This document shows, piece after piece, positions 1 to 64,000 of a stretch of DNA of 64,000 bases; the stretch's first letter is position 1; each line of letters begins with the position of its first letter. The notes under the pieces are model-generated. The model did no database searches. It was not told the origin of the DNA and saw only the letters and a program-made list of their open reading frames with translations. A program made the translations under genes and the position numbers. Source of the stretch: Nakamurella aerolata (GTDB lineage Bacteria; Actinomycetota; Actinomycetes; Mycobacteriales; Nakamurellaceae); the NCBI RefSeq assembly GCF_013002705.1, contig NZ_JABEND010000001.1:124001-188000 (forward strand), given 5' to 3'.

Positions 1-464
1 ACATCATCGACTACTCGGACGACCCTGCCACCTTTGTCGGCAACGCACTGTCGCCGTCCAACGTGGTGTCCAGCACCATCGTCGACGCGGCCGCCAAGGC
101 CGCCAGGGTTGTTGTGCCCGATTTCCAGCTGTCGCTCGCCATCGGCAAGGAGGGTCAGAACGCGCGGTTGGCCGCCAGGCTCACCGGCTGGCGCATCGAC
201 ATTCGCTCCGACGCCGAGACCCCACCAGCGCCGGCGGGCCAGGCAGGGCAGTCAGCGCCGGCCGGACAGGCAGGGCAGTCAGGACAGTCAGGGACGGCAG
301 GTCGGTCGGACGGCGCGGCTGCCGATCGCGGTACCCCGAGCACCGCTGCCGGGCCGGCCGCGGCTGGGGCTGGTGGTGCCGGGACAGCTGGCGCCGGGAC
401 CGCCGGCGGTTCCAGCACCGCGGACGCCGAGGCGGGCCGCACCGAGGATGCGGCGGGGACGTGA
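1..464 (+). CDS. nusA: Transcription termination/antitermination factor NusA, C-terminal part
   Basis: The gene is cut by the left window edge; the reading frame is open from base 3. The visible part is the last KH domain, with the typical run [16 protein letters not shown] and the KH loop [19 protein letters not shown] at about residues 49-67 of the fragment. NusA binds RNA polymerase and nascent RNA and modulates pausing. After the KH domain comes a tail of about 75 residues made of Gly, Ala, Gln, Ser and Pro with GQAGQS-type repeats, which is not part of the conserved fold and is probably disordered. It is followed by ylxR and infB, the standard nusA operon order. Identification is secure; only the 3' end is present. 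Confidence 0.95.
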
Positions 465-516
465 CGGCGCCGGCGCGGGCGTGTGTCGGAGCACTGCGTC
501 CCGGGCGTAGACTCTC

Positions 517-951
517 TTGACGGACCGATCGGCGCCAAGCTCCAGCGGTGGGCCATCCCGTTCCGCTCGTCCCAGCGCAGCCGTGTCAGCTCGCCCAGCC
601 CAACCAGCTGAAGCAGCCGACACAGCCAGCACGGCGCGGGCGAGCAGTAAGGGATGTCGCACCTGCGTTGGATGTCGCGGTAAAGACCGGCCCGTTGCTC
701 TGCTCAGAGTCGTCGCCGCTACCGGCACCGACGCTCCGGAACGTTCCGGGGCGATCGCGCTGGTCCCGGACCCGCGGCGCCGGCTCCCCGGTCGGGGAGC
801 GTGGATCCATCGTCACGACGAGTGTCTACGGCTGGCTGAGCGGCGCCGAGCGTTCAACCGAGCTCTCCGGCTTCCGGCCGGGCAGGCCGTTGACTCTCGG
901 CAGGTCAAGCAGTACCTGGTGCGTAAGGAAAGTGCAGGCGATCCATTGTGA
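517..951 (+). CDS. ylxR: YlxR family RNA-binding protein (DUF448)
   Basis: Small basic protein encoded between nusA and infB in most Gram-positive bacteria. The family signature CRTCVGCRGK is present (about residues 47-56), followed by LLRVV and the conserved block GRGAWIHRHDECL with RAFNRALR near the C terminus. The family is about 90-110 residues, so the first 40 or so residues (Ser/Ala/Pro-rich) are an extension. No ATG lies in frame: the longest start is TTG at 517, and GTG at 583 is an alternative nearer the conserved core. Neither has a strong ribosome binding site, so the start is uncertain while the family call is firm. Proposed roles in the family are RNA binding and modulation of RNase P; nothing here tests that. 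Confidence 0.85.
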   Translation: MTDRSAPSSSGGPSRSARPSAAVSARPAQPAEAADTASTARASSKGCRTCVGCRGKDRPVALLRVVAATGTDAPERSGAIALVPDPRRRLPGRGAWIHRHDECLRLAERRRAFNRALRLPAGQAVDSRQVKQYLVRKESAGDPL

Positions 952-1080
952 AGACCGTGAGCACACAAGGCTCAGCATCATGAGCGCGCAGTGAAGCCGC
1001 AACGATGAGCATCATCCACTAACCGGGGGCCGAGCCGGCTGGGACTACCTGCCGCCCGTCCTCCACCGACAAGGAGAGCA

Positions 1081-3993
1081 GTGGCAGGCAAGGCCCGCGT
1101 CAGCGCAATTGCAAAAGAGCTGGGACAGTCCAGCAAAGACGTCATCGCCAAGCTTCAGGAGCTCGGCGAGTTCGTGAAATCAGCGTCGTCCACCATCGAA
1201 GCGCCAGTGGTGCGCAAACTCCGCGATGCCTTCCCGGCGGCGGAGAACGGTGCGGCCGACGGTGCCAAGAAGGCACCGGCCAAGAGTGCCGGCAGCAAGG
1301 CTGCCGCCAAGAGCACCGGCAGCCCGAAGCCGGGTGCCCCGCGGCCCGGTAAGGCTGCTGCCGACGGCATCGCAGACACCAGTGCGGCAACCGCCGGTGC
1401 CGACAGTGCACCGGCGGCGAGTGCGCCCGCCGAAGCTGCTGCGGCCACCGCAAAGCCGGCGGCCCCGAAGACAACACCGGCTCCGGCCGCCGAGGCAGCA
1501 CCGTCGACCACCGATTCCGGCAGGGCCGCGCCGCGGCCGGCCCCGGCTCGGCCGGCCGCGAGCGCCCCGGCAGCAGCAAGTGCAGCCCCGGCCGAATCGG
1601 CGGGCGCCGCACCGGCTGCGGAACGGCCGGCCGCCCGCGCCGCCGACGGTGCCACCGGCGCCGCGGCGGCAGACGCCGGTGGTGAAGCGCCGGCGCGCCC
1701 GCGCCCGACCGGTGGCGTCCCCGGCGCCCCGCGGCCGCCGCGCATGGGCAACAACCCGTTCGGGGTCGGCGCCGGTTCCCGTACCCCGGCTCGGCCCGGC
1801 GGCGTTCCCGGTGCGCCTCGCCCCGGCGCCCGTCCTGGTGCCGGCGGTGCTCCCGGTGCCGGCGGCCCGCGTCCCGGTGGCGGCCGACCCGGCGTGCCCA
1901 GTGGTGCGCGCCCCGGTACTCCCGGCGGCCGGCCGCCGGCCATGGGCCGTCCCGGCGGTGGCGGCGGTGGCGGCTACCGCGGTCCGGGTGGACCCGGCGG
2001 TGGCGGCGGTGGCGGTGGTTACCGCGGCGGCGGTGGCGGACCGCGTCCCGGTGGCGGCGGCCGCGGTAACGCCCCTGGCGCTTTCGGTCGCAAGGGCGGC
2101 CCGGCGCGTAAGGGCCGCAAGTCGAAGAAGCAGCGTCGTCAAGAGATCGAGAACATGCAGGCGCCGTCGGTGGGCGGTGTCACGCTGCCACGCGGCAACG
2201 GCCAGACCATCCGGCTGGTGCGTGGTTCGTCGCTCGCCGACTTCGCCGACAAGATCGACGCCAACCCGGCGTCGATGGTGCAGGCGCTGTTCCACCTCGG
2301 CGAGATGGTCACCGCCACCGCGTCGGTGTCCGACGACATCCTCGAGCTGCTCGGGTCCGAGATGGGCTACGAGGTCGAGATCGTCAGCCCCGAAGACGAA
2401 GACCGCGAGCTGCTGGAATCGTTCGACCTGTCGTACGGCGAAGACTCCGGCGGCGAGGACGACCTGCAGGTGCGCCCGCCGGTGGTCACCGTCATGGGCC
2501 ACGTCGATCACGGTAAGACCCGACTGCTGGACGCCATCCGGCACACCAACGTGGTGGACAAGGAGGCCGGTGGCATCACCCAGCACATCGGCGCCTACCA
2601 GGTGGCGACCGAGCTGGAGGGCACCGAGCGGCTGATCACCTTCATCGACACCCCCGGTCACGAGGCGTTCACCGCCATGCGTGCCCGCGGTTCGAAGTCC
2701 ACCGACATCGTGGTGCTGGTGGTCGCCGCCGACGACGGCGTGATGCCGCAGACGGTGGAGGCCATCAACCACGCCAAGGCGGCCGACGTGCCGATCGTGG
2801 TGGCGGTCAACAAGATCGACAAGGAAGGCGCCAACCCGGACAAGATCCGGCAACAGCTCACCGAGTACGGGCTGATCGCCGAGGAGTACGGCGGCGACAC
2901 CATGTTCGTCGAGGTGTCGGCGCGCGAGCGGATCAACCTTGACGGGCTGCTGGAGGCCGTGCTGCTGACCGCGGACGCGGCGCTCGATCTGCGCGCCAAT
3001 CCCGACATGGAGGCCCAGGGCGTCGCCATCGAGGCGCACCTGGACCGCGGCCGCGGTGCCGTCGCGACCGTGCTGGTGCAGCGCGGCACGCTGCGGGTCG
3101 GCGATTCCGTGGTGGCCGGTGAGGCGTACGGCCGCGTCCGCGCCATGCTGGACGACTCGGGCAACAACGTCAGCGAGGCGCTGCCGTCATTCCCGGTGCA
3201 GGTGCTCGGGCTCACCTCGGTGCCGGGTGCGGGCGACTCGTTCATGGTGGTCGAGGAGGACAGGGTGGCTCGCCAGGTCGCCCAGTCCCGGCAGGCCCGC
3301 GCCCGCAAGGCGCAGGTGGCCAACCGTCGCCGGATCTCCCTGGAAGATCTGTCAACCGCGTTGGCGGAGAAGAAGATCGAGCAGCTCACGCTGATCATCA
3401 AGGGCGACAACTCCGGCACCGTTGAGGCGCTGGAGGACGCCCTGCTCAAGATCGACGTCGGCGACGAGGTCGATCTGCGCGTCGTGCACCGCGGTGTCGG
3501 TGGCATCACCCAGGACGACATCAACCTGGCGTCCACCACCGACGCCATCGTGCTCGGCTTCAACGTCAAGCCGGTGCGCGGTGTGCAGGAGTTCGCCGAC
3601 CGCGAGGGCGTCGAGATCCGTTACTACACGGTGATTTACCAGGCCATCGACGAGATCGAGGCCGCGCTCAAGGGCATGCTGAAGCCGGAGTTCGAAGAGG
3701 TGGCGCTGGGTGCCGCCGAGGTCAGGCAGATCTTCCGGTCCAGCAAGTTCGGCAACATCGCCGGCTGCATCGTCCGCTCCGGGGTGATCCGCAGGAACAC
3801 CAAGGCGCGGCTGCTGCGCGGCGGTGTCGTGATCAACGACAACCTGCAGATCGACTCGCTGCGTCGTGAGAAGGACGACGTCACCGAGGTGCGCGAGGGC
3901 TACGAGTGCGGTATCAGCCTCGGTTCCTGGAACAACATCGAGGTAGAGGACAGCATCGAGACCTACGAAGTGCGGGAGAAGCCGCGCACCTGA
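1081..3993 (+). CDS. infB: Translation initiation factor IF-2
   Basis: GTPase that delivers initiator tRNA to the 30S subunit and promotes subunit joining. GTG start at 1081 with AAGGAG directly upstream (1071-1076). Product 970 residues. Residues 1-55 form the IF2-N helical domain ([19 protein letters not shown]). Residues 56-345 are low-complexity Ala/Pro then Gly/Arg/Pro-rich linker, usual for high-GC actinomycetes though long. The G domain follows: G1 GHVDHGKT at residues 473-480, G3 DTPGHE, G4 NKID. C-terminal domains end in YEVREKPRT. Intact, with no missing motif. Followed by a strong hairpin at 4006-4037. Confidence 0.97.
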
Positions 3994-4005
3994 TCCGCTG
4001 AGCTG

Positions 4006-4037
4006 GTGCCGCCACCGCCGAGGGGTGGTGGCGGCAC
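4006..4037 (+). terminator. Stem-loop after infB
   Basis: Perfect 11-bp inverted repeat (arms 4006-4016 and 4027-4037, 10-base loop) starting 13 bases after the infB stop. All-GC-type stem without a U-tract, as is usual for actinobacterial terminators or processing hairpins. It may reduce readthrough into the DUF503 gene. Confidence 0.6.
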
Positions 4038-4126
4038 TCATCGGTCGGCGGAACGCCGGTCGGTTGACCATGGGCGGCGGACCATCGGTCAAGGGTTCGG
4101 GGCCGGTGAGAGGGGATCGAAGGAGC

Positions 4127-4435
4127 ATGGCGACGTACACCGGGGTGCTGGAGTTCGACGTGATCGTCGGCGCCGGGGCACCCGTCGACTCGCTGAAGCA
4201 CAAGCGGGCGATGCTGCGACCGGTGCTGGCCCGGCTGCGGCGGCTGCAGGTCGCCGCCGCCGAGACCGATCACCAGGATCTGCACCGGCGCGCGCTGATC
4301 GCGGTCGCCACCGTTGCCTCCGACCCGGGTCAGGTGCAGGCGGTGTTGGACACCTGCGAACGCCAGGTGGCTGGTGAGGTGGAGCTGGAGCTGCTGTCCG
4401 CCCGGCGCCGCACCCTCGGCCCCGAGGACGACTGA
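4127..4435 (+). CDS. DUF503 (YlxP-like) domain protein
   Basis: Small protein of 102 residues beginning MATYTGVLEFDVIVGA and containing the family block DSLKHKRAMLRPVLARLRR and the C-terminal CERQVAGEVELELL. DUF503/YlxP proteins are encoded between infB and rbfA in many Gram-positives and have a ferredoxin-like fold; the molecular role is not established. An upstream in-frame ATG at 4025 would add 34 non-conserved residues, so ATG 4127 is chosen because homologous sequence starts there. A purine-rich stretch GAAGGAG ends one base before the ATG, which is unusually close; GAGAGGGG a little upstream could serve instead. Confidence 0.85.
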   Translation: MATYTGVLEFDVIVGAGAPVDSLKHKRAMLRPVLARLRRLQVAAAETDHQDLHRRALIAVATVASDPGQVQAVLDTCERQVAGEVELELLSARRRTLGPEDD

Positions 4436-4600
4436 CAGCTCTGCTCGGCAGACCGACAACTCTGCTGAGCGGGGGAGCGCGGCAGCAGCGAGCATTGCTT
4501 GACGTGAGTTGTCCGAAGTAATTAGCAGTGAACAGCAGTGCAGAGCAGTTCAAGAGCAGTGAACAGCAGTGCAGAGAAGTGAACTGAAGCGGAACAGAAG
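4431..4600. repeat. Two pairs of tandem repeats between DUF503 gene and rbfA
   Basis: The 177-base gap before rbfA is built of repeats. A 21-bp unit occurs twice with a few mismatches (4431-4451, 4452-4472; the first copy overlaps the DUF503 stop). Further on, a 22-bp word rich in AGCAGTG occurs twice exactly (4524-4545 and 4555-4576, period 31). This stretch is clearly less GC-rich than the flanking genes. It would form the leader of rbfA. Confidence 0.8.
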
Positions 4601-4612
4601 AAGGTGATGGTC

Positions 4613-5158
4613 GTGGCCGATTCGGCCCGGGCCCGCAGACTGGCCAAACGCATCGCCGCCATCGTGGCGACCGAGCTCGAACACCAGGTGAAAGACCCGC
4701 GGCTGGCGATGCTGACCGTCACCGGAGCCACCCTGACCCCCGACCTTCGCGACGCCACGGTCTTCTACACCGTCTACGGCGACGACGAGGAGCAGGCCGC
4801 CACCGCGGCGGCGCTGGCATCGGCGACCGGGGTGCTGCGCAGCGCGGTCGGCAAGCAGACCGGCATCAAGTTCACGCCGACCCTGGCGTTCAAGGCCGAC
4901 ACCGTGCCGCAGACCAGCGCGCACATCGAAGATCTGCTGGCGGCCGCCAAGGCCTCCGACGCCGAGATCGCCAGGCAGGCCGCCGCCGCCGACTACGCCG
5001 GCGAGGCGGACCCCTACAAGCCGCCGCGCGAGGACGCTGCCGACACTGACGACGCCGCACCCGACGCGGCGCCGGATGCCGAGACGCCCGACGCCGAGGC
5101 GCCCGATGCCGGACCATCGGATGCCGAAGCATCGGAGTCGGGGGCAGCGCGCCGATGA
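4613..5158 (+). CDS. rbfA: 30S ribosome-binding factor RbfA
   Basis: RbfA helps 16S rRNA 5' end maturation and late 30S assembly, notably in the cold. The core matches the family: MADSARARRLAKRIAAIV at the start, HQVKDPRLAMLTVTG, and LRSAVGKQTGIKFTPTLAF. Three in-frame starts lie together (GTG 4604, ATG 4607, GTG 4613). GTG 4613 is preferred because homologs begin at this point and AAGAAGG (4597-4603) is 9 bases upstream. The core is about 130 residues, followed by an acidic tail of about 50 residues made of Asp-Ala-Pro-Glu repeats that is absent from shorter homologs. The stop overlaps the next gene's ATG. Confidence 0.93.
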   Translation: MADSARARRLAKRIAAIVATELEHQVKDPRLAMLTVTGATLTPDLRDATVFYTVYGDDEEQAATAAALASATGVLRSAVGKQTGIKFTPTLAFKADTVPQTSAHIEDLLAAAKASDAEIARQAAAADYAGEADPYKPPREDAADTDDAAPDAAPDAETPDAEAPDAGPSDAEASESGAARR

Positions 5159-6396
5159 CGTCCATGTCGCCGTCGATGCTCGATTCGGCGGACCAGGGGG
5201 AGCAGCCGGATCCGCGGATCGTGCAGCTGCTGCACGCGGCCCGGCGTCCAGTGTTGTTGGCGCACAACAATCCTGACGCCGATGCGTTGGGATCGGCGTT
5301 GGCGCTCGCGCTGGCGTTGCGGCACCACGGTGCGCAGCCGGTGGTGGCCTTCGACCAACCGGGCGAGGTCCCGGACGCGCTGCGTGGGCTGCCCGGCCAG
5401 GAACTGCTGCACCCGGGCCCTGCCGACCCCGCCGCCCCGGCGGACTGGGATCTGATCGTCACGCTGGACGCGGCGTCGCCGGATCGGTTGGGCCGCTGGG
5501 CCGAGCTGTTCGACGGTGACGTCCCGGTGGTGGTGATCGATCATCACCGCTCCAACACCGGGTTCGGTGATCTGCGCTGGGTGCTGCCGCAGGCACCGGC
5601 GACGGCGGTGCTGGTGCACCGGCTGCTGCCGCTGCTGCAGGTGCCGCTGGACCCGCAGATCGCGAAGGCGCTGTACGCCGGGCTGGCCACCGACACCGGC
5701 AACTTCCGCTACGGCGATGCCGACGCCCACCGGATGGCCGCCGACCTGATGGACGGTGGCGTCGACCCGGAACAGGTGATGCGGCCGATCTACGCCAGCC
5801 ACCGCTGGGGCTGGTTGACGTTGCTGGGCAACGCATTGGGGCGCGCCGCGCTCGACCCCGAGGTGATTCCCGGCGGCCTGCTGTCCACCGCCATCACCCT
5901 GGCCGATCGCGGCGAGCTGCCCCGCGAGGAGTGCTACTCGGTGATCGGCATTCTGACCGGCAGCGCCGACGCCGACACCGTCGCGGTGCTCACCGAGACC
6001 GGACCGGGCAGCTGGGACGTCTCGCTGCGCTCCCGCGGCGAGTCCGAGGTGGGCAGCGTCGCCGTCGCACTGGGCGGCGGCGGACACGCCAGGGCCGCCG
6101 GATTCAGTTGGACCGGTGAGCCGGAGGCGGCGTTGTCGACGTTGGTTGCGCAGCTGCGCAGGAACCGGCCGAACGCCGATGCCGCCGGCGCCGGGGCCGC
6201 CGGTGCTACCGGTGCCGCCGGTGCCGCCGGTGCTGATGCCGCCGGTGCTGCCGGCGCCGAGCCCGCAGGTGCTGCCGGCGCCGAGCCCGCAGGTGCTGCC
6301 GGCGCCGCGGCCGGGGGCTCCGAATCGGGTCGGACGGCGGCGCAGCCTCCGACGCAGCGGCCGGCCGACTCGGTAGAGCCGGCCGCCGCGGACTGA
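5155..6396 (+). CDS. DHH/DHHA1 phosphoesterase, NrnA-like (nanoRNase / pAp phosphatase)
   Basis: Bifunctional oligoribonuclease family: members degrade 2-5 nt RNA and/or dephosphorylate pAp, and related proteins hydrolyse cyclic dinucleotide products. Metal-binding motifs are seen: HNNPDADALGS (D41, D43), TLDAAS (D105) and the eponymous DHH at 129-131. The DHHA1 signature GGGGHARAAG lies near residue 310. After about residue 340 the protein ends in roughly 70 residues of Ala/Gly repeats; part of this is encoded by a 24-bp DNA unit repeated in tandem near 6251-6305. ATG overlaps the rbfA stop (ATGA), so the two are translationally coupled. Position after rbfA is standard in actinobacteria. Confidence 0.9.
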   Translation: MTSMSPSMLDSADQGEQPDPRIVQLLHAARRPVLLAHNNPDADALGSALALALALRHHGAQPVVAFDQPGEVPDALRGLPGQELLHPGPADPAAPADWDLIVTLDAASPDRLGRWAELFDGDVPVVVIDHHRSNTGFGDLRWVLPQAPATAVLVHRLLPLLQVPLDPQIAKALYAGLATDTGNFRYGDADAHRMAADLMDGGVDPEQVMRPIYASHRWGWLTLLGNALGRAALDPEVIPGGLLSTAITLADRGELPREECYSVIGILTGSADADTVAVLTETGPGSWDVSLRSRGESEVGSVAVALGGGGHARAAGFSWTGEPEAALSTLVAQLRRNRPNADAAGAGAAGATGAAGAAGADAAGAAGAEPAGAAGAEPAGAAGAAAGGSESGRTAAQPPTQRPADSVEPAAAD

Positions 6397-6416
6397 CCCG
6401 CTGGCGAGTCACAGCC

Positions 6417-7943
6417 ATGCCGGAGCCGAACCGACCGTCTCCCGCCGGCCCGAACCCGACGCCACCCGACGCCGCCGCTCCCGCGGCAGCTCCCGCGGGC
6501 ACCGCCGGGCCGAGTGCTGCCGCCCGGTCCGGCTCGGCATCCAGGCGCGCCTGGCTGATCTGGGGCGTCGGCGCCGGTGTGTACGTGCTGGCAGTTTTCC
6601 ATCGCTCCTCGTTGGGCGTCGCGGGGCCGCTCGCCACCGAGCGGCTGCAGCTCTCGGCGGGGCAACTGTCCACGTTCGTGATGCTGCAACTCGGCGTCTA
6701 CGCGGCGATGCAGGTGCCGACCGGGCTGCTGGTGGATCGCTGGGGTCCGCGCCGGATGCTGCTCGCCGCGACGCTGACCATGGGCATCGCCGAGCTGTTG
6801 TTCTCGGTGGTGACCAGCTATCCGCTGGCGCTGCTGGCCCGCGGTTTGCTCGGCATGGGCGATGCCATGACCTACATCTCGGTGCTCCGGCTGGCCGTCG
6901 GCTGGTTCCCGGCACGGCGCTACCCGATCATCGCCTCGTACACCGGCCTGCTCGGCACCGCGGGGAACTTGATCGCCACCATCCCGTTGACCGGCCTGCT
7001 GCACCAGTTCGGGTGGACCACCACGTTGGCGGTGGCCGGCGGCATATCGATCGGCTATGCGCTGCTGCTGGTGCGGAAGGCGACGGTAGCGCCGTTCCGC
7101 GAGGTGGCGGGCGCGGCGTCCAGCTCACCGGCGTCCGGCAGCAAGGTGGTGACCCAGGTACGAGCCGCATGGCGGATGCCCGGTGGCCGGTTGGGTTTCT
7201 GGGTGCACTTCACCACCATGGCGGGCCCGACGGTCTTCGCCGTGCTCTGGGGATTTCCGTACCTGCGGCAGGTGATCGGGCTGTCGCCGTCGTCGGCATC
7301 GCTGTTGATGATGCTGTTGGTGTTGGTCGGTCTGGTCGCCAATGTCACCATCGGCCGGATGGTCGCCGCCCGACCGGAGATCCGGACGCCGTTGGCGGTG
7401 CTGGTGGCGCTGGCCGGGCTGCTCGGCTGGCTGGCGTTGGTGCTGTGGCCGGGTACCCGGCCGCCGCTGCCGGTGGTGATCGGGGCAGTGGTGGTGTTCG
7501 CGGTGGGTGGCCCGGCGTCGTCGGTGGCGTTCCAGCTGGCCCGCGACTACAACCCACGGCACCGCATCTCCACCGCCACCGGAATGGTCAACGTCGGCGG
7601 TTTCTGCGGTGCGGTGATCGGCACCTTCGCGGTCGGCGTGATTCTCGACGCGATCGACGGGTCGGCCCCCACCCACTCCAGCACGGCGTTCCGGGCGGCG
7701 TTCGCCGCGATCGCCCTGCTCACCGCCTTCGGACTATGGCGGATGTTGACCTGGTGGCTGCGTACCAGGGCCGAGGTACTGTTGGCCGCCGCGCGCGGAG
7801 AACCGGTGCCGGTCAACATCTCTCGGCAGCGCTGGGAGCTCGTCGACGAGGCCATCCTGCAACGCGAGTGGGAGTTGGCGAACCGGGTCGAAACCGCGCA
7901 GCAGCAGGTGACCAAGCCGGAGCGGGGTGCACACGATGACTGA
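6417..7943 (+). CDS. Major facilitator superfamily transporter
   Basis: 508 residues with about 12 hydrophobic segments. The first is near residues 44-64 (WLIWGVGAGVYVLAVF). The MFS loop 2-3 motif appears as GLLVDRWGPRRMLL. The substrate cannot be told. The family start HRSSLGVAGPLA is common to MFS proteins encoded next to truB in actinobacteria, where other genera instead have a MATE (DinF) gene. The first 40 residues are Pro/Ala-rich and probably cytoplasmic. ATG 6417 follows the phosphoesterase stop by 20 bases; the 3' end overlaps truB. Intact. Confidence 0.85.
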   Translation: MPEPNRPSPAGPNPTPPDAAAPAAAPAGTAGPSAAARSGSASRRAWLIWGVGAGVYVLAVFHRSSLGVAGPLATERLQLSAGQLSTFVMLQLGVYAAMQVPTGLLVDRWGPRRMLLAATLTMGIAELLFSVVTSYPLALLARGLLGMGDAMTYISVLRLAVGWFPARRYPIIASYTGLLGTAGNLIATIPLTGLLHQFGWTTTLAVAGGISIGYALLLVRKATVAPFREVAGAASSSPASGSKVVTQVRAAWRMPGGRLGFWVHFTTMAGPTVFAVLWGFPYLRQVIGLSPSSASLLMMLLVLVGLVANVTIGRMVAARPEIRTPLAVLVALAGLLGWLALVLWPGTRPPLPVVIGAVVVFAVGGPASSVAFQLARDYNPRHRISTATGMVNVGGFCGAVIGTFAVGVILDAIDGSAPTHSSTAFRAAFAAIALLTAFGLWRMLTWWLRTRAEVLLAAARGEPVPVNISRQRWELVDEAILQREWELANRVETAQQQVTKPERGAHDD

Positions 7944-8967
7944 TCCGAGCGACGGGCGGCCGGCCACCGCTGCCACCGGCCCACCGAATGGTGTGCTGTT
8001 GGTGGACAAGCCGTCCGGCGTCACCTCGCACGACGTGGTCGGGCGGGTGCGCGCCGTGCTGCGCACCAGGAAGGTCGGCCACGCCGGCACACTCGACCCG
8101 ATGGCCACCGGCGTGCTGGTACTCGGCATCGGGCCGAGCACCAGGCTGATCGGGCAGCTGGCGCTCACCGACAAGGCCTATGCCGCAACCATTCGGCTGG
8201 GTATCGCCACCGACACCGATGACGCCGAGGGGACGGTCACCGATCGGCGTGGCGCGGCGGATCTCGTCGACGGCGCCTGGGCCGAGCCGATCGCCGCGCT
8301 GACCGGCGACATCCTGCAGGTGCCGAGCACGGTGTCGGCAATCAAGGTGGACGGGGTGCGCGCCTACCAGCGCGCCAGGGCGGGGGAGCAGGTGGAGTTG
8401 GCCGCCCGCCCGGTCACCGTGAGCCGCTTTGCGGTGCTGGCACCGCCCCGCCGCTGCACGGTGGGTGGCTGCTCGGACAGCGACGCGGCCGGCGGCACCG
8501 CCGTCGTCGATCTGGACGTCGAGGTCGAGTGCAGCAGCGGGACGTACATCCGGGCGCTGGCAAGGGATCTCGGGGTTGCGCTGGGCACCGGTGCGCACCT
8601 GACCGCGCTGCGCCGCACCCGGGTGGGGCTGTTCGACGTTGCCGGTGCCGTCGACGTCTTCGGTCCCGAAGGCCCGGCCCCGCGACCGGAACCTGGCGGC
8701 AAACCGGTACGGCGCCCGATCCCGGAGGCGCTGCGGGCCGAGGTGGCCGGCGCGGTGATCCCCGCGGGCCAGGCCGCCGCGCTGGCGTTCACCGTCCGCA
8801 TCGGCACCGACGCCGAGGTGCGCGCGCTGTCGTACGGCCAATCGATCGCGGCGACCGGGACGGCCGGGCCGGTGGCAATCCTTGATGCCGCAGGCGATCT
8901 CGTCGCCCTGGTGCGTGACGACGGTGATCGCGCTGCGCCGGTGGTGGTGTTCCGCGCCGCAGGGTGA
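7936..8967 (+). CDS. truB: tRNA pseudouridine(55) synthase TruB
   Basis: Converts U55 of the T-loop of tRNAs to pseudouridine. Core motifs: GVLLVDKPSGVTSHDVV, the catalytic loop GHAGTLDPMATGVL with catalytic Asp54, and CSSGTYIRALARDLG. ATG 7936 overlaps the MFS stop; GTG 7927 in the same frame is a second choice that would add three residues. 343 residues. It contains a small insert near residues 170-190 (CTVGGCSDSDAAGG) not seen in short homologs. The gene ends 22 bases before the convergent oxidoreductase gene. Confidence 0.95.
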   Translation: MTDPSDGRPATAATGPPNGVLLVDKPSGVTSHDVVGRVRAVLRTRKVGHAGTLDPMATGVLVLGIGPSTRLIGQLALTDKAYAATIRLGIATDTDDAEGTVTDRRGAADLVDGAWAEPIAALTGDILQVPSTVSAIKVDGVRAYQRARAGEQVELAARPVTVSRFAVLAPPRRCTVGGCSDSDAAGGTAVVDLDVEVECSSGTYIRALARDLGVALGTGAHLTALRRTRVGLFDVAGAVDVFGPEGPAPRPEPGGKPVRRPIPEALRAEVAGAVIPAGQAAALAFTVRIGTDAEVRALSYGQSIAATGTAGPVAILDAAGDLVALVRDDGDRAAPVVVFRAAG

Positions 8968-8989
8968 CCGGGCCGGGAGCGGCGGTGGG

Positions 8990-9937
8990 TCACTGACCGG
9001 TGAGCAGTGCGATCTTTCCGCCGGCGTGGCCGGCGCTGACCCTGCGCAGCGCGGTGACGGCCTCGGCCAGCGGGTAGCTGCCGGCCATCGGCACCACGAG
9101 GTCGCCGCTGCTCGCCAGCTTGATGATCTCGGAGCGGACGCTGTCGCGGTAGCCGGCACTGTCCGGGCTGGTGCCGGCAACCGCGACGAAGCCGTCCGCG
9201 GCGGCCCTGGCCGGCGCCGCCGCGGTGACGATCCGGCTGCGATCGGTCACCAGCTGCAGCGCGGCGTCGACGGCCTCGTCGGTGCCGGCCAGATCCAGTA
9301 CCGCTGCTACCGGCCCGGGTGCGACCGCCCTGATCCGTTCCAGCACACCGTTTCCGTAGCGCACAGGAATCCCGCCGAAGGAGCGCACCAGCTCGTCCCC
9401 GTGCTGCCCACAGGTGCCGATCACGGTGATGCCGCGCAGCCGGGCCAGCTGCAGCACGGCCGCGCCGACCGCACCGGAAGCGCCGTGCACCACGATCACC
9501 TCGCCGCCGAGGGTGCCCGCATGAACGCGATGCAGCATGTCGGCGGCGGTGGTACCGGCCAGCAACAAATTGGCCGCCTGCTCGTCCGGCATGCCGTCGG
9601 GTGCTGCGAAGACATCGGCGGCCGGCTCCGTGACCGCGGTGGCGTACCCGCCGTACACCCGGAACGCCACCACCCGGTCTCCGATCGCGCCGCCGCCGGA
9701 GGCGATGGTGGTGTCCGGACCGACGGCGGAGAGCCGGCCGGCCACCTCGTAGCCGATGGGCGTCGGCAGCTTCGCCGGATCGCCGCGCAGGGTGTGCTTG
9801 AGATCGGAGGGCTTGACGCCGGCCGCGGTGATGGTGATCGTCACCTCGCCCCGGCCCGGTTCGGCGAGTTCACTCTCGACGAAGGCAAAGTCGTCCAGCC
9901 CGGAAAAACCCTGTGCCACCCCGCGTTTGATCTGCAT
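8990..9937 (-). CDS. NADPH:quinone oxidoreductase-type zinc-less alcohol dehydrogenase family (MDR)
   Basis: 315-residue medium-chain dehydrogenase/reductase. N-terminal GroES-like domain (GRGEVTITITAAGVKPSDL) and a Rossmann domain with the nucleotide-binding pattern VVHGASGAVGAAVLQLARLRG. No structural-zinc cysteine cluster is visible, which fits the quinone oxidoreductase branch. The start is placed at ATG 9937 (MQIKRGVAQGF); a longer frame to 10069 adds 44 non-homologous residues. The divergent side holds a LysR regulator transcribed in the same direction just upstream (62 bases), which may control it. Confidence 0.85.
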   Translation of the reverse strand: MQIKRGVAQGFSGLDDFAFVESELAEPGRGEVTITITAAGVKPSDLKHTLRGDPAKLPTPIGYEVAGRLSAVGPDTTIASGGGAIGDRVVAFRVYGGYATAVTEPAADVFAAPDGMPDEQAANLLLAGTTAADMLHRVHAGTLGGEVIVVHGASGAVGAAVLQLARLRGITVIGTCGQHGDELVRSFGGIPVRYGNGVLERIRAVAPGPVAAVLDLAGTDEAVDAALQLVTDRSRIVTAAAPARAAADGFVAVAGTSPDSAGYRDSVRSEIIKLASSGDLVVPMAGSYPLAEAVTALRRVSAGHAGGKIALLTGQ

Positions 9938-9998
9938 CCCGGTGAGCCTAGAGCCGCGGCGGCGGCCGGCGCAGTAACGGCGATCACCCCATAGCCGG

Positions 9999-10928
9999 TC
10001 AATCAGCATGGCGTGGCTCGGCGCGGCGGCCGAGCTCCCGGCAGCGCTGCAGAAAGTCGGCGAGCACACCGGACAGCCGCCGGTTGCCGTCCGTCACGAC
10101 GAACGTTGCCAGGCTCAACGGGCGAGCCTTTTTGCCGACCTCGACCGGCCGGAAGGCGACGCCGGGAATGGCCAGCGTGTCTGCGTGCGAGGCGTAAAAG
10201 ACCGTCCAACTCGGCGGCCCGATGGCCAGTTCCGCGAACGCTTCGTGCAGGGCCGCGCCGAACTCGCCGGCGATCACCGGTTCGAAGCCGGAGACCGCTG
10301 CCGCTTGCTGCACCGCCTGGTACAGGTCGGGGTTGTGGTGCGCCGGCGCGATCCGCAGCGGCAGGCCGGCAAGTTCGCCGAACGGGATCCGCCGCCGGCC
10401 GGCGAGGGGGTGTGCGGAAGGCAGCGCCACCAGCAGCTCGTCGGTCCAGACGTGGGTGAAATCGAACTCGTCGGTGGCGCGGCTGTCACCGCGCACCACC
10501 GCTGCGTCCAACGTGCCGGACCGCACCTGGTGCAGCCGAGTGCTCACGTCGGAGTAGTTGAGCTGCAAGGTGATCGGCGGATCGGCGCGCTGACAGCTGT
10601 GCACCAACTCGCTGACCCGGGCGCCGAGTCCGGCGCTGGTCCCGAGCCGGACCAGCCGTTCCTGCCGGCCTGAGAGCGCCCGCATCTCGGCCACCGCGGT
10701 GGTCTCCGCGTCCAGCACCTGCTGCGCCAACGGCCGGAACCGTTCACCGGCGTCGGTCAGCCGGACCGTGCGGTGTGAGCGATCCAGCAGTGGCACACCG
10801 AGTTCACGTTCCAGCCGTGACACCTGCTGGCTGACCGCCGACGGCGCCACCCGCAGCCGCTCGGCGGCGCGGCCGAAGTGCAGCTGGTCTGCCACCTGCA
10901 GGAAGTACCGCAGCTGGCGCAGTTCCAC
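9999..10928 (-). CDS. LysR family transcriptional regulator
   Basis: DNA-binding regulator with an N-terminal winged helix-turn-helix (ELRQLRYFLQVADQLHFGRAAERL, then APSAVSQQVSRLERELG) and a C-terminal periplasmic-binding-like effector domain. GTG 10928 is chosen: on the minus strand GGAGG sits 4 bases before it and homologs start with MELRQLRYF. ATG 10949 would add seven residues. The effector is unknown. Three exact 15-bp repeats lie just upstream of the start. It probably controls the oxidoreductase downstream and/or the divergent hydrolase. Confidence 0.9.
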   Translation of the reverse strand: MELRQLRYFLQVADQLHFGRAAERLRVAPSAVSQQVSRLERELGVPLLDRSHRTVRLTDAGERFRPLAQQVLDAETTAVAEMRALSGRQERLVRLGTSAGLGARVSELVHSCQRADPPITLQLNYSDVSTRLHQVRSGTLDAAVVRGDSRATDEFDFTHVWTDELLVALPSAHPLAGRRRIPFGELAGLPLRIAPAHHNPDLYQAVQQAAAVSGFEPVIAGEFGAALHEAFAELAIGPPSWTVFYASHADTLAIPGVAFRPVEVGKKARPLSLATFVVTDGNRRLSGVLADFLQRCRELGRRAEPRHAD

Positions 10929-10940
10929 CGCACCTCCGAT

Positions 10941-10985
10941 CCATCGCATTCATATCCATCGCATTCATATCCATCGCATTCATAT
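10941..10985. repeat. Three exact 15-bp tandem repeats at the LysR gene start
   Basis: The unit CATCGCATTCATATC occurs three times head to tail (10941-10955, 10956-10970, 10971-10985), ending 12 bases upstream of the LysR GTG on the minus strand. It is AT-richer than the surroundings and could be an operator or part of the 5' leader. Confidence 0.9.
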
Positions 10986-11166
10986 CGACCGCGCAACCAG
11001 CCGCGCGGCCCCGCCGTGCCGTCGCGCCGCCCGGCCCACCATGCCTGTCGCGCCGGGCCGGCGACGGACCGGCTGCGACGGCCCGGGTCCAACCGGAATC
11101 CGTTCAGCAAACGTGAACGCTGCCTGCACGATATGACGCTGGTTCGACGGCCGGCCCGGCGGCACC

Positions 11167-12057
11167 GTGAAAGCCGTGAACACCGATAACAACCGTCCAA
11201 CGGCCGGCTCCCCAGAGCCGGCTACCGATTTGCCGGACGCCATGGGCAGACAGCACACCGGTGCCGGGACCAGCTACCTGCGGGCAGGTACCGGGCCTGG
11301 CCTTGTGCTGCTGCACGGCACCGGCGCCAACGCGGGGATGTGGGAGCCGCTGCTGCCCCGCTGGTCGCCGTCCCACACCGTCGTCGCACCCGACTTCACC
11401 GGTGCTGAACCCGATCGAGCCGACGCTGCACCCGGCCGGGGCGAGCCACCGCTCACCCTGGCCGGCCTGGCCGCACAGGCACTGGACGCCGCCGACCATG
11501 CCGGCTTGGCGACCTTCGACCTGGTCGGGCATTCGCTCGGTGCCGCGGTGGCCGCCGAACTCGCGGCGACCGCACCGAACCGAGTGCGCAGCCTGGTGCT
11601 GCACGCCGGCTGGGTCCGCACCGACCCGCGGCAGTTGGCCGAGTTCGACTGGTGGATCCGCCTGTTACGCAACGACATCCAGCATCAGACGCAGCTGTTC
11701 CTTCGCTACCTGCCGTTGCTGGCGTTCGGGCCGGTCTTCTGGTCGGCGGCCACCGTGAGCACCGTTGACGAAATCGTCCCACTGCTGGCCGAGCAGTTCC
11801 GGCCGCGGGCCACCATCCGGCAGATCGAGCTGGACCAGCGGGTGGACCTGACCGATCGACTGGTTGCCATCACCGCCCCCACCTTGGTGCTGACCTCAAG
11901 ACACGACCGGCTGATCGACTGCGCGAGTCAGCGCGCGTTGGTCGAGGGCATCGCCGGGAGCACGCAGGCCGGTTTGGACGCCGGGCATGGTGCGCCGGCC
12001 GAGAACCCGACCGAGTTCGCCCATGCCATCGAGACGTTCTGGAGCCACACCAGATGA
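11167..12057 (+). CDS. Alpha/beta hydrolase
   Basis: 296 residues with the alpha/beta hydrolase fold. The oxyanion strand is LVLLHGTGANAGMWEPLLP. The nucleophile elbow is GHSLGA with Ser123. The likely acid is in SRHDRLID and the catalytic His in AGHGAPAENP near the C terminus. Substrate unknown; carboxylesterase, lipase or C-C hydrolase are all possible. The start GTG 11167 gives a 30-residue leader before the fold, so a later start cannot be excluded. The stop overlaps the ATG of the broken MFS gene, so the two were likely co-transcribed. Confidence 0.8.
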   Translation: MKAVNTDNNRPTAGSPEPATDLPDAMGRQHTGAGTSYLRAGTGPGLVLLHGTGANAGMWEPLLPRWSPSHTVVAPDFTGAEPDRADAAPGRGEPPLTLAGLAAQALDAADHAGLATFDLVGHSLGAAVAAELAATAPNRVRSLVLHAGWVRTDPRQLAEFDWWIRLLRNDIQHQTQLFLRYLPLLAFGPVFWSAATVSTVDEIVPLLAEQFRPRATIRQIELDQRVDLTDRLVAITAPTLVLTSRHDRLIDCASQRALVEGIAGSTQAGLDAGHGAPAENPTEFAHAIETFWSHTR

Positions 12058-13552
12058 CGACAGCAACGAAAGTGGATGCCCGCATCGGTTGGGGCCCAGC
12101 CATTCTGCTCTGCGTCACCGTGCTGCTGGTGCCCGTCGGGCCCCCGGCGCCAGCGTCTCGATTCCCGGCATGGCAGCGGAGCTGCGGGCACCCGCCAGCG
12201 CCAGCAACTGGGTGATCAACGCCTTCATGTTGGCGATCGCCGCGGTGATGGCGGTGGCCGGAGCGCTGGCCGACCGGTTCGGCCGCCGGAGGGTGCTCGC
12301 GGTCGGCCTACTGGTCTTCGTGGCCGGCAACGCGCTGATCGCCACCGCGCCGGCGATCGCCGTCGTCATCGCCGGGCGCGCCGTCTGTGGTATCGGTGCC
12401 GCTGCCATCACCACCGCCGGCTCCGCGCTGCTGTCGAACACCTACTCGGGGCGGCAGCGGAGCACCGTTTTCGCGGTGTTCGGCACCACCATCGGTCTCG
12501 GGCTCGCGTTCGGCCCGATGCTGTCCGGGCTGGCGATCGCTGCGGTCGGTGGCTGGCGGTGGCTGTACGTGCTGTACGCCCTGGTTGCGGTGCCGCCGCT
12601 GGTGCTGCTGCGTCGGGTGCTGCCGCGGGAGAGCCCTGCGGCCGCCGGCCGTTTCGACATGGTCGGCGCGCTGGTGCTCACCACCGCGCTGACAGCGTTC
12701 ATGATCGGGGTGTCGCTCGGGCCCGATCTTGGTTGGCTGCACTGGTTCCCGTTGACGATGCTGGCGCTGGCAGTTGCCGCAGTGCTGGTCTTCACCCGGG
12801 TGGAGCGCACGGCTGCGCACCCCTTGGTCGAGCTGAACCTGTTGCGGGTACGACAATTCCGCGCCGTGTGCCTGACGGTCACGTTGGGCGCCTTCGGCTT
12901 CGTCTCGCTGGTGTTCACCCTCGGGGTGTTCCTGTCGGTGGCTCACCACGCGGGGGCGCTGGCCACCGGCGCCATGTTGCTGGCGCTCACCGGGCCGACC
13001 CTGCTGGTGCCGCTGCTGATCGGCCGATTGGCGCATCGGATCCCGCTGCGCCGGTTGCTGACGCTGTCCATGCTGGTGGTGGCGGTCGGCTGCGGCTGGC
13101 TGGCGCTCATCGGACCGGGGCGGCCGCTGGGAAGGACGGCCGCACCGATGGCGGTGATCGGCGCCGGGTTCGGCCTGTCGCTGACCGTGCTCGACGGCGC
13201 GGCGCTGGCCACCGTCCCAGCGGACCGGGCCGGGATGGCGGCCGGGGTGTTCAATACGGTCCGCCTCGGCACCGAGTCGGTGGCCGTGGTGGTGACGGCC
13301 ATCGTCGGTACGGTCACGACCGCACGGGTGGGCCGCTCGGCCGCCGCCGACCTGCTGGCTGGGCGTCCCGCCGCGGGGGCGGCCGGAGTTGCCGGTTACG
13401 CCGCCGGCTGGCAACTCGCGCTGGGTGTGGTTGCGCTGCTGTGTCTTGGGGGCGCCGGCTGCATCTGGCAGTTGCTCCGACCGGCGCTGCCCGCTGCGGA
13501 ACCGCGCCCCGTCGTGGCCGCGCCGGAGCGCCCTGTCGATCAGTTGAACTGA
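12054..13552 (+). pseudogene. MFS drug-exporter-like transporter (DHA2 type), frameshifted in TM1
   Basis: ATG 12054 overlaps the hydrolase stop and opens a good MFS first helix (WGPAILLCVTVLLVPVG), but this frame leaves homology at about base 12140. The rest of the transporter (ASVSIPGMAAELRAPASASN, then ADRFGRRR, and about 12 further helices to the stop at 13552) lies one frame away. Restoring a single G in the run GGGCCCCC at 12138-12145 joins the two parts as VPVGAPGASVSIPG, so a 1-base deletion is the simple explanation. It could be a real inactivation or an assembly error. An internal start at 12171 would lack TM1. Confidence 0.8.
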
Positions 13553-13627
13553 CCGAAAGTGGCTTCTCGTTCCGCCGCTCCCGCGCGGCGCCGCTGGGGA
13601 TCGGCGGCGAGAAGCCACTTTCGGTCA
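13550..13627. terminator. Large perfect inverted repeat, probable bidirectional terminator
   Basis: 20-bp perfect arms (13550-13569 and 13608-13627) with a 38-base centre that can pair further (13572-13577 with 13602-13607). The left arm contains the TGA stop of the MFS gene. It lies between convergent genes (MFS and NYN nuclease), as a two-way terminator should. Arm length and perfection are unusual and may mark a dispersed repeat. Confidence 0.7.
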
Positions 13628-13656
13628 TTTGACCTCGGCACCGGGGTGCGGTCCGG

Positions 13657-14079
13657 TCAGGAGGGCAGCTGGCCGAGCAACCGGCCGGGCGACAGCACGG
13701 TGGCGCCGACGGCACGCACCCGGGCGATCAACCCGCGGTCGGCGGTCACTACCGTGGTCGGATGCCCTGCCGCGGTGAGGGTTTCGGCCTGCCGGACTAT
13801 CTCGTCGTCGCCGGAGGCGGGCGCGTGCACCACCACCGGGCGGCCATCGGGGTCCGCATCGACACCGCGTTTGGCCGCGCCCTCATAGACCACGACGACC
13901 GTGCCGTAGGGCAACGACGCCGCGGCCAGCCGCTGGTTGAGGCGTCCGGCCGCGCCGGCCCGGTCCCGCCACCAGCCGTCCGCGCGGGAGCCGATGACGT
14001 TCGCCGCGTCCACCACCAGCGCCGAGTCGTGGCTGCCGGCACCCGATTCGCCGTCCGGCGTGGGTGATTGCTCGCTCAC
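13657..14079 (-). CDS. NYN domain (PIN-like) putative RNase
   Basis: 140 residues. The NYN/PIN-like core is visible: LVVDAANVIGSRADGWWRDR with the first acidic metal ligand, a middle GDDEIVRQAE, and VVTADRGLIARVRAVGA near the end. Proteins of this type are predicted metal-dependent RNases in RNA processing. GTG 14079 is preferred because AAGGAG lies 6 bases upstream on the minus strand; the longer frame (to 14127) adds non-conserved residues. It lies divergent to ribF. Biological substrate unknown. Confidence 0.75.
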   Translation of the reverse strand: MSEQSPTPDGESGAGSHDSALVVDAANVIGSRADGWWRDRAGAAGRLNQRLAAASLPYGTVVVVYEGAAKRGVDADPDGRPVVVHAPASGDDEIVRQAETLTAAGHPTTVVTADRGLIARVRAVGATVLSPGRLLGQLPS

Positions 14080-14269
14080 CACGGTCTCCTTCGATCGCTG
14101 GGGCCGGTCCGACGCCGCCCGCTGCACCAGCCTCGCACGGTCACCCGCGCCGTGCCCCTCGCGCTATCAGGTCGCGGCGAATCGGCAGCAGCAGGCCCGG
14201 CTCCGAGCGGAACGACGCGCGGTGCAGACTGGTCGGGTGGCTGAGGGACGTCGACGGGAAGGGTTGCCG

Positions 14270-15472
14270 GTGCAGCGCTGGCGCGGATTCGACCAGATAC
14301 CCCCGGGCTGGGGCCGCTGTGTGCTCACCATCGGGGTCTTCGACGGGATGCATCGCGGGCACCAGGCGTTGGTCAGGGCCGCGGTGGCGCGCGGCAAGGA
14401 GCTACAGCTTCCGGTGGTCTTGATGACCTTCGACCCGCACCCGAGCGAGGTGGTGCGCCCCGGCTCGCATCCCGCGCAGCTCACCACCCTGCGGCGGCGG
14501 GCCGAGTTGGCCGACGAACTCGGCGTCGATGTGTTCTTCGTGCTGCCGTTCAGCCCGGCCATGCAGCAGACCCCGCCGGAAACCTTTGTGCACGACCTGC
14601 TGGTGGACCGGCTGCACATGGCCGCGGTGCTGGTCGGCGAGAACTTCCGGTTCGGGCACAAGGGCGCCGGCAACCTGGAGTTGTTGCGGCGCTTGGGGTC
14701 CCGGTTCGGATTCACCGCGGAAGGAATAGGTCTGGTCGTGGAGCAGGAACCGGCAGCGGACAACGATGCCGTCAGCACACCCGGCGCGCCGGACGGCGCC
14801 GTCGCGACCGAACCGCAGGCAGAGCAGCGGTCCGCACCCCGCGCCGAACACCCGGCCGCACCCCGCGCCGAGCACCCGACCGAACCGCCTGAGCTGCCGA
14901 TCACCAGCACCTACGTGCGGGCCAACGTCGACGCCGGCGACGTCACCGCGGCCGCTGCCGCCCTCGGCCGGCCGCACCGGCTGGAAGGTGTGGTGGTGCA
15001 CGGCGAGGGCCGCGGCGGTGCTTCGCTGGGCTATCCGACCGCGAACCTGCACACCGCCGAACATGCGGCGATCCCTGGCGACGGCGTGTATGCCGGTTGG
15101 TTCGTGCTGGGCAGCAAGCGTTATCCCACGGCCATCTCGGTGGGCAGCAACCCGACGTTCTCCGGCACCGCCCGCACCGTCGAAGCATTCGTGCTCGACG
15201 AGTCGGCCAACTACTACGGACGGCGGGTGGCGCTGGAGTTCGTGGCGAAGCTGCGCGATCAGATCGCCTTCGACTCCGTCGAGGCCCTGATCGACCAGAT
15301 CGGCAAGGATGTCGACCGCACCAGACAGATTCTCGGAGTGCCGGCATCGGTCGTGAAACCATCGACGGACCGGGCACCCGAGCCGGGGGAGCGGGCCGCC
15401 GGCGGCGAACCAGCCGGCCGGAGTAGCGGCACGCCGTCCGGCCCAAGCCAGTCCGGACCAAGCCCGTCATGA
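14270..15472 (+). CDS. ribF: Bifunctional riboflavin kinase / FAD synthetase
   Basis: Phosphorylates riboflavin to FMN and adenylates FMN to FAD. The N-terminal FAD synthetase domain has the nucleotidyltransferase motif TIGVFDGMHRGHQ (about residues 21-33) and MTFDPHPSEVV. The C-terminal kinase domain has GYPTANL and ISVGSNPTF. GTG 14270 fits the usual RibF start (VQRWRG) and has GGGAAGGG 6 bases upstream. The protein is 400 residues instead of about 310-330. A Pro/Ala/Glu linker of about 45 residues, containing the twice-repeated APRAEHP, separates the domains, and a Ser/Gly/Pro tail is added. The stop overlaps the next ATG. Confidence 0.93.
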   Translation: MQRWRGFDQIPPGWGRCVLTIGVFDGMHRGHQALVRAAVARGKELQLPVVLMTFDPHPSEVVRPGSHPAQLTTLRRRAELADELGVDVFFVLPFSPAMQQTPPETFVHDLLVDRLHMAAVLVGENFRFGHKGAGNLELLRRLGSRFGFTAEGIGLVVEQEPAADNDAVSTPGAPDGAVATEPQAEQRSAPRAEHPAAPRAEHPTEPPELPITSTYVRANVDAGDVTAAAAALGRPHRLEGVVVHGEGRGGASLGYPTANLHTAEHAAIPGDGVYAGWFVLGSKRYPTAISVGSNPTFSGTARTVEAFVLDESANYYGRRVALEFVAKLRDQIAFDSVEALIDQIGKDVDRTRQILGVPASVVKPSTDRAPEPGERAAGGEPAGRSSGTPSGPSQSGPSPS

Positions 15473-16722
15473 CCCCGTCCGTCCTGCCAACGCAGGCCCG
15501 GTTCACCCTCAGCGGCGGGTTGGTGTTCGACGGCGAGTCCGAGCAGCCGGTGCAGACGTCGGTGCATGTTGTCGACGGCGCCATCGCCGGCCTCGGCGAC
15601 GGTCTGCCCACCGCCGACCAGACCATCGACGTCACCGGCAAGCTGATCGCCCCCGGCCTGATCGACGCCCACTTCCATGCCTACGGCGTCAGCCTGTCCG
15701 GCCAGCAGATCGACGCCACCGCCCCTGGATACCTGGCCTTGCAGGCGGCCCGCCGGTTGAGCGCGGCGCTGCGGCGCGGCTTCACCACCGTCCGGGACGT
15801 GGCCGGCGGCGACCCGTGGTTGGCGAAGGCCGTCACCGACGGGCTCATCGACGGCCCTGAGTACCTGTACACCGGTCCGGCGCTCAGCCAGACCGGCGGC
15901 CACGGCGACGCCCGCCCGGCGCTGGTGGCCGGGCCGGGCGATCCGGCGCCGGCCGCAGCGGATTGCTGCGGCGCCGGCGGTTCCGGCGTGATGGGTGAGG
16001 TGGTCGACGGCGTCGACGCGCTGCGGCGCGCCGTCCGCGAGCGCTTCCGCCGGGGCGCGCATGCCATCAAGATCATGGCGTCCGGCGGGGTCATCTCACC
16101 GACCGATCCGCTGCGGATCCCGCAGTACTCACCGGACGAGATCGCTGCCGTGGTCGCCGAGGCGCAGCGACGCGGCAGTTATGTGGCGGCGCACGCCTAC
16201 TCGCCCGCGGCGATCGCGGCCTGCCTCGACGCCGGCGTTCGGTCGATCGAGCACGGCAACCTGCTGGACGCCGCCACCGCCGAGCGGATGGCGCAGACCG
16301 GCGCGTTCCTGGTGCCGACCCTGGTCACCTACGACGCCATGGCCCGCCGCGGCACCGACTTCGGCATGACGGTGGCCGCCCTGGCCAAGAACGCCGAAGT
16401 CCTCGACCATGGCCGGACCGCGATCGAACTGGCTGCGGCGCAAGGGGTTCGGGTCGGATTCGGTACCGATCTGATGGGTCCGCTGGACAGCGAGCAATCC
16501 GCGGGGCTGCGGTTGCAGTCCGACGTCACCGGCGTGGCCGCGACGCTGCGCTCGGCCACCGGTGTCAACGCCCGGCTGCTGAACCGCGACGATCTCGGGC
16601 GCATCCGGCCCGGCGCCAGGGCCGACCTTGTGGTGTTCGACGGCAACCCGTTCCAGACCGCCGAGGTGCTGTGGTCGCCACCGTTGGCCGTCTACCGGGC
16701 GGGCCGGCCGGTCGCGCAGTGA
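15469..16722 (+). CDS. Amidohydrolase (imidazolonepropionase/prolidase-like)
   Basis: 417-residue metal-dependent hydrolase of the amidohydrolase superfamily. Binuclear-site ligands are all visible: DAHFH (H68, H70), the carboxylated-lysine candidate K201 in AIKIMASGG, H242 in AAHAYS, H262 in SIEHGN and D334 in GTDLMG. This set matches the Xaa-Pro dipeptidase/arginine carboxypeptidase-like branch, but the substrate is not predictable. A cysteine-glycine insert DCCGAGGSG near residue 165 may be a loop. Translationally coupled to ribF by ATGA overlap, which looks incidental to function. Confidence 0.85.
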   Translation: MTPSVLPTQARFTLSGGLVFDGESEQPVQTSVHVVDGAIAGLGDGLPTADQTIDVTGKLIAPGLIDAHFHAYGVSLSGQQIDATAPGYLALQAARRLSAALRRGFTTVRDVAGGDPWLAKAVTDGLIDGPEYLYTGPALSQTGGHGDARPALVAGPGDPAPAAADCCGAGGSGVMGEVVDGVDALRRAVRERFRRGAHAIKIMASGGVISPTDPLRIPQYSPDEIAAVVAEAQRRGSYVAAHAYSPAAIAACLDAGVRSIEHGNLLDAATAERMAQTGAFLVPTLVTYDAMARRGTDFGMTVAALAKNAEVLDHGRTAIELAAAQGVRVGFGTDLMGPLDSEQSAGLRLQSDVTGVAATLRSATGVNARLLNRDDLGRIRPGARADLVVFDGNPFQTAEVLWSPPLAVYRAGRPVAQ

Positions 16723-16782
16723 CCGACCGGGCGGTGGCTCGGCGGCCGCCGCGGTGACGCGGTCGGTGAGGCTCAGCTGCGC

Positions 16783-16791
16783 TGGTAAAGT
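16783..16791 (+). promoter_or_regulatory. Candidate extended -10 promoter for rpsO
   Basis: TGGTAAAGT at 16783-16791 matches an extended -10 element (TGn followed by TAAAGT) in the 251-base gap before rpsO. No convincing -35 box is seen 17 bases upstream. It would give a leader of about 175 bases, in which S15 autoregulation could act; no defined leader structure was recognised. Confidence 0.35.
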
Positions 16792-16973
16792 GGACACTCG
16801 TGCGACTGCGGTCCGTGGCGGTCGCACCAGACATCACTGTCGAACCCGCTGGTCATGCCTGTCGGCATGCGCTGAATGCAGGTGAACGCAGCTGGCGACA
16901 CCTCATCAAGGTGTACGCAGCAGACGCACAGCAGCGGGACTACTCACACGGTACGACTGCAAGGAGCAGCACT

Positions 16974-17243
16974 GTGGCGTTGACCGCCGACCAGAAGAAG
17001 ACGATTCTTACCGAGTACGGCCTGCACGAGGGCGACACCGGTTCCGCCGAGGCCCAGGTGGCTCTGCTGAGCAAGCGGATCTCCGACCTCACCGAACACC
17101 TGAAGACCCACAAGCACGATCACCACTCGCGCCGCGGCCTGATGGCCCTGGTCGGCCGTCGCCGCCGGTTGCTGCGCCACTTGCAGGAGATCGACATCGC
17201 TCGCTACCGCTCGTTGATCGAGCGGCTCGGCCTGCGCCGCTGA
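16974..17243 (+). CDS. rpsO: 30S ribosomal protein S15
   Basis: 89 residues, full length, binds 16S rRNA in the central domain. Conserved sequence: [55 protein letters not shown] 16974 with AAGGAG at 16961-16966; a longer open frame upstream is not coding. Followed by a hairpin and then pnp, the usual rpsO-pnp order. Confidence 0.97.
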
Positions 17244-17249
17244 ACCCCC

Positions 17250-17287
17250 ACTCGCCGGGAGCGTCCACCCAGGACCTCCCGGCGAGT
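17250..17287 (+). terminator. Stem-loop after rpsO
   Basis: Inverted repeat with 11-bp perfect arms (17250-17260 and 17277-17287) starting 7 bases after the rpsO stop; the loop can extend pairing (GTCC with GGAC). No U-tract. By analogy with other rpsO-pnp regions this may be a terminator or an RNA-processing hairpin. Confidence 0.6.
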
Positions 17288-17542
17288 CGCGTTCGGCAGC
17301 ACCACCGCTACCACCACAACTGAACAAGTACAAGGCACCACGTTCAACACCTCGCGCTCGCGCATCCGGCTGCACCTTGACGGCCGGTTTTCGGTAGTGG
17401 CCGCCAGGATCCGGCACTCATCGGCTCCGGCGGCTTCGATCGAAGGCCGGCAGCACCGGAGCAGCTGATTCGCCTGGCGGGGCGTAGGACGGGACAACAA
17501 TGCAGCGGCCGAGCACGTCGGCGCTGCTCCCGAAGGAGAAAC
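17288..17542 (+). other. Gap between rpsO hairpin and pnp
   Basis: About 255 bases without a plausible gene. The last 14 bases hold the pnp ribosome binding site (GAAGGAG, 5 bases before the ATG at 17543). No clear promoter pair or further hairpin was recognised. Confidence 0.5.
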
Positions 17543-19876
17543 ATGTCCGACCCCACCGCCTCCAGCGCCACCGCTGTCCTGGACAACGGGCGCTTCGGCA
17601 CTCGCACCATCCGCTTCGAAGCCGGCCGGTTGGCCCAGCAGGCCGCCGGCAGCGTCATGGCCTACCTCGACGACGACACCGTCGTGCTCTCGGCGACCAG
17701 CGCCAGCAAACACCCGAAGGAGCACTTCGACTTCTTCCCGCTCACCGTCGATGTCGAGGAGCGGATGTACGCCGCCGGCCGCATCCCCGGCTCGTTCTTC
17801 CGCCGCGAGGGCCGGCCCAGCGAGGACGCCATCCTCACCTGCCGGCTCATCGACCGCCCGCTGCGCCCGTCGTTCGCCGACGGTCTGCGCAACGAGGTGC
17901 AGGTCGTCATCACCGTGCTGGCGCTGAACCCCGACGTGCTGTACGACGTGCTGGCCATCAACGCCGCCAGCGCCTCCACCCAGATCGCCGGGCTGCCGTT
18001 CTCCGGCCCGATCGCCGGCACCCGGATGGCCCTCATCGCCCAGGGCCAGGAGCCGGCGCAGTGGGTGGCGTTCCCGACCCACAGCCAGCTGGAAGACGCC
18101 GTCTTCGACATGGTGATCGCCGGCCGCGTCGTCGGTGAAGGCCCAGACGCCGACGTCGCGATCATGATGGTGGAGGCCGAGGCCACCGAGCGCACCGTCG
18201 AGCTGGTTGCCGGCGGCGCCACCGCCCCCACCGAAGAGATCGTCGCCCAGGGCATGGAGGCCGCAAAGCCGTTCCTGCGTCAGCTGTGCCAGGCCCAGGA
18301 CGAGCTCGCGGAGCAGGTCAGCAAGGAGACCCGCGAGTTCAAGACCTTCCCGGCTTACACCGACGACGTCTACGAGGCGGTCGCCGAGATCGCCACCGAC
18401 AAGCTGGCCGACGCCATGCGCATCGCCGACAAGGCCGAGCGCGAGCTGCGCACCGTTGAGATCTCCGACGAGGTGCTGGCGGCGCTCAGCGAGCGGTTCG
18501 CCGACCGGGTCGGCGAGATCGGCGGCGCCCTGAAGGCGGTCACCAAAAAGGTGGTGCGCGAGCGCATCATCCGCGACAAGGTGCGCATCGACGGCCGCGG
18601 GCTGGCCGACATCCGGCCGCTGTCCGCGGAGGTCGAGTACCTGCCGCGGGTGCACGGCAGCGCCCTGTTCGAGCGCGGCGAGACGCAGATCCTCGGCGTC
18701 ACCACGCTGAACATGCTGCGGATGGAGCAGCAGCTGGACACGCTGTCGCCGGAGACCCGCAAGCGCTACATGCACAACTACAACTTCCCGCCGTACTCGA
18801 CCGGCGAGACCGGCCGGGTGGGCTCGCCCAAGCGGCGGGAGATCGGCCACGGGGCGCTCGCCGAGCGCGCCCTGGTTCCGGTGCTGCCGTCCCGCGAGGA
18901 GTTCCCGTACGCCATCCGTCAGGTGTCGGAAGCGTTGGGCTCCAACGGTTCCACCTCGATGGGCAGCGTCTGCGCCTCCACCATGAGCCTGCTCAACGCC
19001 GGGGTGCCGCTGAAGGCACCGGTGGCCGGCATCGCCATGGGCCTGGTCTCCGCCGACGACGAGTCCGGCAAGACCCAATACGTCGCGCTCACCGACATCC
19101 TCGGCGCCGAAGATGCCTTCGGCGACATGGACTTCAAGGTGGCCGGCACCAAGGACTTCGTCACCGCGCTGCAGTTGGACACCAAGCTCGACGGCATCCC
19201 GTCCGAGGTGCTGGGAGCCGCGCTGCAGCAGGCCCACGACGCCCGGCTGACCATCCTCGACGTGATGAACGAGGCCATCGACGCCCCGGACGAGATGAGC
19301 GAGTTCGCCCCGCGCATCACCACCATCAAGGTTCCGGTGGACAAGATCGGCGAGGTGATCGGGCCCAAGGGCAAGATGATCAACTCGATCACCGACGAGA
19401 CCGGCGCCGACCTGTCCATCGAGGACGACGGCACCATCTACGTCTCCGGCTCGGACGCGGCCGCCGTCAACGCCGCGATCGACAAGGTGAACGCGATCGC
19501 CAACCCGCAGCTGCCGAAGGTGGGCGAACGGTTCCTCGGCACCGTGGTGAAGACCACCGCGTTCGGCGCGTTCGTCTCGCTGCTGCCCGGCAAGGACGGT
19601 CTTGTGCACATCAGCAAGCTCGGCGGCGGCAAGCGCATCGGCAAGGTCGAGGACGTGGTGAACGTCGGCGACAAGCTGCAGGTGGAGATCGCCGAGATCG
19701 ACGCCCGCGGCAAGATCTCGCTGGTTCCGGTCGCCGCCGGTGACGACTCCGGCAAGGACGGTGCCGCCAAAGACGGTGCTGCCAAAGACGGTGCCGGTAA
19801 CGACGATGCCGGCAACGGTTCCGCCGACGAGCCGACCGCTGCCGCGGCGGCAAGCACGGCCGGCAGCGAAAGCTGA
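17543..19876 (+). CDS. pnp: Polyribonucleotide nucleotidyltransferase (PNPase)
   Basis: Phosphorolytic 3'-5' exoribonuclease; in actinomycetes also a source of guanosine tetraphosphate-related activity in some reports. 777 residues. Domains in order: first RNase PH domain with [14 protein letters not shown], helical linker, second RNase PH domain with [14 protein letters not shown] and [17 protein letters not shown] domain (about 592-636, [19 protein letters not shown]), S1 domain (about 661-732, [25 protein letters not shown]). The tail of about 45 residues contains a repeated KDGAAKDGA pattern. ATG 17543 with a good ribosome binding site. Four bases separate the stop from the M16 peptidase start. 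Confidence 0.97.
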
Positions 19877-19880
19877 CCGG

Positions 19881-21389
19881 GTGACGGTACGCACTCGGAG
19901 TACCCGGGTCCTGGAGCGCAGCTTCGCGCGCCAGGACCCGGGCGTTTCGGCCGGTTCCCGATCCGGCCGCGCCGGGTCCACCCGCGGCGCAGCCGGCTGC
20001 CCGATCACCCTGTCGGTCACCGACGGCGGGCTGCGCATCGTCACCGAACAGGTGCCTGGCGTGCGGTCGGTGGCCGTCGGCATCTGGGTGGGGGTGGGTT
20101 CGGTCGACGAGCGGCCGCAGTTGGCCGGCACCTCACACTTCTTGGAACACTTGCTGTTCAAGGGCACCAGCCACCGCAGCGGCGCCGAGATCGCCGCCGA
20201 GATGGACGCCATCGGCGGCGAGTTCAACGCCTTCACCTCGCACGAATACACCTGCTACTACACGCATGTGCTGGCCGAGCACGCCGAGCTCGCCATCGAC
20301 GTGGTGAGCGATGTGGTGCTGGATGCCACCGTTGCCGGCTCCGACGTCGAGGTGGAGCGCCAGGTGATCCTGGAAGAGATCGCCATGCGCGACGACGACC
20401 CTGAGGACACCCTTGCGGACGTGTTCGCCGAGTCGGTGTACGCCCCGCACCCGGTGGCTGCGCCGGTGATCGGCAACGTCCGGAGCATCGAAGCGTTGCG
20501 CCGCAACCAGATCGCCGGGTACTACCACCGCAGGTACACCCCGGACAAGATGGTCGTCGCCGTCGCCGGCGACATCGACCACGCCGACGTGGTGCGCTGG
20601 GTGAAGCATGCCTTCGCCGGCCGGCTGCACGGATCCGCAGGCCCGCAACCGCCGCGCGGTCGCACCGGTCTGGTGCTGCCGCAGCGGGCTCTGCGAGTGG
20701 TGGAGCGGGACTCCGAACAGGCGCACCTGATGGTCGGCGCCCCGGCGCTACCGCGGGACGACCCGCGGCGCTACGCGCTCGCCGTGCTGACCACCGCGCT
20801 CGGCGGCGGGATGAGCTCGCGGCTGTTCCAGCGGGTCCGGGAACAGTACGGGCTGGCCTACAGCTGCTACGCCGGGTCGCACAGCTACGCCGACGCCGGC
20901 GCGTTCAGCGTCTACGCCGGCTGCCAGCCGGGGAATCTGGACCAGGTGTCCCGGCTGATCCACTCCGAGCTGGCCGAGCTGGCCACCGGCGGGGTCAGCG
21001 ACGACGAGGTGCAGCGCGCCATCGGGCAGCTCACCGGATCGCTGGTGCTCGGACTGGAGGACACCGAATCGCGGATGAGCCGGATCGGGCGGAACATCAT
21101 GGTACGCAAGAAGTTCCAGACCGTCGACGACGAGCTGGCCGGCATCAGGGGAGTGCGGGCGGAACAGGTCAACGAGCTGGCGGCGGCGTTGCTGGCGCAG
21201 CCGCTCAGTGTCGCCGTTGTCGGCCCGTACTCCTCGCAGCGGTCACTGCCCGCCGGGGTGCGGGCGCTGGCCGGGGCCAGAGCGTCGGACGGGCCGGACG
21301 GCTCCGCCACCGCGCGATCCGGACACACCGGGGCGGGCGGCTCGGCGCGGTCGGCGGCGCACCACCGCGGCGCCGGGAGCCGGCCGTGA
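19881..21389 (+). CDS. M16 family zinc metallopeptidase (pitrilysin/processing-peptidase-like)
   Basis: 502 residues. The inverted zinc motif HxxEH appears as HFLEH (H86, E89, H90), with the downstream Glu in VILEEIAMRDDDPED. The C-terminal half has the second M16 domain (GGGMSSRLFQRVREQYGLAY). Encoded right after pnp in nearly all actinomycetes, where its function is poorly defined. The frame is open well upstream into pnp; GTG 19881, 4 bases after the pnp stop, is the sensible start. The last 50 residues (Gly/Ala/Ser/His) are a disordered tail. The stop overlaps the dapB GTG. Confidence 0.9.
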   Translation: MTVRTRSTRVLERSFARQDPGVSAGSRSGRAGSTRGAAGCPITLSVTDGGLRIVTEQVPGVRSVAVGIWVGVGSVDERPQLAGTSHFLEHLLFKGTSHRSGAEIAAEMDAIGGEFNAFTSHEYTCYYTHVLAEHAELAIDVVSDVVLDATVAGSDVEVERQVILEEIAMRDDDPEDTLADVFAESVYAPHPVAAPVIGNVRSIEALRRNQIAGYYHRRYTPDKMVVAVAGDIDHADVVRWVKHAFAGRLHGSAGPQPPRGRTGLVLPQRALRVVERDSEQAHLMVGAPALPRDDPRRYALAVLTTALGGGMSSRLFQRVREQYGLAYSCYAGSHSYADAGAFSVYAGCQPGNLDQVSRLIHSELAELATGGVSDDEVQRAIGQLTGSLVLGLEDTESRMSRIGRNIMVRKKFQTVDDELAGIRGVRAEQVNELAAALLAQPLSVAVVGPYSSQRSLPAGVRALAGARASDGPDGSATARSGHTGAGGSARSAAHHRGAGSRP

Positions 21390-22267
21390 CCGAACCGACC
21401 GCGAACGAACCGACCGCGAATGACCCGACCGTGCCCGAACCGACTGGGACCGAACCGACCGGGACCGACTCGACTGGGACTGACCCGGCAGCGGCCGACC
21501 AGCCGCTGCGAGTCGCGATCACCGGCGCCTACGGACGGATGGGAACGCTTGCCAGCGACTATCTTTCCCGGGCCGCCGGCGTCGAGGTCGTCGCCAGGCT
21601 CGGCGCTGACGATCCGATCGACCGGCTCGTCGAGAGCAACGCGCAGGTGCTGGTCGACCTGACCCGGCCCGATGCCGTGATGGCGAATGCCGACTTTGCG
21701 ATCGAGCACGGAATCCATTGCGTCATCGGCACTTCCGGCATCGATGCCGAGCGGCAGCGGGAACTGCGCAGGCTGCTGGCCGGCCATCCGGAGGTGGGGG
21801 TGGTGGTGGCCCCGAACTTCGCCGTCGGCGCGGTACTGGCGATGCGGTTCGCCGCAGAGGCCGCGCGCTTCTTCGACGCTGTCGAGGTGATCGAACTGCA
21901 CCACGCCGGCAAGGCAGACGCGCCGTCCGGGACGGCAGCGGCCACCGCCGCCCGCATTGCCGGGGAGCGTTCGAAGGCCGGCTCGGCGGCCATGCCGGAC
22001 GCCACCACCCACGACCAGGACGGCGCCCGCGGCGCCACTGTCGACGGCGTACACGTGCATTCGGTCCGGTTGCCCGGACTCGTTGCGCACCAAGAGGTTC
22101 TGCTCGGTAATCCCGGCGAACTGCTGACCATCCGGCACGACTCCACCGACCGGGCGTCGTTCATGCCGGGGGTGCTGTTGGCTGCACGCCAGGCGCCCCG
22201 CCACCCTGGCCTGACCATCGGCCTTGAACCGTTGTTGGGTCTACCCGCCGCAGCCGCCACCGAGTGA
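21386..22267 (+). CDS. dapB: 4-hydroxy-tetrahydrodipicolinate reductase
   Basis: NAD(P)H-dependent step of diaminopimelate/lysine synthesis. Nucleotide-binding GAYGRMG at residues 47-53 and the catalytic block ELHHAGKADAPSGTA (His172, Lys176). GTG 21386 overlaps the M16 stop (GTGA). The first 40 residues are an odd extension of Thr/Pro/Glu/Asp repeats (EPTANEPTAND then [16 protein letters not shown]) encoded by near-tandem DNA; the enzyme proper starts at LRVAITG. No alternative start with a better site is obvious, so the extension is probably translated. Confidence 0.93.
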   Translation: MTEPTANEPTANDPTVPEPTGTEPTGTDSTGTDPAAADQPLRVAITGAYGRMGTLASDYLSRAAGVEVVARLGADDPIDRLVESNAQVLVDLTRPDAVMANADFAIEHGIHCVIGTSGIDAERQRELRRLLAGHPEVGVVVAPNFAVGAVLAMRFAAEAARFFDAVEVIELHHAGKADAPSGTAAATAARIAGERSKAGSAAMPDATTHDQDGARGATVDGVHVHSVRLPGLVAHQEVLLGNPGELLTIRHDSTDRASFMPGVLLAARQAPRHPGLTIGLEPLLGLPAAAATE

Positions 22268-22319
22268 CCGGAGCCGGGCGGTCACAGCGACGCCGGACCA
22301 GGGGCTCACTCCTGGCCCG

Positions 22320-23144
22320 TCAGACCTGAATGACCCGCACCCCGGCGTCGGCGAACTCGGCGACCCGCTCGGCGGGAGCGTCGGTGTCCGTCACCAGAAT
22401 GTCGATGTCGTCCACCGGGCAGATGCGGGCGAACGAGCGTCGTCCCAGCTTGCTGGAGTCGGCCACCACCAGCACCGTCGACGCCTGCGCCACCATCGCG
22501 GTGGTGACGGCGGCCTCACCCTCGTGGTCGGCGGTGGCGCCGATGCGGGTGTCCACCCCGTCGACGCCGAGCACCACGAAGTCAAGGTGCAGCTTGGCCA
22601 GACCGGGTTCGGCCAGCGGGCCGATCAGCTCGTACGAATTGGGGCGGGCCACCCCGCCGGTCACCACCAGCTTGATGGTGCGCCGGACCGCCAAGTCGTT
22701 GGCGATGTTCAGCGCGTTGGTCACCACGGTGTAGGCCAGCCCGCCGGGAGCGCCGTCGTCGCTGGGATCTTCCGGTGGCGCCGACCCGTTGCTGGAGCCG
22801 TTGGCGGCCGTCACCAACGCCCTGGCCACCTCCGACGTTGTGGTGCCGCCGTTGATCGCCAGCACCGAACCGACCGGGATCAGATCGGCTGCGGCGGAAC
22901 CGATTCGGGCCTTGGCCGCGGCGTTCCGGCCGCTCTTGTATCGCAGCGGCAGGTCGTAGGCGATGCTGGCCGGGGCCGCACCGCCCCTGGTTCTGGTCAG
23001 CAGTTGACGTCCGGACAGATGGTCAAGATCGCGCCGGATGGTCGCCGCCGACACCGAGAGTTCGGCGGCGGCGTCGGCCACATCCAACCGGCCGTCCCGG
23101 CCCAGAATGTCCAGCAACGCGGTCCAGCGTTCGTGCGGTCCCAT
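22320..23144 (-). CDS. DeoR family transcriptional regulator
   Basis: 274 residues from ATG 23144. N-terminal DeoR helix-turn-helix (ERWTALLDILGRDGRLDVADAAAEL, then SAATIRRDLDHL) and the sugar-phosphate-sensing DeoR C-terminal domain (INGGTTTSEVARAL, VTGGVARPNSYELIGPLAE, VLGVDGVDTRIGATADHEGEAAV). The last block fits a phosphosugar effector. A Gly/Ser/Asp loop near residues 115-135 is extra. GGGAGG lies 12 bases before the start, a long spacing; the frame is open further upstream but not conserved. No sugar operon is adjacent, so the target is unknown. Convergent with dapB. Confidence 0.88.
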   Translation of the reverse strand: MGPHERWTALLDILGRDGRLDVADAAAELSVSAATIRRDLDHLSGRQLLTRTRGGAAPASIAYDLPLRYKSGRNAAAKARIGSAAADLIPVGSVLAINGGTTTSEVARALVTAANGSSNGSAPPEDPSDDGAPGGLAYTVVTNALNIANDLAVRRTIKLVVTGGVARPNSYELIGPLAEPGLAKLHLDFVVLGVDGVDTRIGATADHEGEAAVTTAMVAQASTVLVVADSSKLGRRSFARICPVDDIDILVTDTDAPAERVAEFADAGVRVIQV

Positions 23145-23281
23145 CGGTGCTGCTGACCTCCCTGTCCGGCCTGTCCGACCTCGAACGATGCCGCGACCAC
23201 CGCACCGGCGTCCGGCCGGCATCAAGCCGAGCGTAGATCAGCGCGGTCAGCGCCAGTGTCGGGGGCGGGTGGCACCATGCA

Positions 23282-24598
23282 GTGGTGCCTTCCGTACCCG
23301 CCTCGGCGCGCCGGCTGACCGCGGCCCAGGCTCGCCGTACCGCCCTGGCCGCGCAAGGGTTGCAGCGCGCCCGCCCCGGGCCGGCGCCGGTCAACCGTGG
23401 TCATCTCAAGCGGCTGCTCGATCGCATCGGGTTGCTGCAGATCGACTCGGTCAACGTGCTGGCGCGGGCGCACTACCTGCCGGCGTTCGCGCGGCTGGGC
23501 AGCTATCCGACGGAACTGCTCGACCAGGCTGCCTGGCCCGGTCTCGGCCGCGGCGCCGCCGGCCGGCGGTTGCTGCTGGAGAGCTGGGCGCACGTGGCGT
23601 CGTTGATTCCCATCGAGATCGAACCTTTGTTGCGCTGGCGGCAGCAGAAGCTGCAGGAGCGCTGGCGGCGCGCCGAAGCGCTGCGCAGCCAGCATCCCGG
23701 GCTGGTCGAGGCGGTCCTGGACACCATCGTCGAGAACGGCCCGATCGGCGCCGGCGCCGTCGAGAAACTGTTGGAGGCACCGGGCAAGGGGCGGCCGGGC
23801 TGGTGGGAGTGGTCGGCCACCAAGCGGGCCAGTGAGTACCTGTTCGCGACCGGCCAGATCGCGGTGGCGGGCCGGCGAGCTTTCGAGCGGCAGTACGCCG
23901 ACTACGCTGCGGTGGTTCCGGCGAGCGTGCTGTCCCGGCCAACTCCGGCGGAGGCGGACGCGAAGCGTCAGCTCACCCGGTTGGCGTTGCGGCATCACGG
24001 CATCGGCACAACGGGCGACATCGCCGACTACTACCGGCTGAGCATCGCCGACACCAAACGCTCGCTGCTCGATCTGGTCGACGCCGGCGACGCGATTGCG
24101 GTGGAGGTGGCGGGTTGGCGGGAGCCGGCCTGGCTGGACGTCGGTGCGCCGCTGCCCCGGCGGGTCGACGCCAGCGCGCTATTGTGCCCGTTCGACCCGG
24201 TGATCTGGCACCGCCCACGCACCGAGCGGATGTTCGGGGTGCGCTACCGCATCGAGATCTACACACCGGCGCACAAGCGGGTGCACGGCTATTACGTGTT
24301 CATGCTGCTGGTCGGCGAGGCGCTGGCGGCTCGGCTCGACCTGAAGGCCGACCGGGCAGCCGGGCAGCTGCTGGTGCAGTCCGCGTGGCTGGAGCCGGGC
24401 GCCGACGAGGCGTCAACCCTGCGAGCCGCGGTCGAGCGGCTGCGCGAGATGGCCGGCTGGCTCGGGCTGGAGCGGGTCACCGTGCAACCTCGGGGAGATC
24501 TGCACGCGCAGCTTCGGGCCGCGCTCGGCAGTGCCGCGGTGGCCGGGCCCTCGTTGTCCGCCTCCGGACGGAGCGCGAACTCCTCGGCCGCCCGGTGA
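23282..24598 (+). CDS. Winged-helix DNA glycosylase, YcaQ/AlkX type (HTH_42)
   Basis: 438 residues of the HTH_42 family, whose studied members (AlkZ, YcaQ) unhook interstrand DNA crosslinks or excise bulky alkylated bases. The catalytic-region motif reads LLQIDSVNVLARAHYLPAFARLG; the Q53-I-D55 pattern matches the QxD form reported for YcaQ rather than the QxQ of AlkZ. Further conserved parts: CPFDPVIWHRPRTERMFGVRYRIEIY and KRVHGYYVFMLLVGEAL. GTG codons at 23282 and 23285 are both possible. The last 25 residues look unstructured. Divergent from the DeoR gene. Confidence 0.82.
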   Translation: MVPSVPASARRLTAAQARRTALAAQGLQRARPGPAPVNRGHLKRLLDRIGLLQIDSVNVLARAHYLPAFARLGSYPTELLDQAAWPGLGRGAAGRRLLLESWAHVASLIPIEIEPLLRWRQQKLQERWRRAEALRSQHPGLVEAVLDTIVENGPIGAGAVEKLLEAPGKGRPGWWEWSATKRASEYLFATGQIAVAGRRAFERQYADYAAVVPASVLSRPTPAEADAKRQLTRLALRHHGIGTTGDIADYYRLSIADTKRSLLDLVDAGDAIAVEVAGWREPAWLDVGAPLPRRVDASALLCPFDPVIWHRPRTERMFGVRYRIEIYTPAHKRVHGYYVFMLLVGEALAARLDLKADRAAGQLLVQSAWLEPGADEASTLRAAVERLREMAGWLGLERVTVQPRGDLHAQLRAALGSAAVAGPSLSASGRSANSSAAR

Positions 24599-24639
24599 TC
24601 AGCAACCACCGGTAGCCGCTGCCCGACCCGCGCGCCGGT

Positions 24640-24676
24640 CGGACAACGCTCGGACAGCGCTCGGACAGCGCTCGGA
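24640..24676. repeat. 11-bp tandem repeats between convergent genes
   Basis: Units CGGACAACGCT, CGGACAGCGCT and CGGACAGCGCT follow head to tail (24640-24672), then a partial fourth copy. They lie in the 123-base gap between the convergent YcaQ-like gene and the GlxA-type regulator. The sequence can also fold weakly, so terminator function is possible. Confidence 0.85.
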
Positions 24677-24721
24677 TTGTCGGTACCCCCGAAGGCCCGA
24701 TCGGTTCCCGGCGCGGTGAGC

Positions 24722-25669
24722 TCACCGCTGGGCGCTGCGCTGCCGCAGGGATCGGGCGTCGGCATAGCCGACGGCCGCCGCCGCTGCCTGCTGGGTCCAG
24801 CCCTGCGACTGCAGCTGCGCCGCGTGTTCCCTGCGGACCGCGGCGGCATAACCGGCCGGGGTGAGGCCGGTGGCCCTGGTGAAGTGCCGGGCCAGGGTGC
24901 GGCCGCTGACGCCCAGCCGCGCGGCGAGCCGGTCCAAGGATTCCGCCGGCCGACTCGGGTCGTCGAGAATGTCCTGGGCTCGGTGGGTCAGGTCGCTCAG
25001 ATGATCCCGATGCCTCAACAGCACCGAGACCTGCGGGGCCGCGCCCGGCCGCCAAGCCGGTACCACCAGGGTGCGCGCCACCCGGGCCGCCAACGCCGGT
25101 CCGTGGTCGTGCGCAACCAGATGCAGCGCAAGGTCGATGCCGCTGGCCACACCCGCGGAGGTGTGCAGCCGGTCGCTGCAGGTGTACAGCACATCGCGCA
25201 GCACCGTTGTCTCGGGGAACCTCGCCAACTGATCGATCACATCGTGATGCGTTGTCGCCCGCTGGCCGGACAGCACCCCGGCGTCGGCGAGGGCGAGCGC
25301 GCCGGCACACACGCTGGCAACGTGTCCGCCGGACTGCCAGTGCTCCGAAATGCGTTGCAGCGCAGCCGCTGTCAGCCCGGCTCCGGTCGCACTGGTCTGC
25401 CATCCAGGCACCAGCAGCAGATCGCCCGGCCGCAAGTCCGGCCACTTCGTGCCCGCGGACAGCATGAGGCCCTGGTGGGCCGGCACGCCGCCGGCTGGCA
25501 CCCCGCCGGTCGGCTCCGGCTCCGGGCCCGGGTCCGCGACGTAGCACACCGAGTAGCGGCCACCGGCCTCGGCAGCGCTGACGAAGACCTGCGCCGGACC
25601 GGCGACATCCATCAGCTGCACCTGGCTCGGCAGCACGATCACGACACAACGCGGGGCGGACTTGCTCAT
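24722..25669 (-). CDS. GlxA-type transcriptional regulator (DJ-1/PfpI domain plus AraC helix-turn-helix)
   Basis: 315 residues. The N-terminal glutamine-amidotransferase-like domain (about 8-190) has the Cys elbow SVCAGALALADAGVL. The C-terminal AraC-type domain (about 215-310) shows LDRLAARLGVSGRTLARHFTRATGLTPAGY and ends VGYADARSLRQ. Members usually control amidase, isonitrile or amino-acid catabolic genes. The isochorismatase-like gene 33 bases upstream runs in the same direction and may be in one unit with it. ATG 25669. A Pro/Glu/Gly loop (PEPEPTGGVPAGGVP) interrupts the first domain. Confidence 0.87.
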   Translation of the reverse strand: MSKSAPRCVVIVLPSQVQLMDVAGPAQVFVSAAEAGGRYSVCYVADPGPEPEPTGGVPAGGVPAHQGLMLSAGTKWPDLRPGDLLLVPGWQTSATGAGLTAAALQRISEHWQSGGHVASVCAGALALADAGVLSGQRATTHHDVIDQLARFPETTVLRDVLYTCSDRLHTSAGVASGIDLALHLVAHDHGPALAARVARTLVVPAWRPGAAPQVSVLLRHRDHLSDLTHRAQDILDDPSRPAESLDRLAARLGVSGRTLARHFTRATGLTPAGYAAAVRREHAAQLQSQGWTQQAAAAAVGYADARSLRQRSAQR

Positions 25670-25702
25670 CAGGCCAAGGGTGTCACGGTGACGGCGCGGT
25701 GA

Positions 25703-26332
25703 CTATCCGGCGGCGGCGACCGAGCGGTCGAAACCCGGCCGATCGGTGGTGCCCAGCACCGCCTCGATGCTGGTGATGGTGGCGAACCGCCCGGCCAGCG
25801 CGGCGGCGGTGCGCGCCACCACCTCGTCCGCTCCGATGATGCCGGTGCCGTCGTGTCGGGGAAGTGGATGAGTGGCGGTGGCGTCCAGCACCACCTCGAC
25901 CCGGTAGCCCAGATCGGACGCGAGCCTGGCTGTGGTCTCCACACACTGCTCGGTGCGAATCCCGGCCAGCCGGAGCTTGGTGACCCCGGCCGCGGTGAGC
26001 TGTTGCCCGAGATTGGTGGTGGTAAAGGCGTTATGGCTGGTCTTGGTGACGCTCAGATCGCCGGCCTCCGGTTGCAGTCCCGGCTGCAGGGCGACCAGAC
26101 CACCAGCCGGATCGAACGGCCCGCCGCTACCCGGCTCGCTGTGCAACACCCACACCACTCGATCACCCAATGCCCGTGCATTGACGATCAACCGGTTGGT
26201 CCGCGCCACGATGTCCGGGCGCGAGATCTGTTGCCAGGACGGTTGCCGGCGGAACGACTCCTGGATGTCGATCACGATCAGGGCGGTGTCGCCGGCGACG
26301 GCGCTGGGGCTGGGGCTGGGCGGAGTTGACAT
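25703..26332 (-). CDS. Isochorismatase-like cysteine hydrolase
   Basis: 209 residues from ATG 26332 (MSTPPSPSPS). The catalytic triad of the family is complete: Asp22 in IVIDIQESF, Lys97 in VTKTSHNAF, Cys130 in GIRTEQCVETT. Such enzymes hydrolyse amides or enol ethers (nicotinamidase, N-carbamoylsarcosine amidase, isochorismatase); the substrate is not set by the motifs. A GlxA-like regulator gene follows at 33 bases, a pairing often seen for amidases and their regulators. An upstream in-frame ATG at 26362 would add ten residues. Confidence 0.85.
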   Translation of the reverse strand: MSTPPSPSPSAVAGDTALIVIDIQESFRRQPSWQQISRPDIVARTNRLIVNARALGDRVVWVLHSEPGSGGPFDPAGGLVALQPGLQPEAGDLSVTKTSHNAFTTTNLGQQLTAAGVTKLRLAGIRTEQCVETTARLASDLGYRVEVVLDATATHPLPRHDGTGIIGADEVVARTAAALAGRFATITSIEAVLGTTDRPGFDRSVAAAG

Positions 26333-26480
26333 GCCCTCACGGTGCCGCTCCGCCGGTGTCACGGCCAGGTCAACACCGGACTGGCACCGGAACGATCAAG
26401 ACACCGCAGCTGACGCGTCGCGCGCAGTCGAGGAGCCGGCGTCCGGCGAGCCGGTGTTCGGGTAGCCCTAGGCTGTTCCG

Positions 26481-27884
26481 GTGACACTTCCGGTTTCGGT
26501 GGCGGCCGGCCATCCGGCGACGGCCGCTGCCGGGGCCGGAGTGCTGTCCGACGGCGGCACCGCGGCCGACGCGGTTGCGGCGATGATCCTGGCCGGGTGC
26601 GTGGCGGAGACTATCTTCTCCGGGCTGGGCGGCGGCGGGTTCGCCGTGGTGTTCGAGGCGGCCACCGCCCGGGTGCATTGCCTCGACTTCTTTGTCGCGG
26701 TACCGGGTTTGGACGGCAGCCGGCCGGGCGCCGGCCGCGCCATTGCGGTGAGTTTCGGCGGCGTTGCGGTGCCGTACGAGGTTGGCGGGGCGACCGTGGC
26801 GGTGCCGGGCAATCCGAGCGGGGTGGCCGAGTTGAACCGGCGCTTCGGCAGGCTGCCGCTGTCCCGATTGGCGGCTCCCGCGGTGGCGCTGGCCGAGTCT
26901 GGTGCTGTCTTTCCCGCCGAACACGCGGCTTTGCTGTCCGACATTGCGCCGGCGATGCTGCTGGGTGACGGCGTAGCCGCCTACTCCCGGCCCACCGGCG
27001 CGCTGCTGGCCGCCGGCGATCTACTGCATCATCCCGGCCTGGCCGAGACGTTGGAACAGCTGGGGGAGTGCGGCCCAGCTGCCCTGCTGCAGGGGCCGTG
27101 GGGCCGGCGATTGGTCGACGCGGTTCGCGCCGACGGCGGCGCGTTGTCGACCGAAGACCTTGCCGCATACCGGGTCCGGGAACTGCCGCTGGGAAGGGTC
27201 GCGTTCGCGGGGACAACGGTGCAGGCTCGCGGCAACGACCTGGACGGCATGCTCGACACGCTGCGCCGGCTGGATCCTGCCACGTTGACGGCGGGTGATG
27301 CCGCCAGGGCGGTGGCTCTGGCCGAGGCCTTCGCGGCACCGCCCCTGCGCTCGGAAACCACCTCGGTGGCCGCCGTCGACGCCGACGGAAATGCCTGCGC
27401 GGCAACCCATTCGCTCGGCCTCGGCAGCGGGGTCTGGGTGCAGGGGGTGCACGCAAACTCGATGCTCGGCGAGGGTGAGCTGATCCGCGGAGAGTTGGCG
27501 CCTGGGCAGCGAATGGGCTCGATGATGACCCCGACCATCGTCACCCGTCCCGTCGGCGGCGGTCGGCCGGACGAGCTGGTGGCGGCGCTCGGCGCGGCCG
27601 GTGGGTCGCGCATCCGTCCCGCGCTGATTCAGGTGCTGGTGCGGAGTCTGCTGGACGGGGCAGCGCTGTCGGACGCGATCGCCGCTCCGCGGCTGACCGC
27701 CAGCCCCGGTGTGGCGCAGCTGGAACCGGGGTTCGCCCCCGCGGTACCGATGGCGTTGCGGGAGGCGGGGTTTGCGGTGCGGCAGTGGCCGGAGCGGCGG
27801 CCCTACTTCGGCGGCGTGGCCGGGATCGGCGCCGGCGGACCGGCAGCCGATCCGCGGCGCGGCGGTGTCACCATCACGCTGTAG
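26481..27884 (+). CDS. Gamma-glutamyltransferase family protein (Ntn hydrolase)
   Basis: 467 residues; a gamma-glutamyltranspeptidase/glutathione-hydrolase-like fold matured by self-cleavage. The N-terminal part has DGGTAADAVAAMILAGCVAETIFSGLGGGGF. The expected cleavage/nucleophile site is Thr293 in SETTSVAAVDADGNACAATHSLGLGSG. GSMMTPTIV and AAGGSRIRPALIQ follow in the small subunit. It is shorter than typical GGT (about 550) and no signal peptide is seen, so it may be cytosolic, as in some cephalosporin-acylase-like or actinobacterial members. GTG 26481. Divergent from the cysteine hydrolase. Convergent with the DUF4097 gene, the stops being about 19 bases apart. Confidence 0.85.
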   Translation: MTLPVSVAAGHPATAAAGAGVLSDGGTAADAVAAMILAGCVAETIFSGLGGGGFAVVFEAATARVHCLDFFVAVPGLDGSRPGAGRAIAVSFGGVAVPYEVGGATVAVPGNPSGVAELNRRFGRLPLSRLAAPAVALAESGAVFPAEHAALLSDIAPAMLLGDGVAAYSRPTGALLAAGDLLHHPGLAETLEQLGECGPAALLQGPWGRRLVDAVRADGGALSTEDLAAYRVRELPLGRVAFAGTTVQARGNDLDGMLDTLRRLDPATLTAGDAARAVALAEAFAAPPLRSETTSVAAVDADGNACAATHSLGLGSGVWVQGVHANSMLGEGELIRGELAPGQRMGSMMTPTIVTRPVGGGRPDELVAALGAAGGSRIRPALIQVLVRSLLDGAALSDAIAAPRLTASPGVAQLEPGFAPAVPMALREAGFAVRQWPERRPYFGGVAGIGAGGPAADPRRGGVTITL

Positions 27885-27903
27885 GTGTGCGGTGCCGCCG
27901 TTC

Positions 27904-29061
27904 TCAGACTGCGACGGCCGCGGCGCGCCGCAGCCGGATGTCGCCGGAGGTGGTGCGGCAGGTGATCTCCAGCCGTCCGCCCGGCCCGGCCTGGCGGCCG
28001 GTCGCGTCATCGGAACGGGCCGCGGTGGCACTGTGGGAGCCGGAGCCGGAACCGGCGTCGGAGTCGGAGCCGGAGTCCGAGTTGGCGTCGGGCAACTTGG
28101 TTTCGCCCGCCGCCGCTGGAGTGCCGCCCAGCCGCGCCTTGTCCAGATCGACGGTGAAGTCTGCGGTGCGGTCGGCGAGGCGAGCGGAATCGCCGGGGCC
28201 GCTGGGGTCGTCGGCGGCGCCGCGATCGTCGGTGTCGAACGCGTCGAGATCGGTGGGGTCGTCCACGACGTCGAAATCGTTGATGGTGGAGCCGGTGACC
28301 GTCGACAGGTTGATCCGGGCGAGCGAGCCGCGGTGCACGCCGATCTCGACGTCACCGGAGACCGCGGTGGCCTGCACCGAGCCGTCGACGGCGTCCAGGA
28401 TGCGCACGTCGCCGCTGACCGACCGGACGAACACGTCACCGGAGGGTTCTTCGACACGGACGTTGCCCGAGGTGCTGTGCACGCTGAGGGAACCGGCCAC
28501 CCGTTCAACCACAATGCCGCCGGAGGCGGTACGGACCTCGGCGTCGGCGCCCAGCATCGACAGCCGGATGTCACCGGATGCGGTCTGCACCAGGCTGGCC
28601 CGGCGCACGGTGTCGGCGACCACCTCGCCCGAGGCACTGCGCACGTCGAGCCGGTCGGCCACCCCGGTGATGGTGAGATCGGCCGAGCGGGTCTGGGCGC
28701 GCAGCCCGGAATTGCGCGGCGCGACGATCCGCACCCCGTAGGCCGGGGTGCTGCCCCAGCGCCCGACCGGACCGCCGAACTCGGCCGCGTCCGGTTCGGT
28801 GTCGACGATCAGCACGTTGCCCTGTTCGGTGACCCGCAGGTCGATCCGCACCTCGTCGGTGACGGCGACCGGGGCGGCACCGGTGTCGGCGTCGCTGCGC
28901 CGGAACGCGGCAACCAGGTCGTCCAGCAGCCCGACGCCGCTCGGCAGCCGCAACACCTCGACGGTGCTGGTGGTGACATCGTCGGTGAGGTCGACCGTCA
29001 CGAAGCCGGCGGCGTTGCGCACCTCGATGACGATCGGGTCCGGAGTGAGGAAGTTCTTCAT
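27904..29061 (-). CDS. DUF4097 beta-strand repeat protein
   Basis: 385 residues. The middle (about 130-270) is a string of roughly 19-residue beta repeats with a SASGEV/TASGDI/SVSGDV core, the mark of DUF4097 beta-helix proteins. A Ser/Asp/Gly-rich loop interrupts the final repeat near residues 330-365. No signal peptide or membrane helix is seen, so it is probably cytosolic. ATG 29061 has AAGGGAG 5 bases upstream; the open frame upstream is the repeat leader. It follows the ribbon-helix-helix gene in the same direction. Function of the family is unknown; this pair is seen in other actinomycetes. Confidence 0.8.
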   Translation of the reverse strand: MKNFLTPDPIVIEVRNAAGFVTVDLTDDVTTSTVEVLRLPSGVGLLDDLVAAFRRSDADTGAAPVAVTDEVRIDLRVTEQGNVLIVDTEPDAAEFGGPVGRWGSTPAYGVRIVAPRNSGLRAQTRSADLTITGVADRLDVRSASGEVVADTVRRASLVQTASGDIRLSMLGADAEVRTASGGIVVERVAGSLSVHSTSGNVRVEEPSGDVFVRSVSGDVRILDAVDGSVQATAVSGDVEIGVHRGSLARINLSTVTGSTINDFDVVDDPTDLDAFDTDDRGAADDPSGPGDSARLADRTADFTVDLDKARLGGTPAAAGETKLPDANSDSGSDSDAGSGSGSHSATAARSDDATGRQAGPGGRLEITCRTTSGDIRLRRAAAVAV

Positions 29062-29077
29062 GGTGGCTCCCTTGTCT

Positions 29078-29142
29078 GGGTGGGGTTGGGAGGGAGGAAC
29101 AGGGTGGGGTTGGGAGGGAGGAACAGGGTGGGGTTGGGCGGC
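29078..29142. repeat. 24-bp tandem repeat with G-quadruplex pattern in the DUF4097 leader
   Basis: Copies start at 29079, 29103 and 29127 (period 24, two full and one partial). Each contains GGGTGGGGTTGGGAGGG on the plus strand, which satisfies the G3+N1-7 quadruplex pattern. It lies in the gap between the ribbon-helix-helix gene and DUF4097, on the template strand of that operon. Confidence 0.9.
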
Positions 29143-29225
29143 CTGGCAAGAGTGCGGGCAGGGGCGGAACTGCAGGCGCGGCAACAGGTTTGGTTGGCTA
29201 TGGGGACCGGCGCCGGGTCCGATGC

Positions 29226-29888
29226 TCAGCCCTGGATCCAGCCGCTCACCGTGCCGCCGCTGTTGCCGGAGCCGCGGCGGCGCGGTGACTTGGGCTGCCG
29301 GATGCCCTTGACGGAATCGGAAATGGCCCGAGAGATGTAGGTGTTGAGCGAGACGCCCTGATCCGACGCGGCCGACTCGGCCTGGCTCTTGAGATCGTTG
29401 AACAGCCGCACGGTGGTGCGGGACAGTTCGTTGCCGGCCTCGCGCATGGCCCGCTTCAGATCGTCCGGGTCGCCGTCGGGATCGTCGGCGTCACCGCTGC
29501 CCGAGCCCCGCGGCGACGGCCCAGGGCGCGCCGGGTGGTGCGGGTAGGGGCGCCGACCGTGCGGTCCCCGGCCGCGCCGGCGCGGACCGGTGGCGTCCCA
29601 GGACGCGCTGTCGGTGCCGGCGTCGGCGTCGGTGAGCTCGTCGCGGTCGTGCTGCTCGACCGTGACCCGCAGATCCTGGCCGTCCAGGCGCACCTCGACG
29701 GTGGTGTCGTCCAGCGCTCCGGTGATCTCGCCGGCCAGGTCGGACAGCGCGCTCAGCAGCATCAGCCTGGCGCTGGATTCGATGCTGCCGGCGAGCGCCT
29801 CGGCGGTCCGCCGGGTCTGCTCGTCGCCGAGCGCGGCGGCCCGCACCAGATCGCGGCGGAGTTGGTCCACATACGGCGAAAGGTCCAT
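29226..29888 (-). CDS. Ribbon-helix-helix (HicB-like) DNA-binding protein
   Basis: 220 residues. The C-terminal region (about 165-205) reads as a ribbon-helix-helix: strand TTVRLFNDLKSQAES, then GVSLNTYISRAISDSV. The N-terminal 90 residues are an alpha/beta domain (MDLSPYVDQLRRDLVRAAALGDEQ), and the two are joined by a Gly/Arg/Pro-rich linker with many Asp. Such proteins are often labelled HicB-family antitoxin, but no HicA-type toxin is adjacent; the partner gene is DUF4097. ATG 29888 has no clear ribosome binding site and lies 6 bases after a possible -10 box, so a leaderless mRNA is possible. Six 11-bp repeats lie just upstream, fitting autoregulation. Confidence 0.75.
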   Translation of the reverse strand: MDLSPYVDQLRRDLVRAAALGDEQTRRTAEALAGSIESSARLMLLSALSDLAGEITGALDDTTVEVRLDGQDLRVTVEQHDRDELTDADAGTDSASWDATGPRRRGRGPHGRRPYPHHPARPGPSPRGSGSGDADDPDGDPDDLKRAMREAGNELSRTTVRLFNDLKSQAESAASDQGVSLNTYISRAISDSVKGIRQPKSPRRRGSGNSGGTVSGWIQG

Positions 29889-29894
29889 GACGTC

Positions 29895-29923
29895 ATCCTG
29901 ACACCACAGTTGACGCCAGGCAA
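29895..29923 (-). promoter_or_regulatory. Candidate promoter for ribbon-helix-helix/DUF4097 operon
   Basis: Reading the minus strand, TTGCCT (29923-29918) is followed after 17 bases by CAGGAT (29900-29895). Transcription would begin at or next to the ATG at 29888, giving a leaderless message, which is common in actinomycetes. The match to consensus is only moderate. Confidence 0.35.
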
Positions 29924-29933
29924 GGGGTCTAGT

Positions 29934-29999
29934 GATGTCGAAGTGATGTCGGCATGGCGTCGGAGTGATGTCGGAGCGATGTCGGAGCGATGTCAGCAT
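29934..29999. repeat. Six 11-bp direct repeats, candidate operator array
   Basis: Units begin at 29934, 29945, 29956, 29967, 29978 and 29989, exactly 11 bases apart, with consensus GATGTCGGAGY. Units 4 and 5 are identical; unit 3 begins GGCGTCGG and units 1, 2 and 6 vary at the end. The array lies between the divergent ribbon-helix-helix gene and thyX, touching the proposed promoter of the former. The period is about one DNA turn. Confidence 0.9.
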
Positions 30000-30092
30000 G
30001 ACCGCAAGCTGGTGGCAGGTGTGGCCATCTGTGCGGCGCTGGCCAGGTGGCCGGTGCAGGGTGTCAGCGATCCCGGACGCCATACTGCTGGG

Positions 30093-30848
30093 ATGACCGC
30101 AGGCCAGATCCCGCCGGAGTCGGCCGCCGGCCCGGGCGCCGTGCAGCTCATCGGGCACACCGTGTTCACTCCGCCGGCCGGCATCGACTTCGACACCGAC
30201 GCCGACGCCGGGCAGGCACTTGTCGAGTTCGCGGGACGGGCGATCTACCGCTCGTGGGACAAGCCGATCCCAGCCACCGCCAGCAATGCCGGGTTCCTGC
30301 GTCATCTGATCGAGGTCGGGCACCTTTCGGTGCTGGAACATGCCAGTGCCACCTTTCTGCTGCAGGGCATACCCCGTTCGGTGAGCCATGAGCTGTTGCG
30401 GCACCGGCACTTCTCGTTCTCGGAGCTGTCGCCACGGCAGCCGGTGTCCGGGGCGGCCCTGCCGGCAGCGCTGCGCGCGGATCCGGAACTTGCCGAGCTG
30501 GCGGATACGGCGGTGCGACGCTCCGAGGATTCCTATCGCGAGGTGCTGAAAGCCCTGGAGGCCAAGGCATCCGGCGCCGTTCAGCACAAGCAGGCAAGGC
30601 AGGCGGCCAGGGCGTTGCTGCCGATGAGCCAGCCCACCGACCTGGTGATGACCGGGAACCTGCGCTCCTGGCGGCATTTCGTCGGCATGCGCGCCACCGA
30701 CCCGGCCGACGTGGAGCTGCGCGAGTTGGCCGTCGAGGTACTGCGGCAGCTACAGGCCTTGGCGCCGAACGTCTTTGCCGATTTCCGGATCAGCGAACTG
30801 GCCGACGGCAGCATGCTCGCCGCCTCGCCGCACGTCCGCGACGCCTGA
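30093..30848 (+). CDS. thyX: Flavin-dependent thymidylate synthase
   Basis: Makes dTMP from dUMP using methylene-tetrahydrofolate, NADPH and FAD. The ThyX motif RHRX7S is present (R103-H104-R105 ... S113, in LLRHRHFSFSELSPRQ). Further conserved parts: FLRHLIEVGHLSVLEHASATF and NLRSWRHFVGMRATDPADVELRELA. ATG 30093 is chosen because the homologous sequence starts just after; the frame is open far upstream but that part is antisense to another gene. Located between dapB and dapA, the usual actinobacterial arrangement. 251 residues, complete. Confidence 0.95.
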   Translation: MTAGQIPPESAAGPGAVQLIGHTVFTPPAGIDFDTDADAGQALVEFAGRAIYRSWDKPIPATASNAGFLRHLIEVGHLSVLEHASATFLLQGIPRSVSHELLRHRHFSFSELSPRQPVSGAALPAALRADPELAELADTAVRRSEDSYREVLKALEAKASGAVQHKQARQAARALLPMSQPTDLVMTGNLRSWRHFVGMRATDPADVELRELAVEVLRQLQALAPNVFADFRISELADGSMLAASPHVRDA

Positions 30849-31110
30849 CCACCCGGCAACGCGTGCCGGCTGTGTGCGCGGGCAGTGCCTGGAAGCTGCG
30901 GTAGCTCCCAGTCTCCAGTCGCGCCAGGTACATGTGGCCGTCGGCCCGTTTCACCGCGATGTCGCCGTCCTGGGGCGGGTGCAATCGGTGCGGCACGCCG
31001 GGAGTGGCTCCGTGGCACGGCTCACATGATGTTCTAAAGTCTGCCTATGCTGCCCGGGCATCCGCGCGGGCGGAACACGGTGCTTCATCCAGATTCCAAC
31101 GGAGGAATCG
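30849..31110. other. Gap between thyX and DUF485 gene
   Basis: 262 bases without a plausible gene. It presumably holds the promoter of the DUF485/symporter pair: TAAAGT and TATGCT hexamers occur near 31035-31052, but without a matching -35 box. The DUF485 ribosome binding site (CGGAGGA) is at the end. Confidence 0.4.
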
Positions 31111-31461
31111 ATGTCATCACCCATCGACCCGTCGCTGTCGAAGACGGTGGATGCGCCCGACTGGGAACAGATTCAAGCCAGCCCTGACTTCGGCAGGTTA
31201 CGTCGCGCGGTCCGCAACTTCATCTTCCCGTTGACGGTGGCTTTCCTGGTCTGGTACCTGCTGTACGTGCTGCTGGCCGACTACGCCCACGGCTTCATGA
31301 GCACCAAGGTGTTCGGCAACGTCAACATCGGGCTGATCTTCGGTGTGCTGCAGTTCGTCTCCACCTTCTTGATCGCGATTGCCTACTCGCGCTATGCGAA
31401 TCGCAAGATCGATCCGCTGGCCGACCAGATCCGTGACGAGGCGGAGGGGAGCGCCCGATGA
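31111..31461 (+). CDS. DUF485 inner-membrane protein
   Basis: 116 residues with two membrane helices (about 37-57, FIFPLTVAFLVWYLLYVLLADY, and 71-93). DUF485 proteins are encoded directly before ActP-type symporters and are thought to be small partners of them. CGGAGGA lies about 5 bases before ATG 31111. The stop overlaps the symporter ATG, so translation is coupled. Confidence 0.88.
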   Translation: MSSPIDPSLSKTVDAPDWEQIQASPDFGRLRRAVRNFIFPLTVAFLVWYLLYVLLADYAHGFMSTKVFGNVNIGLIFGVLQFVSTFLIAIAYSRYANRKIDPLADQIRDEAEGSAR

Positions 31462-33134
31462 GCGGGTTGAGCTTCGCCGGACTCGGCGAAACCACCTTCC
31501 TGGCCGCAACAACCGATGCGCCGGCGGACAACCACCGCACGCTGACCATCGTCCTGTTCGCGGTGTTCGTGGCGGCCACCCTCGGCATCACCATCTGGGC
31601 GAGCCGGCAGAACCGCAGTGCCGCAGACTTTTACGCCGGCGGGCGCGGGTTCTCCGGAATGCAGAACGGCCTCGCCATCGGCGGCGACTACATGTCGGCC
31701 GCATCGTTTCTCGGCATTGCCGGGCTGATCGCCCTCAACGGCTACGACGGCTTCCTGTACTCCATCGGCTTCCTGGTGGCGTGGCTGGTCGCCCTGCTGC
31801 TGGTGGCCGAGCTGATGCGCAACACCGGCAAGTTCACCATGGCGGACGTGCTGAGCTTCCGGATGAAGCAGCGTCCGGTCCGCACCGCCGCCGCCATCTC
31901 GACGGTGATCGTGTCGATCTTCTATCTGCTCGCGCAGATGGTGGGCGCCGGCGAACTCGTTGCCCTGCTGCTGAACATCCCGGCCAGCAACACCGCAGCC
32001 AAGAACTGGGTGGTGGTGCTGGTTGGCGTGCTGATGATCGTCTACGTGGTCTTCGGCGGCATGAAGGGCACCACCTGGGTGCAGATCGTCAAGGCCGTGC
32101 TGTTGATGATCGGCGCTCTGACCATGACCATCTGGGTGCTGGCCAAGTTCAACTTCAACCTCTCCAGCCTGCTCGGCGCGGCCGCCGACCAGTCCGGCAA
32201 GGGTGAGGCATTCATCGGGCCAGGACTCAAGTACGGGGTGAGCGGTACCTCCAAGCTCGACTTCATCTCGCTGGCGTTGGCTCTGGTGCTCGGCACCGCC
32301 GGCCTGCCGCACATCCTGATCCGCTTCTACACGGTGCCCGATTCCAAGACCGCACGGAAGTCGGTCAACTGGGCCATCGGCCTGATCGGCATCTTCTACC
32401 TGATGACGTTGGTGCTGGGGTTCGGCGCCGCCGCACTCGTTGGCAGCGCGAACATCTCGGCCGTCAGCGCCGGTGGCAATACCGCGGCGCCGCAACTGGC
32501 GCAGGCGCTGGGCGGCTCCTGGATGCTGGCGATCATCGCATCGGTGGCGTTCGCGACCATCCTCGCCGTTGTCGCCGGGTTGACGCTGGCCTCGTCCGCC
32601 TCGGTGGCACATGACCTGTACGCCAATGTGATTCGCCGCGGCAAGGCCACCGACGCCGACGAGGTGCGGGTGGGCCGGATCGCCGCGGTGGTGATCGGCG
32701 CGGCCGCGATCGCGCTGGCCATTCCGGCGCAGAAGCTGAACGTCGCCTTCCTGGTGGCGCTGGCATTCGCGTTCGCGGCATCGGCCAACCTGCCGGCGAT
32801 CCTGCTGTCGTTGTTCTGGAAGCGGTTCAACACCCGCGGCGCCACCTGGGGCATCTACGGCGGGTTGGCGTCAACGCTGATCCTGCTGATCTTCTCGCCG
32901 AACGTGTCCGGCGGGAAGGTCACGGACGGCAAGGCGGCCAGCCTGATCACCAACCCCGACATCGACTTTGCCTGGTTCCCGCTGTCCAACCCCGGCATCG
33001 TGTCGATCCCGCTCGGATTCCTGTTCGCCATCATCGGCACGCTGACCTCGAGGGAGAACGACAAGCAGAAGTGGGCCGAGATGGAGGTGCGTTCGCTGAC
33101 CGGCATTCACGCCGAGAAGCCCACCGCGCACTGA
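31458..33134 (+). CDS. actP: Sodium:solute symporter, acetate/monocarboxylate permease (ActP-like)
   Basis: 558 residues with about 13 membrane helices. Motifs typical of the solute-sodium symporter family: SAADFYAGGRGFSGMQNGLAIGGDYMSAASFLGI near the start, and GLPHILIRFYTVPDSKTARKS in the middle. The pairing with an upstream DUF485 gene is the yjcH-actP arrangement, so uptake of acetate or other short carboxylates is inferred; substrate specificity is not proven by sequence. No acetyl-CoA synthetase gene is adjacent. Complete. Confidence 0.87.
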   Translation: MSGLSFAGLGETTFLAATTDAPADNHRTLTIVLFAVFVAATLGITIWASRQNRSAADFYAGGRGFSGMQNGLAIGGDYMSAASFLGIAGLIALNGYDGFLYSIGFLVAWLVALLLVAELMRNTGKFTMADVLSFRMKQRPVRTAAAISTVIVSIFYLLAQMVGAGELVALLLNIPASNTAAKNWVVVLVGVLMIVYVVFGGMKGTTWVQIVKAVLLMIGALTMTIWVLAKFNFNLSSLLGAAADQSGKGEAFIGPGLKYGVSGTSKLDFISLALALVLGTAGLPHILIRFYTVPDSKTARKSVNWAIGLIGIFYLMTLVLGFGAAALVGSANISAVSAGGNTAAPQLAQALGGSWMLAIIASVAFATILAVVAGLTLASSASVAHDLYANVIRRGKATDADEVRVGRIAAVVIGAAAIALAIPAQKLNVAFLVALAFAFAASANLPAILLSLFWKRFNTRGATWGIYGGLASTLILLIFSPNVSGGKVTDGKAASLITNPDIDFAWFPLSNPGIVSIPLGFLFAIIGTLTSRENDKQKWAEMEVRSLTGIHAEKPTAH

Positions 33135-33147
33135 CTTCCCACCCTTC

Positions 33148-33162
33148 GCCCGCGGAGCGGGC
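33148..33162. terminator. Small hairpin after the symporter gene
   Basis: Perfect 6-bp stem GCCCGC/GCGGGC with a 3-base loop, 14 bases after the actP stop. Short and without a U-tract; a weak terminator at best. Confidence 0.35.
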
Positions 33163-33202
33163 AGAGCTGAGCGCTGCGTCCTGCCGGGGCTAGGGTCGGG
33201 CC

Positions 33203-33829
33203 ATGAGGTTGTCACAGAGCGAACGGCAGGCGCTGGCCGACGAGTTCATCAAGGCCGGGCCCGACGCCCCCACGCTGTGTGCCGGCTGGAACACCGCAGA
33301 CCTGTTGAACCACCTGACCATTCGGGAGTCACGACCGGACGCGGCGCTCGGCCGGGTGGTGGGCCCGCTGCGTTCGCATGCGGCAAAAGTGGTCGGGGAG
33401 CTGAACTCTGCGCCGTGGCTGGAACGGGTGGAACGCTTTCGCGCCGGTCCGCCGCGCTGGAACCCGATGGGGTGGGGCCCCATCGACCGGCTCACCAACT
33501 CGGCGGAGATGTTCGTCCACCACGAGGACGTCCGTCGCGGCGCACCGGGGTGGCAGCCGCGGGCGCTGAGCCCGGAGCAACGGCAGCAGGTCGAGGCCGT
33601 CCTCGACTCGCGGATGATGTCGCTGGTGCTGCGCAAGCTGGACTGCGGGGTGCGCGCCCAGCTGCCCGACCGGAGCATCGAGTTGCGGGCGGGCGAGCCC
33701 ATGGCAACCGTCGTCGGCGAACCCGCCGAGGTCCTGCTGTGGGCGCTGGGCCGCGACGCCAGCCAGGTCGAGGTGACCGGCAGCGCCGCCGCGGTGGCCG
33801 CGGTGCGAGCCGGCCGGCGCGGAATCTGA
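33203..33829 (+). CDS. TIGR03085 family protein (maleylpyruvate isomerase/DinB-like fold)
   Basis: 208 residues. The start SQSERQALADEFIKAGPDAPTLCAGWNTADLLNHL is typical of the actinobacterial mycothiol-dependent maleylpyruvate isomerase/DinB-like group, with His37 of LLNHL and the pair HHED (about residues 100-103) as likely metal ligands. Proteins of the TIGR03085 type have no assigned reaction. ATG 33203; stands alone between actP and dapA. Confidence 0.78.
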   Translation: MRLSQSERQALADEFIKAGPDAPTLCAGWNTADLLNHLTIRESRPDAALGRVVGPLRSHAAKVVGELNSAPWLERVERFRAGPPRWNPMGWGPIDRLTNSAEMFVHHEDVRRGAPGWQPRALSPEQRQQVEAVLDSRMMSLVLRKLDCGVRAQLPDRSIELRAGEPMATVVGEPAEVLLWALGRDASQVEVTGSAAAVAAVRAGRRGI

Positions 33830-33870
33830 CCGGCTCGGCTTCGGACGCCACGCAATCCGACCCCCGGCGC

Positions 33871-33930
33871 ACAATCCAGTGGAATCCGGTGGAACCGGGC
33901 GGAAACCAGGGGAATCCGGCGGAATCCGAC
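33871..33930. repeat. 10-bp tandem repeats upstream of dapA
   Basis: Six consecutive 10-bp units resembling GGAATCCGGY start at 33871, 33881, 33891, 33901, 33911 and 33921 (first: ACAATCCAGT). They lie 108-166 bases before the dapA ATG in the 207-base gap. Role unknown; the period is close to a DNA turn. Confidence 0.8.
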
Positions 33931-34036
33931 AAGCTCGACGGCGCTGAATCCGCGGGGGCCGGTACTGGCAGAAACCTGTCGGAGTTTGGCCGCGCCCGAC
34001 GCCGCCGGCCCGGCGCACCCCGGTAACTTGAGCGTC

Positions 34037-34996
34037 ATGACAGCCAGCGACAACTCCGTGGTGGCCGGACCGGCCGGACGCCAAGGCACCCCCTTCGGCA
34101 CCACCATCACCGCCATGGTCACCCCGTTCCGCGCCGACGGCGCGGTAGACCTGGACAAGGTCGCCGCGCTGGCGAACCAGCTGGTGGACGAGGGCAACAA
34201 CGGGCTGGTCGTCAACGGCACCACCGGCGAATCGCCGACCACCACCGACGCCGAGAAACTCGACATCATCCGGGCCACCGTGCAGGCGGTGGGGGACCGG
34301 GCCACCGTCGTCAGCGGCGTCGGCAGTTACGACACGGCACACTCCGTGCACATGGCGCAACAGGCCGAAAAAGCCGGTGCGCACGGCGGTTTGGTGGTGA
34401 CGCCGTACTACTCGCGGCCGCAACAGGCCGGCCTGCTCGCGCACTTCATGGCGGTCGCCGACGCCAGCGAGCTGCCGATCATGCTCTACGACATCCCACC
34501 CCGCTCCGTCGTCCCGATCGAGGTGGACACCCTCAAGCGGCTCGCCGAGCACCCGCGGATCGTCGCGGTCAAGGACGCCAAGGGCGACCTGCACGCCGGC
34601 TCGCAGGTGATCGCCGAAACCGACCTCGCCTACTACTCGGGCGACGACCCGATCGTGGTGCCGTGGATGAGCGTCGGCGCGGTCGGCGTTGTGTCGATCA
34701 TCGCCCATGTGGTCGGCCCGCATGTCAGCGCGATGGTGGACGCCGCGAACGCCGGCGACTTCGCCACCGCCACCCGAATTCACCACGCGCTGCGTCCGGT
34801 ACACCGCGCCATGGGACGCACCGGCGGCGGCGCCGGCCTGGTCTTCGCGAAGACCGCGCTGGCCCAACGGGGCATGGACGTCGGCATCCCGCGGCTGCCG
34901 CAGATCCCGGCCACCGCGGAACAGGCCGAGCAGATCGCCGCCGATCTGGCCGAGTTGGTCCCACTGGAGGAGCTCAGGGCAGAATCAACCGGGTGA
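34037..34996 (+). CDS. dapA: 4-hydroxy-tetrahydrodipicolinate synthase
   Basis: Condenses pyruvate with aspartate semialdehyde, the first committed step to diaminopimelate and lysine. 319 residues. Pyruvate-binding NGTTGES (60-66), Tyr151 in YDIPPRS and Schiff-base Lys179 in IVAVKDAKGD are all present. ATG 34037; TTG 34028 in the same frame is possible. The stop overlaps the rnj GTG (GTGA). Standard dapB/thyX/dapA/rnj order, with accessory genes inserted between dapB and thyX here. Confidence 0.95.
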   Translation: MTASDNSVVAGPAGRQGTPFGTTITAMVTPFRADGAVDLDKVAALANQLVDEGNNGLVVNGTTGESPTTTDAEKLDIIRATVQAVGDRATVVSGVGSYDTAHSVHMAQQAEKAGAHGGLVVTPYYSRPQQAGLLAHFMAVADASELPIMLYDIPPRSVVPIEVDTLKRLAEHPRIVAVKDAKGDLHAGSQVIAETDLAYYSGDDPIVVPWMSVGAVGVVSIIAHVVGPHVSAMVDAANAGDFATATRIHHALRPVHRAMGRTGGGAGLVFAKTALAQRGMDVGIPRLPQIPATAEQAEQIAADLAELVPLEELRAESTG

Positions 34997-36780
34997 GCGC
35001 CCAACGATCCGCAGGCAAGACCAAAGAACGGCAGCAGCAGTCCACCGGGGCGGCCGCCCCGGCCGGCGACCGGGACAAGGAACTACCGGCGGAGCAGGTC
35101 GCGGGCCAGCTGACGGTGCCGCCACCACCGCTGCGCCCCGGCACGCTGCGCATGGTCGCGCTCGGCGGCATCGGCGAGATCGGCCGCAACATGACCGTCT
35201 ACGAGCTCGACGGCAAGCTGCTGATCGTCGACTGTGGCGTGCTTTTCCCCGAGGACGCTCAGCCCGGTGTCGATCTGATCCTGCCCGACCTGCGGCTGGT
35301 TGAGGATCGGGTGGACGACATCGAAGCCATCGTCGTCACCCACGGGCACGAGGACCACATCGGTGCGCTGCCGTGGCTGCTCCGGTCGCGCCGCGACATC
35401 CCGGTGATCGGGGCGCAGTTCTCGCTGGCGCTGATCGCCGCCAAGGCCAAGGAACACCGGATCACCCCCAATCTGCGGGTGGTGAAAGAGCGCGACCGCA
35501 CCAGGGTCGGCAAGTTCGAGCTGGAGTTCTTCGCGGTCAATCATTCGATTCCCGATGCGCTGGCGGTCGGCATCCGCACCGAGGCCGGCACCGTGCTGCA
35601 CACCGGCGACATCAAGCTCGATCAGCTTCCGCTGGACGGCCGGCTCACCGACCTCGGCGGGTTCGCGCGCTTCGGTGACGAGGGCGTCGACCTGTTCTGC
35701 GTCGACTCCACCAACGCCGAGGTACCCGGATTTGTCGCGTCCGAGCGGGAGATCGGCCCGGTGCTGGACTCCTACATCCGGTCGGCGCCGCAGCGGGTGA
35801 TCGTCGCATCGTTCGCCTCGCACGTGCACCGGGTGCAGCAGATGCTGGACGCCGCCCAGCGGTACGGGCGCAAGGTGGCATTCGTCGGCCGGTCCATGGT
35901 GCGCAACATGCAGATCGCGCAGGAGTTGGGTCTGCTGCAGGTGCCGGACGGGCTGATCCGCAGCCTGGACAAGGTGCTCGAGCTGCCGCCTGAGCAGGTG
36001 CTGCTGATCTCCACCGGCTCGCAGGGCGAGCCGTTGTCGGCGCTGTCGCGCATGTCGCGTGGCGAGCACCGCAGCGTCAACCTGCAGGAGGGCGACACCG
36101 TCATCCTGGCGTCGTCGATGATTCCGGGCAACGAGACCAGCGTGTTCACCGTGATCAACGAGCTGGCCAGGGTCGGGGTGAACGTGGTGCACCAGGGGGT
36201 GGCGAAGGTGCACGTCTCCGGGCACGCGTCCGCCGGCGAGCTGCTGTACCTGTACAACGCGGTGCGGCCGCGCAACGTCGTGCCGGTGCACGGCGAGTGG
36301 CGGCACCTGCGGGCGAACGCGAAACTCGCTGCCGCTACCGGGGTTTCGGAGTCTCAGGTGTTGCTGGCGCCGAACGGCACCGTCGTCGACCTGACCAACC
36401 ACCGGGCCAAGATCGTCGGGCATGTCGATGTCGGCATGGTGTACGTCGACGGCAACGCCGTCGGCGACATCGGCGAGAACACGCTGTCCGACCGGCTCAT
36501 CCTCGGCGAGGGCGGCTTCATCTCGATCACCGTGGCGATCGACCGGCAGACCGGCAGGGCGATGGGCACCCCGACGTTGTCCGGCCGCGGATTCTCCGAC
36601 GATCCCAAGGCCCTCGACGACGTGCTGCCGCTGGTGGAGGCCGAGCTGGCGCGGACCGAGGCCGACGGCATCACCGACCCGCACCGGGTGGCGCAGGCGG
36701 TGCGCCGGGTGGTCGGCCGCTGGGTGAGCGACAAGTACCGGCGCCGCCCGATGATCGTGCCGACCGTCATCGACGTCTGA
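34993..36780 (+). CDS. rnj: Ribonuclease J
   Basis: Metallo-beta-lactamase/beta-CASP nuclease with 5'-3' exo- and endoribonuclease activity in mRNA decay and rRNA maturation. 595 residues. Zinc ligands in HGHEDH (117-122), then DTKD-type TGDIKLDQLP, beta-CASP motifs ASFASHVHR and SGHASAGEL, and PVHGEWRHL. GTG 34993 overlaps the dapA stop. About 40 polar residues precede the catalytic domain. Complete. Confidence 0.95.
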   Translation: MSAQRSAGKTKERQQQSTGAAAPAGDRDKELPAEQVAGQLTVPPPPLRPGTLRMVALGGIGEIGRNMTVYELDGKLLIVDCGVLFPEDAQPGVDLILPDLRLVEDRVDDIEAIVVTHGHEDHIGALPWLLRSRRDIPVIGAQFSLALIAAKAKEHRITPNLRVVKERDRTRVGKFELEFFAVNHSIPDALAVGIRTEAGTVLHTGDIKLDQLPLDGRLTDLGGFARFGDEGVDLFCVDSTNAEVPGFVASEREIGPVLDSYIRSAPQRVIVASFASHVHRVQQMLDAAQRYGRKVAFVGRSMVRNMQIAQELGLLQVPDGLIRSLDKVLELPPEQVLLISTGSQGEPLSALSRMSRGEHRSVNLQEGDTVILASSMIPGNETSVFTVINELARVGVNVVHQGVAKVHVSGHASAGELLYLYNAVRPRNVVPVHGEWRHLRANAKLAAATGVSESQVLLAPNGTVVDLTNHRAKIVGHVDVGMVYVDGNAVGDIGENTLSDRLILGEGGFISITVAIDRQTGRAMGTPTLSGRGFSDDPKALDDVLPLVEAELARTEADGITDPHRVAQAVRRVVGRWVSDKYRRRPMIVPTVIDV

Positions 36781-36854
36781 GCCCGGCAACGCATCCGGTG
36801 CTGGTTCCGGCGGCGGCTGCGTTGGGGGCACCGGTCCCGGGTACCTTCTGCTGC

Positions 36855-37211
36855 GTGAGCGACGACCGGTACCTGTATCACTACACCGTCGAGTCCGACT
36901 GGGAGGCGGCCACGGCAGCGGGCGAGTACCGCGTCTCCGGGCGCGGCCTGACCTTGGACGGAGAGGGCTTCATCCACTTCTGCTACGCCGGGCAACGCCC
37001 CGGTGTGTGGCAGCGGTTCTGGGCCGACATCGATCTGGCGGCCGAGCCGGTGGTGCTGCTCACCGTCGACCCGGACGATCTGGATCCGCAGCTGCTGAAG
37101 GACGAGAACACCTCGGGCGGCACCGAACTGTTTCCGCACCTTTACGGCCCGCTGCCGGTCGAGGCGGTGACGGCGGTGCACGCCGTCGACGCCGCCGGAA
37201 ATCCCGTCTGA
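36855..37211 (+). CDS. DUF952 domain protein
   Basis: 118 residues from GTG 36855. The family pattern is clear: LYHYTVESDWEAA at the start, EGFIHFCYAGQ, LLTVDPDDLDPQLLKDEN and ELFPHLYGPLPVEAV. DUF952 proteins have no assigned reaction; the conserved HFC and PHLYGPL blocks hint at an ADP-ribosyl-like fold. The open frame upstream overlaps rnj in another frame and is not coding. Confidence 0.85.
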   Translation: MSDDRYLYHYTVESDWEAATAAGEYRVSGRGLTLDGEGFIHFCYAGQRPGVWQRFWADIDLAAEPVVLLTVDPDDLDPQLLKDENTSGGTELFPHLYGPLPVEAVTAVHAVDAAGNPV

Positions 37212-37220
37212 GCAGGCGGT

Positions 37221-37270
37221 CGCCGGCGCTGACGCCCGGCTAAGCACGCCGGCGACGCCCGGCTGAGCGA
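37221..37270. repeat. Imperfect tandem repeat between DUF952 gene and ftsK
   Basis: A 26-base unit (37221-37246) is followed by a 24-base copy (37247-37270) that lacks two bases; both share CGCCGGCG and ACGCCCGGCT. The rest of the 193-base gap shows nothing recognisable. Confidence 0.7.
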
Positions 37271-37404
37271 GCGGGCGGCGCGCCAGGCCTGACGCGGAGC
37301 GCTCGGACGTCCGGCCGCAGCCACGGCCACCGGGCCGAGACCGGTGCGCCACCTTCGGTGTGCCCGATGGTGCTGATGGGACTCAAGCGACTAGCGTGAC
37401 GGGT

Positions 37405-40251
37405 ATGGCTGGCAAGGCTTCTACTGGCACGCGTCCGCGATCCGGCGGCGGCGGTTCCGCCGCGCGCTCCACGGGCTCGCGGTCAGGGGGCGCCACCAGC
37501 GCAAAGACCACCCGTCAGCCGGCTGCGAACGGCCGCAACGCCAAGAAACCGGCCACCCGTGCCAACGCCCGCACCACCGCGCTGCCGGTGGCCCGGCAGC
37601 GTCAGGGCGGCGGCCTCTCCAGGAGCATGGCGGCGCTGGGACGGGGGATCGGCCGACTGTGGAAGCTGATCGCCCGCGGCGTCGGCAGCCTGATCCGGGC
37701 GATGGGTCGCGGTGCCGGTTCGGCTCGGTCCATCGATGCCGCCCACCACCGCGACGGTCTGGCGCTGGCGCTGATCGCGCTGGCGCTGGTGTGTGCCACC
37801 GGCATCTGGTTCTCCTCGGCCGGTCCGGTGGGCAACGTCATCAACGACGCCGCCCGGGTGTTGATCGGTGTGCTCGCCGTGGTGCTGCCGGTGCTGTTGC
37901 TGATCGCGGCGATCGTCATCATGCGGGGCCGGGACGAGAATCGCCGCACCCCGCAGCGCGTCATCGGCAGCCTGGCGATGGGCCTCGGCGTCGGCGGTGT
38001 GCTGCAGGTCGCGCACGAGCTGAAAAACGGGACCGGCGTCCCGTTCGGCACCAGCAAACAAGCCGGCGGGGTACTGGGTTGGCTGCTCGGACACCCGCTG
38101 ATGGCCGGCATCCAGGCGGTGCCGGCGATTCTGGTGCTGGTGTTGCTGGCGGTGTACGGCCTGCTACTGCTGACCGGGGTGCCGCTGGTCGAGATCCCAA
38201 GCCGCGCAAGGCAATGGCTGGGACTGCAGCACGACCAGACACCGGACGGCGATCCCCTCGACGACGACGCCACCCAGGCGCTGGCCGGCGACGGGTCACC
38301 CAAGCGCCGCCGCCGGTCCCGTTCGAACGCTGCCGACGACGACGAACACGAGGGTTACCTCGACGGCGGCGAGGTCGATCTCGACGCCGAGGCCGACCTG
38401 TCCGGCACCAGGTTGCGACGCTCGTCCCGGCGCCGCGTCGGAGCCGACGGCACCGGCGACCAACCGTCGGACGAGGCGCAGCCGGCGCTGGGCATCGATG
38501 AGCAACCGACCGAGTCGCTGCCGCGGAAACGCTGGTCCCGCACCAAGTCTGCGCCGGACAACGCCGGTGAGCTGTCCGCGCCGACGGCGCCCACCGAACA
38601 CATCGTGCGTCCGGCCGCTGCCGATCCTGCAGCCGCTGCCGCCCCGGCCGCTGCCGGCGCCCCGGCGGGCAGGGGAGCCAGCAAGCCGGCGGTGCCGGAC
38701 GGCGCGCCCCCGGTCGACAAGCCAACCCAGCTCACCCTCGACCCGTCCGTCGCCGGCACCTATGCGCTGCCGCCCGGCACCCTGCTCAAACTGGGTGCGC
38801 CGCCGAAACAGCGCAGCTCCGCCAACGACGAGATGATCGAGCGCATCGACGGCGTGCTGGAACAGTTCAACGTGGACGCGGCCGTCACCGGGTTCACCCG
38901 CGGACCGACCGTCACCCGGTACGAGGTGGAACTGGGACCCGGCGTCAAGGTCGAGAAGATCACCGCGCTCACCCGCAACATCGCCTACGCGGTCGCCACC
39001 GACAACGTCCGGCTGCTGGCACCCATCCCCGGCAAGTCCGCTGTCGGCATCGAGGTGCCGAACTCCGACCGCGAGATGGTGCGGCTGGGCGACGTGCTGG
39101 CCGCCCCTGACGCCCGAAAAGACAACCACCCCTTGGTGATCGGCCTCGGCAAGGACGTCGAGGGCGGCTTCGTCACCGCCAACCTCGCCAAGACCCCGCA
39201 CCTGCTGGTGGCCGGTGCGACCGGGTCCGGCAAGTCCAGCTTCGTCAACTCGATGCTGGTGTCGTTGTTGCAGCGGGCCACGCCGGACGAGGTCCGGATG
39301 GTGCTGATCGATCCGAAGATGGTGGAACTGACGCCGTACGAAGGCATTCCGCATCTGCTCACGCCGATCATCACCCAGCCCAAGAAGGCCGCGGCGGCGC
39401 TGGCCTGGCTGGTGGAGGAGATGGAGAAGCGGTACGCCGACATGCTGGCGCACGGCGTACGGCACATCGACGACTTCAACAAAAAGGTGCGCTCCGGGGC
39501 GATCTCGGCCCCGGAGAACTCCGAGCGGGTGTACCGGCCGTACCCGTACATCCTCGGCATCATCGACGAGTTGGCCGACCTGATGATGACCGCACCCCGC
39601 GACGTCGAGGACGCCATCGTCAGAATCACCCAGAAGGCGCGCGCCGCCGGCATTCACCTGGTGCTGGCCACCCAGCGCCCCAGCGTCGACGTCGTCACCG
39701 GCCTGATCAAGACAAACGTGCCGTCGCGCTTGGCTTTTGCCACCAGCTCGCTGACCGACAGCCGGGTGATCCTTGACCAGCCCGGAGCCGAAAAGCTGAT
39801 CGGGATGGGTGACGGGCTGTACCTGCCGATGGGCGCCGGTAAGCCGATCCGCATCCAGGGCGCTTACGTCTCGGACGAAGAAGTCGCCGATATCGTCTCG
39901 TTCACCAAGACGCAGGCCGAGCCGGAGTACGCGGAGAACGTCACCGTCCCGAAGGCCGACCCGGCCAAGGACGTCGATCCCGACATCGGCGACGACCTCG
40001 ACCTGCTGGTGCTCGCGGTGCAGCAGGTAGTGGAATCGCAGCTGGGTTCAACGTCGATGCTGCAGCGCAAGCTCCGGGTGGGCTTCGCCAAGGCGGGCCG
40101 GCTGATGGACCTGATGGAGACCCGCGGCATCGTCGGGCCGTCGCAAGGCTCCAAGGCACGCGATGTGCTGGTGAAGCCGGACGAGCTGGACGACGTGCTG
40201 GCCAGCCTCACCGGCGCCGACAACGGCACCGAGGTTCCCGACGAGATCTGA
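37405..40251 (+). CDS. ftsK: DNA translocase FtsK
   Basis: Septal DNA pump that clears and aligns chromosomes at division. 948 residues from ATG 37405 ([12 protein letters not shown]); GTG 37360 would add 15. Basic N-terminal region, about four membrane helices (about 119-173 and 180-262), a long charged Pro/Ala linker to about residue 450, then the RecA-like motor: Walker A GATGSGKS (604-611), Walker B region [16 protein letters not shown], and [15 protein letters not shown]. The C-terminal winged gamma domain (about 872-935) recognises KOPS DNA. Intact. A repeat island follows. Confidence 0.96.
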
Positions 40252-40405
40252 GTTTCCGGCGATCGCGGTTTCCAACGAACTCTGAGATCTCGGGCTTTGG
40301 AGATGCCGTTGGGATGACGAGCTTTGGAGATGCCGAGCTCTGAGATTTCGAGCTCTGAGGTTTCGACGCGAGCTGACCGCTGGGCTGGCCGGCCCCGCCC
40401 GCCGA

Positions 40406-40487
40406 CGAGCACAACCGTTTCGGTACGTCACAACCGTTTCAGTCTGCTGGAACGGTTGTGACGTGCGGAAAGGTGTGTGATGGCGAG
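40406..40487. repeat. 82-bp palindromic element, copy A
   Basis: Identical at all 82 positions to 40661-40742. It contains a 14-bp perfect inverted repeat (ACGTCACAACCGTT at 40425-40438, complement at 40451-40464) with a 12-base loop, and an extra direct copy of CACAACCGTTTC just before it. Confidence 0.92.
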
Positions 40488-40496
40488 AGGTTGCCG

Positions 40497-40571
40497 CGCG
40501 GGACATTGCCTCGCGAGACAGCGGCCCGCGGGACACCGGTTCACGAGACATCGGTTCGGGGGACGTCGGTT
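40497..40571. repeat. Five 15-bp tandem units between the two 82-bp elements
   Basis: Units at 40497, 40512, 40527, 40542 and 40557 follow the pattern CGCGRGACAYCGGTT with substitutions (for example CGCGGGACACCGGTT). There are no spacers, so this is an array and not a CRISPR. Confidence 0.85.
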
Positions 40572-40660
40572 GGCGATCGGCTAGCCGGTCCCGTAGATGG
40601 CTGCCGGCGTCGCTCGGTGTGAGACGTCGCCCGGTGTGACGCCGCGCTGCGGCCCGCCTG

Positions 40661-40742
40661 CGAGCACAACCGTTTCGGTACGTCACAACCGTTTCAGTCT
40701 GCTGGAACGGTTGTGACGTGCGGAAAGGTGTGTGATGGCGAG
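40661..40742. repeat. 82-bp palindromic element, copy B
   Basis: Exact second copy, same orientation, 173 bases after the end of copy A. Both copies are followed by GTTGCC after one or three bases, so the original duplication may have been slightly longer. Confidence 0.92.
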
Positions 40743-40758
40743 GTTGCCTGGAGGGACA

Positions 40759-40829
40759 GTGTCCGAACAAGCGAACGTGTCCGAACAGGCGAACGTGTCC
40801 AAACGGCGAACGTGTCCGAACAGACGAAC
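40759..40829. repeat. Four 18-bp tandem units
   Basis: Units at 40759, 40777, 40795 (17 bases) and 40812 follow GTGTCCGAACAGGCGAAC with few changes. The last unit runs into the left arm of the following terminator stem. Confidence 0.9.
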
Positions 40830-40864
40830 GCCGCGCCTGACCCGAAGGTCGAGCGCGGCGTTCG
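40825..40864 (-). terminator. Terminator hairpin of the secreted protein gene
   Basis: 12-bp perfect arms (40825-40836 and 40853-40864) with a 16-base loop that itself folds (GACC CGAA GGTC). It lies about 80 bases after the stop of the minus-strand gene ending at 40948. Confidence 0.65.
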
Positions 40865-40947
40865 CGATGGTGCAGTTGTGCGTGTTGCCGGACGCTCAGC
40901 TCACCCGCGCGGGGCGGGCGGCGCTGTGCGCTCAAGCAGCCAGTGAC

Positions 40948-41925
40948 TCAGCCGAAGGCCGGACCGGCGGCGACAGCGGCCTTCTCGGCGCTGGCCGCGC
41001 GCTTGGCATTTCCGGCCTTGGCCTCAGCGGCGCGCTGCGGGAGGGCCATCCGGGCCTGCGCCTTGGCTGCCGCCGGCTGCAGGTCGGCGAACTGGCCGCT
41101 GACCTCACCGCGGACGCGGTTGCCGGCGCCGGTGGGAGCCGGGTCGTTGCCGTCACCGGAGAGGTTGCCGCGGATGATGTTGTCGTTCACCTCGACCGAA
41201 CCCTTGGTGTTGCTGATCGTCACGTCCTTGTCGAAGTAGTTCGAGCTGGTACACGGCGAGACCGAGCCGGTGCCCAGCTGCACGGCGGAACCGTTGCCGT
41301 CGTACGCCGCGGCGCCGTAGACCTCGGAGTCGCAGACCACGGAGCCGTTGGCGGTGCTGGCTACGGTCAGGGCACCGTTGATCACGCTGTTGCGGACGTC
41401 AACCAGGTCGCCGCCGGTGTTGCTGACGACGCCGGCAACGGTGGAGTCGCTCAGGTCGACGATGCCGGTGGTGACGACGATGTTCTTCACCTTGGTGCCG
41501 TCCGAGGCGAGCAGGTAGCCCTCTTCGGTGCCACCGGTGACGACCTTGCCCCGGTAGCCGCCCTGCAGATCGGAGGCGATGCTGTCGACGCCGAAGCCCG
41601 AGTTGGAGGAGACCACGCCGGTGAAGGTGACGGTATCGGCGGACAGGTAGCCGTTGGATGCCACCGTGGTGTTGCCGTTGACGGTGCTGTTCGACAGCAG
41701 CAGGTTGGCATCGGCGGCGATGCGGACGTTTCCGTTGACGGTGGCGTCAGAGAGGGTGCAGGACTTGCCCTTGGCAACGGCAAGGTCGCCAGGGACGGTG
41801 ACGCTCGACGCCTCTCCGTCGCAGTACGTCACCAGGGCGGCCTGCGCGGGCAGAACCGAGAAGGTGATGCCTGCGCCGATGGCGACGACGCCCGCGGTGG
41901 CGGCGGACAGGATGGCTTTGCGCAC
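40948..41925 (-). CDS. Secreted beta-helix-like protein of unknown function
   Basis: 325 residues. Signal peptide MRKAILSAATAG... with cleavage after VLPAQA (about residue 29). The body is a series of short beta repeats rich in Asn, Ser, Thr, Val and Gly (for example DATVNGNVRIAADANLLLSN, NSTVNGNTTVASNGYL), suggesting a right-handed beta-helix like polymer-forming or right-handed-parallel-helix proteins. Three Cys lie in CDGE, SCTLS and VCDS, others in SPCTSS, possibly as disulfides. The last 45 residues are Ala/Lys-rich. GTG 41925 with AAGGAG 6 bases upstream. I do not recognise a named family. Confidence 0.75.
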   Translation of the reverse strand: MRKAILSAATAGVVAIGAGITFSVLPAQAALVTYCDGEASSVTVPGDLAVAKGKSCTLSDATVNGNVRIAADANLLLSNSTVNGNTTVASNGYLSADTVTFTGVVSSNSGFGVDSIASDLQGGYRGKVVTGGTEEGYLLASDGTKVKNIVVTTGIVDLSDSTVAGVVSNTGGDLVDVRNSVINGALTVASTANGSVVCDSEVYGAAAYDGNGSAVQLGTGSVSPCTSSNYFDKDVTISNTKGSVEVNDNIIRGNLSGDGNDPAPTGAGNRVRGEVSGQFADLQPAAAKAQARMALPQRAAEAKAGNAKRAASAEKAAVAAGPAFG

Positions 41926-42011
41926 GACTGCTCCTTGAGGTCAGCTTGCGGTGGGCGGTACCCCGTGCACCCACCCCGACGAAATGTCATTTCAGTTCGC
42001 TCTACAGGGCC

Positions 42012-42029
42012 GTATGAAGATTCTCATAC
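42012..42029. promoter_or_regulatory. Operator-like inverted repeat
   Basis: GTATGA and TCATAC half-sites separated by 6 bases, about 90 bases upstream of the secreted protein start. It lies in an AT-richer stretch. A repressor or activator site is possible; the regulator is unknown. Confidence 0.4.
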
Positions 42030-42365
42030 CTAGGCGCCGAGCGCATCCTCTAGTTGGGTGAGTTTGCAGAGTTGTGTTGATTTCGGCGCATCGTCGGACT
42101 AATTCGCTCAGCCCGAATCACCACCCGATCGGGCACTTCCACTGCGGTGATCGATGTGCATATCTCTTGCTGGCGACCGTGTGTCGCCTGATCGGACGCT
42201 CCGGCGCGGCCCGGTGCGTTGCTCGCCAGTGGCGTCGGCATCGACGGGTTGTCGCAACGCCGACGAGCCCGTCGCGCACTATTCGAGGTGTGTTCACCCA
42301 TCGTTGGCTGGGTTCGTTGGCTAACTTTCCGATATGTCCACCCAGCGCCGTCGCTCACGCGAGTG

Positions 42366-42424
42366 CTGACGGGACGAGTGCTGGCGGGACGAGTGCGGGC
42401 AGGAGAGTGCGGGCAGGACGAGTG
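42366..42424. repeat. 15-bp tandem repeats before the phosphotransferase gene
   Basis: Units at 42366, 42381, 42396 (14 bases) and 42410 resemble CTGGCGGGACGAGTG. They end 40 bases before the ATG at 42465, within the likely leader. Confidence 0.85.
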
Positions 42425-42464
42425 TCGGTATGAGGAGTAGGGGCACGACGACGGCGGTGATGGC

Positions 42465-43481
42465 ATGAGGGACGAACCGGATCTTCCTGATGCGCTTGAT
42501 CCCCAGACGCTGAGCTGGTTGGCCGCTGCGTTCGGATGGCCGGCCGCCGCAACCGGCACGCTGGTGCAGCGCGGCGCCATGGGCGCCACCTACCGGATCG
42601 AGACGCCGACCGGCCCGGTCGCGGCGAAGCGCCTGTTCGACTGGCATCCGCTCACCGAAGAACTGGTCGACTGGATGGCCCGGTTTGCCGACCGCTGCCG
42701 CGACGCCGGTGTCCCGTCACCGCGCGCCCTGCCCGGCCGGGACGGCCGGTTGCTACAGGCAGCCGACAACGGAGCCAGGTGGCGCTGTCTTGACTGGATC
42801 GACGGAGCCGTACCGGACCGGCTGGATCCCCAGGCCGCATGCTGGCTGGCGGAGCAGGCGGCGGTGATCCACCGGATGGCCGAACCGGTGGGGCCGGGGG
42901 CCGAGCTGCACCCGTGGTACCGCCGATCGGACCTCGACTGGCCGCGGATGGCCGAGCGAGCCGCTGCCGCCCGGCACGGCGGCGCGCGGCCGGCGATCTC
43001 CGCCGACGTATCCGCGCAGTTGACGCTGCGGGCCGAAGAGCTTGCGGCGCTTGGCCGATGGGCCGGGAGCGTCGGAACTGGCGACCTGATCGTCACCCAC
43101 AACGACCTGAAGGTGCAGAACACCCTGGTCGCCGGAAACCACCGCTGGCTGCTCGACTGGGAACAGGCCGGGCCCGGCGTCAGCTGGCGAGAAGTGGGAC
43201 TGATCGGAATCCACTTCGTCCGCGACCATCGTGCGCTGCAGGCGATCTGCGGCGCCTACCGTGAAGCCGGTGGTCCCGGCTGGCCGCACGGCAGGAGCCT
43301 GTTCGCCACCGGAGTGTGCGTGTGGCTGAACTTCTTGTGGCTGCAGCTGGAGGTGTTGCTCGATCCCGCGGCTGGCCACTCCGATCGTTCGTTCGCGGCG
43401 CCCATCGTGTCCGGCTTGCTTGCCGACATTCCCGGGTTCGCCGAACTCGACGCCGCCGCTGTGGCCGTCCGCCCGCGCTGA
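42465..43481 (+). CDS. Aminoglycoside phosphotransferase-fold kinase
   Basis: 338 residues. The kinase-like motifs are VTHNDLKVQNTL (catalytic Asp and metal-binding Asn) and LLDWEQAG (the metal Asp). The N-lobe Lys is in PVAAKRLF. The family covers antibiotic kinases, choline and homoserine kinases, and many small-molecule kinases; substrate cannot be inferred. ATG 42465. It is followed after 81 bases by the ligase gene in the same direction and may be part of that cluster. Confidence 0.82.
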   Translation: MRDEPDLPDALDPQTLSWLAAAFGWPAAATGTLVQRGAMGATYRIETPTGPVAAKRLFDWHPLTEELVDWMARFADRCRDAGVPSPRALPGRDGRLLQAADNGARWRCLDWIDGAVPDRLDPQAACWLAEQAAVIHRMAEPVGPGAELHPWYRRSDLDWPRMAERAAAARHGGARPAISADVSAQLTLRAEELAALGRWAGSVGTGDLIVTHNDLKVQNTLVAGNHRWLLDWEQAGPGVSWREVGLIGIHFVRDHRALQAICGAYREAGGPGWPHGRSLFATGVCVWLNFLWLQLEVLLDPAAGHSDRSFAAPIVSGLLADIPGFAELDAAAVAVRPR

Positions 43482-43562
43482 CCGGTCCGGCCACCGTTCG
43501 CCGATGTCGCCAGTTCGGCGGAAGTGCGTGCGGTGAGCGTCCGGATAGGCAACAGTTGATCG

Positions 43563-45218
43563 ATGAGCACAGGCCGGTCCGGTGGCTGGATCGACACCGA
43601 TCAGGGCACCGTCACGCAGCGTTGGCAGTGGCTGCCCCGTCCGGTACTGGCGGCGTGGCGGTCGCGGCCGCTCGGGTTCGTCCGGCGGGTGCTGCTGCGG
43701 ATCGCGGCGGAGGCACTGTCGCGCATCTACGAGCTGTACAAGCTGCACCCGGCGGTGTGGCGGTGGACCGCACGGCACTATCACCCGGCGATGGGCCGGT
43801 TCGCCCGGCTGCACGCCTGGATGACCTGCCAGTACGCCGCCCTGGAAGTGCCGGCGTACGCAGAACATCTACGCCGCAACGGGTTCCAGTTCCGATGGTG
43901 GGACATCGGCAGCTACCCGGTGACCGACAAGCAGAACTATGTGACGACCTACAGCGAGGAGTCGCGCTGCTGGGGCGGGCACCTCGACCGGGTCGGGACG
44001 GTGGTCGACGAGTCGTCTGGATCGTCCGGCACGCCGTTCAACTGGGTCAGAGGCAAACGCGAGCTGGACACCATTCACCGCAATGTCGCGGGATTCACCA
44101 GCCAGATCTATCCGCGCCGCCGGCTGTTCGTGATCAACGCCTACTCGATGGGAGCGTGGGCCACCGGCACCAACACCGGGATTGCCATGGCCAAGGTGGC
44201 GATGGTGAAGAACACCGGACCCGATCTCGACAAGATTGTCGACACCGTCACGCATTTCGGTCCGAAATACACCTACCTTGTCACGGCGTATCCACCGTTC
44301 TTGAAAGACCTGCGGGACCGGTTGGACGCCGAGAGCGAAGCCGGGAAGTTCGACTGGCCGGCCTTCCGCATGTACGGCATGGTCGGCGGTGAAGGCATGA
44401 CGGAGGCGTTGCGCTCGTACTGCGAGGAGCGGTTCATCTCGGTGCTGTCCGGTTACGGCGCTTCGGATCTGACCATCGGTATCGGTGGCGAATCCGCGTT
44501 GACGGTGTGGCTGCGTCGTCAGCTGGTGCGGGACTCCGAGCTGCGGGCCGCGCTGCTGGGGGCGGGGGAGTCGCGGATCCCGATGATCTTCCAGTACAAC
44601 CCGCTGGAAACATTTCTGGAGACCAACGCCGACGGTGAGCTGGTCTGCACGTTGAACAACACCTCGGTGTAGGCGCCCAAGTTGCGGTACAACATCGGCG
44701 ACGAGGCAATGCTGCTCAGCTACCCGGAGCTGACGGCGGCTGTCGACCGGTTCAGCCAGTACCGGCTGCCGCTGGCCGAGGCCGCGGCAGTGCACGGGAT
44801 GCGACTGCCGCTGTTGTTCCTGTACGGCCGAGCCGATTCCACCGTGAGCTTCATGGGGGCGAACATCTACCCGCAGGACGTGGAATACGGGCTGTACCAG
44901 GACAATCCGCACGCGGGGGAGATCGAGGCCTTCATGTTGACGCTGGAACAGACCGAGGCGCTGGACGCCCGTCCGGTGGTCAACATCCAGCTGCGCGCCG
45001 ATACCCAGCTGGACCCGGCCGAGCAACAGCAGCTGGCGCAAGCCTGCGAGCGGGGCGTCGTCGAGCACCTGCTCGCGGTGAGCAGGGACTTCCGGCAGTC
45101 GGTGGAAGAAGACCCGACAGCCAGCAGCATCACCGTTCGGGTGCACCCCTACGGCACCGGGCCGTTCGCCGACCAGCACTCCAAGATCAAGAAGGTCTAT
45201 CTGCGCCGGGAGGCCTGA
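43563..45218 (+). pseudogene. CapK/PaaK-like adenylate-forming enzyme interrupted by an in-frame TAG
   Basis: One frame from ATG 43563 to TGA 45218 (551 codons) is broken only by TAG at 44670-44672. Before the stop: VDESSGSSGTPFNWVRGKRE (phosphate-binding loop), SGYGASDLTIGIGGE, and LVCTLNNTSV. After it, still in frame: LRYNIGDEAML (the RYNxxDE motif), FLYGRADSTVSFMGANIYPQDVEYGL (hinge and C-terminal domain) and KKVYLRREA. This is the layout of phenylacetate-CoA-ligase/CapK-like AMP-forming enzymes. The stop removes the C-terminal domain, so activity should be lost unless the amber codon is read through or is a sequencing error. The TGA overlaps the next ATG. Confidence 0.82.
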
Positions 45219-45679
45219 TGCGTACCGACGATTTCTCGCGTGCACCACGCCGGGGCCAGGGCAACGCACTGTTCTTGGGCGCCACCAAGTACAACGGCCT
45301 GCGGCAGTGGCTGACGCTGTACCGCACCTGGCGGCCGTTCGTCCGGCGAATGAAGGCGTCACCCGGATACTGCTGGCACAAGGTCTACTACGAGCCGCCG
45401 TTCACGCTCGGCACCATCGCGGTCTTCACCGACCGCGCCGCGCTGCTGGCCGTTGCCCGCTCACCGGAGCATCGAAAACTGATGCGGTGGGTCGCGGACG
45501 GTTCCACCGATCACGCCACCGGCGGCTTCATCCGCCTGTTCGACGCCCAGCAACACGGCTACACCAACGGGGTGTGGCGGGCCGAGGACCGCAGCATGGA
45601 GCACATCCAGAGCTACACCCCGCTGCCCGGCGACGCCGGCGATCGGCGCGTCGACGACCCGGGCAGCGAGATCAGGTGA
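45218..45679 (+). CDS. Small protein, possible dimeric alpha/beta-barrel (DUF4188-like)
   Basis: 153 residues. A region GYCWHKVYYEPPFTLGTIAVFTDRAALLAVARSPEHRKLMRWV suggests a ferredoxin-like alpha/beta barrel of the monooxygenase type, in which DUF4188 proteins have a similar 'dLlafArspeHr' helix. This assignment is tentative. ATG overlaps the ligase TGA and the stop overlaps the next GTG, so it is tightly coupled within the cluster. Function unknown. Confidence 0.55.
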   Translation: MRTDDFSRAPRRGQGNALFLGATKYNGLRQWLTLYRTWRPFVRRMKASPGYCWHKVYYEPPFTLGTIAVFTDRAALLAVARSPEHRKLMRWVADGSTDHATGGFIRLFDAQQHGYTNGVWRAEDRSMEHIQSYTPLPGDAGDRRVDDPGSEIR

Positions 45680-46812
45680 CCGAACCCGCTGCCGCCGCCG
45701 GCCCGGTGCTGGTCGACGAGGTCACCGACGCGGCCGGTCTGCGCGAGTTCGTCGAGTACCGCCCGGCCGGTCTGCTGTTCGACGGGACCGTCCCGCCGTT
45801 GCAACCGACGGTCCGAAGCTGGTTCTCCGGCACCCATGCACAGGCGCGGTTCTCGCCGGTGCGGATGTTGGTGGCCCGCAACAACAACGGCGGTGTCGTC
45901 GGGCGCACCTGCATGCATCACAATCCGAAGATGGACGCACGGCTCGGCGTCGACACGGCCCTGTTCGGACTCACCGAGTTCGACGACGATGCCGCGCTGC
46001 GCGCGCTGCTGGGGCACGCCGAAAAAGACGCAAGGGCCGCCGGCCGCAGTGCGCTGTTCGGCCCGGTGGCGCTGCTGCCGAACCAGACCGGGGGTGTGAT
46101 CACCTCGGGGTTTCAGCACCGCGGCTTCGTCGACTCGCCCTGGAACCCCGATCACTACCCGCGGGCCTACGAAAAGCTGGGCTTCAACAGGGTTTTCACC
46201 GGTCAAACCTGGATCTGTGACGCGTTCGACGCGCTGGACCCGGACCGGACGTTCCGCTTCGACGACGGTCGCCTCGCCGCCGAGAACCTGCGGGTGCACC
46301 GAGTCCGACCCTGGCAGCTCAGGCGGTTCCTTCCGATCTTCCGCGAGCTGCTCAACGCTGCGTTCGCGCAGCTGGGCTACTACACGCCTATTGACGCGGA
46401 AGAACTCGCCGACCAGACGGCCGGTCTTGGCTACATTCTCGACCCGGCGCTCATCCTGTGGCTCAGCCGCGGCGGCGAGCCAGTGGCGTTCGTGCTGGTG
46501 ATCCCCGACCTCAGCGAGGTGCTGCAGCGCTTCAACGGCGCCTTCGGCATCCGTGAGCAGCTCGCGGCGCTGCGGCATCGCCGCCCCGGGGAGGCGATCC
46601 TGGTGGTGAAAGGCACGGCGCCGGCCGCCCAGGGACGCGGCTACCTCACACTGCTGTCGCGGGAACTGTTGCGGGGCTTGCAGTCCGGCGGTTACCGAAC
46701 GCTGCGCTCCACCTTCGTCGAGGACGATAACGCGGCCTCGGCGGCGCAGTACCGACGGATGGGCGGCCGACCGCTGCACGACACCACCTTCTACCGCAAG
46801 GACCTCGGTTGA
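45676..46812 (+). CDS. GNAT-type N-acetyltransferase-like protein
   Basis: 378 residues from GTG 45676, which overlaps the previous stop. Two GNAT-like halves can be seen: the first around residues 20-190, with RMLVARNNNGGVVGRTCMHHN and LFGPVALLPNQTGGVITSGF; the second ending in GTAPAAQGRGYLTLLSRELLRGL (acetyl-CoA pyrophosphate loop, QGRGY) and TFVEDDNAASAAQYRRMG. This long form is typical of uncharacterised acyl/acetyltransferases in biosynthetic or envelope-modifying clusters. Acceptor unknown. Next gene starts at the stop (TTG/TGA overlap). Confidence 0.75.
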   Translation: MTEPAAAAGPVLVDEVTDAAGLREFVEYRPAGLLFDGTVPPLQPTVRSWFSGTHAQARFSPVRMLVARNNNGGVVGRTCMHHNPKMDARLGVDTALFGLTEFDDDAALRALLGHAEKDARAAGRSALFGPVALLPNQTGGVITSGFQHRGFVDSPWNPDHYPRAYEKLGFNRVFTGQTWICDAFDALDPDRTFRFDDGRLAAENLRVHRVRPWQLRRFLPIFRELLNAAFAQLGYYTPIDAEELADQTAGLGYILDPALILWLSRGGEPVAFVLVIPDLSEVLQRFNGAFGIREQLAALRHRRPGEAILVVKGTAPAAQGRGYLTLLSRELLRGLQSGGYRTLRSTFVEDDNAASAAQYRRMGGRPLHDTTFYRKDLG

Positions 46813-47915
46813 GCACCGCGACCTGGACCGAGCGCTTCCATCGGGCCGAGCCCGCGCTGCGCCGGGCCCCCAGCGCGCACAACACTCAGCCATGGACGGT
46901 TCAGCTCACCGCGAGCGGCTGGACGATCGGCTGGGACGCCGACCGGGAGCTGGTGGTGGGCGACCCGACCCGCCGCGATCTGTGGCTGTCGTTGGGCGCG
47001 TTCACCGAATCCGCGGTGATTGCTCTCGGGGAGCAGGGGGTCAGCGCGGCCGTCGAGTACCTGCCAACAGCAGCTGCCGGGCCGGGCCGCGTGCTCGTCA
47101 CCGAAGCGGGCGGCTCGGCCGGCACCGGTGATCCCGCCGCCGCGACCGCATCGGGCGGTGAAAACCCTTTCACGGCCGGCGATCTGCTGGATCGACGCAC
47201 CGCGCGCGGCGAGTACCGGCCAGTCGACCACGGCGACATCGACCTGCGTCAGCTGATGTCCGCGGCCAAGGCACCGGGAACGCTCACCCTGCTGCCCGGA
47301 GGGTTCGCACAGGAGTTGCTCGCGGTGGCCGAGCCGTGGAGCTACCGGAACCCGGCCCTTGTCGCCGAGTTGCGGCGCTGGCTCCGCCTGAACCGCCGCG
47401 ACAGTCGCTATCGCCAGGACGGCCTCAGTGATGCTGCTCTTGGGTTGAGCCGGTGGCAGGCGCTCGGCCTGCGGGGCGCGCTGTCGGCGCCGGTCTGGGC
47501 GGTGCTGCGCCGGATCGGCGGCCCACGGCTGCTGGCGGCCGCGGCCCACGCACCGGCCGGCGGCAGCGTGGCGGTGTTCGCCGTCCCGGCCGCGCAGGCT
47601 GCCGAACCCGCGGACATGATCGAGCGCGGCCGAGAACTGTTGCGGCTGTGGCTGGCCGCCGGCCGGCGCGGGTGGCGGGTGCACCCGCTGAGCGTGCTGC
47701 TGGACTGCCCGGCCACCGGACGGCAATTGACGCAGTACCTGAACGCCGATCGGCCGAACTCCAACGGGGACAACACTTGCCGCGAGAACCCCGTGGCCGA
47801 CGCGTCGAACTGGGTGCCACTGGCAGTGTTTCGGATCGGTACACCGCTGCGGCAGCCGGAACTGTCCGCGCGGCGTCCGGTGCCGATGCGTCAGCCGCCG
47901 GGTAGTGGTGGCTGA
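46809..47915 (+). CDS. Nitroreductase-family protein, Acg-like
   Basis: 368 residues. The start has the FMN-binding signature ALRRAPSAHNTQPWTV; LDRRTARGEYRPVDHGDI and the C-terminal VHPLSVLLDCPATGR also fit the Acg/nitroreductase-like group. Some members of this group bind flavin without known reductase activity. TTG 46809 overlaps the previous stop. Its 3' end overlaps the convergent NUDIX gene by 25 bases. Last gene of the ligase cluster; role unknown. Confidence 0.75.
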   Translation: MSTATWTERFHRAEPALRRAPSAHNTQPWTVQLTASGWTIGWDADRELVVGDPTRRDLWLSLGAFTESAVIALGEQGVSAAVEYLPTAAAGPGRVLVTEAGGSAGTGDPAAATASGGENPFTAGDLLDRRTARGEYRPVDHGDIDLRQLMSAAKAPGTLTLLPGGFAQELLAVAEPWSYRNPALVAELRRWLRLNRRDSRYRQDGLSDAALGLSRWQALGLRGALSAPVWAVLRRIGGPRLLAAAAHAPAGGSVAVFAVPAAQAAEPADMIERGRELLRLWLAAGRRGWRVHPLSVLLDCPATGRQLTQYLNADRPNSNGDNTCRENPVADASNWVPLAVFRIGTPLRQPELSARRPVPMRQPPGSGG

Positions 47916-48340
47916 GCCACCTCGCCGGGACTCGCCGCTGCTATCGCCTTCCGGTACACCTCTGGTACTGCGTCCGGTAACCGGTCCACCGGCAGCCATG
48001 CGAGCTGCGTGTGCTCGGTCGACAACAGCAACGGGGCACGCCCCCGCACCCGGCAGCGATACGCCCGAATCACCACGGTGCGGCCCGGCAGCACCTCCAG
48101 CGGTGCCTGCAGCACCAGCTCACCAACATCGACCGCCTGCCCGGTTTCCTCCAGCACCTCGCGGCGGACGGCTTCCGGGTCGGACTCGGCCGGTTCGGCG
48201 CGGCCGCCTGGCAGCTCCCACTCGTCACGGGTGTTGCGGCACAACAACACCTGACTGCCGCCGCGGGAAAGTTCGCGCAGTACCACGGCTTTCAGCGATG
48301 TCGGGGTTGTATCCGGCGCACCGCCGCGATTCGACTCCAC
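47891..48340 (-). CDS. NUDIX hydrolase
   Basis: 149 residues. The NUDIX box GX5EX7REUXEEXGU is exact: GRAEPAESDPEAVRREVLEETGQA. Hydrolyses a nucleoside diphosphate linked to another moiety; substrate not predictable. Located 10 bases downstream of mdh on the same strand, so probably co-transcribed. ATG 48340. Confidence 0.88.
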   Translation of the reverse strand: MESNRGGAPDTTPTSLKAVVLRELSRGGSQVLLCRNTRDEWELPGGRAEPAESDPEAVRREVLEETGQAVDVGELVLQAPLEVLPGRTVVIRAYRCRVRGRAPLLLSTEHTQLAWLPVDRLPDAVPEVYRKAIAAASPGEVAQPPLPGG

Positions 48341-48350
48341 CGGTGACGAG

Positions 48351-49675
<1,325 letters not shown>

Positions 49676-51447
49676 GTGCATGCCGCGGTGAGCGCCGGAT
49701 CCGCCGTCAGGGATGTGCTGCGCGGGTTTCCGGAAACCGCCAAGGCCACCGCGTGGGGGCTGGCCACGGCGTGGCGGCAGACCCGCAGTGCCGTGGTGCT
49801 CAGCGTTGCCTCCGCCGTGGTTCTCGCTGTCGCTCCCGCGGTGCAGGTGCAGGCCGTCGCCTGGCTGGTCCGCAGCTCGGAATCGTTGCGCGATGCGGCT
49901 TTTCCGCTGCTCACCCTTGTGGTCTTCATCGGTGCAGGGCAGGTGCTCGCCGCCATCGACCTGTTCACCCGCCAGCGCGCGAGCCTGCGGCTGGAGCGTT
50001 CGCTGCAAGCCACGTTGGTCGGCAGGGTGTCGGGGATGTCGCCCGCCGAGCTGGCCGACCCGGCGGTGTCGGCCGACGTGCAGATCAGCCGGGACTCGCT
50101 GCGCGAGCTCGGGATGTTGCCGTGGTCAGCGATCAGCGCGATGTCCGCGGTGCTGGCGTTCGGGGGGTTGTTCGTCTCGGTGTGGTCCATCTCGCCGCTG
50201 GCAGCCGGACTCATCATCGCCGCGATCATCCCCAGCCTGGTGATCTTCGCGTGGCCGCGTCGCGGCAGGCAGCGATCTTCGGCGAGGTCGGCGCGGAGCA
50301 CCGGCGGGTCACCTATCTGGTCGAGCAACTGGTCAGCCAGCGCACCGGGGTGGAGATCGCGTCGTTCGGCTCCGGCGGCCGCCTGGTGCGGCAGATCTCC
50401 GAGCGGCAACTCCGCGCCCACACGCTGCTGGATCGGTTGCTGGTCGGCATCATTCGCGGCTCGGCCTGGGGCGGACTGGCCGGGACCGCGCTGTTGGCCG
50501 GAGCGTTGACGGCCATCGTTGTCGACGGTGCCGGCGGCGCCGGTATCGCCGCGGGGGTGCTGGGCGTCCTCGGCGGAATCGAGGCGACAAGAGGAGCTGC
50601 TTTCGCGCTGGGGGAGGTCTTGGCGGCGACGCCACGAGTGTCGACGTTCCGGCGGGTGACCGCTCCCGGCGCCGCCGGACCGCCGCCCCAGGCCTCGGTG
50701 GTATCTGCGGTCGACCGCTTGGAAGCCAGTGGCGTCTCGGTCGTCTATCCGCGTGCAGCTGCGACCGCACTGAACGACGCGAGCGTGCTGGCGCGGCGCG
50801 GCGAGATGATCGCGCTGGTGGGCGCCAACGGTGCCGGCAAGACGACACTGGTGCGCGCCCTGGTGGGGCTGGTGCGGGTGAGCTCGGGAGCCGTGCTGGT
50901 TGACGGACGCCGGCTGACCGACCTTCCGCTGACCGAGCGGCTGTCCCATTTCGGACTGCTGACCCAGGAGTTCGGTCGGTATGAGCTGACCGTCCGGCAG
51001 GCGGTGCTGCTCGGCCTGCCGGAGGGCGTCGACGTCGCCGACGACGCGATCTGGCGCGCGCTGGAGATCGCCCATCTCGCAGCTCTTGTCGCCGACCTGC
51101 CGGACGGCCTTGACACCCAGCTCGGCGAGCAGTTCGGCGGTACCGGGCTGTCCGGTGGGCAGTGGCAGCGGCTGGCCCTCGCCCGGATCGCGGTGCGAAA
51201 CGCCGGCATCTGGATCTTGGACGAACCGACGTCGACCGTCGACGCCGAGACCGAGCGGGAGATCTTCGGCGAGCTGCTGCAACACCGTCGGCATCGCATC
51301 ACCATCGTGGTGTCGCACCGGGCCTGGACCCTGAAGGGGATGGACCGCATCTACGTTCTCGATGCCGGCCGCATCGTGCAGTGCGGCAGCTACGAGGAAC
51401 TGCTCGGTACTCCTGGCCGATTCCGCGAGCTGTTCGCCGAGCAATGA
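49676..51447 (+). pseudogene. ABC exporter (fused membrane and ATPase domains), frameshifted
   Basis: The membrane domain starts at GTG 49676 and reads well up to AAIIPSLVIFAW, near base 50252. The following helices and the ATPase domain lie one frame away, beginning AASRQAAIFGEVGAEHRRVTY. Adding one G at about 50249-50252 (GCGTGG to GCGGTGG) gives FAVAASRQAAI and restores one reading frame of about 590 residues. ATPase motifs are intact: Walker A GANGAGKTT, signature LSGGQWQRLALARI, Walker B IWILDEPTST. A 1-base deletion is the simple explanation; real inactivation or assembly error cannot be separated here. Confidence 0.8.
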
Positions 51448-51502
51448 GCCGGCCAGTGAGCCCAACAGCGAGCCTCCCTGAGCGGTGCGACACCATGGGG
51501 CA

Positions 51503-52348
51503 ATGACACTGGTCGGGAATCGGGCGAATCGCCATGCTGTATCGAATCACCGTGGGGCGTCCAAGGCGGCTGCCCGGCGCGCCGCGGCCCTGGGGTTGCT
51601 GTCGACGGTTGTGGTCGCCGGTTGTGCCGCCGTCGGCGGCCCGGCCTCGGAAGGTGTTGCGCCAACAGCAGTGTCAACAACAGCGGGGTCAACAACAACG
51701 GGGTCGACAACAACGGTGTCACCAACGGCGGGGTCAACAACGGGAGCGCTGTCCAGCGGGGGACTGCGGACGGGTGGATTCCCGACCACCCGGGTGCCTC
51801 CGCCCACCGACATCGACCGGCCGGACGGGCCGCCGCCCACCCCGGATGCCCGGCTGGGTCCGGCGGCGCTGCGAGAGCTGTTGCGTACCAAGGCGAACGG
51901 GTCAGGGACCTGCAGCGCGGAAGGCCTGCGGGTGCAATCCGGTGACGTCGATGCGGCGCTCGGCCACCGCTACACCACGATCCGCGCGACCAACATCTCA
52001 CAACAGAGCTGCACCCTTGCCGGATACCCTGGCCTGGGGTTCCGCGGCGAGTGGGGTACCCCGTTCGGCGTCGTCGCCGAGCGGCGGGAGATCCCGTTGA
52101 CCGGCCTCGGCAACGAGCAGCCAGATCAACAGCTGCGGTTGGAGCCAGGGGAGGTGGCCGTTGCCGCGCTGGAGTGGACCGGATCGTTGGCGGGCGCCTA
52201 CGACGAAAAGGCATCGTTGCTCGTCCTGCAGGCCACCAGGGGCGGGCAGCCGATCGGCGTGTCGCTGGTCGCCGACAAGCCCGACCTCGGTGCTGGCACC
52301 AGCGTCTACATCGACAGCTGGAAGTCCGCCCAGCCGGAACGCAACTAG
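51503..52348 (+). CDS. Lipoprotein with DUF4232 domain
   Basis: 281 residues from ATG 51503. Signal peptide with lipobox VVAGC (about residues 38-42). Then a Thr/Ser/Gly/Pro-rich stalk with TTAGSTTTGSTTT-like repeats and a DUF4232 domain (about 130-275): CSAEGLRVQSGDVDAALGHRYTTIRATNISQQSCTLAGYPGLGF is typical. DUF4232 domains are extracellular beta-sandwiches of unknown role common in actinomycetes. Convergent with the GH36 remnant. Confidence 0.82.
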   Translation: MTLVGNRANRHAVSNHRGASKAAARRAAALGLLSTVVVAGCAAVGGPASEGVAPTAVSTTAGSTTTGSTTTVSPTAGSTTGALSSGGLRTGGFPTTRVPPPTDIDRPDGPPPTPDARLGPAALRELLRTKANGSGTCSAEGLRVQSGDVDAALGHRYTTIRATNISQQSCTLAGYPGLGFRGEWGTPFGVVAERREIPLTGLGNEQPDQQLRLEPGEVAVAALEWTGSLAGAYDEKASLLVLQATRGGQPIGVSLVADKPDLGAGTSVYIDSWKSAQPERN

Positions 52349-52419
52349 CCCCACGGGCTGCCCGACCGGGCGTGCTGTGCGAACGGAGCAGCACCGTGCC
52401 GGGCAGGTTCGAGATGGCG

Positions 52420-53346
52420 TCAGCCTGGCTCCGTCACCTTCGCCAGCTGCACCAGAAGTACGGTCTGCGGATGCCGGCGCGGCAGCCAGATACCGATGTC
52501 CGACAACGCTTTTCCGGTGACCGTGTCGTCGCCGACGGGGCCGGTCTCCGGGAGCAGGCCGGCACCCTTCCAGCGCTGCTGTTCGGACATCGGTTCCCAC
52601 CACCGCAGCGAGTGTTCCGCGTCCGGCTCCAGCCCGGGAATGCGTAGCGTCACGCCGCGATCGTTCCGCGACTCGTCCAGCTGGACGCAGGCCAGCAACG
52701 CCCGGTCGCGGTCGGGGCCGACGACGCCGTGCGCGAGGATCGCCGGGTCGCCGGTGTCGATCCGGAACATGCGACCGCTGTGCAGCAGCGGTTTCCACTC
52801 GCGGTAGCGCTGCACCCACCAGGCCAGTCGATCGAGTTCGGGTTGGCTCACGTCGCTCAGATCCCATTCAATACCGAAGGATCCGAAGAGGGCCGTGGCA
52901 CAGCGGAAGTCCAGCCCGATGGCACGGCCGGTCTGATGCGAGACCGGAGCGGAGACGTGTGCGCCAAGGTATTCGGGCGCCACCAGCTGCGCTGTCCAGC
53001 GCTGAATGTGTTGGCGCATCAGGGCATCGGTCATGTCCGACGCCCAGAACCGCTGCACCTGCTCGATGGTCTGCAGGTCGACCCGGCCGCCGCCGGACGA
53101 ACAAGATTCCCACTGCACTGCCGGATGCCGGGCGCGCAGGTCGGCGAGCAACGCGGCGTGGGCGGCGGTCTGGTGGTGGAAGGCGGCGACGTTCCCGTGC
53201 GCGTTCGACCCGGCCTCCAGCAGATCCCTGTTGTGATCCCACTTCACGTAGTCGATGTCGTATTCGGTGAGGATCGCGTCGACCTGGTCGCGGACGTGCT
53301 GCCACGCCGCCGGCAGGGTGAGATCGAGCACCAGCGAACCCGACCG
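52420..53346 (-). pseudogene. GH36 alpha-galactosidase, C-terminal remnant
   Basis: On the minus strand homology begins abruptly at SGSLVLDLTLPAAWQHVRDQ, near base 53345, and runs to the stop at 52420. The catalytic nucleophile region YVKWDHNRDL and acid/base region FWASDMTDALMRQHIQRW are kept. Family members have about 700 residues; only about 310 remain, without the N-terminal beta-sandwich and the first barrel strands. The open frame upstream is antisense to another gene and is not homologous. The truncation point coincides with the 3' end of an unrelated plus-strand gene fragment. Confidence 0.78.
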
Positions 53347-53444
53347 CGCTGATGCCGGCGTCCTACTACCGGCCGATGGTGCTGGCGCAGCAGGGCAGGC
53401 TCGGCGACGGTGCCTACCCGATCGGCGCCATCGACATCGGCTGA
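53346..53444 (+). pseudogene. Orphan 3' end of an unidentified gene
   Basis: A short frame reads ALMPASYYRPMVLAQQGRLG then DGAYPIGAIDIG and ends at TGA 53442-53444, directly followed by a terminator-like stem. It looks like the C terminus of an enzyme but has no start or body: upstream bases belong to the GH36 remnant on the other strand. I cannot name the family. Confidence 0.45.
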
Positions 53445-53447
53445 GAG

Positions 53448-53477
53448 AGCGGGCCCGTGACCTTCCCCGGGCCCGCT
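53448..53477 (+). terminator. Hairpin after the orphan fragment
   Basis: Perfect 9-bp stem AGCGGGCCC/GGGCCCGCT (arms 53448-53456 and 53469-53477), 4 bases after the TGA at 53442-53444. This supports that a real gene once ended there. Confidence 0.6.
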
Positions 53478-53518
53478 CCGCCCCGCCCGTCACCGCAAGC
53501 CACAAGGAGAATCCCCGA

Positions 53519-55946
53519 GTGCCCAACCCGAGTCGCACCGCCAGGCCGGTGCATCTCAACCCCGAGCCCAGCAACCCCGGGCACGACAGCGCCGGACGCA
53601 GCACCGCCGGTCATAGCACCGCCGGGGACGGCACCGAGGTGGACGGGCACCTTGCCCCGGCTGCGCCGTCGTTCAACGGGCTGCGGGTGGTCGGCACGCA
53701 CTTCGAACTGGACGGCAGGCCGCACCTTCCGATCACCGGGGAGATCCACTTCTCGCGGTTGCCGCGGGCGCAATGGCGATCGGTGCTGGCGAGCGCCAAA
53801 GCCTGCGGATTGACCGGCGTGGCAACGTATGTGTTCTGGAACCACCACGAGCCCGACAGGGGCACCCGAGACTTCACCGGTGCCAACGACCTTGCGGCGT
53901 TCGTCGATCTGGCAGCGGCCTACGGCCTCGGCGTGGTGCTGCGCATCGGGCCGTGGGTGCACGGCGAGGCGCGGTACGGCGGCTTTCCCGATTGGGTGCA
54001 GGACGGACCGTGGCAGACCCGCACCGACGATTCCGACTATCTCGCCGTCGTCGGCGAGTGGTACGCGGCGATCGCCGCAGAGCTGGGCAGCTGCCGGCGA
54101 ACCGACCACATCATGGCCATCCAGGTCGAGAACGAGTTGCGTACCCAGCCGGCGCACCTTGCCACCCTGCGCCGACTGGCCGAGCAGCAGGGGCTGCGCG
54201 CCCCGGTCTGGACGGCCACCGGCTGGGGAGCGGCGGAGTTCGACCGCAGCATCCTTTTGCCGGTCTACGGTGGCTATTCCGACGCGTTCTGGACCTCGGC
54301 ACCTCTCGGCTGGGAATCCGCCTGCGCCATGAGTTTCAGCATCCAACCCGACCGCGACGACACGATCATCGGTGCCGACTTCGTGTCGGCTCTGCCGCAG
54401 ACACCCGGAAGGGACGACAGCGACCTTCCGTATGCGACCTGTGAGCTCGGTGGCGGCATGGCTGTCGCATACCACCGGCGGCCGGTCGTGGATCCGGCCG
54501 ACATCGGTGCGATGGCCACCGCCAAACTCGGCTGTGGTTCGGTGTGGCACGGCTACTACGTCTTTCACGGTGGGACGGCAACCGGAGCTGGGCGCCGGAC
54601 CGCTCCAGGAGACCCACAGCACTGGCTATGCGAACGATCTTCCGTTGCGCGACTACGACTTTCAGGCGCCGATCGGCGCCGCGGGCGACGTCCGCGAGCA
54701 TGCTCAACTGCTGCGGCTGCTGCACGGCGGGGTCACCGCGCTGACCGAACTCTTCGCCACCGGGGTCACCACGTTCCCGCCGCCCCGGCAGGTGAACTTG
54801 TTGGACGCCAACACCTTTCGTTACAGTATCCGTACCGCGGGCAACCAGGCGGTCGTTGTCTTCAACAATCATCAGCCGGACACCGCAATGGCGGAGCAGC
54901 CGGACGTGCAGCTGCGGGCTGCGCTGCCTGGCGGCGAGGTGCTGGTGCCGCCGGAACCGGTGACGGTACGTGGCGGCGACTACGGGTTCTGGCCGGCCGG
55001 GATCGACCTGGGCGGCGGGGCGGTGCTGCGATCGGCCAATGTGCAGCCGATCGGCCGGTGCCGAGTGGATGGCGTCCAGGTGTGGGCCTTCCGCCAGGTG
55101 GTGGACGGCGACGCGGTGCTGGACCTCACCCATTCCGCCGGCGCGGCGCGACGGTTGCGGTTGGCGCTGACCGGGGCCGATCCGGTGGTGTCCAGGATCG
55201 CAACGGAGCAAGGTCCCGACATCATGCTGATGGTCGCCAACCGGGAGCAGGCCCCGAACTTGTTCCTCACCGGCGCCGGGCCGATCCTCACCGACGCGAT
55301 GGTGCGGCCGGTGGCGGCAGCCCAGGACGACGCCGAGGGCAACGACCCGGAGGATGCCGGCCGGTTCGCGCAGCAGCTCGAGGTGCTGGCGGCGCGCCCG
55401 TCGGAGATCCGGCGGTGGACGCCGGACGGTGGTTGGACCGCCGGCCGGACGGTGGGCGCCGCCGCCGGGCCGCGCGCCCTGAACACCGTCCGGGTGCAGC
55501 AGGGAACGCGGCCGTCGTTCGAGTTCGGGCGGCTCGCCGAGGGCGAGCGCACAGCGTCGGGGGACGAGGTCGGCGCCGGGGGCCGGCCCAGCGCTCCGGG
55601 TGGCGCGGCCTTCGCCGACGCGGCCGGCTGGCGGGTCGAGCTGCCACCGCTCGACGAACGCGGCCCGGACGACTGGTGCGAGGTGCACTGGGAAGGCGAC
55701 GTCGTGCGGGTCGCGGTCAGCGATCCGACGATCGACGCCGATGTGGTCGCCGACCAGTTCTGGTCGCCGGGTCGGCCGCTGCGGATCGCCGCGGCCGATC
55801 TCGCCGCTGCGTCCAGCGTGGTGGTGGCGATTCTGGCGCGACCGGAGAACCTCTCGCCGCTGGCTCCGGGGCAGGGCGATGAGGCAACGCTGCTGTCGGT
55901 GCGCTGGGTGACGGTGCAGACGGCACGGCTGCCGCTGCCCGCCTGA
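53519..55946 (+). pseudogene. GH35 beta-galactosidase, frameshifted
   Basis: GTG 53519 with AAGGAG 9 bases upstream. First part: GEIHFSRLPRAQWRSVLA, YVFWNHHEP, IQVENE (acid/base Glu), CELGGGMAVAYHRRPV (nucleophile Glu candidate), up to WHGYYVFHGGT near base 54577. The rest (QPELGAGPLQETHSTGYAND, C-terminal beta domains to TGA 55946) lies one frame away. Removing one G of ACGG at 54575-54578 gives HGGTQPELGAG and one frame of about 800 residues. So a 1-base insertion, real or an assembly error. The product would be a family 35 glycosidase without signal peptide. Confidence 0.8.
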
Positions 55947-55955
55947 GCCCGCGTC

Positions 55956-56726
55956 TCAGCCGGCGTTGACGTCCGACGCGGCGTCGGCATCCAGCAGCCA
56001 GCGGGTGACGCGGCTGCCGGTGGCGCCGCGGGCGGGCAGCGCGACCGGGTCGCCACCGGCCACGGCTTGGGCAACCGCAGGGGCCTTGTCCGGTCCGCCG
56101 ACGATGAACCACACCTCGTCGGCGGTGCGGATGGCGGGCAGCGTCAACGAGATCCGCTCGGGCGGCGGCTTGGGGGAGTCGCGAACGGCGATGGCCCCGG
56201 TGCTGGTGTCGCGCACCGCATCGGTGTCGGGGAACAGCGACGCCATATGCCCCTCCGGCCCCATACCGAGCATCACGATGTCGAATTTCTCCGGCAGCTG
56301 CTCGGTGTATCCGCGGGCTGCCGCGTCGATGTCGGTGCCGAACTCACCGTCGGACGGCGCCATCTCGTAGATCCGTTCCGGGTCGGCGTCGACCACCGCA
56401 AGCAGCGCCTCGCGGGCACCCTTGGCATTGCGGTCGTCGGAATCCTCCGGGACGAAACGTTCGTCACTCCAATAGAAGTCGACGTTGCGCCAGTCCACCG
56501 CGGCACGGGCGGAGGAGGCGGCGACCTGACGCAGCGTTGCGGTACCGACGCCGCCGCCGGTGAGTGCGATGGCCGGAACCCGGCCGGTGGCCTGGATGTC
56601 GGACAGCGCGGTGATCAGCCGGGCCGCGGTCGCCGCGGCCAGCACGTCGCTGTCGGGATAGATCACGATCTCGCGGTCGCCCCGCGCCGAGCCGGGATCG
56701 GTTGCCGCGCTTGCGGTGTCGGTCAC
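55956..56726 (-). CDS. pgl: 6-phosphogluconolactonase
   Basis: Hydrolyses 6-phosphogluconolactone in the oxidative pentose-phosphate pathway. 256 residues. Family parts: ALTGGGVGTATL, WRNVDFYWSDERFVPEDSDDRNAK and FDIVMLGMGPEGHMASLFPDT. GTG 56726 overlaps the opcA stop (GTGA). Last gene of the operon; 9 bases from the convergent GH35 gene end, and no clear terminator stem between them. Confidence 0.95.
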   Translation of the reverse strand: MTDTASAATDPGSARGDREIVIYPDSDVLAAATAARLITALSDIQATGRVPAIALTGGGVGTATLRQVAASSARAAVDWRNVDFYWSDERFVPEDSDDRNAKGAREALLAVVDADPERIYEMAPSDGEFGTDIDAAARGYTEQLPEKFDIVMLGMGPEGHMASLFPDTDAVRDTSTGAIAVRDSPKPPPERISLTLPAIRTADEVWFIVGGPDKAPAVAQAVAGGDPVALPARGATGSRVTRWLLDADAASDVNAG

Positions 56727-58129
56727 TTCGTGCTCCTCTTCGCGGTTCCGGTCTTGCTTTTCGTTGACCCGCCGCGCTTGGCCGCGGTGTCGCTCTTGCG
56801 CTTGTCGGCTGACGACGCTGACGCCGGCGATCCCTTCGAGGACCCGGCCTTGGATGACCCGGCCTTTCGTGACGCGGCCTTCGGTGACGCCGCCTTCGGT
56901 GACGCGGAGCCGGCCGAGCGGGTCGATGCGGTGGCGCGCCTGGATTTCCGGGCAGCGGTGCCAGTGGTGGCAGCGGAACGACTCCGCCCGGTGCTGGCCC
57001 GCACCGCCCGGCGGCGCACCGTGGTGCGGTCGGGGGAGTCCACGATCCGGTCGGTGCTGGTGCCGTCGCCGGTCTGCGGTACCTCGATGTCGGTGTCCAG
57101 CTCGTCCACCGACTCGACGACGCCGCTGACCCGGCGGCTGCTGGTGGCCGATCGCGGACGCCCGGTGGCCCGGCTCACCCGGCTGCGGGACACCTTGGCC
57201 GGCAACGGTTTGTCCGACACCAACGGCAGGCCCTTGATGAGCACGTCGGCGTAGACGTCATCGGCGTCCAGCCGGCGCAGTTCCTCACTGAGGATGTCCC
57301 GGAGCGGACGCCGGGGCAGCGCCAGCGTGCGCTCCGGCTGATGTTCCATGATCAGCTCGGCCGTCTTACCGTCCGGCCGCTGCAGGACGATGGCGCCGGA
57401 CCGTCGGTTCAACACCACCGAGTACAGCCCGCTGCCCGCGCGCCCCTTCTCCGCCCGCTGCACCGGGCACTTCAGCCGCTGGGCCAGCCAGCCTGCCATC
57501 AGATCGGCGGAAGCCGAGTCGGGCCCTCCGGTGACGACGGCCGAGATCACCTTGTCGTGCGGCGGCTGATCCAACGCGGCCGCCAGCACGCCGCGCCACG
57601 CGGTCAACCTGGTCCAGGCCAGGTCGGTGTCACCGGGCTCGTATGCCTTGCGCCGCTCGATCAATGCGGTCAACGGGCGCTTCGCGGCTGCCACGTCGGT
57701 GATCCGCCGCTGCGCCAACGATCCGATGGGGTCGGCGGACGGGTCGGCCGGCGCCTGTCCCGGCCACCACGCCACCACCGGTGCGTCCGCGAGCAGCAAC
57801 GGCACCACCACCGAGGCGCCCTGGTCGGCCATCGGGCCGAACAGCCGCATCACGATCACCTCGCTGGCGCCGGCGTCGCCACCAACCCGGATCTGGGCGT
57901 CCATTCTGGCCGCGCCGCGCTTGCTGCCCTTGGCCACCACGATCACTCTGCACGGATGCTCGAACGAGGCGGCGTTCGCGGCGTCGATCGGCGCCTCGGT
58001 GGCGTCCTCGTCCGTGACTATCACCAACGTCAGAACCCGGCCGACCGCAACGGTTCCGCCGCGCTCGCGCAGGTCGACCATCGCCTTGTTGACCGCCGCC
58101 GATGTGGTCGAAGGGAGATCAATGATCAC
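56723..58129 (-). CDS. opcA: Glucose-6-phosphate dehydrogenase assembly protein OpcA
   Basis: OpcA supports assembly and redox control of actinobacterial/cyanobacterial G6PDH. The conserved part is residues 1-310: EHPCRVIVVAKGSKRG, VVVPLLLADAPVVAWWPGQAP, LAWTRLTAWRGVLAAALDQP and LEELRRLDADDVYADVLIKGL. After that the protein has about 155 extra residues: Asp/Glu/Thr linker and then a Lys/Arg/Ser/Ala tail with repeats such as ASPKAASPKAASRKAGSSK, like histone H1-type or nucleoid-binding tails. Usual length is about 300-350. ATG 58129 overlaps the zwf stop. Confidence 0.92.
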   Translation of the reverse strand: MIIDLPSTTSAAVNKAMVDLRERGGTVAVGRVLTLVIVTDEDATEAPIDAANAASFEHPCRVIVVAKGSKRGAARMDAQIRVGGDAGASEVIVMRLFGPMADQGASVVVPLLLADAPVVAWWPGQAPADPSADPIGSLAQRRITDVAAAKRPLTALIERRKAYEPGDTDLAWTRLTAWRGVLAAALDQPPHDKVISAVVTGGPDSASADLMAGWLAQRLKCPVQRAEKGRAGSGLYSVVLNRRSGAIVLQRPDGKTAELIMEHQPERTLALPRRPLRDILSEELRRLDADDVYADVLIKGLPLVSDKPLPAKVSRSRVSRATGRPRSATSSRRVSGVVESVDELDTDIEVPQTGDGTSTDRIVDSPDRTTVRRRAVRASTGRSRSAATTGTAARKSRRATASTRSAGSASPKAASPKAASRKAGSSKAGSSKGSPASASSADKRKSDTAAKRGGSTKSKTGTAKRSTK

Positions 58130-59706
58130 GGGAGCCTCCAGGTTCGTCCGTCACGGGCCATCAGATCGTCGGCGGACGACGGTCCCCAGGTCCCCGAGGT
58201 GTACTGCTCGGGTTGTGTGCCGCTGCGGTCCCATGCCTTCTCGATGGGGTCGAGGATCTTCCAGGACAGCTCGACCTCCTCGTCCTGCGGGAACAAGCTC
58301 GGCTCGCCGAGCAACACATCGAGGATCAATCGTTCGTACGCCTCCGGTGACGCCTCGGTGAACGACTGCCCGTACGAGAAGTCCATGTTCACATCGCGCA
58401 CCTCCATGGTCGGCCCCGGCACCTTGGAGCCGAACCGGATGGTGGTGCCCTCGTCCGGCTGGATGCGGATCACCAGGGCGTTGCTGCCGAGTTCTTCGGT
58501 GTCGGTGTGCGAGAACGGCAGGTGCGGAGCGCGTTTGAAGATCACCGCGATCTCGGTGACGCGCTTGCCCAGCCGCTTGCCGGTGCGCAGGTAGAACGGC
58601 ACCCCGGCCCACCGCCGCGTGTCGATCTCCAGCTTCACCGCGGCGTAGGTCTCGGTGGTGGAGTCGGGGGAGATGCCGTCCTCCTCGAGATAGCCGGGCA
58701 CCTTGGCGCCGCCCTGCCAGCCGGCCGCGTACTGCCCGCGGGCGGTGGCCGCCATGATGCCGGCCTGGTCCTTGGGTACCACCACCGCCGAGAGCACCTT
58801 GGTCTTCTCGGTGCGCAGATCCTTGGGCTCGAACGACACCGGCTCTTCCATGGCGGTGAGCGCCAGCAACTGCAGCAAGTGGTTCTGAATCACGTCCCGC
58901 GCGGCGCCGATGCCGTCGTAGTAGCCGGCGCGGCCACCGACACCGATGTCCTCGGATTGGGTGATCTGCACGTGATCGACGTAGTGGGAGTTCCAGATCG
59001 GCTCCCACAGCTGGTTGGCAAAGCGCAGCGCCAGCAGGTTCTGCACCGTCTCCTTGCCGAGGTAGTGGTCGATGCGGAACACGCTGGACGGCGGGAACAC
59101 CTCGCCGACCAAGCGGTTCAGTTCCTGCGCCGATTCCAGGTCGTGGCCGAACGGCTTCTCGATCACCACCCGGCGCCAGGCATCGCCGGCGTCGGCGACC
59201 AGACCGGAACGTTGCAGCTGCCGCAACACCGTCGGGAACGCACCGGGCGGGATCGACAGGTAGAAGGCGTGATTGCCGCCGGTACCGCGGCTGCGGTCCA
59301 ACTCGTGCAGGGTGGCCGCCAGTGTGTCGAAGGCGTCATCGTCGTCGAACGAACCCTGCACGAACCGGATGCCCTCGGCCAGATGCCGCCAAACCTCTTC
59401 GGAGAACGGGGTTCTGGCGTACTGCTTGACCGCTTGGTAGACCTCTTCCTCGAAGTCCTGGTCGTCCCAGTCGCGGCGGGCGAAGCCGATCAGCGAGAAA
59501 CCCGGCGGCAGCAGGCCGCGGTTGGCCAGGTCGTAGATCGCCGGCATCAGCTTCTTGCGGGACAGATCGCCGGTGACACCGAAGATCACCACCGACGACG
59601 GACCCGCGATGCGCGGCAGCCGCTTGTCGCGCGGATCGCGCAGCGGGTTGCTGCGCGCGCCGTCGGCGGACGTCGCAGCGGCAGTACCGGACCGGCCGTG
59701 AGGCAT
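58126..59706 (-). CDS. zwf: Glucose-6-phosphate 1-dehydrogenase
   Basis: Oxidises glucose-6-phosphate with NADP. 526 residues. Nucleotide-binding GVTGDLSRKK (43-52), active site RIDHYLGKE (211-219, His214 and Lys218), VIEKPFGHDL. The first 30 residues are polar. ATG 59706. Followed by opcA with 4-base overlap; preceded by a 133-base gap after pgi containing a stem-loop, so it may be under its own promoter. Confidence 0.96.
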   Translation of the reverse strand: MPHGRSGTAAATSADGARSNPLRDPRDKRLPRIAGPSSVVIFGVTGDLSRKKLMPAIYDLANRGLLPPGFSLIGFARRDWDDQDFEEEVYQAVKQYARTPFSEEVWRHLAEGIRFVQGSFDDDDAFDTLAATLHELDRSRGTGGNHAFYLSIPPGAFPTVLRQLQRSGLVADAGDAWRRVVIEKPFGHDLESAQELNRLVGEVFPPSSVFRIDHYLGKETVQNLLALRFANQLWEPIWNSHYVDHVQITQSEDIGVGGRAGYYDGIGAARDVIQNHLLQLLALTAMEEPVSFEPKDLRTEKTKVLSAVVVPKDQAGIMAATARGQYAAGWQGGAKVPGYLEEDGISPDSTTETYAAVKLEIDTRRWAGVPFYLRTGKRLGKRVTEIAVIFKRAPHLPFSHTDTEELGSNALVIRIQPDEGTTIRFGSKVPGPTMEVRDVNMDFSYGQSFTEASPEAYERLILDVLLGEPSLFPQDEEVELSWKILDPIEKAWDRSGTQPEQYTSGTWGPSSADDLMARDGRTWRLP

Positions 59707-59790
59707 GGGATTCGCTTTCTGGTTCTGGCGCCCTCGCCGCGGACGGCGACAGCGGGCATCGGGGAGTGGTCACCCAGCGGTCAGCTGAGC

Positions 59791-59834
59791 GGTTCGGCGC
59801 CGGGCCGGTCGATGCTGGGCGCCGGCGCCGAACC
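59791..59834 (-). terminator. Stem-loop between pgi and zwf
   Basis: 12-bp perfect arms (59791-59802 and 59823-59834) with a 20-base loop, beginning 5 bases after the pgi stop on the minus strand. It could attenuate transcription between the pgi and zwf parts of the operon. Confidence 0.55.
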
Positions 59835-59839
59835 AACGG

Positions 59840-61717
59840 TCAGCTCAGCGCTCTGGCCAGCGCGTCCAGACCGGCGGTCCGGTCTTTCAGGTGCAGCGTC
59901 ACCACCGGGCGGCCGTGCTCGGCGAGCACGCTCCCGTCACCGCGGGCCTGGGCTTGTTGCAGCTCACCGAAGGTGAACGGCTGCTCAGGGATCGGCAGAT
60001 CTTCGGCGCTGTCGCCGGTGATCTGCACGAACACCCCGTTGGGGTGCCCACCCTTGTGGTACTGGCCCGTCGAGTGCAGAAACCGCGGACCCCAGCCGAA
60101 CGTGGTCTGCAGCCCGGACTTTGCCGCCAACAGCGGACGTAGCGGAGCCGCGTCGTCGGTCAGCCGGTCCAGATAGGCCTGGATCGCCAGGTATCCGGCC
60201 GCCGGCGCCGCCTTCACCACGTTGTCCAGCAGCGTGGCGAGATCGGTGGCGCCGTCGACGATCTCGGGCGACCCGGAGACCGTGATGCCGTCCAGCTCGA
60301 CGGTCGCGGCGGCACCGGGCTTCGACTGCTCGTCGTCACCGTCGGAGTTGCCGCTGCCCTTGGAGCTGTCGCCACCGTCGTTGTTGGTGTCCGCCAACAA
60401 CTTCCGGGTGGCCGCTTTCGCCGATTCCACGTCGGGCTGATCGAACGGGTTGATGCCGAGTTCGCGCCCGGCCACCGCGATCACGTACTCCCAAGTCAGC
60501 ATCTGCGCGCCCAGCGGCCCGGAGATGGCGAACGCGAAGCCGGACGCCGGCACCACGCCGGCATCGGTGCCGATGCTGGCCAGAACGGCGTCCTTGCCGG
60601 CGTCCGCGAAGCCGGGCGCCTTCGGCGACTCGACCACTACCGGCAGAATGCCGGTGCCCTGTTTGCCGGTGGACTCGGCGATCAACTGTTCCGCCCAATC
60701 GCCGAAACCCTTGATGCCGCTACCGGTATCGGCGATGACGACCTTCTCGGCCCCGGCCCGTTGCGCAAGCCCGAGCAGGGCGCCGAGCACCAGGGCCGGA
60801 TTGCCGGCATCATCGGCGGCCAGCCCCGGCGCGGCCGCTGCCGCCTCGTCGAGCAGCGCCCCGATGTCCACCCCGGCCAGTCCGGCCGGCACCAACCCGA
60901 ACGCGGTGAGCGCCGAATAGCGGCCGCCGACGTTCGGATCGGCGAGGAAAACCTTGCGGTAGCCCTCGGTTTCGGCGAGCTTGGCCAGCGGTGAGCCGGG
61001 GTCGGTCACCACCACGATGTGTTTGGCGGGGTCAAGTCCCTCGTCCCGGAAAGCCTTGGCATAGGCCCGCCGGTGCGAATCGGTCTCCACCGTGCCGCCG
61101 GATTTGGACGAGACCACCAGCACCGTGCGATCAAGCTGGTCGCCCAGTGCGGCCCTGATCTGCCCGGGATCGGTGGTGTCCAGGGTGACGAGCGGTTTGC
61201 CCGCGGTCGCGCAGATCACCTCTGGCGCCAACGACGACCCGCCCATGCCGGCCAGCACCACATGGGTGAGACCGTCCTTGGCGAGCAGCCCACGCAGCTC
61301 GACGATCTCGTTCACCAGCGGCCGGGACGATTCCGCCAGGCCGACCCAACTGAGCCGGATCGAGGCCTCTGACTCGGCATCGGGACCCCACAGCGTCGGA
61401 TCCTGCGCGGTCAGCTTGCTGGCGACCTTGTCGTCCACCAGCTGCTGAACCTCGGCGGCCAGCGCATCCCGGTCGGGAACCGTTGTGCTCACGGTGATAT
61501 CGCCGGGCGCGCTGAACGTACTGCCCTGTCGGCTCTGTGCCTGTTGGTTCGCCTCCGCGCTCGCTGCGGGCCGGTTGGACGCTCCTGCGTCGCGTCCGCC
61601 CGTTGCCTCCGCTCCCTGTCGGCTCTGTGCCTGTTGGTTCGCCTCCGCGCTCGCTGCGGGCCGGTTGGACGCTCCGGCGTCGCGGCCGCCCGTTGCCTCC
61701 GCTCCCTGTCGGCTCAC
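59840..61717 (-). CDS. pgi: Glucose-6-phosphate isomerase
   Basis: Interconverts glucose-6-phosphate and fructose-6-phosphate. Motifs: [24 protein letters not shown] (203-213), [15 protein letters not shown] 61717 overlaps the tal stop; that coupling implies translation of an odd N terminus in which a 30-residue unit ([20 protein letters not shown] plus [10 protein letters not shown]) occurs twice with the start of a third. An internal GTG at 61492 would give a normal-looking start but lacks a ribosome binding site. A Gly/Asp/Ser/Lys insert ([20 protein letters not shown]) near residues 440-465 is also extra. Confidence 0.92.
61524..61712. repeat. 90-bp tandem duplication inside pgi
   Basis: Copies start at 61524 and 61614, with a partial third from 61704. 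The two full copies differ at only a few positions, so the duplication is recent or kept by recombination. In frame with pgi. Confidence 0.9.
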
Positions 61718-62940
61718 TGCTGGGCGTCCTTCGCGGGGGCGGTGCCCTGATCGGTGTCGGCGTCGTGCGAGCCGTCACCCGAGGTGCCGTCCTGAGAACC
61801 CTTGGCGGCCTTGGACAATTCGTTGCCGACGGTGGCGAGCAGCTCGGCCCACGACTTGTCGAACTTCTCGACGCCTTCGCGCTCCAACACGTCGAAAACA
61901 TCGTTCAGGTCGATGCCGACGGCTTCCAGCGAGGAGAACACCGACGAGGCCTGCCCGTAGTTGCCCCTGATGGTGTCACCGGTGATCACACCGTGGTCGG
62001 CGACGGCCTGGATGGTTTTCTCCGGCGCGGTGTTCACGGTGCCGGCGGTGACCAGTTCGGTGACGTAGCGGGTGTCGTCGTAGGCCTTGTCCTTGACGCC
62101 GGTCGAGGCCCACAGCGGACGCTGCGGCTTGGCGCCGGCCGCGGCCAGCTCCTGCCACTCGGGGGCGCCGAAGCGCTCCTCGTAGAGCTGGAAAGCCAAG
62201 CGGGCGTTGGCGATTGCGGCCTGGCCGCGCAGCGCCTTGGCCTCCGGCGTGCCCAGCTCGTCCAGCCGCTTGTCCACCTCGGTGTCGACCCTCGAGACGA
62301 AGAACGAGGCCACCGAGACCAGCTCGGCGATGTTGTGGCCGGATTCCTTGGCCCGCTTGATGCCCTCCATGAAGGCGTCGATCACTTCGCCGTAACGCTC
62401 CAGCGAGAAGATCAGCGTGACATTGACGCTGATCCCTTCGGCCAGCACCGCGGTGATGGCGGGCAGCCCTTCCTTGGTGGCTGGGATCTTGATCAGCACG
62501 TTCGGCCGGTCGACGATCTTCGCCAGTTCCTTGGCCTGCGCCACCGTCTTGTCGGTGTCGTGCGCCAGCCGCGGGTCGACCTCGATGGAGACCCGGCCGT
62601 CGACGCCGCCAGTGGCTTCCCACACCGGTCGGAACACGTCAGCGGCGTTCCGGACGTCGTCGGTGGTGAGGGTGGTCACCACGTCTTCCAACTGGGCGCC
62701 GCGGGCGGCCAGCTCGGCGACCTGGGCGTTGTAGGCATCTCCGGACGACAGCGCGCCGGCGAAGATTGTCGGGTTGGTCGTCACTCCCGAGATGTATTGG
62801 GTGTTGATGAGCTCCTGCAGGTTGCCGGAGTTGATGCGATCCCTGGACAGATCGTCGAGCCACAGCGAAACGCCCTGGTCGACGAGCTCCTTCAGGGGAT
62901 TCTGACCGGCGCTCTGGCCGGTCTGCTTGTCGTTGGACAT
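61714..62940 (-). CDS. tal: Transaldolase
   Basis: Non-oxidative pentose-phosphate enzyme. 408 residues from ATG 62940 ([10 protein letters not shown]); GGAG lies 11 bases upstream. GTG 62949, overlapping the tkt stop, is an alternative but sits only 2 bases from that site. Schiff-base Lys151 in [21 protein letters not shown] and [19 protein letters not shown] are present. The C-terminal 30 residues (Gly/Ser/Asp/Thr) are an extension. Confidence 0.95.
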
Positions 62941-62945
62941 GATGG

Positions 62946-64000
62946 TCACTTCTCCTTCGGCTGGTCGCCGGGAAGATCCACGACGCCAGGGTTTTCGGTG
63001 CGGGACTCGTCGGCGCGGTTCTTGACCGGCGGGGCCAGGGGGCCGCCGTTGCCGGCTTCGGCGACGGCAGCCATCGACTGCTCGGCCGCCTGCACGGCGA
63101 CGTCAGCGGTGAAGCCGAACTCCTCGAACAGCACGGCAGCGGCGGCGGAGGCGCCGTAGTGCTCGATGGACACCGGGCGGCCGAACGAGCCGAGCCAGCG
63201 GTACCACGGCTGGGCGATGCCGGCCTCGATGGAGACCCGGGCCGCCACCGACGACGGGAGCACTTCCTCGATGTAGTCGGCGTCCTGCTGCTCGAACCAG
63301 TCGAGGCTGGGCATGGAAACAACGCGCGCGCCGATGCCCTTGTCCTGCAACTGTTTACGCGCCTCGAGCGCAACCTGGACCTCGGAGCCGGTGGCGATGA
63401 AGATCACCTTCAGCTCACCTTCCTCCTCGGCCAACACGTACCCGCCGCGGGCAACCCCGACCGGGTCGGTGCCCTCAAGGGTGGGAACGTTCTGACGGGT
63501 CAGCGCAATTCCCACCGGCCCGGAGAACCAGTCGTGCTGGCGCTCCAGGATCGCCTTCCACGCGTAGGCGGTCTCGTTGGCATCGGCCGGCCGGACGATC
63601 GACAGCCCGGGGATGGCACGCAGCGCAGCCAGCTGCTCGATCGGCTGGTGGGTGGGGCCGTCCTCGCCCAGACCGATGGAGTCGTGCGTCCAGACGTAGA
63701 TGACGGGGGCCTGCATCACCGAGGCGAGTCGCACCGCACCGCGCATGTAGTCGGAGAAGGTGAGGAAGGTGCCGCCGTACGGACGGGTGGGGCCGTGCAG
63801 CGCGATGCCGGACAGGATCGCGCCCATCGCATGCTCGCGGATGCCGAAGTGCAGCGTGCGGCCATAGGGGTTGGCCTCCCACTGCTTGGTGCTGGCCTCG
63901 GTGGGGCCGAACGAGTTCGCGCCCTCCATGGTGGTGTTGTTCGACTCGGCCAGATCGGCCGAACCGCCCCACAGCTCCGGCAGTTCGTCGGCGATGGCGG
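62946..64000 (-). CDS. tkt: Transketolase, C-terminal part
   Basis: Cut by the right window edge; the frame is open to the end. Thiamine-diphosphate enzyme exchanging two-carbon units. Visible parts: [20 protein letters not shown] at the edge, then [41 protein letters not shown] (with the substrate His) and the C-terminal domain [17 protein letters not shown] polar tail of about 35 residues follows. Start of the operon tkt-tal-pgi-zwf-opcA-pgl. Confidence 0.95.

Follow-up and report, generated by a model that had tools for sequence, protein, structure and literature searches.

The intergenic region between a ribbon-helix-helix (RHH) regulator gene and thyX in Nakamurella aerolata holds nine boxes related to the palindrome TGACGTCA. 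We read these boxes, at a probability of about 0.85, as an autoregulatory operator on which the RHH protein would bind cooperatively in the manner of Arc, thereby repressing a leaderless RHH–DUF4097 operon. Six repeats of 11 bp that had been pointed out in an earlier note on this DNA are only the outer part of the nine-box operator. Its conserved part is a set of three proximal boxes, which lie against the ATG of the RHH gene in most of the actinobacterial homologues examined.

The genes concerned are arranged as follows in the window, by which we mean the whole stretch of 64,000 nucleotides that was analyzed:

29226 to 29888, minus strand: RHH regulator P0002, 220 aa, with its ATG at 29888

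27904 to 29061, minus strand: DUF4097 (Toastrack) protein P0001, 385 aa, second gene of the operon

30093 to 30848, plus strand: thyX, the divergent neighbor, named from its sequence and from the naming in the earlier note, not by family search

Since the gene that follows DUF4097 (26481–27884) is convergent, the operon comprises two genes, RHH and DUF4097; ABC ATPase and permease genes are absent from the operon of N. aerolata. P0002 begins with a conserved N-terminal domain of ~80 residues, which a variable linker joins to a HicB-type RHH domain at residues ~155–195, and it ends in a conserved tail. The protein scores above the cutoff for the Pfam family HicB, 29 of 30 homologues match this family too, and a comparison of the RHH profile with solved structures returned weak matches, the best of which include VapB26, antitoxins of the DUF1778/KacA type, and Arc. 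The predicted structure of the RHH protein is of low confidence, with a mean pLDDT of 61, and a Foldseek search with this model gave no significant match. The short conserved C-terminal tail (residues 214–220), which follows a variable region, reads SGWIQG here, with forms such as TGWVR among homologues; it is a candidate docking motif for DUF4097. Between the RHH stop codon and the DUF4097 start lies a perfect 24-bp tandem repeat of 2.5 copies (GGGTGGGGTTGGGAGGGAGGAACA, 29078–29138), and a 90-bp tandem duplication of 98% identity is found at 61524–61715 of the window. The thyX gene is also leaderless-looking, with CATACT as its −10 element at 30081–30086, followed by six bases and then the ATG.

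Each of the six 11-bp units holds a box of the form YGRYRYCR when read on the minus strand. Together with the proximal boxes and the putative promoter elements, they are laid out as follows, with negative positions counted from the RHH ATG:

29933 to 29995, minus strand: distal array of six 11-bp-phased boxes, TGACATCG, CGACATCG, CGACATCA, CGACGCCA, CGACATCA and CGACATCA, at 29995–29988, 29984–29977, 29973–29966, 29962–29955, 29951–29944 and 29940–29933 (−107, −96, −85, −74, −63 and −52)

29918 to 29923, minus strand: putative −35 element TTGCCT; its TTG is conserved here in relatives, and the slot is never occupied by a box

29911 to 29918, minus strand: proximal box 1, TGGCGTCA (−30), in the promoter spacer directly after the −35 element

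29899 to 29906, minus strand: proximal box 2, TGGTGTCA (−18), whose CA opens the −10 hexamer

29895 to 29900, minus strand: putative −10 element CAGGAT, with the family consensus CAnnnT

29888 to 29895, minus strand: proximal box 3, TGACGTCA (−7), which ends with the A of the RHH ATG

The six units and their exact 11-bp spacing are present as described in the earlier note. At a lag of 11, the best run begins at 29931, with identity at 43 of 53 positions. In 5000 dinucleotide shuffles of the whole intergenic region, the maximum over lags of 5 to 30 was 34, which rules out a chance or low-complexity repeat. The array had also been said to touch the promoter, but its near edge lies ~10 bp upstream of the −35 element, and the overlap is made by the three proximal boxes, which had been missed. 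The proposal that the repeats belong to the operator of the operon is supported, but it is the three missed boxes that make up the conserved operator. The phase continues from one group to the other: the distance from the box at 29940 to that at 29918 is exactly 22 bp, leaving a lone empty slot at 29929 beside the −35 element. The spacers between the distal units are alike (CGACATCxCTC), and the match to the palindrome is poorer in the distal boxes than in box 3.

The relatives, when aligned on their ATG, have in common a TTG at −35 and, separated from it by 17 bp, CAnnnT (−12 to −7). This signature fits a sigma-70-type promoter with a transcript that probably starts at or beside the ATG, which makes the leaderless start suggested in the earlier note a probable one. 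The CA and T of the −10 element double as box bases, so that the leaderless assignment depends mainly on the position of the −35 TTG. A generic sigma-70 scan of the window found no promoter. The proximal boxes occupy the spacer, lie on either side of the −10 element and extend into it, and run up to the start codon.

The RHH protein was matched in all 16 other Nakamurella genomes searched and in 46 of 61 genomes overall. When 396 genomes from the phylum were searched with a profile, 66 gave a match, in some cases via the RHH domain alone. A plasmid search with the homologue L029 yielded 43 records; the same kind of search with the RHH protein of the window yielded no match. Among 53 homologue upstream regions from across the phylum, boxes are found near −7 in 39, near −18 in 48 and near −29/−30 in 46, and a box near −51 is present in 32. 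None of the 53 regions has a box between −45 and −36, the slot of the −35 element. Two or more of the three core boxes are present at 49 of the 53 loci, compared with 0.09 expected from shuffled sequence. The total of 241 boxes (21 expected) was counted with a regular expression framed after viewing the first 30 homologues, and only loci L035 onward and the plasmid copies, where the layout is alike, are independent of the choice of pattern. Neighboring boxes are spaced by 11 (70 cases), 12 (20 cases) or 21–22 bp (38 cases), and the distal boxes at loci other than the window show a period of 11.0 bp (Rayleigh p about 7e-11). The most distant homologues, L060 and L061, have no boxes at their starts, the positions of which are uncertain.

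These results bear on several points of the earlier note. Homologous gene pairs without phased repeats had been named there as evidence that would speak against its reading; phased boxes were found upstream of almost all homologues, and autoregulation, which the note had proposed, is the likely function. A search for the repeat before other copies of the gene pair had also been suggested; phased boxes do recur there, but the six-unit tandem array is found only in N. aerolata among the Nakamurella examined.

In P0002, the β-strand of the RHH domain reads R157-x-T159-x-R161, and these three residues occupy what we take to be the positions at which Arc has its DNA-reading residues. Residue 159 covaries with the box: Thr or Ser is accompanied by TGACGTCA-type boxes and Asn by TGGYGCCA-type boxes. 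Homologues with Thr have A at box position 3 in 85 and T at position 6 in 104 of 136 boxes, and those with Ser have the same bases in 8 and 7 of 8 boxes, respectively; for homologues with Asn, G is found at position 3 in 44 and C at position 6 in 37 of 52 boxes. A Mann–Whitney test of box positions 3 and 6 against residue 159, in which kinship is ignored, gave a p of 1e-7. In a tree calculated with residue 159 masked, the Asn type falls largely into one clade, and in no bootstrap tree does Asn form a single group. Members with Thr or Ser that lie inside or beside the Asn clade (L043, L104, L105, L108 and L023) have boxes mostly of the TGA type; the nesting of some of these Thr/Ser switches has moderate support, and the covariation rests on few independent changes. 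Residue 159 and box also differ together between the Embleya plasmids L108 and L110. Moreover, of two paralogues in a single Nakamurella genome (L018, L068), the one with Thr has TGACGTCA/TGGTGTCA boxes and the one with Asn has TGGTGCCA boxes. Exceptions are L109 and L046, which have Asn and boxes partly of the TGA type, and several Thr members that mix TGR types. Together these observations make a strong circumstantial case for the RHH protein as the reader of the boxes, and the covariation supports a role of the β-strand residues in this.

Searching the genome of N. aerolata with the paired motif TGRYGTCA-N3-TGRYGTCA (11-bp spacing, one mismatch allowed) revealed the RHH promoter as the only site, and a wide regulon was not found with this motif. 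A looser TGRYGYCA pair gave one further site, where a FitA-like RHH antitoxin gene starts. In 17 Nakamurella genomes, most box pairs sit exactly at the RHH start. FitA/VapB-like RHH antitoxin genes of Nakamurella (L071, L072, L073 and L075, of which L073 is from N. aerolata itself, C22 near 110567) start directly after TGGCGCCA-N3-TGGCGCCA, and a box pair abutting the ATG is possibly a general design of RHH autoregulation in actinobacteria. On contig 55 of G003 (L101; also L070), three phased TGACGTCA boxes and TGACATCA lie upstream of position 1585, before a DrrA-type ABC ATPase/permease, which suggests that in this species the transporter is a trans target of the RHH protein. A PspC-domain gene on contig 238 of G008 (L076) has TGGTGTCAACGTGACGTCA 35 bp upstream; the box pair is absent at the other PspC loci searched in Nakamurella, and this link is probably due to chance.

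From the sequence features described above, we infer binding, repression and leaderless transcription. RHH dimers would take TGACGTCA-like boxes 11 bp, or one helical turn, apart and would line up next to each other along the same DNA face. Once occupied, the three proximal boxes would cover the promoter from the spacer through the −10 element to the leaderless start codon and block RNA polymerase; in this way the RHH protein very probably represses its own gene. The six distal boxes past the −35 element, which seem to have arisen by tandem expansion of a single 11-bp unit, would provide extra cooperative sites and hence a longer chain. The triad R157-x-T159-x-R161 would read the box, with residue 159 setting the preference for the TGACGTCA type (Thr/Ser) or the TGGYGCCA type (Asn). 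DUF4097, encoded on the same mRNA, might act as a scaffold or co-regulator that alters repression upon an envelope-related signal, although both this role and the signal are speculative. To place it as a co-regulatory scaffold near the membrane is a guess that follows the Toastrack proposal of PMC11237479.

As a simple palindrome, TGACGTCA could be read by other proteins, and RHH binding here is predicted; a different and perhaps global regulator might therefore bind the boxes, with the RHH protein merely its target. We consider this improbable, however, because the box pair is found in its own genome only at the RHH gene and, in its looser form, at another RHH gene, and because the box type tracks the RHH β-strand residue, even between two paralogues within one genome. 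The pair could also be viewed as a type II toxin-antitoxin system whose antitoxin has an ordinary operator, given that RHH homologues are annotated as HicB-family antitoxins and that the FitA/VapB-like antitoxin genes of Nakamurella bear a very similar, leaderless-looking box pair. Yet the partner is a DUF4097/Toastrack protein for which the family search gave no toxin match of weight, ABC transporter genes join the operon in many relatives, and the RHH protein has an additional conserved N-terminal domain. A toxin-antitoxin system is thus highly improbable, and the statement in the earlier note that the DUF4097 partner is not a toxin agrees with the lack of a toxin family match.

Two further readings concern the distal array. 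It lies between the RHH and thyX starts, and thyX is divergent within ~450 bp in the window as well as at 13 other loci from several families, the linkage being kept in part of the order. As a dual operator with control over thyX too, the array would couple thymidylate synthesis to the RHH–DUF4097 module, and the earlier note had considered that thyX expression could be affected. Nevertheless, the boxes keep set positions with respect to the RHH start, they are just as frequent at loci without thyX, and the number of distal boxes is independent of thyX adjacency; in the window, the nearest box is ~100 bp from the thyX ATG and upstream of the likely thyX promoter. We thus found no support for an effect on thyX, and dual control has little probability. 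It is conceivable, if doubtful, that the three-box operator is functional and the six-unit array a neutral expansion by replication slippage. The similar distal spacers are what a recent tandem duplication would give, six boxes in a row are found only in this Nakamurella, and the distal boxes are less palindromic than box 3. On the other hand, phased distal boxes are carried by many relatives and one Streptomyces-like locus has ten boxes, so that distal phasing seems to be selected somewhere.

Taken as an autoregulatory operator of the RHH protein, the boxes would supply a defined candidate site and a predicted specificity residue for a gene pair that many actinobacteria carry, Streptomyces among them. 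There it is often labeled a HicB antitoxin, though a toxin is absent. The natural one-residue switch, with both kinds of paralogue in one genome, makes RHH specificity directly testable, and the conserved embedding of three boxes in a probable leaderless promoter gives a pattern to look for elsewhere. The earlier note had spoken of an uncharacterized autoregulated module; autoregulation is likely, but the pairing of RHH with Toastrack (DUF4097) was already reported for Actinobacteria from comparative genomics (PMC11237479). Only tentatively, and with more doubt than conviction, might one extend the scheme to a phylum-wide module in which an RHH chain on 3 to 10 phased boxes covers a leaderless start, a single β-strand residue switches specificity between TGACGTCA and TGGYGCCA, and a DUF4097 scaffold releases or tightens the chain upon envelope stress or exposure to antibiotics and so drives efflux of the DrrAB type in many lineages. 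In literature searches on DUF4097 combined with HicB, Streptomyces or the box sequence, no description of the operator or of the specificity switch was found.

Arc places RHH dimers on neighboring half-sites about one turn apart. The Arc operator of phage P22 shares with the present one the arrangement of neighboring RHH sites at one turn, and Arc is among the best structure matches of the RHH profile. Binding by Arc is cooperative (PMC2812701). Arc has two half-sites, whereas here three conserved boxes and up to seven more are fused to a leaderless start, and the RHH protein of N. aerolata differs from Arc by its extra N-terminal domain and its DUF4097 partner. The relO operator of Escherichia coli RelBE comprises four hexads, arranged as a pair of neighboring 12-bp half-sites that share a DNA face, and the co-encoded partner serves as a co-repressor (PMC2812701). 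The parallel is an RHH repressor with a co-encoded partner on adjacent palindromic half-sites; unlike in relO, the partner here is not a toxin, the boxes are 3–4 bp apart, and the chain runs upstream of the −35 element. The operators of the FitA/VapB-like genes (L072, L073) similarly have TGGCGCCA-N3-TGGCGCCA abutting the ATG of an RHH gene, but they have two or three boxes only and belong to the FitA-like RHH family, with a VapC-like gene, recognized by eye, downstream in L072.

From comparative genomics, Ravi and colleagues described an RHH-Toastrack-ABC operon in Actinobacteria (PMC11237479), in which the RHH gene is followed by the DUF4097 gene as in the window; the passages of that paper on this operon do not describe an operator. 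Genes for an ABC ATPase and a permease extend the operon in Streptomyces, in Tsukamurella and for one Nakamurella paralogue. The LltR operon of Listeria encodes a PadR repressor, DUF1700 and DUF4097 and is autoregulated, and in an lltR* mutant the operon is up over 100-fold and LiaI/LiaH are up modestly (PMC6624303). Its repressor is of an unrelated family and a membrane DUF1700 protein is encoded in between, but, as the operon of N. aerolata would on our reading, it combines an autoregulated repressor with a co-transcribed DUF4097 protein.
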